A DNA stretch of 64,000 nucleotides from Enterovirga aerilata (lineage in GTDB: Bacteria > Pseudomonadota > Alphaproteobacteria > Rhizobiales > Beijerinckiaceae). The stretch is taken from contig NZ_JABEPP010000002.1 of NCBI RefSeq assembly GCF_013044135.1, positions 682,001 to 746,000 on the forward strand, read 5' to 3'. The stretch's first letter is position 1. Each line of letters opens with the position of its first letter. The position numbers and the translations under genes were made by a program. Of this stretch, positions 1-64,000 are shown one piece after another. The notes beneath the pieces are model-generated. The model was given only the letters and a program-made list of their open reading frames with translations. It ran no database searches and was not told the origin of the DNA.

Positions 1-534
1 GTCCGAGCAGAGCGAGCACTTGTAGGCCTTGTGGTCGACCTTGGAGATGCGCGGGATGTTGAAGGGGCAGCCCTTCACGCAATAGCCGCAGCCGATGCAG
101 TGGTTGCGATCGAAATCGACGATGCCGTTCGTGTACTGCACGATGGCGCCCGGGGCCGGGCAGGCCTTGAGGCAGCCCGGATCGGCGCAATGCATGCAGC
201 CGTCCTTGCGGATGAGCCACTCGAGATTGTCAGTCTCGGGATTCACCCACTCGGTGAACCGCATCAATGTCCAAGAAGCTGGCGTGAGATCGTGCGGGTT
301 CTCGTAGACCCCCGTATTGACCCCAACCTCCTCGCGGAGGTTGTTCCACTCAAGGCATGCCGATTGGCACGCCTTGCAGCCGATGCATTTCGAGACGTCG
401 ATCAGCTTTGCGACCGGCGTGAGCTGCCGGTCCGGGTGCTGCGGCCCCGACGCGGAGCGCCGCAGCAGGTCCTTGTCGCCGTAGGACGCTGGCGTCGGCG
501 CGACGGGAGGGTTGGTCGTGATTGCCATGGCCAT
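1..534 (-). CDS. fdxH: formate dehydrogenase-N type iron-sulfur (beta) subunit, partial
   Basis: The reading frame starts at ATG 534 (a second ATG is at 528) and runs off the left edge, so only the first 178 residues are present. Four ferredoxin-type cysteine groups are visible: C50-C53-C56-C60, C113-C116-C121-C125, C146-C149-C152-C156 and the start of another at C173-C176. This spacing is that of the FdnH/FdoH/HybA-like polyferredoxin subunit that carries electrons from the catalytic subunit to a membrane cytochrome b. The gene begins 5 bases after the stop of the catalytic subunit gene, so the two are one transcription unit. The transmembrane tail and the gamma subunit would lie left of the window. 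Confidence 0.93.
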
Positions 535-539
535 CCTCC

Positions 540-3500
540 CTATGCGACCGCCGGCGGCGTGGTGGGTTCGATGTTCACGAGGAACGCCTTGAACTCCGGC
601 GTCTCGATATTGGCGTCACCCACGAAGGGGGTGAGCGCGTTCGGACCGAACCCCTCCTTCGCGGCTCCGGTGAAGCCCCAGTGGAGGGGAATGCCCACCA
701 CATGGACGGGCTTGCCGTCGCAGATCAGCGGCCGGATGCGCTTCGTCACCACGGCCTTGGCCTTGATGGAACCGCGTTTCGACCAGACCCGCACCCAGCC
801 GCCGGGCTGAATGCTTTTCTCCCTTGCGAGCTCCTCCGAGATCTCGACGAAGAATTCGGGCTGTAGAACCGCGTTCACCCAGACGTGCTTCGTCCAGAAG
901 TGGAAGTGCTCGGTGAGCCGGTAGGACGTCGCCGCGTAGGGGAATTCCGTAGCGTCGCCGAACTGGGTCATGTCGTTCTTGAAGACGCGGGCGACCGGAT
1001 TGCCCCGGATCTTCGGCGCGATCACGTTCGCGATCGGCGCCTCGAACGGCTCGTAGTGCACCGGGAAAGGCCCTTCCCGCATCATGCCCCGGGTGAAGAG
1101 GCGCGAGACGCCCTCCGGGTTCATGATGAAGGGTCCGACCTCCCGCGGCTTCGCGGTCGGGGCGATATCCGGCACGTCGTAGCCAGACCACCGTGTCCCG
1201 TCCCACTCGATGAGCTTGCGGGACGGATCCCAGGCCTTGCCGTCGAGGTCCGCCGACGCCCTGTTGTACAGGATGCGGCGGTTCGCCGGCCAGGAGAAGG
1301 CCCAGTTCGGGTGGGCGCCGGTGTTGTCGCGGTCGGTGTTGTCCCGCCGCGCCATCATGTTGCCCGCCTCCGTGTAGCAACCGGAATAGATCCAGCAGCC
1401 GCAGGCCGTGGTGCCGTCATCGCGCAGGACGCCGAACCCGGCGACCTGCTTGCCTTTTTCCAACACGACCTTTGTCGGGTCGGCCGGATCGTAGACCGTC
1501 TCGAGGACGTAGCCGTTGAGCTCCTTGGCGATCTCGACGGGATGCGGCTCGCCTTGATCCTTGTAGGGCCAGTGCAGGTTGGCGATCGGATCCGGGAAGG
1601 CGCCGCCTTCCTTGGCATAGAGCGCCTTCAGCCGAAGGTGGATCTGCGCCATGATCCAGGTATCGTGCTTCGCCTCGCCCGGCGGGGTCGCGCCCGGCCA
1701 GTGCCACTGCAGCCAGCGGCCGGAATTGACGAGGGCACCCTCGTCCTCCGCGAAGCACGTCGTCGGGAGCTGGATCACCTCCGTCTGGATCGACTTCGGA
1801 TCGACGTCGTTAATCTCGCCGTGCTTCTCCCAGAACCGCGACGTCTCCGTCTCCAGCGGATCCATCGTGATGAGGTACTTCAGCTTGGACAGGCCCCGGA
1901 TCAGCTTCGCCTTGTTCGGCATCGACTGGAGCGGGTTGAAGCCCTGGCAGACATACCCGTTCATCTTGCCTTCGTGCATCAGCTCGAAGGCGCGGAGCAT
2001 GTCGTAGGCTGGGACGTCGAGCTTCGGCAGGTATTCGAAAGCCCAGTTGTTGTCCTTCGTGGCGGCGGAGCCCCACATGGCCTTCTGGAAGCTGACGAAG
2101 AACTTGCCGTAGTTCTGCCAGTAGCTCATCTGGTTGGGCCGGAGCGGCTTGAAGCCGCGCGAGCCCATGTAGGTCTGGAAGTCGACCTCCCTTTCAGTCG
2201 GGATCGTGAGGTATCCCGGGATGAGGTTGGACATTAGCCCGACATCGGTCAGGCCCTGGATGTTCGAGTGGCCGCGCAGGGCGTTCATGCCGCCGCCGCG
2301 GATGCCGATGTTTCCCAGGATGAGCTGGAGCATCGCCATCGAGCGGATGTTCTGCGAGCCCTTCGAGTGCTGCGTCCAGCCGAGCGCGTACATCGACGTC
2401 ATCGCCTTTTGGGGCGAGGACGTCTCCGAAATCATCTGCGCTACCTTCAGGAACTTGTCCTTCGGGGTACCGCAAATCCGCTCGACCATCTCGGGCGTGT
2501 ACTGGGCGACGTGCTGCTTCAGCAGGTTCCAGACGCAGCGCGGGTTCTGCAGCGTCTCGTCCACCAGCGCGTAGCCGTCCGGCCCGATTTGGTAGTCCCA
2601 CTCGCTGCGGTTGTAATCGCGCTTGCTCTCGTCATAGCCGACGAAAAGGCCGTCGGAATACGAGAAGCCGTCCTTCACAAGGTAGCTCGCGTTGGTGAAG
2701 GCCTTCACGTAGTCCCACTGCACCTTGTCGTTATCGATGCAATACTTGATCACGCCGAGCAGGAAGGCGATGTCCGTGCCCTGCCGGATCGGGGCATAGA
2801 AATCCGCCACCGAAGCCGAGCGGGTGAACCGCGGATCGACGACGATCAGCTTCGCGCCCCGGTTGGCTTTCGCCTCCGTGACCCACTTGAAACCACACGG
2901 GTGCGCCTCGGCGGCGTTTCCACCCATGATGACGACGAGATCCGTGTTCTGGATGTCGGTCCAGGAATTCGTCATCGCGCCACGGCCAAAAGTCGGGCCC
3001 AAACTGGACACCGTGGGGCCGTGTCAAACTCTCGCTTGGTTGTCGAAGACCAGCATTCCGGCGCTTCGGACCACCTTGTAGGTGACGAAGGCCGTCTCGT
3101 TCGTGGTGGCAGAGGCGGCGAGGAAGCCGGTCGTCGTCCACCGGTTGACCGTGACGCCGTCGTTGTTCTTGGCGACGAAGTTCTGGTCGCGGTCGTCCTT
3201 CATGAGGCGGGCGATGCGGTCCAGCGCCTGGTCCCAGGAGACCCGCTCGAACTTGTCCGAACCCGGCTTGCGGATCATCGGGTACTTCAGCCGCGTCTCG
3301 GCCTTCGCGAAATCGAGCAGCGCCGCGCCCTTCGGGCAGAGCGTGCCGCGGTTGGTCGGGTGATCGACATCGCCCTCGATGTGGACCAGTTCCGCCTTCT
3401 CGCCTTTCCGGAGATCGCCCTTCGAGTAAGTGATGATCCCGCAGGCAACCGAGCAGTAGGGGCAGGTGTTGCGGGTCTCGACCATCGTGGTGAGCTTGAA

Positions 3501-3623
3501 GGCTCGGATGGAGGAGGCATGCGCTGCCTCGATCCCGCCAAAGCCGAAGGCTCCGATTGCCGTCCCGGCGACGCCTGCTCCCGCGGAGCGCAGGAACGCG
3601 CGCCGTGAGAGCTCCATGTTCAT
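540..3623 (-). CDS. fdnG: formate dehydrogenase-N type catalytic (alpha) subunit, selenoprotein
   Basis: Molybdopterin (Mo or W bis-MGD) oxidoreductase that oxidises formate to CO2. Conventional translation gives two open frames, 3024-3623 and 540-3011, but they are in the same frame and are separated only by a TGA at 3024-3026. The flanking residues FDNQARV and HGPTV match the conserved surroundings of selenocysteine in FdnG/FdoG, so the gene is read as one 1027-residue protein with Sec200. The N terminus has a twin-arginine signal (SRRAFLRS), implying export of the folded enzyme to the periplasm. A [4Fe-4S] motif follows at C54-C57-C61-C96. The start is ATG 3623, with GGAGG about 10 bases upstream; an internal ATG at 3617 is an alternative. 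It is divergent from the tlpA-like/selD operon. Confidence 0.95.
2998..3026 (-). promoter_or_regulatory. selenocysteine UGA codon and putative bacterial SECIS hairpin
   Basis: The Sec codon TGA is at 3026-3024 on the minus strand. Eighteen bases after it begins a short hairpin at 3008-2998, arms TCCA and TGGG around a GTT loop. It sits at the same distance from the UGA as the SECIS of Escherichia coli fdnG, and the loop GU needed for SelB binding in known bacterial SECIS elements is kept. A longer GGCCC/GGGCC pairing (3020-3016 with 3000-2996) could extend the structure. The codon assignment is strong; the fold was found by eye. Confidence 0.75.
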
Positions 3624-3786
3624 CTCAGGAGGTCCTCCCAGAAACGTCTCTCGACGGAGACTGTGATCCCACGGCGATCCTAGTTCGGAATCGCTCTAGG
3701 TCAAAGATAAATGCCGCAGCGACATCTTGAATATGCGACTTTGGTACATGCTTGACCCGACCGGCGGATTCTGAGTAGCTCGGGAC

Positions 3787-4380
3787 GTGTCCATCAGCTG
3801 GGCTCCCGCGTCGCGGGGCTGTGCATTCTCGGCCTTCTTGGCCAGCCTCCCCGTCGTGGCTGCCCTGTGCCTGTCCGCTCCGGCGCGCGCCGAGCCCGGC
3901 TTCTGCATGAGCCGGGCGGCGAAGGTTGACGGCTTCTCGCTTCCGAACGTGGCGGGCGACACGGTCGCGCTGGCCGCGAAGCCTGAGCGGGCCACCATCG
4001 TTCATTTCTTCGCGACCTGGTGCGTGTCCTGCCGTCCGGAGTTGGAGAGCCTGAACACGCTCGCGGCGCAGGACCCGGACAGGTTACGGGTCCTGTCGAT
4101 CAGCGTGGCCGAGCCCGCGATGCGGTTGAAGCGCTATTTCGACGGCTTCGCCCCTCGTTTCGAGATCCTGCTGGACGAGAGCCGCGCTGTCGCGCGCGCC
4201 TGGTCCGTCCACGCGCTTCCGGCAACCTTCGTGCTCGACCGCGAGCTTCGCCCGGTCCTTCAAGTGCGCGGAGAACTCGACTGGGGAAGCGCGCCCGTTC
4301 GGGACGAGTTGGAGCGTGTCGCGGCCGGCGCGCCGCTCCGATCACCAACCTGTCAGAACAATGAAGGAGGGGGAACATGA
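3787..4380 (+). CDS. TlpA/ResA-like periplasmic thioredoxin
   Basis: A 197-residue protein with a hydrophobic export signal (about residues 12-35) and a thioredoxin fold. The redox motif WCVSC places the active cysteines at C79 and C82, and the cis-proline region ALPATFVLD lies near residue 140. Proteins of this type reduce or exchange disulfides in periplasmic clients. The start is GTG 3787; a later start would remove the signal. The last four bases overlap the start of the next gene (ATGA, 4377-4380), indicating translational coupling. It is divergent from the selenocysteine formate dehydrogenase, separated by 163 bases. A role in maturation or redox protection of that enzyme is an inference from position only. 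Confidence 0.85.
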   Translation: MSISWAPASRGCAFSAFLASLPVVAALCLSAPARAEPGFCMSRAAKVDGFSLPNVAGDTVALAAKPERATIVHFFATWCVSCRPELESLNTLAAQDPDRLRVLSISVAEPAMRLKRYFDGFAPRFEILLDESRAVARAWSVHALPATFVLDRELRPVLQVRGELDWGSAPVRDELERVAAGAPLRSPTCQNNEGGGT

Positions 4381-5474
4381 TCCATCGCAGACATTTTCTC
4401 GGCACAACGGCCGCCGCGGCTGTCCTCGGAGCCCTTGGCAGCGCTCGTGCCAGCGGAGCCGTCTTCGCACCGAAGCCTGGCGCGTGGCGCACTTTCGAGG
4501 TGAAGACCCGCATCGAACTCGCCTCGGGCGAGTCCCAGGCCTGGGTGCCAGTCCCATCCGTGAACGAGTCGGACTGGTTCCGCTCAATGGCAAGCACCTG
4601 GACCACCAACGGGGCCGATGCCGCCCTGAAGAAGGATCCGAAATATGGCGCCGAGTTCGTCCATGTGACCTTCCCGGGCTCGGTGGCGTCGCCGTTCGTC
4701 GAGGTGGCGAGCCGGGTGCAGACCCGCGACCGGCTTGTCGACCTCGGCAAGGCGGACCCGGCCGTCCGGCCCCTCTCCGATGCGGACCGGAAGCTCTACC
4801 TGGAAGCTACCGACCTCATCCCGACCGGCGGGATCGTGAAGGAAACCGCCGACAAGATCGTCGCCGGCAAGGATGGCGAGTTGGAGAAGGCGCGCGCGAT
4901 CTACGAGTGGGTCGTCGAGAACACGTTCCGCAACGCCGCGACGCGCGGCTGCGGCATCGGTGATATCGCGGCCATGCTGAAGAGCGGCGATCTCGGCGGC
5001 AAATGCGCCGACCTCAACGCGCTCTTCGTCGGCCTAGCCCGCGCCGCCGGACTGCCGGCGCGCGATGTCTATGGCCTCAGGCTCGCGCCGTCGAAGTTCG
5101 GCTACAAGAGCCTGGGAGCCGGAAGCGAGATCGTCACAAAGGCGCAGCATTGCCGGGCCGAGGTGTTCCTGTCCGGCTTCGGCTGGGTTCCGGCGGATCC
5201 AGCGGACGTGCGCAAGGTCGCCCTGGAGGAGCCTCCGGGCAAGCTGTCGCTCTCCGACGAGAAAGTGCTGGCGGCACGCAAGGCCCTGTTCGGCGCCTGG
5301 GAGGGGAACTGGCTCGCCTACAACTTCGCGCACGACCTCGCGCTGCCCGGAGCGGCGGGGCCGAAGCTCGAGTTCCTCATGTACCCGCAGGCCGAGATCA
5401 AGACTGCCCGGCTCGACTGCCTCGACCCGGATAGCTTCAGATACGTCATCCGCGCCAGTGAGGTGGCCGTCTAG
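4377..5474 (+). CDS. Tat-exported transglutaminase-like (papain-fold) protein
   Basis: A 365-residue protein beginning with a twin-arginine type signal (HRRHFLG followed by an Ala-rich hydrophobic stretch). The transglutaminase-like core is recognised by GGKCADLNALFVGLAR with the catalytic Cys at residue 210, a His at 258 (HCRAEVF) and an Asp in WVPADPADV near 274, the usual Cys-His-Asp order. Bacterial members are often peptidases or amidases rather than true cross-linking enzymes, and the substrate cannot be read from the sequence. It is translationally coupled to the upstream TlpA-like gene and lies 46 bases before the cysteine desulfurase. Both the Tat signal and the genomic context point to the same compartment as the formate dehydrogenase. 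Confidence 0.85.
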   Translation: MIHRRHFLGTTAAAAVLGALGSARASGAVFAPKPGAWRTFEVKTRIELASGESQAWVPVPSVNESDWFRSMASTWTTNGADAALKKDPKYGAEFVHVTFPGSVASPFVEVASRVQTRDRLVDLGKADPAVRPLSDADRKLYLEATDLIPTGGIVKETADKIVAGKDGELEKARAIYEWVVENTFRNAATRGCGIGDIAAMLKSGDLGGKCADLNALFVGLARAAGLPARDVYGLRLAPSKFGYKSLGAGSEIVTKAQHCRAEVFLSGFGWVPADPADVRKVALEEPPGKLSLSDEKVLAARKALFGAWEGNWLAYNFAHDLALPGAAGPKLEFLMYPQAEIKTARLDCLDPDSFRYVIRASEVAV

Positions 5475-5520
5475 GAAGGCTAACGGCGGACCTCCTCGAA
5501 ATCCGCCCGGGCTCGATGCC

Positions 5521-6672
5521 ATGCGGCCGATCTATCTCGACCATAACGGCACGACGCCGGTCGATCCGGAGGTGCTGGAGGCGATGCTGCCGTATCTCCG
5601 CGCGGAATACGGCAACGCCTCCACCACGCATCCGCTCGGCCAGCGGGCAAGGCGTGCGGTGGAGAGGGCGCGCGAGCAGGTCGCGTCCCTGATCGGGGCC
5701 GAGCCCGGCGAGGTCGTCTTCACGAGTGGCGGCACGGAAGCCAGCAACATGGCGATCCGCGGCGCGGCCGCGCTCCGGCCGGAGCGCTCCGGCATCGTCA
5801 CGACGGCCATCGAACATCCCGCGACCGAGGAATGCTGCAGCCTGCTCGAACGGGGCGGGCGCCGGGTGACGCGGGCGAGGGCCTCCTCGGATGGCCGGGT
5901 AGCGGCGGAAGCTATGACCTCCGCCATCGGGCCGGAGACGGCGCTCGTCACGATCATCCATGCCCAGAACGAGATCGGCACGCTTCAGCCGGTGGCGGAG
6001 GTCGCGCGCGGTGCTCACGCCGTCGGCGCTCTGGTCCATGCCGACACGGCGCAGTCGGTCGGCAAGGTGCCGGTCGATGTCAGAGCGCTCGGGGTCGATC
6101 TCCTGTCGATCGCCGGGCACAAGCTCTACGCTCCGAAAGGCATCGGTGCGCTCTACACGCGCGCTGGGATCGAGCTTCCGCCGCTTCTGGTCGGTGCAGG
6201 CCAGGAGCGCGGCCGGCGCCCCGGCACGGAGAACGTCGCCTTCATCGCGGGCCTCGGTGAGGCCTGCCGCATCGCGATGTCGCGCTTATCGGAGGATGCC
6301 GAGCGGATGCGCAGGCTTGCGCAAGCGCTGCTGGACGCACTCCGCCAGGCAGTGCCGGATCTGTTGCTGGTCGGTGAGGCCGCGGAGCGGCTTCCGAACA
6401 CCCTGAACGTCATCTTCCCGAACGTCTCCGGCCGACAACTTCTGGAAAGCTGCCCGGCCGTCATCGCCTCGAACGGCTCGGCCTGCCATGCGGGCGACGA
6501 GACGCCCTCGGCCATTCTCACGGCGCTCGGGTTGCCATCCGACCAAGCGCTCGGGGCAGTGCGGCTCTCGCTCGGCCGCACGTCGAGCCCCGAGGAGGTC
6601 GCGGCCGCCGCGGCAGCGCTCGCCTCCACCTGGTCGCGCCTTGCCGCGCATCCCGCCGTGGCGGTCGCCTGA
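5521..6672 (+). CDS. NifS/IscS-family cysteine desulfurase or selenocysteine lyase
   Basis: A 383-residue class V aminotransferase-fold PLP enzyme. The PLP lysine is K201 in [10 protein letters not shown] and the catalytic cysteine is C322 in the short loop GSACHAGDE. The frame stays open upstream, but ATG 5521 begins the conserved [14 protein letters not shown] start of the family, so that start was chosen. The enzyme removes S from cysteine or Se from selenocysteine as a persulfide or perselenide. Its stop lies 11 bases before selD and the cluster encodes a selenoprotein, so supply of selenium to SelD is the likely job; general Fe-S supply is the alternative. No iscU/iscA or suf genes are beside it. 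Confidence 0.9.
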
Positions 6673-6683
6673 AGGAAACACGC

Positions 6684-7727
6684 ATGGGTCACCACGATGT
6701 CCGCCTTACGAGCCTTGCCCATGGCGGCGGCTGCGGCTGCAAGCTCGCCCCGTCCGTTTTGCAGGAACTGCTCGGAAAGGCGGAGACGCAGCCCTTCCGC
6801 CAGCTTCTGGTAGGGACGGAGACCGGCGACGACGCCGCCGTTTGGCAAGTGGACGACAACACCTGCATCATCGCCACCACCGACTTCTTCATGCCGGTCG
6901 TGGACGATCCCTTCGATTTCGGCCGCATCGCCGCGACTAACGCCATCTCCGATGTCTACGCGATGGGCGGAAAGCCCGTCATGGCGCTCGCGATCCTCGG
7001 CATCCCGGTCGACAAGATCGCGCCCGAAACCGTTCGGCGCATCCTGGAGGGTGGGCGCTCGGTCTGTTCGGATGCGGGGATCCCGGTTGCGGGCGGTCAT
7101 TCGATCGACTCGCCCGAGCCGATCTATGGCCTTGCAGTCATAGGCACCTGCCGGCCGGAAGACGTGCGCAGGAATTCCGGCGCGAAGCCGGGCGACGCCC
7201 TGATCCTGACAAAGGGGCTCGGTGTCGGCCTCTATTCCGCCGCCTTCAAGAAGGGCGAGCTGTCGCCAGCCGGTTACGACGAGCTGATCGGCACGACCAC
7301 GCTCCTCAACCGCATCGGCTTCGAACTCGCGCGCGACCCCGACGTGCATGCGGTGACGGACGTGACGGGGTTCGGGCTTCTCGGCCACGGGCTGGAGATG
7401 GCGCGCGGATCGGGCGCTCGCCTCATCGTCGAAGCCGACAGAGTCCCGCTGTTGCAGCAGGCGGCGGCGCTGGCGGAAGGTGGTTTCGTGACCGGCGCAT
7501 CGAACCGCAACTGGGCGAGCTATGGCGGGGAGGTGGAGCTTCCGTCCGATCTCCCTGAATGGCGGCGGCACATCCTAACCGACCCGCAGACCTCGGGCGG
7601 CCTTCTCGTCGCATGCGCCGCGAACCGGGCCGCAGACCTCGTCGCGATGATCCGGGCCGCGGGATACGGCCTCGCCGCACGGATCGGCCATGTGAAAGAA
7701 GGGGCTGCCGGTATCGGCGTGTCGTAG
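6684..7727 (+). CDS. selD: selenide, water dikinase (selenophosphate synthetase)
   Basis: A 347-residue protein of AIR-synthase-like fold that makes selenophosphate from selenide and ATP, the Se donor for Sec-tRNA and selenouridine. The glycine-rich N-terminal loop HGGGCGCK carries C17 and K20, the same positions as the essential residues of the E. coli enzyme; here residue 17 is Cys, not Sec. Further family blocks include [36 protein letters not shown] and [11 protein letters not shown] ribosome site AAGGAAA precedes ATG 6684. selA, selB and selC are not in this window and must be elsewhere if the formate dehydrogenase is made. Confidence 0.97.
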
Positions 7728-7785
7728 CTGGCCGGAACACCTGCCACAACTTGGCGTTTCTTGACCGATCACGGAGGAAATGAAC

Positions 7786-8091
7786 ATGCGGGCAGGTTTG
7801 GTCTTCGCGTTGGCGGCAGCAGGTCTTGCATTCGCCCCTGCCGCAGCTTTCGCCCAGAACAGCAAGCCGGGCTGCACGACGGCCGCCCCGGCTCAGCCCG
7901 CGACCCCGCCCAGCCAGGGCAAGGACGCCGGAACGGCGCCGGGTGGTATGGGCACGAGCGGCTGGACCGGCGGGCTCGGCGGCGCCTATGTCGGGACCAA
8001 CCCGCAAGGGTCCGCCTCCGGCTCGTCCTCCCAGCCGGCCACCGCCCAGGGGCTCGATCCGACCTCCGGCAAGAGCAACGCCGCCTGCTAG
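7786..8091 (+). CDS. small secreted protein of unknown function
   Basis: A 101-residue protein with a clear Sec signal (Met-Arg, a 16-residue hydrophobic core, cleavage after AFA at about residue 22). The mature part is rich in Gly, Ser, Pro, Thr and Gln, with one Cys near its start and one as the last residue. ATG 7786 is preferred over the in-frame ATG at 7780 because the Shine-Dalgarno GGAGG (7773-7777) is 8 bases from the former and only 2 from the latter. It follows selD by 58 bases and may be co-transcribed. I do not recognise a domain. Confidence 0.7.
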   Translation: MRAGLVFALAAAGLAFAPAAAFAQNSKPGCTTAAPAQPATPPSQGKDAGTAPGGMGTSGWTGGLGGAYVGTNPQGSASGSSSQPATAQGLDPTSGKSNAAC

Positions 8092-8139
8092 ACTCCGGTT
8101 CAGGGTGCGCTCACACCCTCCGGCCCGGTTCGTGCAGAT

Positions 8140-8184
8140 CAGCTGACACCTCGGTTTCTCTCACCGAGGGATCATGTACAGCTG
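8140..8184. promoter_or_regulatory. inverted repeat upstream of the ModE-like regulator (candidate operator)
   Basis: A perfect 7-bp inverted repeat, CCTCGGT (8149-8155) and ACCGAGG (8163-8169), sits 20 bases before the ATG at 8190. It is flanked by two copies of the palindrome CAGCTG at 8140-8145 and 8179-8184. The position suits autoregulation by the HTH protein that follows, or a transcript hairpin after the upstream gene. No terminator T-run is present. Confidence 0.4.
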
Positions 8185-8189
8185 AGCCG

Positions 8190-9185
8190 ATGCCTCATTT
8201 CACGCTTAGCCTCAGCGGCTCCGTCGAGAAGCTCCCCGAGCGAGTAGCGCTGGACGATGTCGTGGCCCTCCTCGACGGCATCGTCCAGGAGCGAACGTTC
8301 CAGGCCGCAGCGGCCCGGCTCGGCCTATCATACCGGGCCGCTTGGCGTCTCCTCAGCCAAATCGAAGAGGGTCTCTGTCAGCCGCTGGTGCTGCGCACCA
8401 AGGGACACGGCAGTGCGCTGACCGCCTATGGCGAGGCGCTTCGGGCACGGCTCACCCAGACGATCGATCATTTCTCACCGCTCCTCGCGAAAGAGAGCGC
8501 CGAACTCGACCACGACCTGTCGATGGCCGTCGCCCAGATATCGCCGCTGCGGATCGCCATGAGCCACGACCCATGGCTCGCCGAAATCCTGTCCACGATG
8601 AGGGACGTAGACAGGCTGGTCGCCGGAAGCACGCTCGCCGCCCGTAGCCTCCTGGACGGCACTGCGGATGCGGCCGGCTTCCATTTCGGTTCGACGGACC
8701 GGAGCGAGGCGGGGGAGTTCGCCGCGATCCTGCAGAGCCCCGAGTTCCAGGTGCGGGCGCTCTTCGACAGGGGGCAGGGCCTGCTTGTCGCCACGGGGAA
8801 CCCTCAAAAGGTCCGGTCGATTCCGGACCTGGCAAGGAAAGGGCTTCGCTTCGTCAACCGCCAGCGCGGTTCCGGCACCCGCCTCTGGTTCGACCAGCTC
8901 TTGGAGAAGGCCGGCCTGACCGGATCAGATATCCCGGGCTACGAGAACGAAGAGTTCACCCATCAGGCCGTGGGAGCGCTCGTCGCCTCCGGCGAGGCGG
9001 ATGTCGGCATGGGCGTGAGGTCGGTTGCCGAGCGGTTCGGACTCGGCTTCGTGCCGATCGGCCGCGAGACGTACTTCCTGGCCTGGCGAACCGACTTCGC
9101 TCATCCGGCACTAGACACGATAGTCACGGCGGTGGGCCTGACCGACGGCCGTCCGGGTTACTTCAGGCCGACATCCGGCGACTGA
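8190..9185 (+). CDS. ModE-type HTH regulator with PBP-like ligand domain
   Basis: A 331-residue one-component regulator. Residues about 15-95 form the LysR/ModE-type winged HTH (ALDDVVALLDGIVQERTFQAAA, YRAAWRLL, TAYGEAL). The rest resembles the PBP-like domain (PF12727 type) found in molybdate-related regulators: VDRLVAGSTLAARSLLDG, VNRQRGSGTRLWFD and EEFTHQAVGALVASGEADVGMG are typical strings. The open frame extends upstream, but ATG 8190 is where family similarity begins. Lying between the Se/formate dehydrogenase genes and a Mo/W-type transporter, it probably senses molybdate, tungstate or a related ligand and controls one or both; the ligand is not proven by sequence. Confidence 0.85.
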   Translation: MPHFTLSLSGSVEKLPERVALDDVVALLDGIVQERTFQAAAARLGLSYRAAWRLLSQIEEGLCQPLVLRTKGHGSALTAYGEALRARLTQTIDHFSPLLAKESAELDHDLSMAVAQISPLRIAMSHDPWLAEILSTMRDVDRLVAGSTLAARSLLDGTADAAGFHFGSTDRSEAGEFAAILQSPEFQVRALFDRGQGLLVATGNPQKVRSIPDLARKGLRFVNRQRGSGTRLWFDQLLEKAGLTGSDIPGYENEEFTHQAVGALVASGEADVGMGVRSVAERFGLGFVPIGRETYFLAWRTDFAHPALDTIVTAVGLTDGRPGYFRPTSGD

Positions 9186-9234
9186 TCTGCGGACACCACT
9201 TCACCTCCGGGCCACAATGCGCGGCCGGGGCTCG

Positions 9235-10002
9235 TCAAGAGTGGTCCGGTACGAATGCGAGGTTCGGAGCCGACCCGACCTCCCGCACAGGTGCGTCGTA
9301 GAGGTTTTCGAGATGCGCTCGCGTCACCACCTCGGCTGCGGGCCCGTGCGCGAGGAGCCGGCCGGCCCGGAGCGTCGCGACCTCGTCCGCGACGCGCAAG
9401 GCGTGGTTCGGGTCGTGGGTCGTGAAGAGAACGGCGAGGCCGGCGCGCGTGAGAGACCTGATCTCCCCGAGCACCCGGCCCTGGTTGCCGAAATCGAGGC
9501 TGGCTGTCGGCTCGTCGAGGACGACGAGGCGCGGCTCCTGCGCCAGCGCGCGGGCGATCAGCACGAGTTGGCGCTCGCCTCCGGAGATCATGGTGTAGGG
9601 CCGCTCCGCGAGGCCGGTCAGGCCGAAGCGGTCGATGGCTCCTGCTGCGACCTCGCGGTCACGAGCGGACGGCTGGGTGAAGGGGCCGTGATGGGCGGTC
9701 CGCCCCATGAGGACGACATCCGCGACGGAGAACGCGAAGGTGCCGAGATGGACCTGCGGCACGTAGCCGATCAGCCGCGCCCGGTCCCGCACGGGCGTGC
9801 TGCCGAGCGGCCTGCCGTCTAGGAGCACCTCTCCGCCAAGCGGGGGGAGCAGCCCGAGCAGCGTCTTCAGCAGCGTGGTCTTGCCGCCGCCGTTCGGCCC
9901 CAGAAGGGCGAGCGCCCGGCCAGGCGTCAACGCGAGATCGACGTCTCGCCCGACCTCCCGGCCCGGATAGCCGAAGGCGAGCTGTCGCGCCTGGAGGATC
10001 AC
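9235..10002 (-). CDS. FecE/BtuD-type ABC transporter ATP-binding protein
   Basis: A 255-residue ATPase with Walker A (GPNGGGKTT, about residues 35-43), the signature SGGERQ and Walker B followed by DEPTASLD. It belongs to the vitamin B12/iron-siderophore class of importers. Its start overlaps the permease stop by 4 bases, so it is the last gene of the mop-binding protein-permease-ATPase operon. The same class includes the MolBCA molybdate/tungstate importer of Haemophilus influenzae; here Mo/W is favoured because of the Mop gene and the molybdoenzyme nearby. Confidence 0.92.
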   Translation of the reverse strand: MILQARQLAFGYPGREVGRDVDLALTPGRALALLGPNGGGKTTLLKTLLGLLPPLGGEVLLDGRPLGSTPVRDRARLIGYVPQVHLGTFAFSVADVVLMGRTAHHGPFTQPSARDREVAAGAIDRFGLTGLAERPYTMISGGERQLVLIARALAQEPRLVVLDEPTASLDFGNQGRVLGEIRSLTRAGLAVLFTTHDPNHALRVADEVATLRAGRLLAHGPAAEVVTRAHLENLYDAPVREVGSAPNLAFVPDHS

Positions 10003-11015
10003 GACCAGCCGCCCCGCATGCGCGCGAGAAGCGCGATGAAGAAGGGCGTCCCGATCACGGCCGTGAGGATGCCGAGGGGGATCTCCACCGAGGCGGCCGT
10101 GCGGGCGACGGTGTCGATGAGAAGAAGGTAGGCGCCGCCGAGGATGGCAGCCGTGGGAAGGAGGCGCGGAAAGCTCGGGCCGACGAGGAAGCGCGCGAGA
10201 TGCGGCACCACCAGCCCGACCCAGCCGACCACGCCCGATGCCGCGACGCTTGCCGAGGTCACGAGCGTCGCCGCCGCCACGATCGCTGCCCGCAGAGGGC
10301 CGGTCGCGACGCCGAGCGCACGCGCCTCCTCCTCGGGCAGCGACATCACGTTCATGCGCCAGCGCAGGAGCAGAAGGACCGCCGTGCCGCCGAGGATCGG
10401 GACAAGCAGGGTGAGGATGTCCGCCGGCGCGATCCCGGCGAGGCTGCCGAGCAGCCAGAATGTCATGGCCGGCAGTTGGTTGTAGGGATCGGCCAGGTAC
10501 TTGATCAGGCCGATCCCCGCCCCGAGCAGCGCGCCCACGACGACGCCGGTCAGGACCATGGTGAGAACCGTGTCACCGCCGCGGAGGCCGGAGCCGATCA
10601 CGTAGACGAGCCCGACGGCGAGGAGCCCACCCGCGAAACTGAGAAGCTCGATGCCGAGGATCGGCAGGGAGAAGAAGATGCCGATCACCGCGCCGAGTGC
10701 TGCGCCGGATGATGCGCCGAGGATGTCGGGCGAGACGAGCGGGTTCCGGAACAATCCCTGGAACGCCGTGCCGGCGCTGGCGAGCGCACTGCCGATCAGG
10801 ATCGCGGCGAGCACGCGCGGGCCCCGGATCTGCAGCACCACCGCTTCGCTCGCGGCGGGAAGGCCGGAGGGCGTGTTCGTCAGCCGGGCGACGAGGATGC
10901 GAAGGAGGTCACCCGGCGGCACTGGATAGCGTCCAAGCGAGAAGGCGAGCGCGATCCCGGCGAGCAGCAGAGCGAGCGCCAGCGCCGGGCCGAGAAGGGG
11001 CGAGCGGTGCTTCAT
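9999..11015 (-). CDS. FecCD-family ABC transporter permease
   Basis: A 338-residue polytopic inner membrane protein of the FecCD/BtuC family, which usually has about ten membrane helices. Recognisable family parts are the N-terminal helix, the FQGLFRNPLVSPDILGASSGAALGA type block, LTGVVVGALLGAG, and VASSGVVGWVGLVVPHLAR-like C-terminal EAA-loop region. It overlaps the binding protein gene by 4 bases upstream and the ATPase gene by 4 bases downstream. It would form a homodimeric channel for the imported metal oxyanion or chelate. Confidence 0.92.
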   Translation of the reverse strand: MKHRSPLLGPALALALLLAGIALAFSLGRYPVPPGDLLRILVARLTNTPSGLPAASEAVVLQIRGPRVLAAILIGSALASAGTAFQGLFRNPLVSPDILGASSGAALGAVIGIFFSLPILGIELLSFAGGLLAVGLVYVIGSGLRGGDTVLTMVLTGVVVGALLGAGIGLIKYLADPYNQLPAMTFWLLGSLAGIAPADILTLLVPILGGTAVLLLLRWRMNVMSLPEEEARALGVATGPLRAAIVAAATLVTSASVAASGVVGWVGLVVPHLARFLVGPSFPRLLPTAAILGGAYLLLIDTVARTAASVEIPLGILTAVIGTPFFIALLARMRGGWS

Positions 11016-12049
11016 CCGCGTCCGGCCAGAACCCGGGCGATCCCCTCGTCGGATGGCGTCACGTGATAGAAGAGCCGGTAGAACGCCCGCGTCTCGGCCA
11101 CGAGGTCCTCGGGAAAGAGCGCGGGATACAGGAGCTTGCCGAGCCAGATGAGCCCGATGAGGCGATTGACCGAGGGCGGGAAATCCACCCAGCCGAAGGG
11201 CAGCTTCGGCGACAGATGCACCCGCCCGTCGCGAACGGCCCTGACCGAGGCCCAGGCCGGATCCTGGCGGACGAAGGCCGCGAAGTCGCGGTCGATTGTG
11301 ACGATGACCTCCGGATCCCAGGCGAGGACCTGCTCGAGCGACACGGTCGCGAGCCCGCCGCCGGTCCCGCCGGCGACGTTCACGGCCCCGAGCATGTCGA
11401 GGCTCTCGACATTGATGGAGCCGCCGCGGCCGGTCTCAAGGCCGCGGGGTCCCCGGGCGTAGTACACGCGGGGGCGGCGGTCCGCCGGCACCGTCGCGAC
11501 CCGCTGCGCTATGTGGGCCAGCAGCGCTTCGGCATAGGTCGCCTTCTCCTCCGCGTCGCGTTCCCGGCCGAGGAGCCGGCCGAGCGTGCGATAGGTCTCG
11601 GCAGTCCGGGCGAGCGTGCCGTCGAGCAGCGCATAGGGGATGCCGGTCTGGCTCTGGACCCGCTCGGCCAGGGATACATAGGTCGGGCCGGTCGAGCCGA
11701 CGTCGATGATCAGATCGGGCTTTGCCGCGAGCACGGCTTCCAGGTTCGCGCTGTTGCTCCGGCCCGTTATGCGGCCGATCTCGGGCCGGCCCCCGACATC
11801 CGGCAGCAGGAACTCGCGCTCTTCCGCCCGGTTCGCGCGCGGCCAGCCGAGCAGCAGGTCGGGTGCGAGCGTGTAGAGCAGGATCGCGGCCGGCGGTCCG
11901 GCTGGAAAGACGCGCTTGATCGTAGCCGGCCGGGCTACGCTGCGCCGAGCGGCGTCCTCGACAGCGGTTTCGGCGGCTTCCCCACCGACGGCAGCTAGCG
12001 CGGACGCCAAGCCGCCGAGCACGATCCGGCGATCAGGAAACATCTTCAC
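11012..12049 (-). CDS. periplasmic substrate-binding protein of FecBCD-type ABC importer
   Basis: A 345-residue class III (helical backbone) binding protein. The N terminus, DRRIVLGGLASALAA, resembles a twin-arginine or Sec export signal. Family traits are AKPDLIIDVG, the TIDRDFAAF block and the conserved GWVDFPPSVNRLIGLIWLGK region seen in putative tungstate/molybdate and iron binding members. It begins 5 bases after the Mop-like gene stop, so the small molybdopterin-binding protein and this protein are coupled. That neighbour supports molybdate or tungstate as substrate over ferric siderophore or cobalamin, but the sequence alone does not settle it. Confidence 0.88.
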   Translation of the reverse strand: MKMFPDRRIVLGGLASALAAVGGEAAETAVEDAARRSVARPATIKRVFPAGPPAAILLYTLAPDLLLGWPRANRAEEREFLLPDVGGRPEIGRITGRSNSANLEAVLAAKPDLIIDVGSTGPTYVSLAERVQSQTGIPYALLDGTLARTAETYRTLGRLLGRERDAEEKATYAEALLAHIAQRVATVPADRRPRVYYARGPRGLETGRGGSINVESLDMLGAVNVAGGTGGGLATVSLEQVLAWDPEVIVTIDRDFAAFVRQDPAWASVRAVRDGRVHLSPKLPFGWVDFPPSVNRLIGLIWLGKLLYPALFPEDLVAETRAFYRLFYHVTPSDEGIARVLAGRG

Positions 12050-12053
12050 GGGC

Positions 12054-12260
12054 CTAGTCGACGCCCACCATGACGTCGGACGCCTTCACGACGGCATAGG
12101 CCCCCATCCCGACCTTAAGCCCGAGCTCATCGACGGACTCATTGGTGATCGCGGCCGTGACGATCGTGCCGTTCACGTCGATCCGGACATGGGCGGTGGT
12201 CTGGCCCTTCGTGACCTCGACGATCTTGCCCTTCAGCCTGTTGCGCGCGCTCAGCCTCAT
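12054..12260 (-). CDS. Mop-like TOBE-domain molybdate/tungstate-binding protein
   Basis: A 68-residue single TOBE/Mop domain (RLSARNRLKGKIVEV at the start, then ITNESVDELGL and AYAVVKASDVMVG). Molbindins of this size assemble into hexamers that store or buffer molybdate or tungstate in the cytoplasm. ATG 12260 was chosen over ATG 12272 because RLSARNxLKG is the usual beginning of the family and a GGAG lies upstream. It is the first gene of the transporter operon and is the main reason to assign that transporter to Mo/W. Confidence 0.9.
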   Translation of the reverse strand: MRLSARNRLKGKIVEVTKGQTTAHVRIDVNGTIVTAAITNESVDELGLKVGMGAYAVVKASDVMVGVD

Positions 12261-12628
12261 GACCCACTCCATCTCCGTCGGGGGATGTCACAACCCGCAG
12301 CTTGCAAGTTCAATAGGAACTCACGTGCATATCGCTGATCGCACGCGTTTGCCCGCTTTGGAGCCAAGCTCTTTGGGCCGGGACTGACCGGCTTGGGCGC
12401 AAACCCGAATGCCCGGTTCCGGGCACGCTGCCGCTCGCGGCTTACCGGAAGCCGCAAGCGGCATGGCGGTAACGGCGTGGGTGAAGCCAACACCGCCCGA
12501 ATAAGCCGGTCCGAGACCCGTTTTTGTGAAACGCGTTGCACGCTCGACGGATCAGGATGGGAGGTTCAGCGTCTTCAGATTGACCCGAAGGTTACTGCCG
12601 GGGCGCAGCCCACGGTCAATCGCACAGA
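12261..12628. other. intergenic region at the left boundary of the mobile segment
   Basis: No convincing gene is seen. The first 100 bases should contain the promoter of the leftward mop-transporter operon; I could not identify a ModE box or clear -35/-10 elements by eye. The middle holds a strong inverted repeat (separate entry). Base composition begins to fall towards the right, where the mobile segment starts. Confidence 0.5.
12430..12462. repeat. 33-base imperfect inverted repeat (hairpin)
   Basis: Arms GCCGCT-C-GCGGCTT (12430-12443) and AAGCCGC-A-AGCGGC (12449-12462) pair over 13 of 14 positions around a 5-base ACCGG loop. There is no T-run on either side, so it is not a classical terminator. 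It lies at the junction between the transporter operon and the mobile segment and may be a REP-like element. Confidence 0.55.
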
Positions 12629-13096
12629 TCAGGGATAGGCATCCCCCTTAGGAGCGCGATTGATCAGGATCACGTCATCGACGTCGCGGGGGTCGTCGAG
12701 CTTGCCGTACCCTATGACCCAGAATTTGTCGGGACCGACGTCGTAGTAAGTCTGCCATCTCTTGCGGAACCGCTGCCGATATCCGCGGCGTCGGATTTGC
12801 CGAGCGAAGCGACAGAAGGTCAGCCGATCCTCCTCTGCCACCTTCTCGATCAGGCAGTACCAGTGCGGGTACTGGGGCATCGTCCTAGCGAAGCGCCATG
12901 GGTTCCCGGCTACAAACGCCAGGATTTCCTCTTCGGTCAGCTCGGGAAAGCGGAGCTGCGCTCCAACGGCGACTTCCGCCGCTACCTCGACTTGCCGAAC
13001 CGTGATGCTGGGGTTCCTACCGGCCCCGTTCCATCGCTTCCGCGTCGTCTCCGCTTGCTCGGAAAGCGGACGGATCGATTGATCAGCGCGTTTCAC
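12629..13096 (-). CDS. hypothetical protein in mobile segment
   Basis: A 155-residue basic protein rich in Arg and aromatic residues in its second half (YPHWYCLIEK, FARQIRRRGYRQRFRKRWQTYYDVGPDKFWVIG). The C terminus carries an acidic DDPRDVDDVILINR stretch. I do not recognise a family. It lies alone between the transporter operon and the resolvase, transcribed leftward, within DNA that is less GC-rich than the flanks. The start codon is uncertain; several codons downstream could serve. Confidence 0.5.
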   Translation of the reverse strand: MKRADQSIRPLSEQAETTRKRWNGAGRNPSITVRQVEVAAEVAVGAQLRFPELTEEEILAFVAGNPWRFARTMPQYPHWYCLIEKVAEEDRLTFCRFARQIRRRGYRQRFRKRWQTYYDVGPDKFWVIGYGKLDDPRDVDDVILINRAPKGDAYP

Positions 13097-13326
13097 TCAA
13101 TTGCCCTTCGATCGCACCCGAGCAGTCAATGTAATCAGCGCCAAAATACAGTCTCAACACAAGCAAAATCAATACAAAATGATTTGTTGATCGCGATTAT
13201 TTTCACTCACGCCTAGAAGAGGGCCGGGCGCATTTAGACGACCCACGATACACGTCGCCCATCTACGTTCCTGCTTCAGCGCTCCCCGTGCTCGACGCTA
13301 GTTGAACGCGCTGCAATCTGACCAGA

Positions 13327-13881
13327 TCACGAACGGTCGGATTGCAGCACCCGGTGCACGGACGTCTTCCCAATCTTCAGCCGGCGCGCGATCTCAGATA
13401 GGCTGATACCTCCGGCGTGCAGCTCCGCAATCTGTTCTGCTTTGGCTCGCGCCGTCGGCTTGCGACCGCGGTATTTCCCTTCGGCTTTCGCCTTGGCAAT
13501 CCCTTCCCGCTGCCGCTCCAGCATCATCTCGCGCTCGAACTCGGCAACGCCTCCAAGCACATTCAGCATGAGCTTGCCCGTAGGGGTGTTTGTATCGATC
13601 CCCATGTTGACGATGCGGATGCCTACCCCCTTGGCTTGGAGCTTGCGGATGATGTCCCACATGTGTGGAACGGAACGGGCGAGACGGTCGAGCTTCGTCA
13701 CGACTAGCGTGTCGCCCTCGCGCGTGAACTCCAGAGCACGCTCCAGAGCCCTGCGCGGGCCAACCGAGCTCGCCTGCTCCTGGAATACCTTTTCGCAGCC
13801 GAGGACCTCAAGTTCCCTAAGCTGGGCCTCTAGGCCTGCCGCTTGCTCCAGAGTGCTTGTCCTTGCGTAACCAACGAGCAT
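13327..13881 (-). CDS. serine resolvase/invertase-family site-specific recombinase
   Basis: A 184-residue small serine recombinase. The nucleophile is S9 in GYARTST, followed by the family blocks VTKLDRLARSVPHM, GKLMLNVLGGVAEFERE and a C-terminal HTH (ISLSEIARRLKIGKTSVHRVL). The open frame extends to 13932, but ATG 13881 begins the conserved N terminus, and the extension would run through a res-like site. Tn3-type resolvases resolve cointegrates at res. No transposase gene is found in the window, so the recombinase may be what remains of a transposon or plasmid. Confidence 0.9.
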   Translation of the reverse strand: MLVGYARTSTLEQAAGLEAQLRELEVLGCEKVFQEQASSVGPRRALERALEFTREGDTLVVTKLDRLARSVPHMWDIIRKLQAKGVGIRIVNMGIDTNTPTGKLMLNVLGGVAEFEREMMLERQREGIAKAKAEGKYRGRKPTARAKAEQIAELHAGGISLSEIARRLKIGKTSVHRVLQSDRS

Positions 13882-13891
13882 TGTCTGAACC

Positions 13892-14007
13892 GTTCCATTA
13901 GGTCCATAGAACCTTAGGAACATCCGTTCCAAAATACAAGAACCATGTTATCGGAACAGCCTTGGGAGGGTGCTTCATCGTTCCGCTAGGCCAGGCTCTT
14001 TCGGAAC
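13892..14007. promoter_or_regulatory. three-subsite res-like recombination site
   Basis: Directly upstream of the resolvase are three consecutive units, each bounded by GTTCC at its left and GGAAC at its right end: 13892-13921 (30 bp), 13926-13957 (32 bp) and 13980-14007 (28 bp). This is the architecture of Tn3/gamma-delta res, where three inverted-repeat subsites of about 25-34 bp lie next to tnpR and the 28-bp crossover subsite is farthest from the gene. The 28-bp unit here is also the distal one. The ends were found by eye and binding is inferred. Confidence 0.65.
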
Positions 14008-14177
14008 ATGACGCAGCGGGGGGCACCTTCCTGGGGCGGAATGGAAAAGCCATAGTATCCGAGGAAATCAGAATACCTCGCCATTAATTCCGGCGACAAC
14101 GCCATTAGATCCATTTGGACTTCGGCGGGTCGCGGCATACGTCTCCGGCTGTCTTCGGACGAGCCTGGAGAGTTGTT

Positions 14178-14450
14178 ATGCCACCCAACCAAGCCAAGAT
14201 TGCACTGTCTATACGCGAGTTCTGTTTTTTAGCGTCTATTGGCCGGAGCCTTTTCTACGAAGAAGTCAAGGCTGGGCGGATCAACGTACTGAAGGTTGGC
14301 CGCAAGACCTTAATCCCAGCGACCGAACTCAATGCCTGGCTCCGGCGTCTCAGCGGCAACGAGGCCCACTCTGGGCCTGCCTCGCAACCCAACACGGACG
14401 CGCGCCCTTACCGGATACGCCCACGCCCCCAAGCCTTTGTTCCCTCTTAG
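14178..14450 (+). CDS. AlpA/excisionase-like helix-turn-helix protein
   Basis: A 90-residue protein whose first 60 residues form a MerR/excisionase-type winged HTH (LSIREFCFLASIGRSLFYEEVKAG, INVLKVGRKTLIPATELNAWLRRL). Such proteins bind DNA at phage or island attachment sites or activate an integrase. ATG 14178 has GGAGAG at 14167-14172; the frame is open further upstream without a better start. The Pro/Arg-rich tail is not part of the domain. It is divergent from the resolvase, which supports a mobile element context. Confidence 0.75.
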   Translation: MPPNQAKIALSIREFCFLASIGRSLFYEEVKAGRINVLKVGRKTLIPATELNAWLRRLSGNEAHSGPASQPNTDARPYRIRPRPQAFVPS

Positions 14451-14502
14451 CGAAACCTACCCTTTAGCCCCCCCCCAAGATCGATCCTCCGGAAGACCCG
14501 AT

Positions 14503-15285
14503 ATGTCCATCGAACCCAGCAAGAAGCGCGGCGGCTTTCAATCCGGCGCAGCTCATCCGAAACACGTCTCAGACGAGACGATATTCGCCAGGCTCCAGGC
14601 AGCCCAACCAGGCACATGGGAGGTGATAGGCACAGAGATCATCAGACGCTCGGGTTACCGCTACGTCCTGTGCCGTTGCTCCGCGACAGAGAGAGAGAAA
14701 CTAATCTCGGTGGACAACCTCCTCGCTGGCAAAACCCAGGGCAGCCGCGGCAAGACACTTTACTGCGAGAAGGGACAGAACATCGGGGAACGTTACGACG
14801 CAATCAAGCAACGTACCCGTAATCCGAATTGCCCCTCCTATCGGGACTATGGCGGTCGCGGGATCGAGCTTCGCTTCTCTTCGAGACGCTCATTCATTGA
14901 GTACGTTTTGAAAGAGCTGCCGGCTGAGAGCTACCGAGGGCTTCAGATTGATCGAGTGAATAATGACGGTCACTATGAGCCCGGCAATCTCCGGCTCGTT
15001 GATGCGACTGGCAATTTGACCAACACACGGAGGAACCGGCCAGTCCTGTACCGTGGGATCGAAGTAGTCCACTGGCACGTTTGGCACCTCATTGTCACCG
15101 ATGTCCCCGATTTCAGCTACGGTCGGGACTGGACCACGAAACTGCTGAGATCCGGCCTGACAGTCGACGAGCTGGTCGAACGTTCCCGGACGCGCGCAAG
15201 CGCCGGGGGCACGCCGCGGTACCAGGCGGACACTTGCATCGTGGATCGCTACCGGCACGAGAACGGGGCACTAGAACCTGGATAA
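14503..15285 (+). CDS. phage-type HNH endonuclease-like protein
   Basis: A 260-residue protein with a central module typical of a large family of phage and island HNH-like proteins: RYDAIKQRTRNPNCPSYRDYGGRGI, then FIEYVLKEL, LQIDRVNNDGHYEPGNLRLV and NLTNTRRNR. The N-terminal part contains a CRCS motif within a region that in relatives forms a small zinc or DNA-binding unit. The start at ATG 14503 follows GGAAG by 7 bases. The C-terminal 80 residues (VVHWHVWHL, WTTKLLRSGLTVDELV) resemble a DNA-binding tail. Cleavage activity is inferred from the family only. Confidence 0.65.
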   Translation: MSIEPSKKRGGFQSGAAHPKHVSDETIFARLQAAQPGTWEVIGTEIIRRSGYRYVLCRCSATEREKLISVDNLLAGKTQGSRGKTLYCEKGQNIGERYDAIKQRTRNPNCPSYRDYGGRGIELRFSSRRSFIEYVLKELPAESYRGLQIDRVNNDGHYEPGNLRLVDATGNLTNTRRNRPVLYRGIEVVHWHVWHLIVTDVPDFSYGRDWTTKLLRSGLTVDELVERSRTRASAGGTPRYQADTCIVDRYRHENGALEPG

Positions 15286-15311
15286 CGGGGGTTGCAATCC
15301 CGGCCTTCGCT

Positions 15312-16618
15312 TTGAAGCGATTTAGTTTGCGTGTGCTTGCATCTGCTTGGGCGAACTGGCCGTCGGACACGCCCATGGACACGGCGGCCGTAGCCGTGTG
15401 GATGTCGCCGTCGTTGCGATAGATGCCGAGCATGGTCGGGTCCATCGCCATCCAGGCAGCGATCCGCAGCTCGATCTGGGACAAGTCCGGCCGAGATGAT
15501 CTTGTGGCCCGGCCGCGCCTTGAAGACCTTGTTGTAGGACTTGGCGAACCGACCGCGCTTGGGGAAGTTCTGCCCGTTGGGCGCTTCCGAGGCCGAACGG
15601 AGGGTGACGACCGAGTGCAGCTTGTAGCTCGGATAGATCGCGCCGTCCGGGGCGATGTACTCCCAGAAGCCGTTCCCCTACTCGCGCGTGTCGACATACG
15701 TGCTCAGCAGCTTCTCGGCCTGGATGTATTCCTTGAGCGCCCGGCAGAACACGCCGTCATCGCCGGGCTCGTCGAAGAAATAGGGCAGGTGATCCTTGAC
15801 CGAGACGGAGGGGACACGCTGCCCCTTGTCCAGCTCCGCCGTGGACTTCGTGAAGACGCGGGGCTTCAGGCCGAAGCCGTCCTTCGGGAAGAGCACCTTC
15901 TGGAGGAAGGCGGGCCGGGTCAGGGACATATCTTCGCCGGCCGCGATGCACTCGCGCTTCACCTTCGGCGGGATGAGCCGCATGAGGGTGCGGTAGTTCT
16001 CGCGGATTTAGCGGGCGATCTCGACGCCCAGCGCGTCCAGGTGGTCCTGGTCGATCATGATCCCGTACCGCTCCGCCACGCGGGCGAAGGTCAGGAGCGC
16101 CGGGAACTGGATTTTGCGGTAGCACTGGTACTGCTTCTGGTCCCGGCGCAGGATCGGGTCGAGCGCCTTCGCCAGCCGGTACGTGGCATCCACGTCGCCG
16201 CCGCCGTAGTTCTTCATACCGGGCATGGTCAGCTCGCCCGTGAGCGGGTCAATTACGTCGTCCGGCGGGACGGACATCATGTCGTCCTTGTTGATCATCC
16301 GGTCGAACTCGTCGCTGTAGCCGGACATTTCGGGCACGTAGACCCGCACGCCGGTCGCCAGCATCTTGTCCATCATGTTCTCGTCGGCGAACGCGAGCAT
16401 GAGCTGGGTGTCGTGCATCCACCCCTGTAGCCGTTGTGCAGAAGTCTTGGCAGCTTCAGGAGCTTCTCAGGCTTGGGCGAACATACTACGACGAACTCCC
16501 GGCATGGACGTCGGAACCAGCCCGGTGCCGCTCCGGATACTCGCGGCCGCGATAAAGATGCGTTCGGGCCGCCCGGCATCTGATCGAACTGCGGGCAGCC
16601 CTGACACTTTCGGCTCAT
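15312..16618 (-). pseudogene. phage-type family A DNA polymerase, decayed remnant
   Basis: Reading leftward, fragments in several frames match a phage DNA polymerase I. A short N-terminal fragment (CQGCPQFDQMP, LLKLPRLLHNGY) is followed by 3'-5' exonuclease-like sequence from ATG 16418 (MHDTQLMLAFADE). A TAA at 16010-16008 interrupts the same frame, which then continues with MRLIPPKVKRE and LKEYIQAEKLLSTYVDTRE to a TAG at 15680-15678. The frame next gives GFWEYIAPDGAIYPSYKLHSVV, and a 1-base shift near 15490 leads to the polymerase motif DLSQIELRIAAW and GDIHTATAA. The gene stops at RFKAKA near 15312, before the rest of motif B and all of motif C. At least two nonsense codons, two frameshifts and a 3' truncation make it non-functional. 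Confidence 0.8.
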
Positions 16619-16723
16619 GGTCGTTCGCGCGGCTCGCCCGGCAACACGCGTTCAACGATCTGCGATCAGCCGACCACGAGTTGAGCGGCTCCGCGTGAGC
16701 GCCGCCAATCAAAGTCTCGGGCT

Positions 16724-17221
16724 TTAGCGAGACTTTGCTAGCTTCAGATATTCGGCTACGGCGGCCTGAGCGAGCCGGCCTCCAGCACCCAAGGCAGCGT
16801 CTCGGGCCTGCCGCACCCGTTCGTGAATGTCTCCCGGAAGCGACGCGACCGCCTGAACTGCCAGGTTCACCTCCGGCAGCGGAATTGAACCCGGTTGCAC
16901 AGCTTGGCACGGTTCAGGGCGCACCGGGGCGGACAGCCCGTCTTTCGCAATCTGCTCTGCGATCCACTCCGGGTACTTTTTGCGAAGACGATCCTGCGCT
17001 CTCCTCCTCTCGGCGTCGAGGTCCTCCTTGCTGGTGCCAGGTCCTACAGGCTCCTCGTCGAGCACGGCCCAGGCAGCCTCGCTGATCGAGGTGGATTGGC
17101 CCTCCGTCAGCAGAGAGCGCATTCCGAGGAGCCTTAGCTCGTCAGCCTTCGAGTGCTTGCCCGTAGCTTTAGGACGCCCTCGCTTCGCATTCTGTCGGGC
17201 CTGAGAGCTGGGCGACTTCAT
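16724..17221 (-). CDS. hypothetical protein beside tRNA-Glu
   Basis: A 165-residue protein with a basic N terminus (KRGRPKATGKHSKADELRLLGMRSLL) that resembles the N-terminal stretch of small DNA-binding or replication-accessory proteins from mobile elements, then a region rich in Arg/Asp/Glu (ERRRAQDRLRKKYPEW). I do not recognise a domain. ATG 17221 is preferred over the upstream in-frame start because it begins the charged, protein-like sequence. It is the last gene of the mobile segment before the tRNA-Glu gene and is transcribed leftward like the polymerase remnant. Confidence 0.45.
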   Translation of the reverse strand: MKSPSSQARQNAKRGRPKATGKHSKADELRLLGMRSLLTEGQSTSISEAAWAVLDEEPVGPGTSKEDLDAERRRAQDRLRKKYPEWIAEQIAKDGLSAPVRPEPCQAVQPGSIPLPEVNLAVQAVASLPGDIHERVRQARDAALGAGGRLAQAAVAEYLKLAKSR

Positions 17222-17282
17222 GAGAGAACTGGACACAAACGGGACACGGCTCGCCCTCACACCGCTAAGTGCTTGAGCTTGC

Positions 17283-17358
17283 TGGCGCGCCCAACGGGAC
17301 TCGAACCCGTGTTTTCGCCGTGAAAGGGCGACGTCCTGGACCGCTAGACGATGGGCGC
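17283..17358 (-). tRNA. tRNA-Glu (anticodon TTC)
   Basis: A complete cloverleaf on the minus strand with acceptor GCGCCCA paired to TGGGCGC, discriminator G and an encoded CCA at 17285-17283. The anticodon loop CCTTTCACG gives TTC and the T arm holds GGTTCGAGTCC. The 3' end faces the decayed mobile segment at 12.3-17.3 kb, which is the usual side for integration into a tRNA gene. I found no duplicate of the tRNA 3' end in the segment. Confidence 0.97.
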
Positions 17359-17557
17359 GGCGCTGCTTGCGCAGAGGGCGGACCTATAGAGCGCCCGCCG
17401 TCTCACGACAAGCTTGTGTCCGGGGTCAGGTCATATGGGACCGGGCGGCGCGGGACGGCGGGCCGGAGGGCGCGGCGTCGCATGGCGCATTCGCACGCCT
17501 TGTCCGTTGCCCGCGCTCCGTCTAGCGTCTGCCCGTGCGACCGTGACGAAGACAGGC

Positions 17558-18520
17558 ATGAGAGCGAGAGCGCTGGCGCTCATTCTATGCGGCCTCCTCC
17601 GCACCGCCTGCGAGGCCCCGGCGCAGGGCACCGATATCCGCATCATCGCCCCTTCCGCGCCGGGGACCGGCTGGGACCAGGTCGCGCAGACCTTGCGGAT
17701 TGCGCTCGCGGAGCGCGGCGGCCTCGCGGCAGCCGTCAGCAACATACCCGGCGGCGGCGGGCTGACTGGCCTCGCGCGCTTCCTCACCACCGAATCGGAA
17801 ACGGACCTCCTCGTCACCGGCCTGACCATGCTGGATGCGAGCCTGCTCAGCCGCTCCGCGGCCGATTTCGACCGACTGACCCCCATCGCCCGGCTCAGCT
17901 CGGATTATTTCGGCATCGTCGTGCCGGCGAACTCGACCTTCAGGGCGATCCACGAGATCGGCGCCGCGCTTCTCGCCGATCCGACGAAGCTCGCCTGGGC
18001 GGGCGGGCCTAACGGCGGCGTTGATCATGTGGCCGCGATCCTGCTCGCCCGGGCGCTGGGTGTCCCGGCGCAGCACCTCAACTACGTGCCGTTCCTGACG
18101 AGCGCCGAAGCGGGCCTGGCTGCGGCCGAGGAGAAGGTCGGTGCCGCCATGCTGGCCCTGAGCGAGGTCCATGCCGAGCTCGTATCCGGCCGATTGCGGC
18201 TGCTGGCCGTGAGCTCGCCCGACCGGCTGCCGGGCTTCGATGCTCCGACGCTCACGGAATCCGGCATCCCGCTCGATTTCGCGAACTGGCGCGGCCTTGC
18301 CGCGCGGCCGGGCCTCGGCCGCGACCAGCAGCACAGGCTCACGGCGCTGATCCAGGCGGCGCTGGCCTCCCCCAGCTGGCAGGAAACCCTGAACGCCCGC
18401 AAGTGGCAGAGCGCCTTCCTTCCGCCCGAGCCCTTCCAGGCCTTCGTCCGGCAGGAGCATCAGCGGGTGAAGGAAGCGCTCAGAGCGGCCGGCCTGCTGA
18501 AGCGCGGGCCGGCGGAGTGA
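17558..18520 (+). CDS. Bug/TctC-family periplasmic solute-binding protein
   Basis: A 320-residue protein with an N-terminal export signal (about residues 1-22; a Cys at 17 could be a lipobox in a LRTAC context). The body has Bug-family features: IRIIAPSAPGTGWDQVAQTLR near the start, VSNIPGGGGLTGLARFL, the GGPNGGVDHVAAILLA block and VSSPDRLPGFDAPTLTESGIP. Bug proteins bind carboxylates such as tricarboxylates or nicotinate and usually work with TctAB membrane partners, none of which is nearby. ATG 17558 was chosen because the frame upstream lacks protein-like sequence and begins in the tRNA flank. Confidence 0.85.
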   Translation: MRARALALILCGLLRTACEAPAQGTDIRIIAPSAPGTGWDQVAQTLRIALAERGGLAAAVSNIPGGGGLTGLARFLTTESETDLLVTGLTMLDASLLSRSAADFDRLTPIARLSSDYFGIVVPANSTFRAIHEIGAALLADPTKLAWAGGPNGGVDHVAAILLARALGVPAQHLNYVPFLTSAEAGLAAAEEKVGAAMLALSEVHAELVSGRLRLLAVSSPDRLPGFDAPTLTESGIPLDFANWRGLAARPGLGRDQQHRLTALIQAALASPSWQETLNARKWQSAFLPPEPFQAFVRQEHQRVKEALRAAGLLKRGPAE

Positions 18521-18532
18521 TGCCCGCTGCGG

Positions 18533-19030
18533 CTACTGGAGCTGATGGCCCTTCTTGGCCATTTCGGCGCGCACACGCACCATCACGTATTCCGAGGCCT
18601 GCTGCGTCCAGACCTGGACGTCGTTCACGACATCCTCGACCAGCTCCGGCTGGATCTTGTTGTACTTGGCGCCGAGCGGCGTCTTGAAGAAGACCGTAAG
18701 CTCCTTCAGCTCGGGCTCGGTGAGCCACTTCGCATAGGTGCGCGACACGATATTCGTGACCTGCTGGCGCTGGAGCTGCATCTCGGGCTGCAGGCTCTTC
18801 AAGACGTCCTCCAGATCCTTGGACAGTTCCGGGCGCGCGACGTTCTGCTTGCGCACCTGGTCCGTGAAGGTCGGGATGAGCTCGTTGACCGGGTTCAGCA
18901 CGCCGATCGTATCCATGAATTCGCGCGCGGCCGCGAGATGGCTCGCGGAGGGCTCCTGCGCGCGCGCCGGGGCGAGAAAGACCGCCAGCGCCAGCAGGGC
19001 TGCCGGCGCGCGAAGAAATGCACAAACCAT
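18533..19030 (-). CDS. secreted DUF2059-family protein
   Basis: A 165-residue protein with a Sec signal (about 24 residues ending ARAQ). The mature part matches DUF2059: REFMDTIGVLNPVNELIPTF, QRQQVTNIVSRTYAKWLTEPELKELTVFFKTPLGAKYN. Such proteins are periplasmic and of unknown function. ATG 19030 begins the signal peptide; the longer open frame adds a basic, unlikely extension. It converges with the Bug-type gene, 12 bases apart, and lies 28 bases downstream of rpiA on the same strand, so it may be co-transcribed with rpiA. Confidence 0.85.
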   Translation of the reverse strand: MVCAFLRAPAALLALAVFLAPARAQEPSASHLAAAREFMDTIGVLNPVNELIPTFTDQVRKQNVARPELSKDLEDVLKSLQPEMQLQRQQVTNIVSRTYAKWLTEPELKELTVFFKTPLGAKYNKIQPELVEDVVNDVQVWTQQASEYVMVRVRAEMAKKGHQLQ

Positions 19031-19058
19031 GTGACGGGCTCTCCTTGACCTGCGCCTG

Positions 19059-19748
19059 TCAGTTTCCGGCCATCTCAATGACGCCCTCGGGCCCGCCGAT
19101 CAAGGCGAGCGAGGCCATCGCGACGAAGAGGCCGTGCTCCACGACCCCGAGGGTCGATTTCAGAACCGCGGCAAGGCCGTGCGGGTCGGGGATCTCCCCG
19201 AGCCGCAGGTCCAGTATCACGTTGCCGCCATCCGTCCGGAAGGGCTGGTCGTCGGCGGAGCGCCTGAGGCGGATATCTGCCGGAAGCTCGAGCTCGCGCA
19301 GGCAGGCCGCGATGCGCCGGCGGGTGGTCTCCAGCCCGAAAGACACCACCTCGACCGGAAGCGGGAAGCGCCCGAGCTGTGGGACGCGCTTGGACGAGTC
19401 CGCGATCACCACCATCCGGCGGCTCGCGGCCGCCACGAGCTTTTCCCGCAGGAGCGCTCCCCCTCCCCCCTTGATCAGGTTGAGCACCGGATCGAGCTCG
19501 TCCGCGCCATCCACGGTCAGGTCGAGCTCGGGCTCGTCGTCCAGCGTCGCGAGCCGAATCCCGAGCGCTTCGGCCTGCCGCCGCGTCGCTTCCGAGGTCG
19601 GCACGCCGAGGATGTCTATGCGCCGGCGCCCGAGCTCGGCGACGAACAGCGCGGCCGTGGAGCCGGTTCCCAGGCCGAGCTTCATCCCGCTCTGCACGAG
19701 ATCGCAGGCCCGCTCGGCCGCGCGCCGCTTGGCGTCGTCGGAGGTCAT
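19059..19748 (-). CDS. rpiA: ribose-5-phosphate isomerase A
   Basis: A 229-residue enzyme that interconverts ribose 5-phosphate and ribulose 5-phosphate in the pentose phosphate and Calvin-type cycles. Diagnostic parts are the phosphate loop GLGTGSTA (about residues 40-47), [23 protein letters not shown] and the C-terminal [11 protein letters not shown]. Length and motifs are normal for the family. The preceding gene on this strand, a small secreted protein, ends 10 bases before rpiA starts. Confidence 0.97.
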
Positions 19749-19758
19749 CCCTGCAAGG

Positions 19759-20187
19759 TCAGGGCCGCTGCACGGCCGAGGTCGCCGAGGGCGCGCCTGC
19801 GGGCCGGGCCGGCGGCGGCGGGTTCGTCTGCGGCGTGCACACGACCTTCTCGTCGAACACGTAGCAGACGCTCATCTCGCCCGTGCGGTAATTGACCCGG
19901 AACACGCCGCCCTCGCGCTCGTGCCGCGAGGACACGATGCCATATTCGCCGGGCGGCTGCGGGCCCGCGCCCTCCCCCGCACCGAAGCAGAGCGTCACGC
20001 CGACCGTGCCCTCCTGCAGCCCGTACTGGCAGGAGCTGACCTCGCCCGAGTACTTGTCGACCCGGTAGATCCGGTTGAGGTCGGTCTGGGGCGCCGGAAC
20101 GAACTCGTACGTCGCGGACATGGCAGGCGCGGCGAACGCCAGCGCGAGCGCCGCCGCAGCGAGAACCCGTCTGTGATGCCCGGCCAT
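19759..20187 (-). CDS. small secreted protein of unknown function
   Basis: A 142-residue protein with a Sec signal (residues 1-24, ending AMSA). The mature part shows two short related segments, [19 protein letters not shown] and [18 protein letters not shown], each of the form aromatic-Arg-Val-x-x-x-x-Gly-Glu-x-Ser-x-Cys, suggesting a duplicated beta motif. A Pro-rich tail follows. The start at ATG 20187 begins the signal; the open frame continues far upstream as antisense shadow of the phosphatase gene. No known family is recognised. Confidence 0.7.
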
Positions 20188-20268
20188 CCACGTCTCCGCT
20201 CGAATCGGAGGCGAGATTAGCATAGCGGCCGCCTTGATCGCGTCGGGGGCGACCGCTAGCCACACGCC

Positions 20269-20949
20269 ATGCCTCGCCCCCCTATCGCCGTCTTCGATCT
20301 CGACGGCACGCTCGCCGACACCGCGCCGGACCTGATCGCCACGCTCAACGCCATCCTGGCGCGGGAAGGCGTGCCGCCGGTGCCGCTCGAAGCGGCCCGG
20401 GATCTGATCGGCGCCGGCGCCCGCGCGCTCGTGGAGCGCGGCTTCGAGGCGGCCGGGCTCGAGCTCGCGCCGGCCAAGTCGGACGCGCTCTATCGGGACT
20501 TCCTCGCGCATTACGCCGAGAATCTCTGCGTCGAGAGCCGGCTCTTCCCCGGCGTGTCCGACGCCCTGGAGCGGCTCGCGGCGGAGGGATTCCGGCTCGC
20601 GGTCTGCACCAACAAGGTCGAGCTGCTGTCGCGCCGGCTGCTGGAGGGACTGGGTGCGGCGGAGCGCTTCGTCGCGATCTGCGGCCGCGACACCTTCCCC
20701 TACTTCAAGCCGGACCCGCGGCATCTGACGCTGACGATCGAGCAGGCAGGCGGCGATCCGGCCCGCGCCGTCATGGTTGGGGATTCCCAGACCGACATCT
20801 CGACCGCCAAGGCGGCCGGGATTCCGGTCGTCGGCGTGACCTTCGGCTACACGGACACGCCGGTGCGCGAACTCGGACCGGATGCAGTGATCGACCGTTT
20901 CGAGGAGCTGCCCGCGGCAGTTGCGGCCATCGCGGCCGGCTGGCGCTGA
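20269..20949 (+). CDS. gph: phosphoglycolate phosphatase (HAD hydrolase)
   Basis: A 226-residue HAD-superfamily phosphatase. The nucleophile motif is FDLDGTLADTAPDL near residue 10, followed by motif II with CTNKVE, motif III lysine in YFKPDPRHL and the metal-binding MVGDSQTDISTAKAAG. This pattern is typical of Gph, which removes 2-phosphoglycolate produced by DNA repair or Rubisco oxygenation. The start is ATG 20269. It converges with the tRNA-Val gene, ending 6 bases away. Confidence 0.9.
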   Translation: MPRPPIAVFDLDGTLADTAPDLIATLNAILAREGVPPVPLEAARDLIGAGARALVERGFEAAGLELAPAKSDALYRDFLAHYAENLCVESRLFPGVSDALERLAAEGFRLAVCTNKVELLSRRLLEGLGAAERFVAICGRDTFPYFKPDPRHLTLTIEQAGGDPARAVMVGDSQTDISTAKAAGIPVVGVTFGYTDTPVRELGPDAVIDRFEELPAAVAAIAAGWR

Positions 20950-20955
20950 TCCGGG

Positions 20956-21030
20956 TGGTGGGCGCGACAGGGATTGAACCTGTGACCCTTCGCGTGTGAA
21001 GCGAATGCTCTCCCGCTGAGCTACGCGCCC
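20956..21030 (-). tRNA. tRNA-Val (anticodon CAC)
   Basis: A complete 75-base cloverleaf on the minus strand: acceptor GGGCGCG pairs with CGCGCCC, discriminator A and an encoded CCA at 20958-20956. The anticodon arm CGCTTCACACGCG gives CAC, reading GTG. The T arm holds GGTTCAATCC. There is no mobile gene beside it. Confidence 0.97.
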
Positions 21031-21223
21031 GAACCCGAGGCGGCTTCCTAGGTCGCCATGCGAGCGGCGTCAAGGAATGGCAGCTCGCGGGGAAAAAATG
21101 CGGCCGTCCGGAATGGTGGCGGATTAACGTCAATTTTGCGGCGCACTAGATCGGTGGCCCGCTCTATGCCTTGGTGGAACGGTGTACGGCTTTCGGCCGA
21201 TAGAGCGTCCCGAAGAGGATCAC

Positions 21224-21802
21224 ATGCGTCGCTTATCCGTGTCCGTGGCGGGGCTCGCCTGCGCCGCCGCGCTCTCCACCTCGGCGCTCGCCGCCTGGGA
21301 TATCGACCCCTTCACCCGCCAGCCGGTCGGCCCCGCGCATGGCATGGTTCCGCAGGCCGCGGCGATCCCGCGCGAGGTGGTCGCGTTCCGCAGCCGCTAT
21401 GCGCCCGGCACGGTGGTGGTCTCGACCTCCGAGCGCCGGCTCTACTACGTGCTCGGCAACGGCCAGGCAATCCGCTACGGCGTCGGCGTCGGCAGGCCGG
21501 GCTTCACCTGGGCCGGCACGAAGGCGGTCACCATGAAGCGCGAATGGCCGGATTGGCGCCCGCCGGCGCAGATGCTGCGCCGCCGTCCCGACCTGCCGCG
21601 CTATATGAAGGGCGGGCTCGACAACCCGCTCGGCGCCCGCGCGCTCTATCTCGGCGGGTCGCTCTACCGGATCCACGGGTCGAACGAGCCCGAATCCATC
21701 GGCCAGGCCGTCTCGTCGGGCTGCATCCGCATGCTGAACGAGGACGTGGTCGACCTCTACCAGCGCGTCCGGGTCGGCACGCGCGTGGTGGTGGTCCGCT
21801 GA
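21224..21802 (+). CDS. L,D-transpeptidase (YkuD/ErfK family)
   Basis: A 192-residue periplasmic enzyme with a Sec signal (about residues 1-22). The catalytic YkuD motif is HGSNEPESIGQAVSSGCIRMLNEDV, with the nucleophilic Cys at residue 167 and a His 16 residues earlier. It forms 3-3 cross-links in peptidoglycan or links lipoproteins to it. ATG 21224 was chosen because it opens the signal peptide, while the upstream extension overlaps the tRNA flank. It stands alone, convergent with the alcohol dehydrogenase gene. Confidence 0.93.
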   Translation: MRRLSVSVAGLACAAALSTSALAAWDIDPFTRQPVGPAHGMVPQAAAIPREVVAFRSRYAPGTVVVSTSERRLYYVLGNGQAIRYGVGVGRPGFTWAGTKAVTMKREWPDWRPPAQMLRRRPDLPRYMKGGLDNPLGARALYLGGSLYRIHGSNEPESIGQAVSSGCIRMLNEDVVDLYQRVRVGTRVVVVR

Positions 21803-21844
21803 GCATGACCGCCTCGGCCCGCTCCGCTCCGGCGGCGGGCCGCC

Positions 21845-22897
21845 TCACGGGGCCATGACGGTGCGCCCGACGATCCGGCCGGCTTCGAGATCGGCCAGGA
21901 TCGCGTTCACCTCGGCCATCGGCCGGGTGCGCACGGGCACGCTCCTGACTTTGCGCGCCTGCATGATCCCCACGAGCTCGCGCAGCTCCTCGAGCGAGCC
22001 GACATAGGAGCCGCGGATCGTGATCTGCCGCAGCGGCAGCAAAGCGGTCGAGATCGGCAGCTCGCCGCCATAGAGGCCGACCGAGACCACCGTCCCGCCG
22101 AGGTCGACCGCCTCCATGGCGAGGCGCAGCGTCTCGGGGGAACCGACGAAGTCGATCGCGGCCCGGGGCGGACGCCCGCCTGCGGTCTCCAGGATCTCCG
22201 CCCGGCCCTCCGGCCCGGAGGCGTCGAGCGCCGCATGCGCGCCCTGCGCCAGCGCCGCCTCCCGCTTCGCCGCTCCGACATCGGATACGATCACCCGGGC
22301 AGGCGTGACAGCCCCAGCCAGGCCCACGCAGGCGAGCCCGACACCGCCCGCCCCGATCACGAGCAGGCTGTCCTCCGCCGTCATGCGGGGCAGCTTCTTC
22401 AGCGCGCTATAGGCGGTCAGCCCCGAACAGGCGCAGGTGGCGGCGAGCCCGGGCTCGAGATCGCCGTAGGGCACGATGTAGCGGCCATGCGGCACCAGGA
22501 CATGGTCGCTGTAGCCGCCGTCCCGCCGCGTGCCGATGGTGCGCGGCTTCGGGCAGCGCAGCTCCTCGCCCGCATCGCAGGCCGGGCAGGAGCCGCAACC
22601 GATCCAGGGATGCACGATGCCCTTCCGGCCGATGGCGGCGCGATCGCCGTCCGGGCCGACCGCGATCACCTCGCCCACGATCTCGTGGCCGAGCGTGAAA
22701 GGGAGCGTCATACGCTGCGTCATCTCGAAACGTTTGCCGCCCCCCAGATCGAAATAGCCGTGCCAGATATGGAGATCGGAATGGCAGACCCCGGCCCGCT
22801 CGATCCGCACCAGCACCTCCGTGCCCTGCGGCTCCGGTTCCGCCGTGCAGCGGAGCTCGAGCGGTCGGCCGAAGGCGGTGATCTGGTAGCTCTTCAT
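21845..22897 (-). CDS. zinc-dependent medium-chain alcohol dehydrogenase
   Basis: A 350-residue MDR-family NAD(P)-dependent dehydrogenase. Catalytic zinc ligands appear in GVCHSDLH and GHEIVGEV, the structural zinc in CGSCPACDAGEELRC, and the Rossmann nucleotide loop in VIGAGGVGLACVGLAG. The substrate is not evident; length and zinc motifs fit a general primary/secondary alcohol dehydrogenase. The start at ATG 22897 has TCCTCC (GGAGGA on this strand) 3-8 bases upstream; a longer open frame has no supporting site. Confidence 0.9.
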   Translation of the reverse strand: MKSYQITAFGRPLELRCTAEPEPQGTEVLVRIERAGVCHSDLHIWHGYFDLGGGKRFEMTQRMTLPFTLGHEIVGEVIAVGPDGDRAAIGRKGIVHPWIGCGSCPACDAGEELRCPKPRTIGTRRDGGYSDHVLVPHGRYIVPYGDLEPGLAATCACSGLTAYSALKKLPRMTAEDSLLVIGAGGVGLACVGLAGAVTPARVIVSDVGAAKREAALAQGAHAALDASGPEGRAEILETAGGRPPRAAIDFVGSPETLRLAMEAVDLGGTVVSVGLYGGELPISTALLPLRQITIRGSYVGSLEELRELVGIMQARKVRSVPVRTRPMAEVNAILADLEAGRIVGRTVMAP

Positions 22898-23343
22898 CTG
22901 TCCTCCCATGGCGGCCCGCAGGCCGCGTCGCGGCTCTGCGGCCGGACCGCGCGATGGTTCCCGGGGAGAATCGGGAGTCAAGCGCCGGGATGCCGCGACC
23001 CTCATCCCCGCCGAGCGGGCCAGACCCGATGCCGCTTGGGGGCTCCCGGCCCGTCGTTAAGCTTTCCGGCGGACCGCAGAGGCAGGGCCTGGGGCCCAGA
23101 TGGTATGCTCCGGCCCCTTGCGGCGGAACTGGGGAGCACGTCGCCGAGCTTGCGCAACGCGCTCCGCCCGGACCGTCCCTAGCCCGGGAGACGTTTGCTG
23201 GCGGGACCGGAACATCCGGCCATAGTATCGACGCATAGCGGACGGAGAGGACGCGGGCGAAACCGATGATCCGCCCCAGCCATTCTGAACCGCGCCCCTG
23301 CCGGGCACATCGCCGCGTTTCGACGAAGAGGGTCAGCCAACAC
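22898..23343. other. divergent intergenic region without a recognised gene
   Basis: This 446-base stretch separates the leftward alcohol dehydrogenase from the rightward DUF2147 gene and should hold both promoters. Open frames occur on both strands but their sequences are Arg/Pro/Gly-rich and look like random high-GC frames. I see no tRNA, repeat or clear regulatory motif. Confidence 0.4.
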
Positions 23344-23937
23344 ATGATGGTCAAAACCCCAGCCGCCCTGTTCGGGCTCGCCGCCGGTCTCCTCGCGGCC
23401 TGCCCGTCTTCTGCCGCGCCTGCCCGCGACCCGAGCGGTACCTGGCTGACGGAGGACGAGCGGGCGCGGATCCGCGTCGAGAAATGCGGCCCGACCCAGG
23501 AGAACCTGTGCGGGTACGTCGTCTGGATGAAGCCCCAGGAGGGCGAGGACCCGTCCGCGAAGCGCGACAGCAAGAATCCGGATCCGCGCAAGCGGAACCG
23601 CCCCGTTCTGGGCCACCAGTTGATGATGGGCCTGACCCTGAACGACGAGGGCCGGTATGTCGGCAAGATCTACAACAACGAGGACGGCAAGAGCTACGAC
23701 GTGACGGTCTGGTCGGAGCAGCCGGGCACCCTGAACGTCCGCGGCTGCCTCATCGCGTTCCTGTGCAGCACGCAGATCTGGACGCGCACCAACAGCGTGC
23801 TTCCCGGCCAGCTCGCCGGAGCGACGGGCACCCCCGGCGGGCCGACGCCCGATCCCGAATGGGCTTCCCGTCCGCCGGTCACGCCGGCGAGCGCCGCGCC
23901 GGCCCAGCGCCGCGAACAGCCGCGGCCGAAGCCCTGA
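23344..23937 (+). CDS. secreted DUF2147-family protein
   Basis: A 197-residue protein with a Sec signal (about residues 1-24). The DUF2147 domain, a lipocalin-like beta fold, is seen from PSGTWLTEDERARIRVEKCG through YVVWMKP, DPRKRNRPVLGHQLMMGL, YVGKIYNNEDGKSYDVTV and NVRGCLIAFLCSTQIWTR. The C-terminal 40 residues are Pro/Ala-rich and probably disordered. ATG 23344 opens the signal (ATG 23347 is equally possible). Function of the family is unknown. Confidence 0.87.
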   Translation: MMVKTPAALFGLAAGLLAACPSSAAPARDPSGTWLTEDERARIRVEKCGPTQENLCGYVVWMKPQEGEDPSAKRDSKNPDPRKRNRPVLGHQLMMGLTLNDEGRYVGKIYNNEDGKSYDVTVWSEQPGTLNVRGCLIAFLCSTQIWTRTNSVLPGQLAGATGTPGGPTPDPEWASRPPVTPASAAPAQRREQPRPKP

Positions 23938-23958
23938 TCCCCAACCATCGCGCGACCG

Positions 23959-23979
23959 GCGCCCGCGGCCTGCGGGCGC
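23959..23979 (+). terminator. hairpin downstream of the DUF2147 gene
   Basis: Perfect 8-bp arms GCGCCCGC (23959-23966) and GCGGGCGC (23972-23979) around a 5-base loop lie 22 bases after the stop codon. There is no T-run after the stem, so it may act as a weak or factor-assisted terminator, or only stabilise the transcript. Confidence 0.4.
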
Positions 23980-24060
23980 TCATCCCCGGACGCGCTTGAC
24001 TTCGCGCAGGCCTCCACCCTGAAAGGGGCGCGGCGACTGGAAGGCGCGGAAAGGCAGACA

Positions 24061-26718
24061 TTGAAAGCGCAACCGACACGCGGCAAGCCGGATCCGCTTG
24101 GCGCGAAGCGGCGCGACCCGAGCTTCCTGGCGGAGCTCCTCGTCCACGGCTCGATCCGCCAGCCCTGGATCGTGGTGGTCGCAGCCACGATCCTCACGCT
24201 GATCGGCCTCTACGTCTCGGTCACCCGCTTCGCGATCACGACCGAGACGGACCAGCTGCTGCAATCGGACGCCGCGTGGAGCCGCGACAAGAGCGAGTTC
24301 CAGGCCGCCTTCCCGCACCTCTCGAAGGTCATCCTGGCCGTCGTCGACGGCGAGACGCCCGAGCTCGCCGAAAGCGCAGCCGCGCGGCTGACCGCCGCGC
24401 TCGCCGAAAAGCCCGGCCCCAATATCAGGAAGGTGTGGCGGCCCGACGGTGGCCCCTATTTCGAGAAGAACGGCCTCCTGCTCCTCCCCCTGGAGGACCT
24501 GAAGCGGACCCTTGCCCAGATCGGCGAGCAGGCGCCGGTACTGTCGGCACTGGCCGGCGATCCGACCCTGCGGGGTCTCGCGCGGCTGATCCAGCTCGGG
24601 GCCGGGCAAGGTGCGCTCGGCGAGAACGCGTCCCTCGTGGACCAGCTCAACGGCGTCGTCGAGCGCGTCCTCGCCGGGCAGCCCGCCCGCCTGTCCTGGC
24701 GGCAGCTCATGTCAGGCGGACGGGCGCCGGACCCGCACCAGCTGCGCAAGTTCGTCCTCGTCGAGCCGATCCTCGACTACGAGGCGCTGCAGCCGGGCGA
24801 GGCCGCGACCACCCGGATCAGGCAGGCGGCGGCCGAGCTCGGCCTTGCGCAGCAGAACGGGGTGCGGGTCAGGCTGACGGGCCAGCCGCCCCTGGCGGAC
24901 GAGGAGTTCGGAACCGTCCGTGACGGCGCGCCGGTCCATCTCGGGCTGACGATCGTCGCGATCGCCGTGATCCTCTACCTGGCGCTGCGATCGGGGCGCC
25001 TGATCTTCGCCGTGCTCGCGACCACGATGGCCGGGCTCATCATCACCGTGGGCGCCGGCCTGCTGCTGGTCGGGCGATTCAACGTCATCTCCGTTGCGGT
25101 GGCCGCGCTCTTCCTCGGCCTGGGCGTCGATTTCAGCATCCAGGTCGCGGTCCGCTACCGCGACGAGCGCCACAAGCTGCACGAGCTCAGGACCGCGATC
25201 CTTGCCACCGCCCGGGGGATGGGCTGGTCCCTGACGCTCGCGGCCATGTCATTGCTCGTCGGCTTCTTCTCCTTCCTGCCGACCGCCTTCACGGGCGTCT
25301 CAGAGCTGGGTCTGATCACGGGCGTCGGCATGATCATCGCCTTCGTGGCGAGCCTGACGCTGCTGCCTGCGCTCATCGCGCTCCTGCCGCCGCCGCCCGA
25401 GCCGGAGACGATCGAGATACCGGCGCTCGCCAGGATCGATCATTGGATCCTCGCGAACCGCAAGCTCGTCATCATCGCGTCGACCGCGATCGTGGTGCTC
25501 GGCCTGCCTTTCCTGTTGAAGCTCGAATTCGACGCGAACCCGATGCACCTGCGGAGCGAGAAGACGGAGGCCGTCGCGACCTTCCTCGATCTCACCCGCA
25601 CCCCAGGCATGACGCCGAACACGATCAGCGTGCTCGCGCCGTCGCTGGAGACGGCGCGCCCGCTCGCGGCGAGGCTCGCCGCGCTGCCGGAGGTCGCTCG
25701 GGTCGCAACCGTGCTCACCTTCGTCCCGGACAACCAGGACGAGAAGCTCCGCCTGGTCCGGGAGACCGCGGAAGAGCTGGCCGACGTCATCGGCGATCGC
25801 CCGCCCGCGCCGCCGCCGACCGATGCCGAGCTCGTCCAGGCGCTCCGCCGAGCCGCAGACAGCCTGCAGGCGCCGGCCGCCTCGTCCGGCCCTCAGGGGG
25901 AGGTGCTGCGCAGGTTGGGGCAGAGCTTCGCGCGGCTCGCGGAGGCGCCACCCGATCGCCGGACGGCGGCTCAGGAGGCCATCGCGGGAGGACTTCCGCC
26001 TCTGCTCGCCGGCCTGCGCACCGCCCTGACGCCGGATCGCGTCACGCTCGCGGAACTGCCCCAGCACCTGCGGGACGACTGGATCTCCCGCGACGGCCGC
26101 GCGCGAATCGAGGTTTCCCCGAAGGGCGACGCGAACGACAACGCCGTGCTCGAGCAGTTCACCGCCGCCGTGGAGCGGGTCGCGCCGAACCTGTCCGGCG
26201 GTCCCGTGGACATCGTCGAATCCGGCAAGGTGATCGCGCGCGCCTTCATGATCGCGGCCATCCTCGCCCTGATCGGCGTGTTCGGGATCCTGACGCTCGC
26301 GCTCCGTCACCCACGGGACGTGGCGCTGACGCTCGGTCCCCTTGTGGTCGCCACCATCATGACGCTCGAGACGGCCCAGCTCATCGGCATGCCGCTGAAC
26401 CTCGCCAACGTCATCGCGCTGCCGCTGATGCTCGCGGTCGGGGTCGCCTTCCACATCTACTACATGGTCGCCTGGCGGGACGGGCTCGCCGACATGCTGG
26501 CCTCCAGCCTGACGCGCGCCATCTTCTTCTCCTCGCTGACGACGGGCATCGCCTTCGGCAGCCTGTGGCTCTCGAACCATCCCGGCACGGCGAGCATGGG
26601 CAAGCTTCTCACGATCTCGCTCTTCTTCACGCTGCTCGCGGCCTTCATCATGGTGCCGGCCTTCCTCGGGCCGCCGCGTACGCATCCCGACGCGCAGGAG
26701 CCTGACCGGAAGGCCTGA
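24061..26718 (+). CDS. hpnN: hopanoid transporter of the MMPL/RND family
   Basis: An 885-residue RND-type transporter with two MMPL halves. A single N-terminal helix (about 35-53) is followed by a large periplasmic loop, then a cluster of helices (about 290-445), a second lone helix (about 470-490), another loop and a final helix cluster (about 720-870). Conserved GVDFSIQVAVRYRDE and VGVAFHIYYMVAWRDG blocks fit HpnN, which moves hopanoids to the outer membrane in Rhodopseudomonas palustris. The adjacent hopanoid methylase gene supports this. The start is a TTG at 24061, which keeps the N-terminal segment; no closer ATG fits. Confidence 0.87.
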   Translation: MKAQPTRGKPDPLGAKRRDPSFLAELLVHGSIRQPWIVVVAATILTLIGLYVSVTRFAITTETDQLLQSDAAWSRDKSEFQAAFPHLSKVILAVVDGETPELAESAAARLTAALAEKPGPNIRKVWRPDGGPYFEKNGLLLLPLEDLKRTLAQIGEQAPVLSALAGDPTLRGLARLIQLGAGQGALGENASLVDQLNGVVERVLAGQPARLSWRQLMSGGRAPDPHQLRKFVLVEPILDYEALQPGEAATTRIRQAAAELGLAQQNGVRVRLTGQPPLADEEFGTVRDGAPVHLGLTIVAIAVILYLALRSGRLIFAVLATTMAGLIITVGAGLLLVGRFNVISVAVAALFLGLGVDFSIQVAVRYRDERHKLHELRTAILATARGMGWSLTLAAMSLLVGFFSFLPTAFTGVSELGLITGVGMIIAFVASLTLLPALIALLPPPPEPETIEIPALARIDHWILANRKLVIIASTAIVVLGLPFLLKLEFDANPMHLRSEKTEAVATFLDLTRTPGMTPNTISVLAPSLETARPLAARLAALPEVARVATVLTFVPDNQDEKLRLVRETAEELADVIGDRPPAPPPTDAELVQALRRAADSLQAPAASSGPQGEVLRRLGQSFARLAEAPPDRRTAAQEAIAGGLPPLLAGLRTALTPDRVTLAELPQHLRDDWISRDGRARIEVSPKGDANDNAVLEQFTAAVERVAPNLSGGPVDIVESGKVIARAFMIAAILALIGVFGILTLALRHPRDVALTLGPLVVATIMTLETAQLIGMPLNLANVIALPLMLAVGVAFHIYYMVAWRDGLADMLASSLTRAIFFSSLTTGIAFGSLWLSNHPGTASMGKLLTISLFFTLLAAFIMVPAFLGPPRTHPDAQEPDRKA

Positions 26719-26782
26719 CGAAGCCGCCTCGACGCGGCCACGCCGACCGGGCTAGACTCGCATATCCGAGAGGAGCGATCGA

Positions 26783-28414
26783 TTGCGCTGTCAGGTCCAG
26801 GTCAGGAGCACGCGGCGGATACTCTGCGTCTTCCCCGCCTATACGCCGTCCTTCGGAACCTTCGCGCATGCATATCCCCTGATGGGCGGGGTGAAGGCCT
26901 TCATGCCGCCGCAGGGGCTTCTCCTGATCGCCGCCTACCTCCCGGAGGGCTGGCCCGTCCGTTTCATCGACGAGAACATCGCGCCCGCCAGCGAGCGCGA
27001 CTTCGCCTGGGCCGACGTGGTCCTGGTGAGCGGGATGCATGTCCAGGTCGAGCAGATCAACGACATCCGGCGGCGCGCCCAGGCCGCCGGTAAGGTGGCC
27101 GTCCTCGGCGGCCCCTCGGCATCGGGCGCGCCCGAATGGTACGGCAAGTTCGACTATCTCCACCTTGGCGAGATGGGGGACGCGACCGATCAGCTCGTGG
27201 CACTCCTGGACGAGAGCGTCGCGCGCCCGCCGCGCCAGGTCCGGCTCGAGACGCAGGAGCGTCTGCCGCTCTGCGACTTCCCGCAGCCCGCCTATGACAG
27301 GGTGCCGCTCAAGCGCTACCTGATTGGGAGCCTGCAATTCTCGAGCGGCTGCCCCTATCGCTGCGAATTCTGCGACATCCCGGCGCTCTACGGCCGGCAG
27401 CCGCGGCTCAAGACGCCCGAGCAGCTTCTCGCCGAGCTCGACCTCATCCTCCGCCAGCCGGTCCGGCCGGCCGTCGTCTACTTCGTCGACGACAATTTCA
27501 TCGGCAACCGCAAGGCGACGCGGGACATGCTGCCGCATCTCGTCGCGTGGCAGAAGGCGAACGGCTATCCGCTCCAGTTCGCCTGCGAGGCGACCCTGAA
27601 TCTCGCCCAGCAGCCCGAGATCCTGGCGATGATGCGGGAGGCGAACTTCATCACGGTCTTCGTCGGGATCGAGACCCCCGATGCGGACGCGCTCCGGCGC
27701 ATCGACAAGGGCCACAACGCCAAGCTGCCGATCCTGGAATCGATCGACACGATCAACAGCTACGGCATGGAGGTCACGTCGGGCATCATCATGGGGCTCG
27801 ACACGGACAGCCCGGAGAGCGAGGCCCGGCTGCGGGACTTCGTCGACGCCTCGCACGTGCCCGTGCTGACCATCAACCTGCTCCAGGCGCTGCCGAAGAC
27901 GCCGCTGTGGGACCGCCTCGAGAAGGCGGGGCGGCTCGATCCGGACCCTTCACGCGAATCGAACGTGCGCTTTCTGATGCCCTACGACGAGGTGATCGCG
28001 GCCTGGCGGCGCTGCATCGCGCACGCCTACACGCCGGAGCGCCTGTTCGCGCGCTTCATCCACCAGATGGAGGCGACCTACGCCCACCGCGTGAAGGTCC
28101 CGGTCCGGAGCCAGCTGACCCTTGCCAATCTTCGGCGCGCGCTCGTTCTCGGCTTCAACATAGCGCTTCGGGTCGGGCTCCTGTCCGACTACCGCCGGGC
28201 GTTCTGGCGCGCTGCCCGCGAGGCGATCCGCCGCGGGCAGGTCGAGGCCGTCTTCAACATGGGCTTCGTCGCCCACCACATGATCCGCTTCACCCAGGAG
28301 GCACTGGCCGGAGAGCAGAACGCCTCCTTCTATGCCGTCCGCACCGAAGCGCCCGGCCGGCAGGCCAAACGACACGGCCTGAAGGCGGCCCTAAGCTTCA
28401 GGCGCGCGGCGTAG
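26783..28414 (+). CDS. hpnP: hopanoid C-2 methylase (B12-binding radical SAM enzyme)
   Basis: A 543-residue protein with an N-terminal cobalamin-binding domain (about 1-170; FMPPQGLLLIAAYLP, VDENI-like FIDENIAP) and a radical SAM core with the cluster motif C190-x3-C194-x2-C197 (SGCPYRCEFCDIP). A DUF4070-type C-terminal region follows. This arrangement and the string SFGTFAHAYPLMGGVKAFMPP fit HpnP, which methylates hopanoids at C-2. Co-location with hpnN strengthens the assignment against the related C-3 methylase HpnR. The start is TTG 26783 with AGGAG (26771-26775) 7 bases upstream. Confidence 0.85.
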   Translation: MRCQVQVRSTRRILCVFPAYTPSFGTFAHAYPLMGGVKAFMPPQGLLLIAAYLPEGWPVRFIDENIAPASERDFAWADVVLVSGMHVQVEQINDIRRRAQAAGKVAVLGGPSASGAPEWYGKFDYLHLGEMGDATDQLVALLDESVARPPRQVRLETQERLPLCDFPQPAYDRVPLKRYLIGSLQFSSGCPYRCEFCDIPALYGRQPRLKTPEQLLAELDLILRQPVRPAVVYFVDDNFIGNRKATRDMLPHLVAWQKANGYPLQFACEATLNLAQQPEILAMMREANFITVFVGIETPDADALRRIDKGHNAKLPILESIDTINSYGMEVTSGIIMGLDTDSPESEARLRDFVDASHVPVLTINLLQALPKTPLWDRLEKAGRLDPDPSRESNVRFLMPYDEVIAAWRRCIAHAYTPERLFARFIHQMEATYAHRVKVPVRSQLTLANLRRALVLGFNIALRVGLLSDYRRAFWRAAREAIRRGQVEAVFNMGFVAHHMIRFTQEALAGEQNASFYAVRTEAPGRQAKRHGLKAALSFRRAA

Positions 28415-28436
28415 CCGCCAGGAGCGGCCCGGCGCG

Positions 28437-28697
28437 TCAGCGGCGCCGGCCTTCCGGGTTCTTCTTCGAGAACGATGCGATGGCGGACTGGCAGCGCGGC
28501 GACAGCTCCTTCAGCCGCTGCTGGAAGCACTGCTCCACCTGCGGCGTGTTCGGGTCGAACATCGAGCAGAACCGCATGTAGTCGTTCGTGCAGTACTGCC
28601 GGAAGGTCGCCTCCTCCTGCGGGCTCATGGCAGTGGCCGAGGTCGCCACGCCGGCCGCGACCGCCAGAGCGGCCATTCTGATCCGGGTCAAAGACAT
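28437..28697 (-). CDS. small secreted Cys-containing protein
   Basis: An 86-residue protein with a Sec signal (about residues 1-23) and a compact mature part with four cysteines (RQYCTNDYMRFCSMFDP, QVEQCFQQRLKELSPRCQ), the last pair in a helix-like segment. The spacing C-x7-C-x12-C-x11-C suggests two disulfides. A similar small exported protein occurs widely in Hyphomicrobiales as far as I recall, but I cannot name a family. It converges with hpnP, 22 bases apart. Confidence 0.75.
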   Translation of the reverse strand: MSLTRIRMAALAVAAGVATSATAMSPQEEATFRQYCTNDYMRFCSMFDPNTPQVEQCFQQRLKELSPRCQSAIASFSKKNPEGRRR

Positions 28698-28895
28698 GCA
28701 CTCACCTTGCTTCGTATCTCGGCGCGTTCATACGCTAACCCGATGGGAACCGTAAGGTTCGGGCGCTGCGTGGGGCCGTCCTGTTTCGGCCTGATGTCGC
28801 GTATCCCCGGTCTGGGCTGAACGAACGCAGGAGGTCGGGTTCGAGATGAAGACGAGGTCCGAGGCCTGTCCCCACGACGAGATGCGGGGAGCCTG

Positions 28896-30602
28896 ATGCA
28901 CGCCGCCCTCGCCCGCCCGACCTTCACCGAGCTCTTCACGCCGAAGCTCGTCACCGTCCTGCGCGGACCTTACGGCCTTGCCGACCTGCGGGCCGATGCG
29001 GTCGCCGGCCTGACGGTCGCCATCGTCGCCCTCCCCCTGTCCATGGCGATCGCCATCGCCTCGGGCGTCACGCCGGACCGCGGTCTCTATGCCGCGATCG
29101 TCGGCGGCTTCGTCGTCTCCGCGCTCGGCGGCAGCCGGTTCCAGATCGGCGGGCCCGCGGGCGCCTTCATCGTGCTGGTCGCCGCGACGGTCGAGCGCCA
29201 CGGCGTCGATGGCCTGATCCTCGCGACCTTTCTGTCCGGCCTCATCCTCACCGCGATCGGCCTCCTCCGGCTCGGCACCTTCATCAAGTACATCCCCTAC
29301 CCGGTCACGATCGGCTTCACGGCCGGCATCGCGGTCATCATCTTCGCGAGCCAGCTCAAGGACCTGCTCGGCCTTCGGCTCGACAGGGAGCCGGGGCCGC
29401 TCCTGCCGAAGCTCGCGGCGATCTGGAGCGCCCTGCCGAGCCTCAGCCTCCCGGCTCTCGGCATCGCCGTCCTGACGATCGCGACGATCCTCACGCTGCG
29501 CCGGGTCCGGCCGCACTGGCCGGGACTCCTCGTCGCGGTGGCCCTCGCGACCGTGCTCGCGGCCCTCGCCGGCCTGCCGGTGGAGACGATCGGGACGCGG
29601 TTCGGTGGGATCCCGCGCTCCCTGCCGATGCCGCAGCTTCCCGCGTTCTCCCTGGACCGCATCGTCGAGATCCTGCCCGCAGCGGCCTCCTTCGCGCTGC
29701 TAGGCGGGATCGAGAGCCTCCTGTCGGCGGTGGTGGCCGACAGCATGAGCGGCGGCCGGCACCGGTCGAACTGCGAGTTGGTGGCCCAGGGCGCGGCGAA
29801 CGTCGCCTCGTCCCTGTTCGGGGGCATCTGCGTCACCGGCACCATCGCCCGCACGGCGACCAACGTGCGCAGCGGCGCGCGCGGGCCGGTCGCCGGCATG
29901 CTCCACTCCCTCTTCCTGCTCGCCTTCATGCTGGTCGCCGCACCGCTCGCCTCCTTCATCCCGCTCTCGGCCCTCGCGGCCGTCCTTGCGATCGTCGCCT
30001 GGAACATGGCGGAGAAGCACGAGATCGCGGCACTCCTGCGCGCGCATCGCGGCGAGGCGGTCGTGATGGTCGCAACCTTCCTGGTCGTGATCTTCCGCGA
30101 TCTCACCGAAGGCATCCTCGTCGGCTTCGGCCTCGGGGCCCTCCTCTTCCTCCACCGGATGTCCGGCGCGTTGGAGATCAAGGCGGCGCCGATCGCCGCG
30201 CCCGACCGGCCGGACAGGCAGCGTACGGAAGCACGGCGCGACGACGAGATCGCCGGCGCGGACCGGGATATCCTCGTCTTCCGCATCTCGGGCGCCTTCT
30301 TCTTCGGCTCCGCTGCGGCCGTCTCCGCCGTGCTGGACCGGATCGGCGAGCATCCGCGCGCCTATGTGCTCGACCTCTCGGCCGTGCCCTGGCTCGACAG
30401 CACCGCCGCCATGGCCCTGCACGGCTTCGCCCGGAAGGCGGCGCGGAGCGGCGCAGCCCTCTACGTTACGGGCGCGACGCCGGCCGCCCGCCGCATGCTG
30501 CTGACGCACGGCCTGCGGCCGCCGGTCACGCGCTACCGCACCACCTTGGAAGAAGGGATGGAAGCCGCCCGCGCCCTGCGGGACGGAGACGGCGCCGAGT
30601 AG
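28896..30602 (+). CDS. SulP-family anion transporter with STAS domain
   Basis: A 568-residue SLC26/SulP transporter. The N-terminal membrane domain has about 12-14 helices and the family signature near its start (DAVAGLTVAIVALPLSMAIAIASGVTPDRGLYAAIVGG). The C-terminal STAS domain (about 455-560) contains AYVLDLSAVPWLDSTAAMALHG, with Asp-Ser in place of the anti-sigma-antagonist phosphosite. Substrate could be sulfate, bicarbonate or another anion. The stop TAG overlaps nothing, and imuA starts about 100 bases later. Confidence 0.92.
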   Translation: MHAALARPTFTELFTPKLVTVLRGPYGLADLRADAVAGLTVAIVALPLSMAIAIASGVTPDRGLYAAIVGGFVVSALGGSRFQIGGPAGAFIVLVAATVERHGVDGLILATFLSGLILTAIGLLRLGTFIKYIPYPVTIGFTAGIAVIIFASQLKDLLGLRLDREPGPLLPKLAAIWSALPSLSLPALGIAVLTIATILTLRRVRPHWPGLLVAVALATVLAALAGLPVETIGTRFGGIPRSLPMPQLPAFSLDRIVEILPAAASFALLGGIESLLSAVVADSMSGGRHRSNCELVAQGAANVASSLFGGICVTGTIARTATNVRSGARGPVAGMLHSLFLLAFMLVAAPLASFIPLSALAAVLAIVAWNMAEKHEIAALLRAHRGEAVVMVATFLVVIFRDLTEGILVGFGLGALLFLHRMSGALEIKAAPIAAPDRPDRQRTEARRDDEIAGADRDILVFRISGAFFFGSAAAVSAVLDRIGEHPRAYVLDLSAVPWLDSTAAMALHGFARKAARSGAALYVTGATPAARRMLLTHGLRPPVTRYRTTLEEGMEAARALRDGDGAE

Positions 30603-30652
30603 TGCGTTCGATTCTCGCCTCCCGCGGCCGATTGACTCGGGAGAGCGATTTA

Positions 30653-30667
30653 GAACAAAATAGGAAC
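30653..30667. promoter_or_regulatory. LexA (SOS) box
   Basis: The sequence GAAC-AAAATAG-GAAC is the reverse complement form of the alphaproteobacterial LexA operator GTTC-N7-GTTC, with both half-sites perfect. It lies 33 bases before the imuA start, where it would repress the mutasome until DNA damage. Confidence 0.9.
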
Positions 30668-30700
30668 AACACTTATCCGGGACCTCTTCTCGAGCAAGGC

Positions 30701-31543
30701 ATGGAGCATGCCGGGCACAATGCCGCTTTGTCCGATCTGCGCCGCCGGATCGTCGGGCTCGACCGCTCCGCCCGGGCGAAGAGGTCGGCGCTCGCCTTCG
30801 GGATCGAGGGGATCGACAACCACCTTCCCTGGCGCGGGCTGCCGCTCGGCACCCTGCACGAATTCGCCGAAAGCGGTCTCGAGTCCGAGCATGTCGCGGC
30901 CGCGACGCTCTTCATCGGGGGGTGCCTGGCGCGCACGAAGGGCACGATCCTGTGGTGCCTCCGCGGGCGCGATCTCTTCGCGCCCGCCCTCGCTTCAGTC
31001 GGGCTGCATCCCGACCGGGTCATCTATGTCGAGACCTGGAAGGACGCCGAGGTCCTGCCCGCCATGGAGGAGGCGCTCCGGCATGGCGGGCTCGCCGGGG
31101 TCGTGGGCGAGGTGGCGCATCTATCGCTCGTCGCCTCGCGCCGGCTGCAGCTCGCGGCCGAGAGCTCGGGCGTGCCGGCCTTCGCGCTCCGGCGCTGGCA
31201 CACCGATGCCGAGCGCGCCTCGGCAAGCGAGCCGAACGCCGCCTTTACCCGCTGGCGCATCGCGCCGGCCCCCTCCCCGCCGCCCCCCGTGCCCGGCCTC
31301 GCCCGCGCCCGCTGGCGCGTGGATCTCCTCCGCTGCCGCGGCGCCGAGCCGCATTCCTGGATCGTTGAGGCCTGCGATGCCAAGGGTCGTCTCGCTCTTC
31401 CTGCCGTGCTTCCCGACCGACCGGATCGCGCGCCTCGCCCGGCGGCAGCGCAGGGCGGCGGAGGCGGACGCCCCCTCCCCGTCGCGGCCGACGGTGACCG
31501 CGGCCCGCGACGGGTCGCGGCGGCTCGTCGCCGCGGCGGATGA
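30701..31543 (+). CDS. imuA: mutasome accessory protein ImuA (RecA/SulA-like)
   Basis: A 280-residue RecA-related protein without a full Walker A loop. ImuA features include LPWRGLPLGTLHEFAE, GGCLARTKGTILWCLRGRDLF, PDRVIYVETWKDAEVLPAMEEALRHGGLAGVVGE and a C-terminal WRVDLLRCRG block. It acts with ImuB and DnaE2 in damage-induced mutagenesis. ATG 30701 is chosen as it lies downstream of the LexA box and begins the family-like sequence. Its frame overlaps imuB by 167 bases, so the last 55 residues are encoded within imuB and are low in complexity. Confidence 0.88.
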   Translation: MEHAGHNAALSDLRRRIVGLDRSARAKRSALAFGIEGIDNHLPWRGLPLGTLHEFAESGLESEHVAAATLFIGGCLARTKGTILWCLRGRDLFAPALASVGLHPDRVIYVETWKDAEVLPAMEEALRHGGLAGVVGEVAHLSLVASRRLQLAAESSGVPAFALRRWHTDAERASASEPNAAFTRWRIAPAPSPPPPVPGLARARWRVDLLRCRGAEPHSWIVEACDAKGRLALPAVLPDRPDRAPRPAAAQGGGGGRPLPVAADGDRGPRRVAAARRRGG

Positions 31544-32912
31544 GGCGGCGCTCGCGATCGGGCTCAGGCCTGGACAGACGATCGCGCATGCCCAGGCCTC
31601 CGTCCCGGGCCTTGTCGTGGTCGAGGCGGAGCCGGAGGCCGACCTCCTGGCGCTCGGCGAGCTCGCCCGCTGGTGCGGGCGCTATTCGCCCGTGGTCCAG
31701 GCCGACCCACCGGACGGCGTGCTGATCGACATCGCGGGCTCGTCCCATCTCTTCGGCGGCGAGACGGGAGCCGTGCGCGACCTCCTGCGCCGCGTCCGGC
31801 GATCCGGCTATTCGGCCCATGCCAGCCTCGCCGACACGCCCGGTGCCGCCTGGGCCGTGGCGAGGTTCGGCGGGGGCGGCATCGTGCCGACGGGAGGGGC
31901 CGCGAAGGCCGTCGCGCCGCTGCCGGTCGCGGCCCTGCGGCTCGAGGGCGAGACCTGCCGCGCGCTGGCGCTGCTCGGGGTGGAGCGGGTCGGCCAGCTC
32001 GCCGCCCTGCCCCGGGCGCAGCTGACCCGGCGCTTCGTCCGTACCCTGTTCGAGCGCTACGAACGGGTGACCGGCCTCGCCCCGGACCCGCTGGCGCCGA
32101 TCGTGCCGCGCGAGGCCCCCTGCGTCCGGCGCGCCTTCCCCGAGCCGCTCGGCCATCTCGACGCGCTCGCGGCCGCGCTGGAGCGGTTGACCGGGGAGCT
32201 CTGCCGCGAGCTGGAGCGGCGCGGCGAGGGCCTGCGCCTGCTCGACACGATCCTCCGCCGCGTCGACGGCCAGCCGGTGTCGTTGCGGGTCGGCGCCTCG
32301 CTGCCGACCCGCGATCCGGCCCATTGCGTTCGCCTCGTCGGCGAGCGTCTGCAGACGGTCGATCCGGGCTTCGGCATCGACGAGATGGCGCTTCTCGCCG
32401 CCCGCGTGGAACCGCTCCGCGCCCGGCAGGAAGAGGCGGTCGCGACGCTCGAGGCGGAAACCCGCGATGCGGCGGCGCTCGCGCCCCTGGTCGACAGGCT
32501 CGGTGTCCGGCTCGGGACCGAGCGCGTGTTCCGAGCGGCGCCCGTCGAGAGCAGGGTGCCGGAACGGTCGGTCAAGCGCGTACCCGCGCTCGCGCCGGTA
32601 ACCGGCATCTCGTGGCCGGAAGCTTTGCCGCGGCCCTCCCGTATCATCGACCCGCCGGAGGAGGTGCGCGCGACGGCGCTGCTGCCGGATTACCCGCCGA
32701 AATCGTTCGTGTGGCGGCGCGTGCGCTACAATGTGGCCTCGGCCGACGGCCCCGAGCGGGTGCACGGCGAATGGTGGATCTCCGACGCCAAGATGGCGGA
32801 GCTGCGAGACTATTACCGCGTGGAGGACGAGAAAGGCCGCCGCTTCTGGCTGTTCCGCAACGCGCCGACGCCCGAGGGCACGCGCTGGTGGCTGCACGGG
32901 CGCTTCACGTGA
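31377..32912 (+). CDS. imuB: Y-family polymerase-like mutasome hub ImuB
   Basis: A 511-residue protein beginning RVVSLFLPCFPTDR, related to Y-family DNA polymerases but lacking the full set of acidic catalytic residues, as is normal for ImuB. The palm-like part includes PPDGVLIDIAGSSHLFGGE, and the helix-hairpin region LLGVERVGQLAALPR. The C terminus ends with the ImuB-specific EWWISDAKMAELRDYYRVEDEKGRRFWLFR segment. It bridges the beta clamp, ImuA and DnaE2. ATG 31377 lies inside imuA; the frame is open further upstream but the family starts here. Confidence 0.9.
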   Translation: MPRVVSLFLPCFPTDRIARLARRQRRAAEADAPSPSRPTVTAARDGSRRLVAAADEAALAIGLRPGQTIAHAQASVPGLVVVEAEPEADLLALGELARWCGRYSPVVQADPPDGVLIDIAGSSHLFGGETGAVRDLLRRVRRSGYSAHASLADTPGAAWAVARFGGGGIVPTGGAAKAVAPLPVAALRLEGETCRALALLGVERVGQLAALPRAQLTRRFVRTLFERYERVTGLAPDPLAPIVPREAPCVRRAFPEPLGHLDALAAALERLTGELCRELERRGEGLRLLDTILRRVDGQPVSLRVGASLPTRDPAHCVRLVGERLQTVDPGFGIDEMALLAARVEPLRARQEEAVATLEAETRDAAALAPLVDRLGVRLGTERVFRAAPVESRVPERSVKRVPALAPVTGISWPEALPRPSRIIDPPEEVRATALLPDYPPKSFVWRRVRYNVASADGPERVHGEWWISDAKMAELRDYYRVEDEKGRRFWLFRNAPTPEGTRWWLHGRFT

Positions 32913-32961
32913 GGCCGCCTCCCTATGTTAGTGTTCGTTGGACATCGCAGGAGGGGACGGC

Positions 32962-33204
32962 ATGGCATCCCTCACCATCGACAACCTCGAGGACAGCCTC
33001 CTCTCGCGCCTGCGGGCGCGGGCGGACGCGCACGGCACCTCCGTCGAGGAGGAGGCTGCGGCGATTCTCAAGGTCACACTTGACCAGGAAAATCCTGGCG
33101 AGAGACTTGTTCGCGTGTTCCGAGAGGAATTCGGACGGCTGGGCGGAGTGGATCTCGAGCTGCCACCGCGTCAGTCCGGTTGGAAGCCGCCGGTTTTCGA
33201 GTGA
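32962..33204 (+). CDS. FitA/VapB-type antitoxin (ribbon-helix-helix)
   Basis: An 80-residue antitoxin. Residues 1-40 form an Arc/MetJ-like ribbon-helix-helix (ASLTIDNLEDSLLSRLRARADAHGTSVEEEAAAIL) that binds its own promoter, and the acidic/hydrophobic tail binds the toxin. A strong AGGAGGGG (32949-32956) precedes ATG 32962. The last codons overlap the toxin start by four bases (GTGA, 33201-33204). It lies 49 bases after imuB and within the mutasome cassette. Confidence 0.88.
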   Translation: MASLTIDNLEDSLLSRLRARADAHGTSVEEEAAAILKVTLDQENPGERLVRVFREEFGRLGGVDLELPPRQSGWKPPVFE

Positions 33205-33617
33205 TCATCCTCGACACGAACGTTATTTCGGAGCTGATGCGGGTCAGCCCCGAGCCGAAAGTTATCGAGTGGCTGGCTCGTCATGGGAACGAAGGCCTCT
33301 CCACGACCGCAATAACGAAAGCCGAGATACTGGCCGGCATAGCCGTCCTGCCGTAGGGAAAGCGGCGGAGAGAGCTGGAAGCGAGTGCCAGCCGTGCATT
33401 TGCGCACGCCTTTCTAACCGACATTCTGCCTTTCAACGAACAGGCAGCTCCACATTTCGCAGCCGTTATCACAGCGCGCCGTGGCCACGACAAGATTGCG
33501 GATGCCATGATCGCCGCGATCACACGCCTGCACGGCGCCGCCATCGCAACCCGCGACGTAAAGGACTTTGCGGATTGCGGGACTGTGGTCCGCAATCCCT
33601 GGACCGAGACCATCTAA
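33201..33617 (+). pseudogene. FitB/VapC-type PIN-domain toxin with in-frame amber codon
   Basis: Read from GTG 33201, the frame encodes a PIN ribonuclease of 138 residues but carries TAG at codon 52 (33354-33356), where relatives have a residue between ALLP and GRRR. Before and after the stop the sequence is typical: LDTNVISEL (first Asp), TKAEILAGIAVLP, then GKRRRELE, DILPFNEQAAPHFAAV, DKIADAMIAAI and ATRDVKDF (later acidic residues), ending at TAA 33615-33617. No other lesion is seen, so loss of function looks recent. Sequencing error or amber suppression are alternatives. The antitoxin gene is intact. Confidence 0.85.
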
Positions 33618-33642
33618 ACAGACGTCGCACGGCTCGGCGGCC

Positions 33643-36600
33643 ATGATCCCCGAGCTCCAGGTCACCACGCATTTCTCCTTCCTGCGCGGGGCGTCCTCCC
33701 CGGAGGAGCTGTTCGCGGCGGCCGCGCTCCTCGGCATCCCGGCGCTCGGGATCGTCGATCGCGGCTCGCTCGCCGGGATCGTGCGCTGCTGGGAGGCGGC
33801 GAAGACGACGGGCGTGCGCATGGTCGCCGGCACGCGGCTCGATCTCGTGCGAGATCCCGGGCGGTTGAAGCCGGGCGACGAGGTGCCGCCGGCCGAGCGG
33901 GACGCCTCGCTTCTCGTCTATCCGACCGACCTCGCGGCCTATTCGCGTCTGACGCGGCTGCTCTCCGTCGGCAAAGCACGCGCGGGCAAGGGCAGGTGCC
34001 ATCTCACCTGGGACGACCTGCCCGCATGGAGCGAGGGCCTCCACGCGATCCTGCTGACGGACCGCCCGAACGCGGCGCTGGAAGCCGACCTCGCGCGGCT
34101 GCGCGAGACCTTCGGACGGCGCGCCTCCTGCGCCCTGACCCGCCGCTTCCGCCCGGACGACCAGCTTCATCTCGACGGGGTCGCGGCCATGGCTGCCGCG
34201 GCGCGGGTGAGGATGGTGGCAACCGGCGACATCCTCTATCATTGCCCGGAGCGGCGCATCCTGCAGGATGTCGTCACCTGCATCCGGCTCGGCCTGAAGA
34301 TCGACGAGGCCGGTTTCGCGCTCGAGCACCATGCCGACCGGCACCTGCGGAGCCCGGCCGAGACCGAGCGGCTCTTCGAGCGCTATCCCGAGGCCCTCGC
34401 CCGCGCGGTCGAGATCGCCGACGCCTGCCGCTTCGATCTCGGCGAGCTGCGCTACCAATACCCGTCCGAGGTGGTCGAGCCAGGCCTCTCGGCGCAGGAG
34501 ACGCTCGAGCGGCTGACCTGGGCGGCCGCCGCCGGCCGCTATAAGGGAGAGGTCCCCAAGAAGGAGAGCAGCCAGCTCCGGCACGAGCTGAAGCTCATCC
34601 GGGAACTCGACTACGCGCCCTATTTCCTCACCGTGCATGCGATCGTGCAGGCGGCTCGCAGCATGGACCCGCCGATCCTCTGCCAGGGTCGCGGCTCGGC
34701 CGCGAATTCCCTCGTCTGCTTCGTGCTCGGGCTCACCTCCATCGACCCGATGGAGAAGGACCTGCTCTTCGAGCGCTTCGTCTCGATGGAGCGGCGCGAG
34801 CCGCCCGACATCGATGTCGATTTCGAGCACGAGCGCCGCGAGGAGGTGATCCAGTGGGTCTACAAGACCTATGGCCGCCATCGCGCCGCGCTCTGCGCCA
34901 CCGTGATCCGCTACGGCGCCCGCAGCGCCGTGCGCGAGGTCGGCAAGGTTTTGGGCCTGCCGGAGGATGTGACGGCGGCGCTCGCCGGGCTCGTCTGGGG
35001 CTGGAGCCGCGAGGGCGTCGGCCAGAAGGAGGCGACGGAGCTCGGCCTAAATCTCGCCGACCGGCACCTGCGCCTCACGCTGGAGCTAGCCCAGCAGCTC
35101 ATCGACACGCCGCGCCACCTTTCGCAGCATCCCGGCGGCTTCGTGCTGACCGAGACGCGCCTCGACGATCTCGTCCCGATCGAGCCCGCCGCCATGAAGG
35201 ACCGGCAGGTCATCGAATGGGACAAGGACGACATCGACGCGCTCACCTTCATGAAGGTCGACGTGCTCGGCCTCGGCATGCTCGGCTGCATGCGCCGCGC
35301 CTTCGACCTGATCGAGGAGGTCGAAGGAGTCCGGCACGATCTTTCGACCGTTCCCCAAGGAGACAAAGCGACCTACGCGATGATCCGGAAGGCCGACACG
35401 CTCGGCACATTCCAGATCGAAAGCCGCGCGCAGATGGCCATGCTGCCGCGGATGAAGCCCAAGTGCCTCTACGACCTCGTCATCCAGGTCGCGATCGTCC
35501 GCCCGGGCCCGATCCAGGGCGACATGGTCCATCCCTATCTGCGTCGGCGGGAGAATCCTGAGCTGGTGACGTATCCCACGCCGGAGCTCGAACGCGTGCT
35601 CTGGAAAACTCTCGGCGTGCCGCTCTTCCAGGAACAGGCAATGCGGGTCGCGATCGAATGTGCCGGCTTCACGCCGGGCGAGGCCGACCAGCTCCGGCGC
35701 GCCATGGCGACCTTCAAGCTCACCGGCAAGGTCTCGCTGTTCCGCGACAAGCTGATCGCCGGCATGACCGACCGCGGCTATACGCGCGACTTCGCGGAAA
35801 GGACGTTCAAGCAGATCGAGGGCTTCGGCTCGTACGGTTTTCCCGAGAGCCATGCGGCGTCCTTCGCGCTCATCGCCTACGCTTCAGCCTGGGTGAAACG
35901 CCACCACCCTGACGTCTTCCTCGCCGCGATCCTCAACTCGCAGCCGATGGGTTTCTACGCACCCGCCCAGCTCGTCCGCGACGCCCGCAACCATGGCGTC
36001 GAGGTGCTGCCGCCGGACGTGAATTTGTCCGGCTGGGATACGCGGCTGGAGGCTCCGTGTCATCCTCGGCGGTCGCGCAGCGACCGGGAAGGGGATCCAG
36101 AAGACATAGCCGAGGCTGGATCCCCTTCCCCTCCGCAGCGCTGGCGCGCCGCTCCGGCCGGGGATGACAAGCGTCCTCTCATCCCCGTCCGACTCGGCCT
36201 GCGGCTGGCGAAGGGCCTCTCCAATGCGGACGGCGCCCGGATTGTCGCGGCGCGCGGCGAGCATCCCTATTCGTCGATCGAGGAGCTGTGGCGGCGCGCC
36301 GGGGTGCCGATCACCGCGCTGACGCGCCTTGCCGAGGCGGACGCCTATGGCTCGCTGAAGCTCAACCGGCGCGACGCCCTCTGGGCCATCAAGGGTCTTG
36401 CGGACGAGCCTCTCCCCCTCTTCGCGGCCGCGGATGCGCGCGAAAACCGGCTCACGCCGGAGATCGTCGAGAGCCCGGTCGCGCTCACCCCCATGAGCGA
36501 AGCCCGCAACGTCGTGGAGGATTACCGCTCGCGCGGCCTGTCGCTCCGGCGGCATCCGCTCGGATTCATGCGTGACGACCTCGCCCGGAGGGGAGCCGTG

Positions 36601-37113
36601 CCCTGCGCGGCGCTAAGGACCATGCGGACAGGCCGGCATGTCACGGTCGCGGGGCTCGTCCTCGTGCGGCAGAAGCCGGGCTCGGCCAAGGGTGTCATGT
36701 TCATCACCATCGAGGACGAGACGGAGGTCGCGAATCTCGTCATCTGGCCCTCGCTCTTCGAGCGCCAGCGCCGGCTCATCCTGTCGGCCGGCATGATCGC
36801 GGTCCGCGGCAAGGTACAGCGCGAGGGTGAGGTGATCCATGTCGTGGCCGACCACCTCGTCGATCTGTCGGACATGCTGCGCGGCCTCGGCGATCGACAG
36901 GACGAGGAGGCCTTCCCGCTCCGCACCGGCCGTGGCGACGAGGCCAGGCATGGCGGCTCGCCCGACCAGAGGGACGGGAATGCACGACCGCGCCCTCCCG
37001 TCCCCGACTCGGCTTCGCCCGAATCTGCCTTCGGCCGCAAGGCACGCGACATCTACATCCCGGACCTGCGGCTCGGCTCCGGCATCAAGATCCCGACGCG
37101 CGATTTCCGGTGA
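33643..37113 (+). CDS. dnaE2: error-prone DNA polymerase III alpha subunit DnaE2
   Basis: A 1156-residue C-family polymerase, the catalytic part of the ImuA-ImuB-DnaE2 translesion mutasome. The PHP domain starts at once ([17 protein letters not shown]), the catalytic palm has [18 protein letters not shown] near residue 390, and the [15 protein letters not shown] and [18 protein letters not shown] blocks are typical. The OB region ([21 protein letters not shown]) lies near 1005 and the C terminus ends with [12 protein letters not shown] 33643 was chosen as the family start. Residues about 806-843 are not DnaE2-like: they are encoded by a palindromic repeat inserted in frame. Transcription is expected from the LexA-controlled imuA promoter, across the toxin-antitoxin pair. 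Confidence 0.93.
36058..36169. repeat. 112-bp palindromic element inserted in frame in dnaE2
   Basis: The element begins TGTCATCC and ends GGATGACA. Inside it are perfect 15-bp inverted arms, 36086-36100 (GGGAAGGGGATCCAG) and 36116-36130, around a 15-base loop. It keeps the reading frame and adds about 38 residues rich in Arg, Pro, Asp and Ser between the conserved SGWDTRLE and [11 protein letters not shown] blocks of DnaE2. A partial copy of the same element begins at 63965, so it is dispersed. It behaves like a protein-coding palindromic repeat comparable in kind to Rickettsia palindromic elements. Confidence 0.85.
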
Positions 37114-37405
37114 CGGCGACATCGAGCGCAATTGCTTGCGCCCGGTCCCTCTTGCAGCCGGGCCGAGGCAAACGTGGCCGGTCCGGGGTGCAGACGCGAT
37201 CTCCGCCAAGGCCCAGGGACCTGGGACTGAGGCAGAGCGGGAAGGACTGCACGTGCCCGGGTGTTCAGCCGGAAAGCCGGCACGCCCGAAACCCGCAACG
37301 AGGAGGGTCCGCCGTAGGCAACGCTCGATCCGTCCCCCGGGAGCCCTCTTCCGGCCGCCTTGGGCCGGCATAGGGGAAGCCCGACCAGAACCTGACGGAG
37401 ACGCA

Positions 37406-37864
37406 ATGGTCCGCTCGATCCTCGCCGCGACACTCGTTCTCGCCCTTTCCGCAGGCGCCGCCCTGGCCCAGCCCGCCGGACGGCCGCAGCCGGGACGGCC
37501 GCCCGCTGCACAGCCTCAGCCGCCGGCGCCGCCGCCGATCTTCCCCTGCCGGACGGAGGCGGAGACCTGCTTCCTCGGGATCGTGATCGGCTCCCAGCTC
37601 GCCGTGATCTACACCAACGCCGAGAACGCAGCGGGCCTCGATGCGAAGCCGGTGGACGTCCTCGGCGCCGACGGCGCGAAGGCCGATCTCGCTCCCCATG
37701 CGGGCCGGGTCGTGATGGTGGCGGGCACCTACGATCCGAAGACCGGCATCAAGGGTGAGGTCGTGGAGGTCGCGAGCCCTCTCGTATCGCTCAGCATCAA
37801 GGCCCAGCTCGGCGCCGAGGGTGCCGGCCCGCCGGCGCAGCAGCCCGCCCCGAAGCGCCGCTGA
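37406..37864 (+). CDS. secreted protein of unknown function
   Basis: A 152-residue protein with a Sec signal (residues 1-21, ending ALAQ), a Pro/Gln-rich linker (about 22-45) and a compact domain with two cysteines (FPCRTEAETCFLGIVIG). The domain continues with VIYTNAENAAGLDAKPVDVLG and GRVVMVAGTYDPKTGIKGEVVEVA, which looks like a small beta barrel of OB type by pattern only. The start at ATG 37406 opens the signal peptide. It follows dnaE2 by 292 bases in which I see no gene. Confidence 0.75.
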   Translation: MVRSILAATLVLALSAGAALAQPAGRPQPGRPPAAQPQPPAPPPIFPCRTEAETCFLGIVIGSQLAVIYTNAENAAGLDAKPVDVLGADGAKADLAPHAGRVVMVAGTYDPKTGIKGEVVEVASPLVSLSIKAQLGAEGAGPPAQQPAPKRR

Positions 37865-37883
37865 CCCCCGCGCCCGAAACGAA

Positions 37884-37907
37884 GCGAGCCGGGCCTGCCC
37901 GGCTCGC
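37884..37907. terminator. bidirectional hairpin between convergent genes
   Basis: Perfect 10-bp arms GCGAGCCGGG (37884-37893) and CCCGGCTCGC (37898-37907) with a 4-base loop lie between the stops of the rightward secreted-protein gene and the leftward aminotransferase. On the minus strand the stem is followed by TTCGTTTCG, a partly T-rich tail, so termination of the aminotransferase transcript is the better supported role. Confidence 0.65.
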
Positions 37908-37946
37908 GGAGACGCCCGGACGCTGCCGGACGGTCCCGCCTGCAGG

Positions 37947-39299
37947 TCAGGCGACCGCGCGGATCACCTTGCCAACCTTGTCGGCGATCTCGCCGATCTG
38001 GTCCTCGGTGACGATGAGCGGCGGCGAGAGCGCGATGGTATCCCCGGTCACCCGGAACATCAGCCCATATTCCTGGAAGGCGCGGTCCATCGCCTCGTAG
38101 CCGCGCTGGCCCACCGCGTCGGGCCGCGAGGCGAGGTCGACCGCTCCGACAAGGCCAATGGTGCGGATGTCGAGCACGTTCGGCAGCCCCTTCAGCGAGA
38201 AGATCGCATCCGCCCACTTGTCCTCGAGCGAGCGGGCCCGCTCGAACAGCTTCTCGTCCCGGTACACGTCGAGGGTCGCAAGCGCCGCCGCGCAGGCGAG
38301 CGGATGGCCCGAATAGGTGTAGCCGTGGAAGAGCTCGATGACGTGCTCCGGGCCCTTCATGAAGGCGTCGTAGATGCCGCGGCGGACGATGACGCCCGCC
38401 ATCGGCACGGTGCCCGAGGTCACGCCCTTGGCGAAGGTGATCATGTCCGGAACGACCCCGTAGCGCTCGGCCGCGAAGGCGAAGCCTGTGCGGCCGAAGC
38501 CGGTGATGACCTCGTCGAAGATCAGGAGGATCCCGAACTTGTCGCAGATCTGGCGAAGGCGCTTCAGATAGCCCTTGGGGGGCGGCAGCACGCCCGTCGA
38601 ACCGGCCATGGGCTCGACGATGACGGCCGCGATGGTGGAGGCGTCGTGCAGGGCGACGATGCGCTCGAGATCGTCGGCCAGATGCGCGCCCCATTCCGGC
38701 TCGCCGCGGGAGAAGGCCTGCTCGGCACGGTTATAGGTGTGCGGTAGGTGGTCGACGCCGGCCAGCAGCGAGCCGAAGAGCTTGCGGTTCGCCACGATGC
38801 CGCCGACCGAGATGCCGCCGAACCCGACGCCATGATAGCCGCGCTCGCGCCCGATCAGGCGGCTGCGCTGGCCCTGCCCCTGTGTGTGCCAATAGGCGAT
38901 CGCGATCTTGAGCGCCGTATCGCCGGCCTCCGAGCCGGAATTGCAGAAGAAGACCTGGTCCAGGTCGCCAGGCGCGAGCTCCGCCAGCCGGCTCGCGACC
39001 GTGAAGCCCTTCGGGTGCGCGAACTGGAAGGCCGGGGCGAAGTCGAGCTCGGCGGCCTGGGCCTGAATCGCGGAGACGATCGGGTCGCGATTGTGGCCGG
39101 CGTTGACGCACCACAGACCCGCCGAACCGTCCATCACCTGGCGCCCGTCCGCCGTGTAATAGTACATGTCCTTGGCGCGGGCGACGATGCGCGGACGTGC
39201 CTTGAAGGACCGGTTGGCCGTGAACGGCAGCCACCACGAATCGAGGTCGTTCGGGTTGGTCACGTCGTTTGCGGCCCGCAGGCCCTGCGCAGGGGACAT
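37947..39299 (-). CDS. omega-amino acid:pyruvate aminotransferase (class III)
   Basis: A 450-residue class III PLP aminotransferase. The PLP lysine is K291 in FAKGVTSG, and the cofactor and dimer motifs FCNSGSEAGDTALKIA, IFDEVITGFGRTG and HGYTYSGHPLACAAAL are all present. WWLPFTANRSFKARPRIVARAKDMYY at the N terminus is characteristic of the beta-alanine/omega-amino acid:pyruvate group (about 440-450 residues). It would move amino groups from beta-alanine or similar amines to pyruvate. The start at ATG 39299 gives the full N terminus. Confidence 0.88.
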   Translation of the reverse strand: MSPAQGLRAANDVTNPNDLDSWWLPFTANRSFKARPRIVARAKDMYYYTADGRQVMDGSAGLWCVNAGHNRDPIVSAIQAQAAELDFAPAFQFAHPKGFTVASRLAELAPGDLDQVFFCNSGSEAGDTALKIAIAYWHTQGQGQRSRLIGRERGYHGVGFGGISVGGIVANRKLFGSLLAGVDHLPHTYNRAEQAFSRGEPEWGAHLADDLERIVALHDASTIAAVIVEPMAGSTGVLPPPKGYLKRLRQICDKFGILLIFDEVITGFGRTGFAFAAERYGVVPDMITFAKGVTSGTVPMAGVIVRRGIYDAFMKGPEHVIELFHGYTYSGHPLACAAALATLDVYRDEKLFERARSLEDKWADAIFSLKGLPNVLDIRTIGLVGAVDLASRPDAVGQRGYEAMDRAFQEYGLMFRVTGDTIALSPPLIVTEDQIGEIADKVGKVIRAVA

Positions 39300-39384
39300 C
39301 GCTCTCCACCTCGATAGGAAGACGATCGAGCCTAACAGGTTCGCCGTGGGGCACCAATGTCCTCAGGGCATGACGGCCGGAGGG

Positions 39385-39606
39385 TCAGAGGGTCATCGCC
39401 TTCGCCTCGATGCCTGCGCCGGACAACGCGGCGACAATCTCGAGCGTATCCCGCCGCGTGAGTGCGTGCACGATCCCCGTCGCCGGATCGAACCGCACGC
39501 GCGCCTCGGGATCGAGGCTCCGGATCGCCGCCTCGATCGGGGCAAGGCAGTCAGGCCGCGTCACGCCGTCCACCCTCGTCTCGATCTCGCGCAGTTCGTC
39601 GCTCAT
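39385..39606 (-). CDS. small HMA-like domain protein with a single cysteine
   Basis: A 73-residue protein whose pattern fits the ferredoxin-like heavy-metal-associated fold (ETRVDGVTRPDCLAPIEAAIRSLDPEARVRFDPATGIVHALT, then VAALSGAGIEAKAM). The metal loop, normally GMxCxxC, reads GVTRPDC and has only the second cysteine, so copper chaperone activity in the usual sense is unlikely. ATG 39606 was chosen. The frame continues upstream as antisense shadow of the EAL gene. It lies between the aminotransferase and a divergent EAL-like gene. Confidence 0.6.
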   Translation of the reverse strand: MSDELREIETRVDGVTRPDCLAPIEAAIRSLDPEARVRFDPATGIVHALTRRDTLEIVAALSGAGIEAKAMTL

Positions 39607-39808
39607 CGCGTCTCCTCGCCGTCCTGGCCGCGCCGTAAGGCGAGGTCCCGCAGGACAACGCACGAGGCCGGGATTCGCGCCGGACTTCGGGGATCGGCCC
39701 TTTTCGCCCGACCGTTGCAGAACGGACTCTTTACCGCTTCCCGGCGCTCGCCGATGAACGGAAGGGGGCCACGATTCGGGGCCCGAGCGGGCGGGGGTTC
39801 GGGGGAGA

Positions 39809-41257
39809 ATGCGGGGAACGGCGGACGGAGCCGGTTCGCTCGGCGCAGCGGCGGCCGGGGGTCTGGCGCTTGTCTGCATCGTGGGGTTGGCGCTGCATGT
39901 CGCGACACCGGTGGAGGTCGATGCAGGCGCGCTCGCCCTCGCCGCCGCGGCCGCGGCGCTGATCGGGCTGGCCTCGGTGCAGCGGCATGCCGCCCACAGC
40001 CGCGGGCAGCAGGAAAAGGTCTCGGAAGAGCTCGATCTCCTCTCCCATACGCTTCTCCGGATCGAGGCGAGCCTCGCCGCGCTCGACGGCTCCGAGACGA
40101 AGGCGAAATCGACCCTGAACGACGTCGCCGGGGACGTCCATTCGCTCAGCCAAGTGGTGAAGAGCCTTGCCGAAGCCATGGCGGCCCAGGACCGCGAACT
40201 CGGCGCCCTGAAGCTGCGGAACCAGCCCGAGACGCCCCTGAGCTACCGCGGCCTGTCCGGACCCGAGGCGTATTCCGTGCCCGGGGCCTCGCCGCCCTCG
40301 ATGCTGCCCTCGTTCATCCCGGCCAGGGAAGCAGCTACGGCGGCGCTGTCCGAGAGCCTCGTTCCGCCTCCTCCCCCGCCAGGGCCGCTTGCCGGCACAC
40401 GCTCGGATAGTAAGGCAGCCATGCTCGCCGCCGCCGCAGCCGGCGAGATCGATCTCCATGTCCGCCCGGTCGTGAACCTGCCGCAGCGCCGGGAGAGAAT
40501 CCACGAATTGTATCCGCTCCTGCAATCGGGGAGCGGCGAGCCCTTCCTGCCTGCGGAATACCTCCCGGTGCTCCAGCGCGCCGGACGCCTGCCGGACTTC
40601 GAGGCCGGGCTCGTCGCTCGCGCTCTCGTCTTCGCGCATCGGCTCGCCACGATGGACGGGGATGGCCGCGTGAGCGTCGCCCTGTCCGGCGCCTCCCTAT
40701 CCGATCAGGGTTTCCTCCGCCGCCTCGAGGCGCTCGTCGAGGATCACCAGGCCGTCGGCCGCCGACTTGTCATCGAGATCGACCAGGGCGTCTGGCGCGA
40801 GGTCGCGGCCGAGCTCGACGTCTTCGCCCGCATCCGCCGCAGCGGCGTCGGCTTCGCGCTCTCCGGGATCACCGACGAGAACCTGAACCCGCCCGCGCTC
40901 GCACGTCTCGGCGTGCGCTACGTGAAGCTCGCGGCCGAGCGGCTGATGGCCGCGATCGCGGCGGAGGGGCCGGAAGCCGACATCGTGACGCTCGTCGCGG
41001 CGCTCTCCAGGAGTGGAATCGAGGTGGTGGCGGCGGGCGTCGAGGACGAGGTGATCGTCCCGGAACTGATCGATGTCGGCGTACCGCTCGCACAGGGGCT
41101 CGCCCTGGGGCTTCCGACGCCCGCCGAAGCGGTCCTCGACCAGCCGCGGCGGACAAGCCGGCCGGCGAAGGTGTCCGCCGAGCCCGAGCCGCCGAAGCCG
41201 GACGGATCCGGCCCGTCTCAAGGGTCGCTGCGCGACTTCCTGCGCCGCGCAGGTTGA
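39809..41257 (+). CDS. membrane protein with degenerate EAL domain
   Basis: A 482-residue protein. Two hydrophobic helices (about 12-31 and 36-56) are followed by a predicted coiled coil (about 65-130), a Pro-rich linker and an EAL-fold domain (about 205-450). The domain keeps the order of EAL blocks but not the catalytic residues: the EAL motif reads ELY (RIHELYPLL), the usual LTE site reads IDQ, and the paired-Asp DDFG site reads ALSG. It is therefore unlikely to cleave cyclic di-GMP and more likely binds a nucleotide or a partner protein. Confidence 0.78.
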   Translation: MRGTADGAGSLGAAAAGGLALVCIVGLALHVATPVEVDAGALALAAAAAALIGLASVQRHAAHSRGQQEKVSEELDLLSHTLLRIEASLAALDGSETKAKSTLNDVAGDVHSLSQVVKSLAEAMAAQDRELGALKLRNQPETPLSYRGLSGPEAYSVPGASPPSMLPSFIPAREAATAALSESLVPPPPPPGPLAGTRSDSKAAMLAAAAAGEIDLHVRPVVNLPQRRERIHELYPLLQSGSGEPFLPAEYLPVLQRAGRLPDFEAGLVARALVFAHRLATMDGDGRVSVALSGASLSDQGFLRRLEALVEDHQAVGRRLVIEIDQGVWREVAAELDVFARIRRSGVGFALSGITDENLNPPALARLGVRYVKLAAERLMAAIAAEGPEADIVTLVAALSRSGIEVVAAGVEDEVIVPELIDVGVPLAQGLALGLPTPAEAVLDQPRRTSRPAKVSAEPEPPKPDGSGPSQGSLRDFLRRAG

Positions 41258-41299
41258 GCCGCTGTTGACTTGGACACCGCCCTCTCCTAGCGCGGCCTT

Positions 41300-42199
41300 G
41301 TGTCCACACAGCCTCAAGCTCGCCAGGCGGAGCTCCCCTCCGTCGAGTTCGTCACGCGTTTCGAGGCGCTTGCCCCTCGCTACGACCTTCTCCTGTGCGA
41401 TGTCTGGGGCGTTCTCCATGACGGCCTGCGGGCTTTCCCGGACGCCGGCTCGGCGTTGCAGCGGTATCGGGAGGGTGGCGGCCGCGTGATCCTGGTCTCG
41501 AACGCGCCGCGTCCGGGCTCCTCGGTCGCAGCGCAGCTGGACGGGCTCGGCGTTCCGCGCGCCGCCTACGACGCCATCGTCACCTCAGGCGACCTGACGC
41601 GCGCCGCCGTGATCCGCCGCGGCGACGACCCGCTCCACCATATTGGGCCCGAGCGCGACCTGCCGCTCTTCGACGGGCTACCGGTGCGCTTCGCCTCGCT
41701 GGAGGAGGCGGACTACGTCGTCTGCACCGGCCTCTTCGACGACGAACACGAGACCGTCGCCGATTACGCGCCAACGCTGCGCAGGATGCGCGAGCGCGGG
41801 CTCTGGATGGTCTGTGCGAATCCCGACATCGTCGTCGAGCGCGGACACCAGCTCGTCCTCTGCGCCGGCGCCTTGGCCGCGGCCTACGAGGCGCTTGGCG
41901 GCGAGACCTATACGGGCGGCAAGCCGCACCGGCCGATCTACGAGGAGGCGGCGGCTCTCGGGGCGAAGCTGATCGGCCGCGATCCCTCCGCGTCACGCAT
42001 CCTCGCCATCGGGGACGCGATCCGGACGGACGTCGCCGGCGGACGCTCCTTCGGCGTCGACGTGCTACTCGTCGCACGCGGGATCCATGCCGCCGATATC
42101 GGCTATCGACCGGGCAAGGTGGACGAGAGCCAGGCACTTGCCTGGCTCGCCGCGCAGGATTTCCAGCCGACCGCGCTCGCCCCTGAACTCGTCTGGTGA
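41300..42199 (+). CDS. NagD-like HAD hydrolase (TIGR01459-type)
   Basis: A 299-residue class IIA HAD protein. Motif I reads LLCDVWGVLHDGLRAFPDA, motif II is in VILVSNAPRP, the lysine is in TGGKPHRPIYEEA and motif IV in AIGDAIRTDVAGGRSFG. This Asp-x-Trp-Gly-Val-Leu form of motif I is characteristic of the TIGR01459 subgroup, found largely in Alphaproteobacteria; the substrate is unknown. The start is GTG 41300. It converges with the CheZ-like gene, 22 bases apart. Confidence 0.88.
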   Translation: MSTQPQARQAELPSVEFVTRFEALAPRYDLLLCDVWGVLHDGLRAFPDAGSALQRYREGGGRVILVSNAPRPGSSVAAQLDGLGVPRAAYDAIVTSGDLTRAAVIRRGDDPLHHIGPERDLPLFDGLPVRFASLEEADYVVCTGLFDDEHETVADYAPTLRRMRERGLWMVCANPDIVVERGHQLVLCAGALAAAYEALGGETYTGGKPHRPIYEEAAALGAKLIGRDPSASRILAIGDAIRTDVAGGRSFGVDVLLVARGIHAADIGYRPGKVDESQALAWLAAQDFQPTALAPELVW

Positions 42200-42221
42200 C
42201 TTCGACCTTACGGTGCCGGCG

Positions 42222-42854
42222 CTATCGGAATATCTCGTCGATATCGGCCTGCTTGATCGCGGCGCCGCCGTTCTGAGGTCCCTCGACGAGAAGCACCTCG
42301 CGCCGAGCTTCGCGCATGATCGTCCGCCGATCGAAACGGTCCGCCGCGTCGGCGATCTTGACCGCTTTGGCGAAGCGCCCGAGCCGGCGCTCGACGTCCT
42401 GCAGGGTCTCCATTGCACGGTCGAGGCGCTGACCGGCAAGGTCCTCGAACGAGCAGGCCTGCATGATCTCGGTTACGCGGTCGGCCACGAAAGCGCGGTA
42501 ATCGGCGTCCCTGCTGTCCCGCGCCAGGATGGCCTCGGCGGCCGCCATGATCGTCTCGGCCGCGCTTCTCGTCGCCTCGTGGACGCCGCGCAGATCGGTG
42601 ATGGTCGCAGGCATGCGCTTGGCGGAAACCTCGCCGGCCTTCAGCGCCCGGATCTCCCGCTTGAGCCGGGTCACGTAGTCGGCCACCTGCCCGATCTCGC
42701 GCGCGATGAGCTCGAGCTTGCGCCGCTCCGACGGCTGGCAGCCCCGTCCCTCCCCCGCCGGATCCGGCATCGCCGGGCGCATGTCGGACGGGGTCAGATC
42801 GAGCGTCGCGGGATGCCGGAAGGCGCGGCGGAGGATGTCGGCTATGCGCCGCAC
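42222..42854 (-). CDS. CheZ-like CheY-P phosphatase
   Basis: A 210-residue helical protein with the CheZ active-site pattern in a long central helix pair: EIMQACSFEDLAGQRLDRAMETL corresponds to the Asp-x-x-Gly-Gln block where the Gln acts on phospho-CheY. The C terminus QADIDEIF resembles the CheZ tail that binds CheY. Its start lies 13 bases inside the upstream cheY-like gene, indicating translational coupling and a common job, dephosphorylation of that response regulator. Confidence 0.8.
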   Translation of the reverse strand: MRRIADILRRAFRHPATLDLTPSDMRPAMPDPAGEGRGCQPSERRKLELIAREIGQVADYVTRLKREIRALKAGEVSAKRMPATITDLRGVHEATRSAAETIMAAAEAILARDSRDADYRAFVADRVTEIMQACSFEDLAGQRLDRAMETLQDVERRLGRFAKAVKIADAADRFDRRTIMREARREVLLVEGPQNGGAAIKQADIDEIFR

Positions 42855-43225
42855 ACGGCCTCGATCTTGTTCTTCAGCGTCTGCGCGTTGAAGGGCTTGA
42901 CGATGTAGTTGCTGGCCCCCGCCTTCTTGGCCGCGATCACGTTCTCGGTCTTGGACTCGGCCGTCACCATGATGAAGGGCGTGGATTTGAGGCGCTCGTC
43001 CGCCCGCACGTGGCGCAGGAGTTCGTAGCCGGTCATCGGCTCCATGTTCCAGTCGGAGATGACCAGCCCGTACGGCTTCCGACTCAGCTTCTCCAGCGCG
43101 GCCTTTCCGTCGGATGCCTCGTCGATATCCTCGAAGCCGAGTTGCTTCAGGAGGTTACGGATGATCCGGAGCATCGTGTCGTAGTCGTCGACGACAAGGA
43201 TCGGAGTGCCGTAGTCCAAAGCCAT
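42842..43225 (-). CDS. CheY-like single-domain response regulator
   Basis: A 127-residue receiver domain. The acidic pocket is D13-D14 (VVDDYD), the phosphorylation site is D58 (LVISDWNMEPMTGYEL), followed by the Thr in MVTAESK and the Lys in YIVKPFNAQTL. The near-CheY motif WNM-P-M-GYELL is that of flagellar CheY. ATG 43225 begins the family sequence; a longer frame upstream has no similarity. It is coupled with the CheZ-like gene but no other chemotaxis or flagellar genes are in the window. Confidence 0.92.
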   Translation of the reverse strand: MALDYGTPILVVDDYDTMLRIIRNLLKQLGFEDIDEASDGKAALEKLSRKPYGLVISDWNMEPMTGYELLRHVRADERLKSTPFIMVTAESKTENVIAAKKAGASNYIVKPFNAQTLKNKIEAVCGA

Positions 43226-43389
43226 CCTGGCGCCCCATAGAACGGTCGCCGCTGATCGACCGCGGCGTTCCGCTCCATTTAGGCGCCCGTAGGTTGCAGA
43301 GGCGTTAAGTCGATCGCCGAGCCTGCAGTCGGGATTGACCGGAGGCCCAGCATTCGCCAAGCGTCTCGCCCTCTCCCGACGACCCGGCA

Positions 43390-44382
43390 ATGATCACGAC
43401 ATCCACACAGCCTGCGCGCGACCTGACCGTCTGCCGCGACGGCGACGCCGTTCCGCCGCACCTGCAAGGCGCCGTGATCGCCATCGGCAATTTCGACGGG
43501 CTGCATCGCGGTCATCAGGCGCTGGTCACCACCGCCATCGAAGGAGCGCATCGAGAGGGACGTCCGGCCGCCATCCTCACCTTCGATCCCCATCCGCGCG
43601 CCTTCTTCGCCCCGGGCGCGGCCCATTTCCGCCTGACGCCGGAGGCGGTAAAGCTGAAGATCCTCCGCGCGCTCGGGCTCGACGTCGCGTTCATCCGGCG
43701 CTTCGACGCCAGCCTCGCGGCGACGGCGGCGCGCGACTTCGTGTCAGCCCTGCTGCGGGGGGAGCTTGCCGCCAGCGCTCTGGTGGTCGGCGGCGATTTC
43801 CACTTCGGGCGGGGACGGGAGGGAACGCCGGCGGTGCTGGCCGAGCTCGCGCGGGAGAACGGTATCGGGCTCACCATGGTCGGCACCGTTGAGGCGGACG
43901 GTGCGCCCGTCTCGTCGAGCCGCATCCGCGCCGCGCTGGAGGCCGGGGACATCGCCCACGCCAACGCGCTTCTCGGCTACCGCTGGTTCGTGCGCCGGGA
44001 GATCGGACACGGCGACAAGCGTGGACGGACCCTCGGCTATCCGACAGCGAACATGAGCCTCGATCCGGGCTGCCGCCTCGCCCACGGGATCTATGCGGTG
44101 CGCGCGGCGACCGCCCCCGGCGAAGTGCGGGAGGGGGTCGCGAGCTTCGGCCGGCGGCCCACCTTCGACAACGGGGCGCCGCTCCTCGAAACCTACATCT
44201 TCGACTTCGCAGAAGATCTCTACGGTCGCGAGATCGAAATCGAGCTCGTCGGCCGGATCCGATCGGAAGAGCGCTTCGCCGACGCGGAGGCGCTCGTCGC
44301 GCAGATGAAGCGGGACGAGGCGGCAGCCCGGGAGCTGCTCGCCCGGGGCAGCTCGTCCGACCTCCGGTCCTTCATCGGGTGA
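43390..44382 (+). CDS. ribF: bifunctional riboflavin kinase/FAD synthetase
   Basis: A 330-residue enzyme that makes FMN and FAD from riboflavin. The N-terminal adenylyltransferase has the nucleotide motif AIGNFDGLHRGHQALV and the SSSRIRAALEAGDI block, and the C-terminal kinase has RGRTLGYPTANMSL and LYGREIEIELVGRIRSEERF. Length is normal. Start ATG 43390. In many Proteobacteria ribF precedes ileS, as it does here. No FMN riboswitch is seen upstream. Confidence 0.96.
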   Translation: MITTSTQPARDLTVCRDGDAVPPHLQGAVIAIGNFDGLHRGHQALVTTAIEGAHREGRPAAILTFDPHPRAFFAPGAAHFRLTPEAVKLKILRALGLDVAFIRRFDASLAATAARDFVSALLRGELAASALVVGGDFHFGRGREGTPAVLAELARENGIGLTMVGTVEADGAPVSSSRIRAALEAGDIAHANALLGYRWFVRREIGHGDKRGRTLGYPTANMSLDPGCRLAHGIYAVRAATAPGEVREGVASFGRRPTFDNGAPLLETYIFDFAEDLYGREIEIELVGRIRSEERFADAEALVAQMKRDEAAARELLARGSSSDLRSFIG

Positions 44383-44581
44383 CAGGGCTCTGCTTCCTTA
44401 GCGCCTTTCAGACTGGTAGAAGCGCGCATTCTCAGAAGGCGGACGACCGGCTCGATGCGGTTCATCGGCGTCATCATTCGGCGAATTACCTGCCCGACCC
44501 TCGCGTGATCGCGACGGTCGGGTCGCGCTCCGTTCCGCCCTCCTCCGCCTCAGCGGCGGCCGCCTTTATGGTCAATCTTCT

Positions 44582-47551
44582 ATGAACGAGCAGCTTGCGA
44601 GGACGCCGACGGCGATCCGCGACTATTCCGAAACCCTGTTCCTCCCCAAGACCGAGTTTCCGATGCGGGCCGGTCTGCCGCAGCGCGAGCCGCTCCTCCT
44701 GAAGCGCTGGCGGGAGATCGACCTCTACGGCCAGCTTCGGCGCAAGGCCGCCGGGCGGCCCCGCTTCATCCTGCATGACGGACCGCCCTACGCGAACGGC
44801 AACATCCATATCGGGCATGCGCTGAACAAGATCCTCAAGGACCTCGTGACCCGCTCGCAGCAGATGCTCGGCTTCGACTCGAACTACGTGCCGGGCTGGG
44901 ACTGCCACGGACTGCCGATCGAGTGGAAAATCGAAGAGGAATATCGGGCTCGGGGCAAGAACAAGGACGAGGTGCCGATCGTCGATTTCCGGCGGGAATG
45001 CCGCGCCTTCGCCGAGAAGTGGATCGACGTGCAGCGCGAGGAGTTCAAGCGCCTCGGCGTCGAGGGCGACTGGGCGCATCCCTATACGACCATGGCCTAC
45101 CCGGCCGAGGCGCAGATCGCCCGCGAGATCATGGCCTTCGCCCGCACCGGCCAGCTCTATCGCGGCTCGAAGCCGGTCATGTGGTCCTCCGTGGAGAAGA
45201 CTGCGCTGGCGGAAGCCGAGGTCGAGTACCACGAGAAGACCTCTCAGATGATCTGGGTCGCCTTCCCGATCACGCAGACGCTCGACGCCGACCTTGAAGG
45301 CGCCGCCGTCCTGATCTGGACGACCACGCCTTGGACCATCCCGGCGAACCGGGCGATAGTCTTCGGGTCGGAGATCTCCTATGGGCTCTACGAGGTCACC
45401 GAGGCTGCGCCTGACAACTGGGCTCGGGCAGGGTCCCGCTACGTCATCGCGGACAAGCTCGCCGGCGAGGTGCTCGGGGCCGCGCGGGTTGCCGGCTATC
45501 GCCGCCTGAAGGACGTCCTTCCGGTCATGATCGTGCGCTGCGCCCATCCGTTCCGCGGCCTGGTCGGGGGCGGCGGCTACTGGGATTTCGACGTCCCGGT
45601 GCTGCCCGCCGACTACGTCACGGAAGATGCGGGCACCGGCTTCGTCCACACCGCGCCCGGGCACGGCATCGACGATTACGGCACCTTCCTCAAGCATCGC
45701 GAGACCTTCGCGGCCTGCGGCACGCCGGAGGTTCCTCACACGGTCGACGAGGATTCCGCGTATTTTCCGACCGTGCCCTTCTTTGCCGGCGAGCGCGTCT
45801 ATGACGCCAAGGGCAAGGACGGGGGCGCGAACGATGCGGTCATCCGCAAGCTCACGGAGGTCGGAGCGCTCGTGGCGCGCGGCCGGCTGAAGCATCAGTA
45901 CCCGCATTCCTGGCGCTCCAAGGCGCCGCTCCTCTTCCGCAACACCGCGCAGTGGTTCATCGCCATGGACCGGGACCTTGGCGACGACACCACGCTCCGC
46001 TCGCGCGCGCTCGATCAGATCAAGCACCATGTCCGCTGGATCCCGGCGATCGGCGAGAACCGCATCACCGGCATGATCGAGAACCGGCCGGATTGGGTCG
46101 TCTCGCGCCAGCGCGCCTGGGGAGTACCGATCGCCGTCTTCGTCCGCCGGGGCACGGACGAGATCCTGCGCGACGACAAGGTCGACGGGGCGATCGCGGC
46201 GGCGTTCGCCGCCGAAGGCGCGGATGCCTGGTTCGAGGAGGGAGCGGCCGCGCGCTTCCTCGCAGCCGGCGGGCACTCTGCGGACCAGTACGAGAAGGTG
46301 GACGACATCCTCGATGTCTGGTTCGATTCCGGCTCGACGCACGCCTTCGTGCTCGAGGATCCGGTACATTTCCCGGGTCTTGCCGGCATCCGCCGCAAGA
46401 TGGACGGCGGGCAGGACAGCGTGATGTACCTGGAGGGCTCGGACCAGCATCGCGGCTGGTTTCACTCCTCGCTGCTCGAATCCTGCGGCACGCGCGGCCG
46501 CGCTCCCTTCGACTATGTGCTGACGCACGGTTTCGTACTCGACGAGCGCGGGGAGAAGATGTCGAAGTCGCGCGGGAACGTGACGGCCCCGCAGGAGGTG
46601 ATCGCCTCGTCAGGAGCCGACATCCTGCGCCTCTGGGTGGCGGCGTCCGACTATTCGGACGACCTGCGCATCGGCCCGGAGATCCTGAAGACCTTCGTCG
46701 AGACCTACCGGAAGCTGCGCAACACGATCCGCTGGATGCTGGGCTCGCTGGCGCATCACCGGGAGGAGGACCGCGTCGCACTAAGCGAGATGCCCGAGCT
46801 CGAGCGCCTCGTCCTGCACCGGCTCTCCGAGCTCGATCGCGAGATCCGCAAGGCCTATGCGGAATTCGAGTACAGCCGCGTCGTCGCGCTCCTGTCGGCC
46901 TTCATGACGGGCGATCTCTCCGCCTTCTACTTCGACGTCCGAAAGGACGCGCTCTATTGCGACCCGATCTCGAGCCGCACCCGCAAGGCGGCGCTCACGG
47001 TGATCGACGAGGTGTTCCGCTGCGTGGTGGTGTGGATCGCGCCGATCCTCGCCTTCACGGCCGAGGAGGCATGGCTGGAGCGCTATCCGTCCGAGAGCGG
47101 ATCGGTGCATCTGGAGACCTTCCCGGCGGTGCCCGAGGAATGGCTCTCGCCCGAACTCGCCCGGAAATGGGCGGAGGTCCGGCGCGTCCGCCGCGTCGTG
47201 ACCGGCGCGCTCGAAATCGAGCGCGCGGCCAAGCGCATCGGCGCGAGCCTGGAGGCTGCACCGCTGGTCTATGTCTCCGACCCGGGGATCATGGCGGCGC
47301 TGGAGGGTGTGGACCTGGCCGAGGTCTGCATCACCTCCGGCATCAGGATCGTCGCCGGCGAGCCGCCGGCCGACGCGTTCCGACTGGAGGACGTCAGGGG
47401 AGTCGCGGTCGTGCCGGAGCGTGCGGAAGGCCGCAAGTGCGCGCGCTCGTGGAAGATCACGCCGGAGGTCGGGTCCGATCCGGACTATCCGGACGTCACC
47501 CCGCGCGACGCCGCCGCCCTTCGGGAGTGGGACACCGCCCGCGCGGCATGA
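44582..47551 (+). CDS. ileS: isoleucyl-tRNA synthetase
   Basis: A 989-residue class I aminoacyl-tRNA synthetase that charges tRNA-Ile. The HIGH motif is at residues 76-79 (NIHIGHAL) and KMSKS at 659-663. The CP1 editing domain lies between ([26 protein letters not shown]). The C-terminal end ([33 protein letters not shown]) lacks the CxxC zinc pairs of the E. coli protein, as seen in other alphaproteobacterial forms. The 199-base gap after ribF contains a 7-bp hairpin (44493-44499 with 44516-44522) of unknown role. It converges with lpxB, 12 bases apart. Confidence 0.97.
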
Positions 47552-47563
47552 ATGCGAGCGGGC

Positions 47564-48736
47564 TCAGCTCGACCGACGCTGCGCCCGCTCGATCTCGGCC
47601 ACGACGATCCCGGCTGCGCGCTCCGACGGCGTGCTGATGCCGCCTGCTTCCATGATCCGGTCGAGGCGCCCGAAGGCCTCGATCTGCCGCTGCCGCTCGG
47701 GCGAGGAGCCCAGCAGCGGCAGGAGCGCCCCGGCGAGCTTCTCGGGCGTGCAATCCCATTGCACGCGCTCAGGCACCACGTTCTCCCCGAGGATCAGGTT
47801 CGCCAGCACGATCGAGGGCACCTTGATGATGTGCTTCAGCTGCTCCTCCAGTTTCGACACCTTGTAGGCGACGACCATCGGCACGCCGGAAAGCGCGAGC
47901 TCGAGCGTCACCGTGCCCGAAGCCGCGAGCGCCGCGTTCGCCCGCCTGAAGGCCGCGCGCTTCGCCTGCTCACCCTCCACGATGGTCGGTCGCATCGTCC
48001 AGCCGGCGGCGCGTGCGCGGATGTCCTCGACGAGATGGGGAACCGCGGGCAGGAGCAGTTCAAAGCGCCGCCCGGCCAATTCCTGGAGCAGCGCAAGCGC
48101 TGCGCCGAACGGCTCCATCAGGCGGGAAATCTCGGATCGGCGGCTCCCGGGAAGAACGAGCAGGGTCAGCGGATCGTCGGCGATGGGCCGCCGTTCTCCC
48201 GGCGCAGGTCGCAGCTCGTGGAGCTGCTCGACCAGCGGGTGGCCGACATAGGTGCAGGGCGGCCCGCCAAGCCGGCTATGGGCGGCAGGCTCGAAGGGCT
48301 TCAGCGCGAGCACATGGTCGATATAGGCCCGCATGCGCGGGGCGCGGCCCGGCCGCCAGGCCCAGACGCTCGGGCTGACATAGTTGACGATCGGCAGGTC
48401 CGGCAGACGGCGCCGGACCCGGCGCGCCACGGCGTGGGTGAATTCGGGGCTGTCGATCACGACCAGCACGTCGGGCCGGAAGCGCACCACCGCCTCCACG
48501 GCCTCCAGCCCACGCCGATAGATCGACGGCAGCCGGGCCAGGACGGCCGTGATCCCCATGACCGCGATATCCGAAAGCGGGAAGAGGCTCTTCAGCCCTT
48601 CCCCCTCCATGGCGCGACCGCCCACCCCCTCGAAGGCCACGTCCCCGATGCCGGCCTTCAGCGCCCGCATGAGCCCGGCGCCGAGCTGGTCCCCCGATTC
48701 CTCGCCGGCGATGAGGAAGACCTTCGCTTGCCTCAC
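47564..48736 (-). CDS. lpxB: lipid A disaccharide synthase
   Basis: A 390-residue GT-B glycosyltransferase joining UDP-2,3-diacylglucosamine and lipid X to form the lipid A disaccharide. Family parts are LIAGEESGDQLGAGLMRAL at the start, GVGGRAMEGEG, DSPEFTHAVARRVR, YVSPSVWAWRPGRA, VLPGSRRSEI and ALAASGTVTLELALSGVPMVVAYK. It starts with GTG 48736, four bases overlapping the lpxI stop (GTGA). The frame remains open far upstream, but the GTG begins the family sequence. Confidence 0.95.
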   Translation of the reverse strand: MRQAKVFLIAGEESGDQLGAGLMRALKAGIGDVAFEGVGGRAMEGEGLKSLFPLSDIAVMGITAVLARLPSIYRRGLEAVEAVVRFRPDVLVVIDSPEFTHAVARRVRRRLPDLPIVNYVSPSVWAWRPGRAPRMRAYIDHVLALKPFEPAAHSRLGGPPCTYVGHPLVEQLHELRPAPGERRPIADDPLTLLVLPGSRRSEISRLMEPFGAALALLQELAGRRFELLLPAVPHLVEDIRARAAGWTMRPTIVEGEQAKRAAFRRANAALAASGTVTLELALSGVPMVVAYKVSKLEEQLKHIIKVPSIVLANLILGENVVPERVQWDCTPEKLAGALLPLLGSSPERQRQIEAFGRLDRIMEAGGISTPSERAAGIVVAEIERAQRRSS

Positions 48737-49590
48737 GTGCCCCGTCCCGCCGCGCCGAAGAGGAAGAGGCCGAGCCGGTCCGCCATCCGAACCGTCTCCG
48801 CACGGTCGAGCACGACGGAGAGGCCGCTCGCGACCGCCACGCCGGAGAGGCCGGCTCGCGCCGCATTGACCATTGTCCGCGGCCCGATCGCGGGCAGGTC
48901 GACGCGCAGGTCCTGCCCTTCCTTCGGCGCCTTCACGAGCACGCCGCCGCGTTCCGGGCGGCGGAGGAAACCGCGCCTGCGGAGCGCGCGAGCCCGGGCC
49001 AGCATGCGGTCCGTCCCCTCGGGTCCCTCGATGGCGAGCACGCGGTCGCCGGCCAGGACGGCAGCCTGCCCGACATCGAAGGACGAGAGCTTCCGCAGCA
49101 GCTCCATTCCGATCCGGACCGAGCCTAGGGATGCCTCGTCCGGTACGCGCGTGCCCAAGGCGCCTGCCGGCGCGAGGAGCTCGGGTGCGAGGTCTGTAAG
49201 GCCGACGAGGCGAAAGCCGCGCTCCTCCAGGAGCCCGATGGCGGCTCGAAGGAGGTTGTCGTCTCCCCGGGCCAGGATGGCGCGCAGCTCCGCCCGGCTG
49301 CGCAGCGCCGAATAGGCATCGAGGAGGGCGCCGGGATCGGGCCGTCTCAAGCCGCCGGCGAGCGTCACGCAGTCCGGACCGCAGCGCTCGAGCCAGGACA
49401 GCGTGCCCTTGGCATCCAGAAGGCCGACCGAGGCATCGGCCCTGGCGCGCACCGCGCGGGAGGCGAAGCCGCGGAAGGCCAGGATGCGGGTCTCGCGCCC
49501 GGCGGCGGCGAGACGGTCCGCAAGGAGCAGGGGAAACTCGCCCGAACCCGCCAGGATCGCGACCGGCCCGGAGCTCCCCTCCGCGCCCAT
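48733..49590 (-). CDS. lpxI: UDP-2,3-diacylglucosamine pyrophosphatase LpxI (DUF1009)
   Basis: A 285-residue LpxI protein. It hydrolyses UDP-2,3-diacylglucosamine to lipid X, replacing LpxH in many Alphaproteobacteria. Family features are VAILAGSGEFPLLLADRL at the N terminus, the DDNLLRAAIGLLEERGF block, GQAAVLAGDRVLAIEGPEGTD and VDLPAIGPRTMVNAARAGLSGVAV. Its ATG overlaps the lpxA stop (ATGA) and its stop overlaps the lpxB start, so lpxA-lpxI-lpxB are translationally coupled. Confidence 0.94.
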   Translation of the reverse strand: MGAEGSSGPVAILAGSGEFPLLLADRLAAAGRETRILAFRGFASRAVRARADASVGLLDAKGTLSWLERCGPDCVTLAGGLRRPDPGALLDAYSALRSRAELRAILARGDDNLLRAAIGLLEERGFRLVGLTDLAPELLAPAGALGTRVPDEASLGSVRIGMELLRKLSSFDVGQAAVLAGDRVLAIEGPEGTDRMLARARALRRRGFLRRPERGGVLVKAPKEGQDLRVDLPAIGPRTMVNAARAGLSGVAVASGLSVVLDRAETVRMADRLGLFLFGAAGRGT

Positions 49591-50405
49591 CACGGCCGCG
49601 CGGTGACCGCCTCGCGCGGCGTGCAGAGCGCGCGGTCGCCGCCACCGCGGATGAAGTCGAGAATCTCGTGCACCGTCGGATGCACCGTGAACTCCTCGGC
49701 CACGTCGTCCACCCGTTCGGCGAGCGTACCCTCGTCCGCGAAGAGGAGGCGGTAGGCGCGGCGGAGGTCGTGGATCTGCTCGCGCGAGAAGCCGCGGCGG
49801 CGCAGCCCCACGATATTCAGCCCGGCCAGATAGGCGCGATTGCCAAGCACCATGCCGTAGGGGATGACGTCGTTCTCGACCCCCGAGAGGCCGCCCACGA
49901 AGGCGTGCGGGCCGATGCGCACGAACTGATGGATGCCCGCCCCCCCGCCGATGATGGCATAGTCGCCGATCTTGCAGTGGCCCGCGAGCATGACGTTGTT
50001 GGTCAGGATGACGTTGTCGCCGACGCGGCAATCATGGGCGACATGCGAATGGGCGAGGAAGAAGCACCTGCTGCCGACAGTGGTCTTGCCGGTCCCGTTC
50101 GGGGTGCCGGGATTCATCGTCACGCCCTCGCGGATGATGCAATCCTCGCCGATCGTCAGGGTTGTCGGCTCGCCGCGGTAGCGAAGGTCCTGCGGAGCGT
50201 GGCCGATCGACGCGAAGGGAAAGATGCGGGTGCGCGCGCCGACCCTGGTGTGCCCTGTCACCACGACGTGGCTGATCAGCTCCACCCCGTCCCCGAGCTC
50301 GACATCCGGCCCCACCATGCAATAGGGGCCGATGCGCACATCGTCCCCGATCTTGGCGGCCGGATCGACGATCGCCGCCGGATGGATCGTTCCGTGGAAG
50401 CTCAT
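49590..50405 (-). CDS. lpxA: acyl-ACP:UDP-N-acetylglucosamine O-acyltransferase
   Basis: A 271-residue left-handed beta-helix acyltransferase, first enzyme of lipid A synthesis. Hexapeptide repeats run from [22 protein letters not shown] to about residue 190, with the catalytic His in the [21 protein letters not shown] block and the substrate loop near [29 protein letters not shown]-terminal helical part follows. ATG 50405 begins [14 protein letters not shown]; it lies four bases inside fabZ. Confidence 0.96.
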
Positions 50406-50869
50406 TCGGTTACCAGCATGGCGCTGACCTCGGCCTCGGCGACGAGCGCACCGTCGACGGTGGCCTCGCCGCGAAACCACCACATGTTCCGTCGGCTGCG
50501 CAGCTTCGTCATGCGGTAGCGGAGGACATCGCCAGGCTCGACCGGCTTGCGGAACTTGGCATTGTCGATGGTCATGAAGAATACCTTGCTCGGCGGCTTC
50601 TTGTTCGCGAGCTGGGACCAGACGCAGAGCGCGCCCGCAGTCTGCGCCATGCCCTCGATGATGAGGACGCCGGGGAAGACGGGCTTGCCGGGGAAGTGGC
50701 CCTGGAACTGGGGCTCGTTGAAGCTGACGTTCTTGATCCCGACGCAGGACTCGTCGCCGCGCATCTCGACGATGCGGTCCACGAGCAGGAAGGGGTAGCG
50801 GTGCGGCAGGAGGTCGAGCAGTTGCACGATGTCGGCGCTGCCCAGCGTCCCTCCGGTATCCTGCGCCAT
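50402..50869 (-). CDS. fabZ: 3-hydroxyacyl-ACP dehydratase FabZ
   Basis: A 155-residue hot-dog fold dehydratase of fatty acid synthesis. The catalytic His is in [16 protein letters not shown] and the Glu in [28 protein letters not shown] 50869 has GGGGAGA just upstream and yields the usual length; an in-frame ATG at 50914 would overlap lpxD by 17 bases and add 15 residues. It lies in the standard lpxD-fabZ-lpxA order, balancing lipid A against phospholipid acyl supply. Confidence 0.94.
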
Positions 50870-50897
50870 CGATGTCTCCCCGCCGGAAGCGGGCAAA

Positions 50898-51965
50898 TCA
50901 AGCAGCGTCGCCATCGCCGCCCTCTTTCGCGTTAACGGGTCGGGATGCAAGCCTTTTGAGGGTGTGGAGTTCCCGGAACCACTCCCGCACCGGCTTCGCC
51001 GGCGTGCCACCCCAGCGCACGCCGGGCGGCACATCCGCATTCACGTTGGACGAGGCCGCGATCTGGGCGCCCTCCCCGATCCGGACATGGCCGACCACGC
51101 CCACCTGCCCGCCCAGCACCACGTAGTCGTCGAGGCGCGCCGAGCCGGAAATCCCGGTCTGGGCGACGATGATGCAATGGCGGCCGATCACCACGTTGTG
51201 GGCGATCTGGACGAGGTTGTCGATCTTGGTGCCCTCGCCGATGATCGTGTCGCGCGTGGCGCCCCGGTCGATCGTCGTGCCCGCGCCGATCTCCACATCG
51301 TCCTGGATGATCACGCGGCCGACCTGCGGCACCTTCTGGTGCCGGCCGGCCACGAACGCGAAGCCGAACCCGTCCTGGCCGATCCTGGCGCCCGGATGGA
51401 CGATCACCCGGTTGCCGAGAAGCGCGTACATAACGCTTGCCCCTGGCCCGACCGAGCAATCCCGGCCGATGCGCGAGCCGGCTCCGATCACGGCGCCCGC
51501 CCCGATCACGGTGCCGCGGCCGATCTCGACGCCGGGGCCGACCACCGCGGCCGGATCGACCACCACCTCGGGCTCGAGCCGCGCCGTCGGATGGACGAAG
51601 CTCCCCGGCGTGACGCCGCTTGCGCCGAAGGGGGATCGCGGCCGGAGGGCCGAGGGATGCAGATGGGCCAGCACGGCGGCGTAGGCACGATAGGGCGCCG
51701 GCACCACGAGGGGGTAGGTGCCGGGCGGCACCGCGGCGGCGAAGCGACTCGAGATGAGGCAGGCCCCGGCGCGCGTCAGGCGAAGCGCCTCCACGTAGAG
51801 CGGGTTGTCCATATAAGCGAGGTCGGACGGGCCGGCCTCTTCGAGGGAGGCGACCGCCCGCAGCGTGAGGGCCGGCGCGCCTTCCGGCAGCGGCACGCCG
51901 GCGATCTGCGCGACATCGCCGAGCGAGAGGCTCGCCTCCGGCGCAAAGAAGATGGGTTCGGACAT
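50898..51965 (-). CDS. lpxD: UDP-3-O-(3-hydroxyacyl)glucosamine N-acyltransferase
   Basis: A 355-residue enzyme of lipid A synthesis. A small N-terminal uridine-binding domain (about 1-100) is followed by a left-handed beta-helix of hexapeptide repeats ([40 protein letters not shown]) and a C-terminal helix. The catalytic His is in the [18 protein letters not shown] block. ATG 51965 begins [22 protein letters not shown]; the longer frame adds only a short basic stretch. It is downstream of bamA on the same strand. Confidence 0.95.
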
Positions 51966-52017
51966 GGCGGAGCCGGCCGCGCGTGGCGGCCGGCCTTCTT
52001 CCCTCAAGTCGTACCGA

Positions 52018-54531
52018 TCAGAAGCGCGTGCCGCCCGAGAACCGGAAAGCCTGCGTCTGGTCCTGCCCGACCCGGACCGGGCCGACGCCCGGATAGGTCC
52101 GGATCACGCCCTCGTCCTTCGACAGCGCGTAGGCGTAGTCGAAGCGGATCGGGCCGAGCGGCGAGTTCCAGAGGATCGAGGCGCCCACCGAGGAGCGGAT
52201 GACCATCCGGTCGCGGACGTCCACGCATTCCGGCTGGATCGTCGCGACGCCACAGGTGATCAGGCCGTCCCGCGTCACGTCGAAGCCGCGCGGGCCACGA
52301 TAGCCGAAGAGCGTGCCGGCATCGGCGAAGACCGCGCCCTTCAGGCCGAGATCCCGGGGAATGAGCGGGATCGGGAACTGGGCCTCGAGCGTGCCGCCGA
52401 TATAGGTCGTGCCGCCGAGCGCGTTCTGGGCCGAATCCGGGGTCGAGATGTCCCGGGGTCCGATGCCGGACGGCGCGAAGCCGCGCACGAGCGTCGGGCC
52501 GAGGAAGAAATGGTCCACGAGCCGGAGGTCGCCGCCGAAGGTGAGGAGGCCGTTCGAGGAGCGGTTCCGCCCGGTGGCCTCGATGTGGCCGCCCTGGATC
52601 TTCACGAGGCCGACAATGTCCTCGTAGATCTCGTGGTAATACCGCGCCTCGCCGGAGATGCGGAAGAAGTTGGAATCGCCGCCCAGGCCCGCGAATTCCG
52701 GCTTCGCCTCGGCATAGAGACCGTTCCGCGGGTTCCGCAGGTCGTTGACCGTGTTGTAGGCGAGCGTCAGGCCGGCGAGCGAGGTGAGCGTCGAGCCCTG
52801 GGACTCCTTCACCGCGATCGAAGCTTCGCCGTCATAGGCGCAGGCCGGGTAAGCGGCCGTGCCGTTTGGATTCAAGGTCGTGTAGCCCGGGATCGGCACG
52901 GAGCAGTCGTTGAACGGGCGCCGCGTCGTGTTCGGGATCTTCAGGCTCTGCTCGTAGAGCGAGTAGCGCAGCGTGACGCCGGACTCTTCCGTGAGCGGCA
53001 GGCCGATGCGGATCTGGCCGCCGGTGGTGCGGTTCTCGTAGCGCGAGTACTGCGTCTGGTCCGAGTACTTCGAGAAGAGGTCGAAACCGGCCGCGAAGCG
53101 GTAGCCGAGGAAGTAGGGCTCGGTGAAGCTGAAATCGACACCGTTCGAGCGCTGGCCGATCTGCCCGGCCAGGCGGACGAACTGGCCGCGGCCGAGGAAG
53201 TTCGATTCCGAGACCGCGACCTCGCCGATGGCGCCGTCCGAGGTGGAGTAGCCGCCCGAGATCGAGAAGGCGCCGGTCGGCTGATCCTCGACATCGATGT
53301 TCACGACCACGCGGTCGGCCGAGCTGCCCGGCTCCGTCGTGATGCGGACCTTCTTGAAATAGCCGAGGCCGTTGAGGCGCCGCTCCGCGCGGTCCATCAG
53401 GACCTTGTTGAAGGGGTCGCCTTCGCCGATGTCGAGCTCGCGCCGCACGACGTAGTCGCGCGTGCGGGTGTTGCCGCGCACGTTGATGCGCTCAATGTAG
53501 ACGCGCGGACCCTCCTCGACCACGAAGCCGATATCGACCGTGTGGGTGGCCGGATTGCGGGCGCCGGTCGGCCGCACGATGACGAAGGGCTGACCGCGGC
53601 GCACGGCGGCATTCGTCATGTTCGACAGCGTCTTCTCGACGTCTTCAGCGTTGTAGACCTCGCCGACCTGCGTCTCGATCTCGTCCTTCAATATGTCCGG
53701 GCTCACCTGCTCGACGCGGCTGTCGAACCCGACCGAGCCCACGCGGTACTGCTGGCCCTCGCTGACCGTGAACGTGATGACGTAGCCTTCCTTCGCCTCG
53801 TCGTAGCGCACGTCCGTGGAGACGAGCTGGAAGTCGGCATAACCGTTCTTCAGGTAGTGACGGCGGATGATCTCCGCGTCCTGCGCGATCTTTTCCGGAT
53901 CGTAGACGTCGTTCGTCTTCAGGAACGAGAGAAAGTTCATCTCCGTCGTGTTCATCAGCTCGCGCAGGCGACGCGACGAAAAGGCCTCGTTGCCGACGAA
54001 GTTGATCTCGGCGACGCCGGTCTTGCCGCCCTCGTCGACCGTGAACACGACGTCGACCCGGCCGTTCGGCAGATCGACCGTGCGGGCCGAGACCTTGGCA
54101 GCAGCGCGGCCGATGCGGGCATAGATCTCCTTCAGGCGCGCGACGTCGGCATCGACGGTCGCCTGATTGAAGGGACGGCGGGCCTTGGTCTGGAGATCGC
54201 CCTCAAGCGCGTCCTTGTTGAGCTTGCGATTGCCCTCGACCACCACGCGGTTGACCGTGACGGCCTCGCGCACATTCACGACGATGCGGTTGCCCTGCCG
54301 CGACAGGCGCACGTCCGAGAACATGCCGCTCTGGATCATGTTGCGGCGGGCCTCTTCGAGCGAGCCAGAGCCGGTCACATAGGACCGCACCGTCTCCGCA
54401 TCGACGCGGCCGTTGCCCTGGACGACGATCTCCTGCGCGAAGGCCACGCCCCCACCCAGGACCGCCATCGCGAGGACCGCCGCGGCAAGGCTTGCCGACT
54501 TGAACCGTCGGACCGTCTTCATCAGCATCAT
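52018..54531 (-). CDS. bamA: outer membrane protein assembly factor BamA
   Basis: An 837-residue outer membrane insertase. A Sec signal (about residues 1-33) precedes five POTRA domains (about 34-410; for example [62 protein letters not shown]) and a C-terminal 16-strand beta-barrel (about 430-837). The loop-6 motif appears as [14 protein letters not shown], matching the conserved VRGF. The protein ends with the aromatic FSGGTRF. Three ATGs lie within the first four codons, so the exact start is unsure. Confidence 0.97.
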
Positions 54532-54690
54532 CTACTGCCCGTCTCGCTCTTGCTTCTCTCGAAGCGAGGCCCAATTCGGCGGCTTCCCCTCACCAAGCCG
54601 CGAGAGGGTCCGCTTCTAGCGGGTGCCCGATCCGATGGACACCCAGTTAAGCTTAATGTCGCGTCATTCTCTGTGCGCGTTGCCTTCCTG

Positions 54691-55860
54691 TCACGTCCCG
54701 CGGCCGGCAAAAGACGCGCCAAGGTGAACAATGTCATTCCAGGTGGCGAAGAGCATCAGCATCACGACGATCGCCAGCCCGATGCGGAACCCGATCTCCT
54801 GGGCGCGGTCGCTGAGCGGCCGGCCGCGCACCGCCTCCACGGCGTAGAAGAGAAGATGCCCGCCGTCGAGCAGCGGGATCGGGAACAGGTTGATGAGGCC
54901 GATCGACACGGAGAGAATCGCGACCAGCGAGATGAGCGGGCCGACCCCGCCCATGGAGGCGACCTCGCCCGAGACCCGCATGATCCCGATCGGGCCGGAG
55001 AGCTGCTGGGCCGATTCGCGCCCGCTCACCAGCTTGCCCAGGTAGTTGAAGGTGCGGTCGACGACGCTCCAGGTCTCCTGCGCGCCGATGGCCAGCGATT
55101 CGAGCGGGCCGTAGCGGACGAAGCGCAGGTCGGCGGGGTCCTTCGACCCCTGCACGCCCAGGAGGCCCATCTTCTGCTTGCCGAAGCCCGGCACCTCGAC
55201 CTCTCGGACGGTCGGAGTGGCCTGAAGCGTCAGGCGGCGGCCCTCGCGCTCGACGACGATTTCGAGCGCGTCGCCGGCGCTGGTCGAGACGAGGCGCTGC
55301 ATGTCGGCGAAGCTCGAGATGGCCCGGCCGTTGATGGAGATGACCAGATCGTCCGGCCGGAAGCCCGCGAGCTCGGCCGCGCTGCCGGGCTGCACCGTCT
55401 CGATCCGCGGCGCGAGGACCTGACGGCCGGCGAAATAGGCCATGCCCGCGAAGACGAGAATCGCGAGCAGGAAGTTGGCCGCCGGGCCCGCCGCCACGAT
55501 GGCCGCACGTTTCGGCAGCGATTGCGTGTGGAAGCTGATCGCGCGCTCGGCCGGCGGCATACGGGCGAGGGCGGCATCGTCCGGCACGCTGGCGCCGTTC
55601 ATGTCGCCGACGAACTTGACGTAGCCGCCGAGCGGGATGGCGGAGATCTTCCAGCGCGTGCCGTGCCTGTCGTCCCAGCCGAAGAGCTCGCGCCCGAAGC
55701 CGATGGAGAAGGCCTTCACGCCGACGCCGCAGCGCCGGCCGACCCAGAAATGCCCGTATTCATGCACGAAGACGACGATGGTCAGCACGAACAGGAACGC
55801 GACGGGGTAGACCAGGAACGCTCCGGTCTTGCCCAGCGCCGCCGCGACGAATTCCATCAT
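54691..55860 (-). CDS. rseP: site-2 zinc metalloprotease RseP
   Basis: A 389-residue intramembrane protease. The zinc site is HEYGH in a first membrane helix (FVLTIVVFVHEYGHFWVGRR), followed by the GGYVKF loop, a PDZ domain (about 125-205; GSAAELAGFRPDDLVISINGRAISSF) and the C-terminal LFPIPLLDGGHLLFYAVEAVRG motif that completes the active site. Of the two adjacent ATGs (55860 and 55857), both fit. It lies between dxr and bamA in the standard envelope gene order. Confidence 0.95.
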   Translation of the reverse strand: MMEFVAAALGKTGAFLVYPVAFLFVLTIVVFVHEYGHFWVGRRCGVGVKAFSIGFGRELFGWDDRHGTRWKISAIPLGGYVKFVGDMNGASVPDDAALARMPPAERAISFHTQSLPKRAAIVAAGPAANFLLAILVFAGMAYFAGRQVLAPRIETVQPGSAAELAGFRPDDLVISINGRAISSFADMQRLVSTSAGDALEIVVEREGRRLTLQATPTVREVEVPGFGKQKMGLLGVQGSKDPADLRFVRYGPLESLAIGAQETWSVVDRTFNYLGKLVSGRESAQQLSGPIGIMRVSGEVASMGGVGPLISLVAILSVSIGLINLFPIPLLDGGHLLFYAVEAVRGRPLSDRAQEIGFRIGLAIVVMLMLFATWNDIVHLGASFAGRGT

Positions 55861-55867
55861 CCTCTCC

Positions 55868-57055
55868 CTACACCCGCGCCACGGCGGGCCTGGACACGGC
55901 CGGGAGGAACCCGGCCGCGATCCGCCTTGCTTCCCGATCGAGCGCGAGCGCATCCTCGACGGTGGCAGGCTCGTATCCGGCCTGCCCGGCAAAGGCCGCG
56001 CAGGTCTCCTCCACGACCCTCGGAATGTCGCCGAAGCCGGCCCGGCCGGACAGGAAGGCCTCCACCGCGACCTCGTTCGCCCCGTTCAGCACCGCCGGCA
56101 TGCCGCCTCCCGCGGCAAGCGCCGCCCGCGCCAGCCGCAGGCACGGGAAACGCGCCTCGTCCGGAGCTTCGAACGTAAATCCTCCGATCGCGGCAAGATC
56201 GAGACGCGGCACGCTCATCGTGAGCCGCCGCTCCGCCGCAAGGCAGTTCGCGATCGGAATCTTCATGTCCGGATTGGCGAGCCCGGCAGTGACCGCGCCG
56301 TCCCGCCAGTGGACCAGGCCGTGGATGATCGACTGGGGATGGACCACGACGTCGAGTTGGTCCGGGCGAAGGCCGAAGAGGTGATGAGCCTCGATCAGTT
56401 CCAGCCCCTTGTTCATGAGGCTCGCCGAATCGACGTTGATCTTGGCGCCCATGGAATAGGTCGGGTGCTTTGCGGTCTGGGCCGGGGTGGCGGCGGCGAT
56501 CCGCGCCTCGTCCCAGGTCCGGAAAGGCCCGCCGGAGGCGGTCAGCGTCATCGTGACCACGTCGTCCGGATGGCCGGAAGCGAGCGCCTGGGCGAGCGCG
56601 TTGTGCTCCGAATCCATCGGCAGGATCGCGGCCCCGGTCCGGGCGGCATCGCGCATGAAGGCGGCGCCCGCGCAGACCAGGCTCTCCTTGTTGGCGAGCC
56701 CGATCCGCCGTCCCTTCTTCAACGCCGCGTGCGTCGGTGCCAGCCCCGCCACCCCGGAGATTGCTGCCACGATGGTTTCGGCCTCGCGTTCCACGGCCTC
56801 GATGACGGCCGAGGGTCCGGCCCCGCTCGCGATGCCGCTGCCGGCGAGCGCCTCACGCAGCGGCTTCTGCTTGGAGGCGTCGGCGAGCGCCACGAACTCG
56901 GCCTCGAGCCGATGCGCCATCTCGGCCAGTCCGCGTACGTCGCTGCCCGAGACCAGAGCCGTCACGCGGAAGCGGTCCGGATGCTGGGCGAGCACTTCGG
57001 CCGTCGATTTCCCGATCGAGCCGGTCGCCCCGAGGATGGTGATCCGATGCGTCAA
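55868..57055 (-). CDS. dxr: 1-deoxy-D-xylulose 5-phosphate reductoisomerase
   Basis: A 395-residue NADPH enzyme of the MEP isoprenoid pathway. It shows the N-terminal Rossmann loop ILGATGSIGKSTAEVL, GLANKESLVCAG, LPMDSEHNALAQAL, LTASGGPFR and KINVDSASLMNKGLELIEAHHLFGL. Length is normal. In this organism the pathway also supplies precursors for hopanoids and undecaprenyl phosphate; uppS lies two genes upstream. Confidence 0.97.
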   Translation of the reverse strand: MTHRITILGATGSIGKSTAEVLAQHPDRFRVTALVSGSDVRGLAEMAHRLEAEFVALADASKQKPLREALAGSGIASGAGPSAVIEAVEREAETIVAAISGVAGLAPTHAALKKGRRIGLANKESLVCAGAAFMRDAARTGAAILPMDSEHNALAQALASGHPDDVVTMTLTASGGPFRTWDEARIAAATPAQTAKHPTYSMGAKINVDSASLMNKGLELIEAHHLFGLRPDQLDVVVHPQSIIHGLVHWRDGAVTAGLANPDMKIPIANCLAAERRLTMSVPRLDLAAIGGFTFEAPDEARFPCLRLARAALAAGGGMPAVLNGANEVAVEAFLSGRAGFGDIPRVVEETCAAFAGQAGYEPATVEDALALDREARRIAAGFLPAVSRPAVARV

Positions 57056-57066
57056 GCGATCTCTCC

Positions 57067-57921
57067 TCAGCGCGCCAGGCGCGAGCCTGCCAGCGCGACA
57101 CCGCAGAGGAGCGCAACCGCCGCAAAGCCGTCGAGCCGGTCCATGACGCCGCCATGGCCCGGGATGAGACGCCCCGAATCCTTGGCGCCGAAGCGTCGCT
57201 TCAGGGCGGATTCGCCGAGATCTCCGATCTGGCTGGCGACCGACGCGACGGCCGAGCCCAGCGCCACCGCTACGAGGCCGACGGGCAACTCCGCGCCGAA
57301 CCGCCGGCCGAGATCGACGACGAGCGTGCCGACGAGCGTCGCCCCGGCAAGGCCGCCGAGAAAGCCGGACCAGGTCTTCTTCGGGCTAACGGAGGGCGCG
57401 AGCTTGGGCCCGCCGATCGCCCGCCCGGCGAAATAGGCAGCCACATCGGTGGTCCAGACCACCGCGAAGAGCCACAGGATGGGTACGAGGCCCAGATCGG
57501 GCCGGTCGCGGATCACGACCGGGACGAGCGCCACGAGCGCCGCATAGGCGAAGCCGGCGAGCGCCCAGGCGCGGTCCCGGCCGCTCTCGGCAGCAAAGGC
57601 CAGGGCGCCGAGCGCAAGGAGCAGGATCCCGGCCTCCGCCGCCGGGCTCGTGTCGAGCTTATGGCCGACGATCAAGCCGGCGAGCCCAGCCGCGCAAAGG
57701 GCGGCCAGGATGGCGCGCGGCTCCGCCCTGGTCATGGCGATCCATTCGAAGGCGATCGCAATGCCGGCCGCAAGCCAGAAGAGGGCGAAGACCGGCCCGC
57801 CGAGCCAGGCCGCCGCGAGCGCGACGGCGGCGAGCACGATGCCCGACGCGACTCTGCGCCCGACCTCGCTGCGGGTCGGAGAGGTCCGCGTCTGACCGCC
57901 GCTGCGGCCCGGATCGCTCAC
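57067..57921 (-). CDS. cdsA: phosphatidate cytidylyltransferase
   Basis: A 284-residue polytopic inner membrane enzyme making CDP-diacylglycerol. The C-terminal signature appears as SQIGDLGESALKRRFGAKDSGRLIPGHGGVMDRLDG, preceded by VSPKKTWSGFLGGLAGA. About seven membrane helices are visible. It begins 1 base after the uppS stop, so both are translated together. Confidence 0.95.
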   Translation of the reverse strand: MSDPGRSGGQTRTSPTRSEVGRRVASGIVLAAVALAAAWLGGPVFALFWLAAGIAIAFEWIAMTRAEPRAILAALCAAGLAGLIVGHKLDTSPAAEAGILLLALGALAFAAESGRDRAWALAGFAYAALVALVPVVIRDRPDLGLVPILWLFAVVWTTDVAAYFAGRAIGGPKLAPSVSPKKTWSGFLGGLAGATLVGTLVVDLGRRFGAELPVGLVAVALGSAVASVASQIGDLGESALKRRFGAKDSGRLIPGHGGVMDRLDGFAAVALLCGVALAGSRLAR

Positions 57922-57922
57922 C

Positions 57923-58687
57923 TCAGAGCGCCTTCGCGCTCCGCCCGCCGAAGCGGCGGTCGCGTCCGCGGAACTGATCGATCGCCTGACGGAAGGTGTC
58001 CTCGTCGAAATCCGGCCAGAGATCCGGCAGGAAGACGAACTCGGAATAAGCCGTCTGCCAGGGGAGGAAGTTCGACACCCGCATCTCGCCCGAGGTCCGG
58101 ATGACGAGGTCGGGATCGGGAATCCCGCGCGTGTCGAGCGCGGCCGCGATCGTGCCCATGTCGATCGCCTCCGGATCTAGCTCGCCCGCCCGGACCTGCC
58201 GGGCGAGGCGCCGCACGGCCTGCACGATCTCCTGCCGGCCGCCGTAATTGAACGCCACGACGAGGTTCAGGCCCGAGTTGCGGCAGGTGATCTCCTCCGC
58301 CTCGTCGAGAAGCAGCCGGATATCCTCGGCCAGGGCCGGCCGGTCGCCGATGACGCTGACCCGCACGTTGTTGGCGTGGAGCTGAGCGAGATCCACCCGG
58401 ATGAAGCGCTTCAGCAGGCCGAATAGGTCCGCCACCTCGTCCGCCGGACGGCGCCAGTTCTCCGCCGAAAAGCCATAGACGGTCAGGTGCTCGATCCCGA
58501 GCCCGATCGCCGCCCGCACCGTGCGGCGCACGGCCTCGACGCCCCGGCGATGGCCCTCGAGCCGCGGCAGGCCGCGCTTCGCCGCCCAGCGGCCGTTCCC
58601 ATCCATGATGATGGCGACGTGGCGCGGCAGGGGGCCGAGCGCAGGCTCGGCGACCGCGAGGTTCAAGGCCGTGGATTCGGGCGGCAT
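57923..58687 (-). CDS. uppS: undecaprenyl diphosphate synthase
   Basis: A 254-residue cis-prenyltransferase. The catalytic Asp is D29 in [10 protein letters not shown], followed by [42 protein letters not shown] and the C-terminal [27 protein letters not shown]. The product is the lipid carrier for peptidoglycan and other envelope polymers. Frr ends 30 bases upstream of its start. Confidence 0.97.
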
Positions 58688-58717
58688 GCGGGCTCCTGCT
58701 GGCCGAGCTCGCTCAGA

Positions 58718-59281
58718 TTAGACGTGCATGATTTCCTTTTCTTTAGCAGCGACGACGCTGTCGATGTCGGCGATCGCCTGGTCCGTCGCCTTCTGGACCT
58801 GCTCGGCCTGCCGCTTGCCGTCGTCCTCGCTGATCTCGCCGTCCTTCTCGAGCTTCTTCAGCGTGTCGAGCCCGTCGCGGCGGACGTGGCGGACCGCGAT
58901 CCGGGCCTCTTCCGCATATTTGTGCGCGACCTTGACCATCTCCTTGCGGCGCTGCTCGTTCATCTCGGGGATGCGCAGCCGGATCACCTGGCCTTCCGTC
59001 TGGGGATTGAGGCCGAGATCGGATTGCCGGATCGCCTTCTCGACGGCCGCGACCATGCCGCGGTCCCAGACCTGGATCGACAGAAGGCGCGGCTCCGGGA
59101 CGCTCACCGTCGCCACCTGGGTGATGGGCATCGTGGCGCCATAGGCTTCGACCTGGATCGGCTCGACCAGGCTGGGCGTCGCGCGGCCGGTGCGCAGGCT
59201 GCCAAGATCGTGCTTCAGCGAATTGATGGCGCCCTGCATGCGGCGCTTGAGATCGCTGACGTCGAAGGTCGTGACGGCCAT
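58718..59281 (-). CDS. frr: ribosome recycling factor
   Basis: A 187-residue factor that, with EF-G, splits post-termination ribosomes. It has the standard three-helix bundle sequence ([39 protein letters not shown]) and the C-terminal conserved [29 protein letters not shown]. Length is normal. It lies 52 bases downstream of pyrH on the same strand. Confidence 0.97.
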
Positions 59282-59333
59282 GGGGCAAGTTCTCTCTTGA
59301 TTTCTAAGGGATTACGCGCCGGGGCGGCCCGCA

Positions 59334-60059
59334 TCAAGGGGCGACGACGGTGGATGGCGCGCCCCCTTGGAGGATGGCCCGGACCGAGCTCGGGGCATGG
59401 ACGGAGCCCACGATGACGGTGAGCCGCGACTCCCGCGCGAGCGCGAAAGCGGCCGTGTCCATCACCTTCAGGTCGCGCTGGATCGCCTCGTCATGCGTCA
59501 GCCTGTCGTAGCGGACCGCGCCCGGGTTCGACTTCGGATCGGCCGAGTAGACGCCGTCGACCTGGGTCGCCTTGAGCACCGCCTGGCAGCGGAGCTCGGC
59601 CGCGCGCAGCACCGCCGCGGTGTCCGTCGTGAAGAAGGGATTTCCCGTCCCGCCCGCCAGCACCACGACCTGTCCGCGATCGAGATAGTGCAGCGCGGGC
59701 TGGCGCGCATAGGTCTCGCAGATGCTCGGCATGGAGACGGCGGACATCGTTCGGGCCGAGACGCCGGCGGCGTTGAGCGCCGTCTCGAGCGCGAGCGAGT
59801 TCATGACCGTCGCCAGCATCCCCATCGAGTCTGCGGTCGGGCGGTCGATCCAGCCGGCCTGAGTCATGCGGGCGCCGCGGATGATGTTCCCGCCCCCGAT
59901 CACGATCGCGAGCTGCGTCCCCGCTTCGGCGGTCGCCGCGATGTCGGCCGCGAGCTCCGCCAGGATCTGCGCCGACAGCCAGTACCCGTCGGGAGCCGCG
60001 AAGGCCTCCCCCGACAGCTTCACCAGAACGCGCCGATACGGCCTTGTCACGGAACACAT
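59334..60059 (-). CDS. pyrH: UMP kinase
   Basis: A 241-residue amino acid kinase fold enzyme converting UMP to UDP. Family parts include VLVKLSGEAFA, IVIGGGNIIRG, DSMGMLATVMNSLAL, VVVLAGGTGNPFFTTDTAAVLRA, KATQVDGVYSADPKSNP and VMDTAAFALARES. It follows tsf, separated by a terminator-like hairpin, so pyrH may have its own promoter in the 75-base gap or receive read-through. Confidence 0.97.
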   Translation of the reverse strand: MCSVTRPYRRVLVKLSGEAFAAPDGYWLSAQILAELAADIAATAEAGTQLAIVIGGGNIIRGARMTQAGWIDRPTADSMGMLATVMNSLALETALNAAGVSARTMSAVSMPSICETYARQPALHYLDRGQVVVLAGGTGNPFFTTDTAAVLRAAELRCQAVLKATQVDGVYSADPKSNPGAVRYDRLTHDEAIQRDLKVMDTAAFALARESRLTVIVGSVHAPSSVRAILQGGAPSTVVAP

Positions 60060-60103
60060 CTCCTCGGGAACGGGAACCGGCGCGGCCTGCCCTTGCCCAT
60101 ACG

Positions 60104-60128
60104 AAAAGGGCGGCCCTCAGGCCGCCCC
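60104..60128 (-). terminator. intrinsic terminator-like hairpin after tsf
   Basis: On the minus strand GGGCGGCC (60127-60120) and GGCCGCCC (60115-60108) form an 8-bp GC stem around TGAG, followed directly by TTTT (60107-60104). It lies 7 bases after the tsf stop and 45 bases before pyrH, so it would end or attenuate the rpsB-tsf transcript. Confidence 0.8.
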
Positions 60129-60134
60129 GCTCGA

Positions 60135-61088
60135 TCAGGCCGACGTGCGGTCGCCGTCGGGCTTCTTTCCGATTCCCGATTGCGCCGCCACCTCGGCCGC
60201 GAAATCGGTCTCTTCCTTCTCGATGCCCTCGCCGAGCGCGAAGCGGACGAAGCCCTTCAGCTCGACCGGCTTGCCGGCCTTGGCGGAAGCCTCCTTGAGC
60301 ATCTGCCCGACCGACTTCGAGGGGTCGTAGACGAAGGCCTGATCGAGGAGGGTGTTCTCCTTGTAGAAGCTCTTCAGCCCGCTCTCGACGATCTTGGCGA
60401 GGACGTTGTCCGGCTTGCCGGCGTTCTTCTCGCGCAGGATCGCCGACTCGCGCTCCACCACGGCCGGGTCGACGCCGGACGCGTCGACCGCGACCGGATT
60501 CATGGCCGCGATATGGGCCGCGATCTGGCGGCCGAGCGTCGAGAGCTCGCCGACATCGCCGGCCGACTCGAGCGCCACGATCACGCCGATCTTGCCGAGA
60601 CCCTCCGAGACCTGGTTGTGGACGTAGCTCGCGACCACGCCCTCCTTCACCTCGAGCTTGGCGACGCGGCGGATCGTCATGTTCTCGCCGATGGTCGCCA
60701 CGAGCTCCTGGATCTTCTCCTTCAGCGTCGTCTTGGAGCCCGGCATATGCGCGGCCTCCAGCGCCTCGACCGAGGCGGGCGTCATCAGGGCGACCTTGGT
60801 CGCCTCGCGCACGAAGGCCTGGAAGGAATCGTTGCGCGCGACGAAGTCGGTCTCCGAATTGACCTCGACCATCGCGGCCGAGCGGCCGGGGCTCTCCACG
60901 CCGATGAGGCCTTCCGCCGCCGTCCGGCCGGCCTTCTTCGCCGCCTTCGCGAGCCCCTTCTTGCGCAGCCAGTCCACGGCCGCCTCGATGTCGCCCCCGG
61001 TCTCGCCCAGGGCCGCCTTGCAGTCCATCATGCCCGCGCCGGTCTTCTCGCGCAGGTCCTTCACCATTGCGGCGGTGACGGTCGCCAT
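60135..61088 (-). CDS. tsf: elongation factor Ts
   Basis: A 317-residue nucleotide exchange factor for EF-Tu. The N-terminal UBA-like helix module ([21 protein letters not shown]) and the EF-Tu contact TDFVARN (about residues 80-86) are present. Two core repeats follow. The C-terminal 40 residues, [26 protein letters not shown], are typical of the family. It starts 83 bases after the rpsB stop. Confidence 0.97.
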
Positions 61089-61113
61089 CGTCGTTATCCT
61101 TCTTCAATTGTGG

Positions 61114-61138
61114 CGAAGCCGGCTCGGAGCCGGCTTCG
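61114..61138 (-). promoter_or_regulatory. strong hairpin in the rpsB-tsf intergenic region
   Basis: Arms CGAAGCCGGCTC (61114-61125) and GAGCCGGCTTCG (61127-61138) form an inverted repeat of 11-12 bp. No T-run follows, so it is more likely an attenuating or RNA-stabilising hairpin between rpsB and tsf than a full terminator. Confidence 0.6.
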
Positions 61139-61171
61139 AATGGGAGATGCTGATCGGGTCGGAGCGGCCGG

Positions 61172-62191
61172 TCAGGCCGCGGCCTCGATCAGGTTCCGGG
61201 CCTGGCCGATCCAGTCGTCCCGGGTGATGCGGCCGTTGAGCTTCAGGTCCGCGTCCAGCTTCGCGACGTCCTCGGGCTGCATCGCGGCGAGCTGCCAGTA
61301 GTGGAAGATGCCGGCATCGTTGAGCTTGTTGGCGAGTTGCGGGCCGACGCCCGTGAGCTTGGTCAGGTCGTCCGGCGCGCCGCGCGGGGCGGCGAGCAGC
61401 TCGAACACCTCCGTCGGCTCGGCGGGCTCGTTGGCGTTGGCGGCCGGCAGGTCGTCGATGATCGGCGCCTCCTCGGCGCCGAGATCGACCCCGAGATCCC
61501 CCTGGCTGCGGCCGATGCCGTCGACCGCGGCGCGGGCGACGAGGTCGCAATAGAGCGCGATCGCGCGGCCGGCATCGTCATTGGCCGGGACCGGATAGGC
61601 GATGCCGTCCGGATCGCAATTGGTGTCGACGATCGCCGCGACCGGGATGCCGAGGCGGCCGGCCTCCTTGATGGCGAGCTGCTCCTTGTTCGTGTCGATC
61701 ACGAAGAGCAGGTCGGGCACGCCGCCCATGTCCTTGATGCCGCCGAGCGCCTTCTCCAGCTTCTCCTTCTCGCGGGAGAGCATCAGGCGCTCCTTCTTGG
61801 TAAGGCCCGGGCCGCCGACGGACAGCGTCTCGTCGAGCTGGCGCAGCCGGTTGATCGAGCCGGAAATGGTCTTCCAGTTCGTCAGCATGCCGCCGAGCCA
61901 GCGCGAATTCACGTAGTACTGGGCCGAGCGCTTGGCCGCCTCCGCGACCGCGTCCGAGGCCTGCCGCTTGGTGCCGACGAAGAGGACGCGCCCGCCCTTC
62001 GCCACCGTGTCGCTCACCGCCTGCAGGGCGCGGTGCAGCATGGGCACCGTCTGGGCGAGGTCGATGATGTGGATGTTGTTGCGGGTGCCGAAGATGTAGG
62101 TCGACATCTTCGGGTTCCAGCGATGGGCCTGATGGCCGAAATGCGCGCCCGCCTCGAGGAGCTGACGCATCGAAAAATCGGGAAGTGCCAA
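61172..62191 (-). CDS. rpsB: 30S ribosomal protein S2 with C-terminal helix-hairpin-helix extension
   Basis: A 339-residue protein. Residues 1-230 are a normal S2 ([40 protein letters not shown], then [32 protein letters not shown]). An acidic linker leads to an extra domain (about 270-339) with [27 protein letters not shown], a helix-hairpin-helix motif like that in several L21/S2-fused alphaproteobacterial proteins. E. coli S2 has about 241 residues, so nearly 100 are additional. It is the first gene of the leftward translation/envelope block. Confidence 0.96.
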
Positions 62192-62345
62192 GGTTCTCTC
62201 CGGTTATGCCGCCGCGGAGCGATGAGGTCCGGCGGGTGCCGGACACCGGGACGCCTCATTGAATCATGAGGCCGCTGCCGCGTGTGGAATGCGCGCGCAT
62301 ATAGAATGCGGCCGGGCGGAAGGCAAGGCGGCGGGCCGGCCGCGG

Positions 62346-63083
62346 TCAGCCGACCAGCCAGGCCATCGCCCGTTTCAGCTCGCGCGTGCCGTCGCGCTCG
62401 AAGACGCGGCCATGGGCGAAGATCACCCGCTCGGGCGCCCAGGCGAGGATGCGGCGGACGGCTTCGGCGGCCTCCCTGCGGCGGAGCCGGAGCGCGAGCC
62501 GGATCTGCGCCGGGCTCGTTCCCCTGTTCGCGCCCATGACGAGCGCGAAGAGCTTCGTGCCGAGGGGCAGCCTGGCCGTCTCGAGGTTTTCGACGAGATC
62601 GGTGAGGACGAGCGTGCGCGAGGGCCGGTGGAAGAAGGCGACCTCGCGGAAGCCGAGGGCGCCGGGCACGACCGCCTGCCCGATCTCCCCGGCCCAGTCC
62701 GCCGGCGGCGTCTCGCCGAGGTCGCGGTCGAGCCTGACGCCGGCCGCCTTCACCTGGGCGCGCTCGCGCAGGTGCGGCGCGGCGGAGGTCGTCGCGCCCG
62801 GGCAATGCTCCTGCCACTCCTTGAGGAAGCTCCAATGCGCGATGTTCGGCGCCACGAGATGCTGGATCGGCCCGATCGCCTCGATCTCGCGCCGCAGGTC
62901 CTCGTCGAACCGGGTCGGCGAGTGGAGCCACATGCCGCCGGAGGCGAGCCGGACGACGGTCATCCGGACCGGCAGGGAGAGGCCCATCGCCCGGATCGGC
63001 CCGCTATCGACGAGCCAGACGTTCTCCGCCAGCGGCTTGAGGGTGTCGAGCGGCGGGTAGGTGACGTCTGACGCGCTGGCCAT
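62346..63083 (-). CDS. DUF4336-family protein
   Basis: A 245-residue protein of the DUF4336 family, related in fold to metallo-beta-lactamases. Family parts are PLAENVWLVDSGPIRAMGLSLPVRMTVVRL, LWLHSPTRFDEDLRREIEAIGPIQHLVAPNIAHWSFLKEWQ and RPSRTLVLTDLVENLE. The usual HxHxDH zinc motif is not conserved (APNIAHWSF instead), so hydrolase activity is doubtful. ATG 63083 was chosen because it begins before the family sequence. Function is unknown. Confidence 0.85.
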   Translation of the reverse strand: MASASDVTYPPLDTLKPLAENVWLVDSGPIRAMGLSLPVRMTVVRLASGGMWLHSPTRFDEDLRREIEAIGPIQHLVAPNIAHWSFLKEWQEHCPGATTSAAPHLRERAQVKAAGVRLDRDLGETPPADWAGEIGQAVVPGALGFREVAFFHRPSRTLVLTDLVENLETARLPLGTKLFALVMGANRGTSPAQIRLALRLRRREAAEAVRRILAWAPERVIFAHGRVFERDGTRELKRAMAWLVG

Positions 63084-63173
63084 CGGCGGTCCTCGGTTCT
63101 GCCGCCGCGGCAAGCCGGAGGGATCGTCCCTGGTTCCGTCCCGCCGTCACCCGGCCGCGTCCGCGCAGGGAGC

Positions 63174-63638
63174 TCAGGCCGTCCCGTCCCCGGTCAGTTC
63201 GCGGAACAGCTCCCGCATCTCGGGGATCGCCTCCCAGTCCCAATCGTCGGGCCCGTCCGCGACCGGACGCGCGAGGGCGCCGAGATCGAGCCCCGCCTCG
63301 GCCAGTTCCGCCAGGAGCGGCTGGCCCCCGAACAGCGGCGGCATGCGGGGCTCGTTCCCGGCGGCGCCGGGGCGCCCGTCGGCCCCGAGCAGCCGCGCCG
63401 CGACGCAGAGGAGGAAGCGGAGCATGCCGCGATAGTGCTCCCAGCAGAACGGAAGCCCGCGCATGTCCCGGTCGGCGCAGCCGCCTTCCCGCTTGCAGGC
63501 CCGCCGCGGGCAGATCAGGTGGGTGCCGACCGCGTCGCAAAACTTGACCGTGGAGGCGCGGATCCTGCGGTATTCCGGCGTGCGGTCGTAGGCCGGAATG
63601 CGCGTGTCGTATTCGCGCAGATAGGGAGCTTCGGGCAT
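63174..63638 (-). CDS. hypothetical Cys-containing protein
   Basis: A 154-residue protein with a cluster of cysteines, LICPRRACKREGGCADRD...LPFCWEHYRG, that could bind zinc or iron as C-x4-C-x5-C-x10-C with a nearby His. The rest is helical (MLRFLLCVAARLLG) with an acidic tail (DDWDWEAIPEMRELFREL). ATG 63638 begins the protein-like sequence; the frame upstream runs into repeats. It follows the same strand as the DUF4336 gene, 90 bases upstream of it. I know no family name. Confidence 0.65.
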   Translation of the reverse strand: MPEAPYLREYDTRIPAYDRTPEYRRIRASTVKFCDAVGTHLICPRRACKREGGCADRDMRGLPFCWEHYRGMLRFLLCVAARLLGADGRPGAAGNEPRMPPLFGGQPLLAELAEAGLDLGALARPVADGPDDWDWEAIPEMRELFRELTGDGTA

Positions 63639-63728
63639 GCGGTCTCCTTCGTCGGCTCGCGGTCTGCTTCGGTCGTCATGCTGAGGAGCGGGCGCCTTTC
63701 CTTCTCCCCTTGCGGGGGAAGAGCCTGC

Positions 63729-63768
63729 CCCGGACTTGATCCGGGGCGGCCCCGGCGTCGGCCGGGGT
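63729..63768. repeat. two adjacent inverted repeats
   Basis: CCCCGGA (63729-63735) pairs with TCCGGGG (63741-63747) over a 5-base loop, and CCCCGGC (63751-63757) pairs with GCCGGGG (63762-63768) over 4 bases. Such stacked CCCCGG hairpins are typical of dispersed REP-like units in high-GC Alphaproteobacteria. Confidence 0.55.
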
Positions 63769-63964
63769 CGGATTGAGGGGTGGCACCGTTCGAACCCCTC
63801 ATCCGTCGTCGCTTCGCGGCGGAGCGCGCACGCGCCGTCCGTCCCGGTGCGCGGGGCTCCATTCGCAACCTCTTCAAAGAGCAATCGAGGGGGCGCGGGA
63901 CGCCGGGCACTCGATCGTTTGTTGTTTGAGAGCGCCTTGCGGCGTCCCCGCGATCGGCTCCGCC

Positions 63965-64000
63965 GTCATCCCCGGCGGCCCGAAGGACCGGGAAGGGGAT
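63965..64000. repeat. partial copy of the dnaE2-embedded palindromic element
   Basis: The last 36 bases begin GTCATCC and end GACCGGGAAGGGGAT, matching the left half of the element at 36059-36096 apart from internal changes in the GGCGG-linked loop. The window ends inside the first inverted arm, so the remainder is not visible. Confidence 0.75.

Follow-up and report, generated by a model that had tools for sequence, protein, structure and literature searches.

Palindromic repeats of about 100 bp, some of them mosaic, occur in Hyphomicrobiales, as RIME in Rhizobium and Bru-RS in Brucella. REPs of the GTAG and CGTC types are described in PMC3733652, according to whose accessible text CGTC elements seemingly have no dedicated transposase, rarely form clusters and take in RPE-6 and RPE-4 of R. 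conorii, which are equated with CGTC-tagged REPs. The same text reports a REP in the DnaE of R. conorii and listed DnaE2, in 2013, among REP-tagged proteins (PMC3733652). It also describes a REP at about the same site in recB of two Xanthomonas; recB aside, genes that share a functional category carry their REPs at different sites (PMC3733652). The domains of DnaE2 are described in PMC3919608, and contacts of DnaE2 with ImuB have been modelled at the PHP domain and the (HhH)2 region (PMC12926913), both sources being cited for their accessible portions.

The first-pass annotation of the DNA studied here had called such a repeat little described for DnaE2, a view that the 2013 list corrects. That annotation could not have shown the recurrence, namely that other elements have repeatedly entered the same loop. 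A literature search of titles and the openings of abstracts, with few subscription journals covered, found no report of recurrent insertion at this DnaE2 loop.

We analyzed a 64,000-nucleotide stretch of the Enterovirga aerilata genome (contig NZ_JABEPP010000002.1, positions 682,001 to 746,000), referred to as the window. The gene of interest and its upstream neighbors are as follows.

33643..37113, plus strand: dnaE2, error-prone DNA polymerase, one open frame with the element in frame
31377..32912, plus strand: imuB-like gene with IMS and IMS_C domains, upstream of dnaE2
30698..31543, plus strand: imuA-like gene, upstream of dnaE2 (NF033429, 55.8 bits, below the 150-bit cut-off)
30653..30667, no strand assigned: the window's sole GAAC-N7-GAAC site, located upstream of the imuA-like gene

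The assignment to dnaE2 (imuC) held up: the product scores 1341 bits against NF004225 (error-prone DNA polymerase; cut-off 939), and imuA-imuB neighbors are present, with the imuA-like match below its cut-off. It is 68-69% identical to named Methylobacterium and Microvirga DnaE2 proteins and 68% identical to a Sphingomonas DnaE2. We take the GAAC-N7-GAAC site to resemble the alphaproteobacterial SOS box. Between imuB and dnaE2 lie a FitA-like antitoxin gene (PF22513; 32938-33204) and a short PIN-domain piece (33180-33356) that scores just under its cut-off.

Within dnaE2 there is a palindromic element, which was found to have the coordinates, the length, the termini (TGTCATCC/GGATGACA) and the perfect 15-bp inner arms that the first-pass annotation had assigned to it, and through which the open frame runs as claimed. 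Its parts, and the second copy in the window, are listed below.

36058..36169, plus strand: palindromic element, 112 bp, read as DnaE2 residues 806-843
36058..36070, no strand assigned: outer left arm, a TGTC tag followed by ATCC, paired in the fold with 36157-36169
36071..36085, no strand assigned: small hairpin 1 in the fold, with alternative stems among genome copies
36086..36100, no strand assigned: inner left arm, a perfect 15-bp complement of 36116-36130, ending in GGGGAT-CCAG
36116..36130, no strand assigned: inner right arm, complement of 36086-36100
36135..36152, no strand assigned: small hairpin 2 in the fold, with alternative forms among genome copies
36157..36169, no strand assigned: outer right arm in the fold, ending in GGATGACA
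63965..64000, plus strand: second element copy, found by sequence search and broken off by the end of the window

The outer arms form 13 pairs, and the RNA fold of the element reaches -73.6 kcal/mol (z = -6.5), a stability equaled by none of 200 dinucleotide shuffles. TGTC at 36058-36061 is mirrored by an inverted GACA at 36166-36169. The layout is head-to-head, with one unit at 36058-36100 and an inverted unit at 36116-36169. By eye, the element contains ATCC and GGAT followed by CCAG, its uninterrupted stems are 6 bp long, except that the first unit of the dnaE2 copy has 5 bp and a wobble, and its loop is long and composite, with a small hairpin of its own. No Rfam RNA family matched positions 35900-36400 at E values up to 0.1.

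To count copies, we searched the whole genome with the element, which gave 123 matches at E values up to 10. By hand count, these fall in 44 distinct places that match at least 90% of the element, the dnaE2 copy included, and about a dozen partial copies, among them the one that had been noticed at the window edge. In an alignment of 35 of the 44 near-full-length places, most copies are 115-123 bp long; the first T of TGTC is kept in most, and the rest start at GTC or within it. The copies are mosaics in which the ends and inner arms are fixed, the small hairpins take alternative forms and the center is variable. Many form tandem arrays with short spacers, and some are at contig ends. The right-hand half of the dnaE2 copy is shared with three isolated copies and not with the tandem arrays; GGATCCCC and GGGGATGACA of the dnaE2 copy occur in three isolated copies. 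Arrays with short spacers are found at C1:932285-933359 and C4:328244-328884, at the ends of contigs C3 and C4 and at the start of C5. The ends of two contigs and the beginning of another fall inside arrays of this kind or immediately next to them, an indication that the arrays break the assembly.

We screened 15 loci, dnaE2 included, for open frames through the element. Leaving dnaE2 aside, the 14 remaining loci have 20 open frames that pass through it and reach 180 aa or more, three of which hold Pfam domains (M20 peptidase, OppC-type permease and homoserine dehydrogenase). At none of these 14 loci does the element interrupt a Pfam domain; each domain starts well downstream. The idea that the element is specially open for translation was rejected, since 115 of 210 element frames are open and mononucleotide shuffles average 104. 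Among eight congeners, six of whose genomes are incomplete (61-85%), the element has five weak matches in three genomes and none in the other five; one match covers nearly the whole element at 70% identity and the others are partial. Neither the flanks of the 35 copies nor eight compared pairs allowed a target-site duplication to be defined. A Y1-type transposase (PF01797) was rejected as the mover of the element, as this genome has no match to that family; five of 14 control genomes were positive.

By codon arithmetic, the insert occupies residues 806-843, which fall inside a Pfam HHH_6 match (residues 785-911) and, by sequence, after the stretch that aligns with PPDIN, a motif found around residue 818 in E. 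coli Pol III alpha. When the window gene was compared with two congeners, dN/dS was 0.12-0.27 both before and after the insert; both halves of the gene are under purifying selection. To judge from this selection, which averages over the time before insertion as well, the inserted DnaE2 is probably made. We also placed the insert on an AlphaFold2 model (33 sequences, mean pLDDT 81.7, pTM 0.78). At 806-840, the tip of a hairpin, pLDDT is below 50, and this stretch is flanked by short strands and by domains modelled with confidence; ten-residue means on either side are 94 (791-800) and 93 (851-860). The insert-encoded peptide is predicted to be a disordered, floppy loop.

We surveyed the same loop, measured from the N to the G of its flanking motifs, in 259 alphaproteobacterial DnaE2 genes: 30 family loci, including the window, which were ranked by an insert-containing query and may be biased to long loops; 80 named loci; and 149 class-sample loci, the best-scoring listed matches from a search in which 195 of 387 genomes were positive. 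Two pairs of genes are identical duplicates (L162/L239 and L171/L220). The loop is mostly 21-24 aa in the named and class-sample sets. It reaches at least 60 aa in six of the 80 named and six of the 149 class-sample genes, with one species common to both, and at least 33 aa in 65 genes across the three sets. Of the 20 loops of at least 60 aa, 19 fold more stably than their shuffles (z -2.6 to -10), L059 being given as the exception. Among the 45 loops of 33-59 aa, six have z of -2.5 or below: L057 (the window), L064, L140, L313, L068 and L206. Windows of the same length within the same gene were equally stable in 12 of 24 cases for L067, 11 of 37 for L239 (identical to L162), 17 of 53 for L140, 5 of 25 for L249, 5 of 33 for L203 and 4 of 39 for L258, and by this measure these inserts are not unusually stable.

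Absence of the insert from related DnaE2 proteins had been predicted, and the genes of four congeners agree. The congener G005, whose DnaE2 is 85% identical, carries a different palindromic element in the loop; the remainder of its genome, which is 77% complete, has only partial matches to this element, of 27-63 nt. The loop of G006 (L059) has no palindromic signal and, at 52 aa, equals that of G005 in length; it is possibly an eroded insert. G004 and G007 have shorter loops with other sequences. Two findings had been named that would speak against a mobile repeat, namely conservation of the insert in distant DnaE2 proteins and absence of the repeat elsewhere in the genome; we observed neither.

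To determine if the loop inserts are repeats, we compared 18 of them, as concatenated queries, with their own genomes at E values up to 1e-4, leaving out L140 and L206. Among the matches listed, 16 of the 18 inserts have a second place that matches them in their own genome, in some cases only half an element. For G193, the additional copies among the matches listed correspond to the insert of G101 or to the homologous one of G143. The insert of G546 has no second copy among the matches listed for its own genome, yet it hits numerous places in G471, a genome from the same family.

Where within DnaE2 do such inserts lie? All 259 genes were mapped on one reference, 222 of them nearly full length, and inserts of at least 20 aa with z up to -2.5 were scored as palindromic. 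Counted as genes, not events, and thus as a measure of insertion plus survival, 22 palindromic inserts are in the loop (reference 784-796) and nine elsewhere in the gene. Without the family set, the numbers are 13 and eight in 229 genes (with a target of 30 residues, binomial p is about 4e-15). The inserts outside the loop are at 121-140 (L292, L299, L312 and L318), at 868-890 (the identical L162 and L239, and L212), at 942 (L081) and, doubtfully, at 69 (L172). Positions 121-140 would be at the PHP domain and 868-890 after the (HhH)2 region.

In a FastTree tree of 258 genes, from which the loop had been left out, the insert state changes at least 18 times, gains and losses being counted alike; the threshold by which 23 genes were labeled for this purpose (z -2.4 and at least 25 aa) differs slightly from that of the position test. 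One close empty site is seen in L201, whose 25-aa loop stands beside the 69-aa loop of L203 at a tree distance of 0.1. Clustering of the 23 labeled inserts gave nine groups when the threshold was loose (40 nt, E 1e-4), one of 13, one of three and the others single, and 16 when it was strict. L059, also clustered, is an additional single at both thresholds; it is non-palindromic and stands outside the nine. As 13 inserts share one loose cluster, the independence of the element families is only partial. With nine clusters, a single sequence-specific integrase would not explain the pattern.

A hotspot at the level of DNA, in which the sequence or single-stranded state of the dnaE2 loop draws palindromic elements independently of selection, is the strongest alternative, although we consider it unlikely. 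It would account for the very strong concentration within a 13-residue stretch. It would also fit the conserved HPRHxxM-like extension that follows the insertion point in many of L061-L086 and in L237, L278, L312 and L320, since several palindromic inserts directly precede this extension. However, the inserts begin at differing codons (reference residues 784-796, depending on the alignment) and fall into nine loose clusters, and those at 121-140, 868-890 and 942 suggest that further variable regions of the protein are tolerant too.

As a control, we examined DnaE1, which was found in 141 of 144 class genomes; 140 of the 141 matches span the equivalent loop. By the listed coordinates, the net gain relative to a query of 214 aa does not exceed about 10 aa, except in G310, and none of the 140 loop-spanning genes gains more than 20 aa. 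The DnaE1 of G310 (L439) has a lysine-rich addition of 20 aa in the equivalent loop, which by eye is not repeat-like. Loops of at least 60 aa occur in six of 149 class-sample DnaE2 genes versus none of 141 DnaE1 genes (Fisher p 0.030), and 11 distinct DnaE2 loops of 228 versus none of 141 give a Fisher p of 0.008; both values are approximate, as one of the 141 DnaE1 matches (G369) stops short of the loop, and the comparison is unpaired by genome, with many DnaE1 genomes small and perhaps holding few repeats. Extension of the pattern beyond Alphaproteobacteria was rejected: among 53 listed loops from other classes of the phylum, the longest is 51 aa. One 36-aa loop from another class (L410) looks by eye like half an element.

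We consider random in-frame insertion followed by selection, at a tolerant hairpin tip in a polymerase whose use is conditional, to be the best explanation, with a probability of roughly three in four. A mobile palindromic repeat, similar in build to two TGTC/CGTC-type REP units joined head-to-head, would have spread through the genome, and one copy would have entered dnaE2 in frame, where a short hairpin immediately ahead of the (HhH)2 region has its tip. As the element has no stops in about half of its possible frames and encodes a peptide predicted to be disordered, the polymerase could have kept working. In other lineages, other repeats would have entered DnaE2, and the surviving copies would be concentrated in this one loop, as it is probably the most length-tolerant spot in a damage-tolerance polymerase. 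This explanation joins the repeat family, the open frame, the selection on the flanks, the low model confidence at the insert and the recurrence in one loop across lineages and clusters. We infer that insertion was random and the concentration was made by selection; the insert peptide is probably made and neutral.

Alternatively, the insert may have been domesticated, its mRNA palindrome or its peptide tuning the level of DnaE2 or its contact with ImuB and being kept by selection. The message contains a hairpin of -73.6 kcal/mol, and the DnaE2-ImuB contacts modelled in the accessible part of PMC12926913 adjoin two of the insertion areas. Against this, the insert of the closest palindrome-bearing congener is non-homologous and of different length, and most DnaE2 genes examined have no insert, making domestication improbable. 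Slightly less probable again is that the hairpin loop is a general capture site, at which one alphaproteobacterial lineage after another gains a fresh repeat-encoded peptide beside the predicted ImuB contact region, these disposable inserts retuning or throttling the mutasome; if this were true, selfish repeats would alter the mutation supply of their host. Least credible of all is an old inherited insert degraded in relatives, or an assembly artefact: the equal 52-aa loops of G005 and G006 could mean that some lengthening predates their split, but the window and G005 inserts have no similarity at the clustering threshold, the inner arms are still perfect and the dnaE2 copy is well within a 943-kb contig.

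What had been an isolated curiosity becomes, in DnaE2, a repeatable natural experiment, in which one spot of a polymerase took in different repeats many times and the site is empty in at least one close relative. The loop permits tests of how non-coding repeats turn into protein, of their neutrality and of their effect on stress-induced mutagenesis.

Among known systems, Rickettsia palindromic elements of the RPE-1 type offer a parallel in behavior, as longer palindromic repeats that are inserted in frame while the protein is kept, which the present element resembles. The dnaE2 copy appears, from its sequence, to be a repeated palindrome within a kept gene in the same way, although in a different bacterium and in a genome where the 14 other loci give no case of an interrupted Pfam domain. 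The likeness to Rickettsia elements proposed in the first-pass annotation therefore stands for the in-frame mode within a kept gene and in part for the type of sequence, as the resemblance to CGTC REPs is incomplete (PMC3733652, accessible text).

CGTC/TGTC REPs, as described there, carry an end tag of CGTC, often TGTC or CCTC; the element has TGTC. It also has the complementary AT at the first two stem positions, the CCA-type tail and the head-to-head dimer of these REPs, and like them belongs to a group that is mostly alphaproteobacterial, sometimes intragenic, including in DnaE2, and without a dedicated transposase (PMC3733652). In contrast, these REPs have stems of 8-9 bp and loops of 4-5 nt, whereas the element has 6-bp stems and a long composite loop, and tandem arrays are common here. 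Because of the mismatch in stem and loop, we did not assign the element to families CGTC-1 to 4. The REPIN/RAYT system differs: its tag is GTAG whereas the element ends in TGTC/GACA, and its Y1-type transposase (PF01797) is absent from this genome. Finally, as with the REPs found in repair genes (PMC3733652, accessible text), the element is in a gene of this kind, here that of an inducible error-prone polymerase. For those REPs, recB is the one precedent for a shared site and the sites otherwise differ, whereas here many lineages share a single loop of DnaE2.
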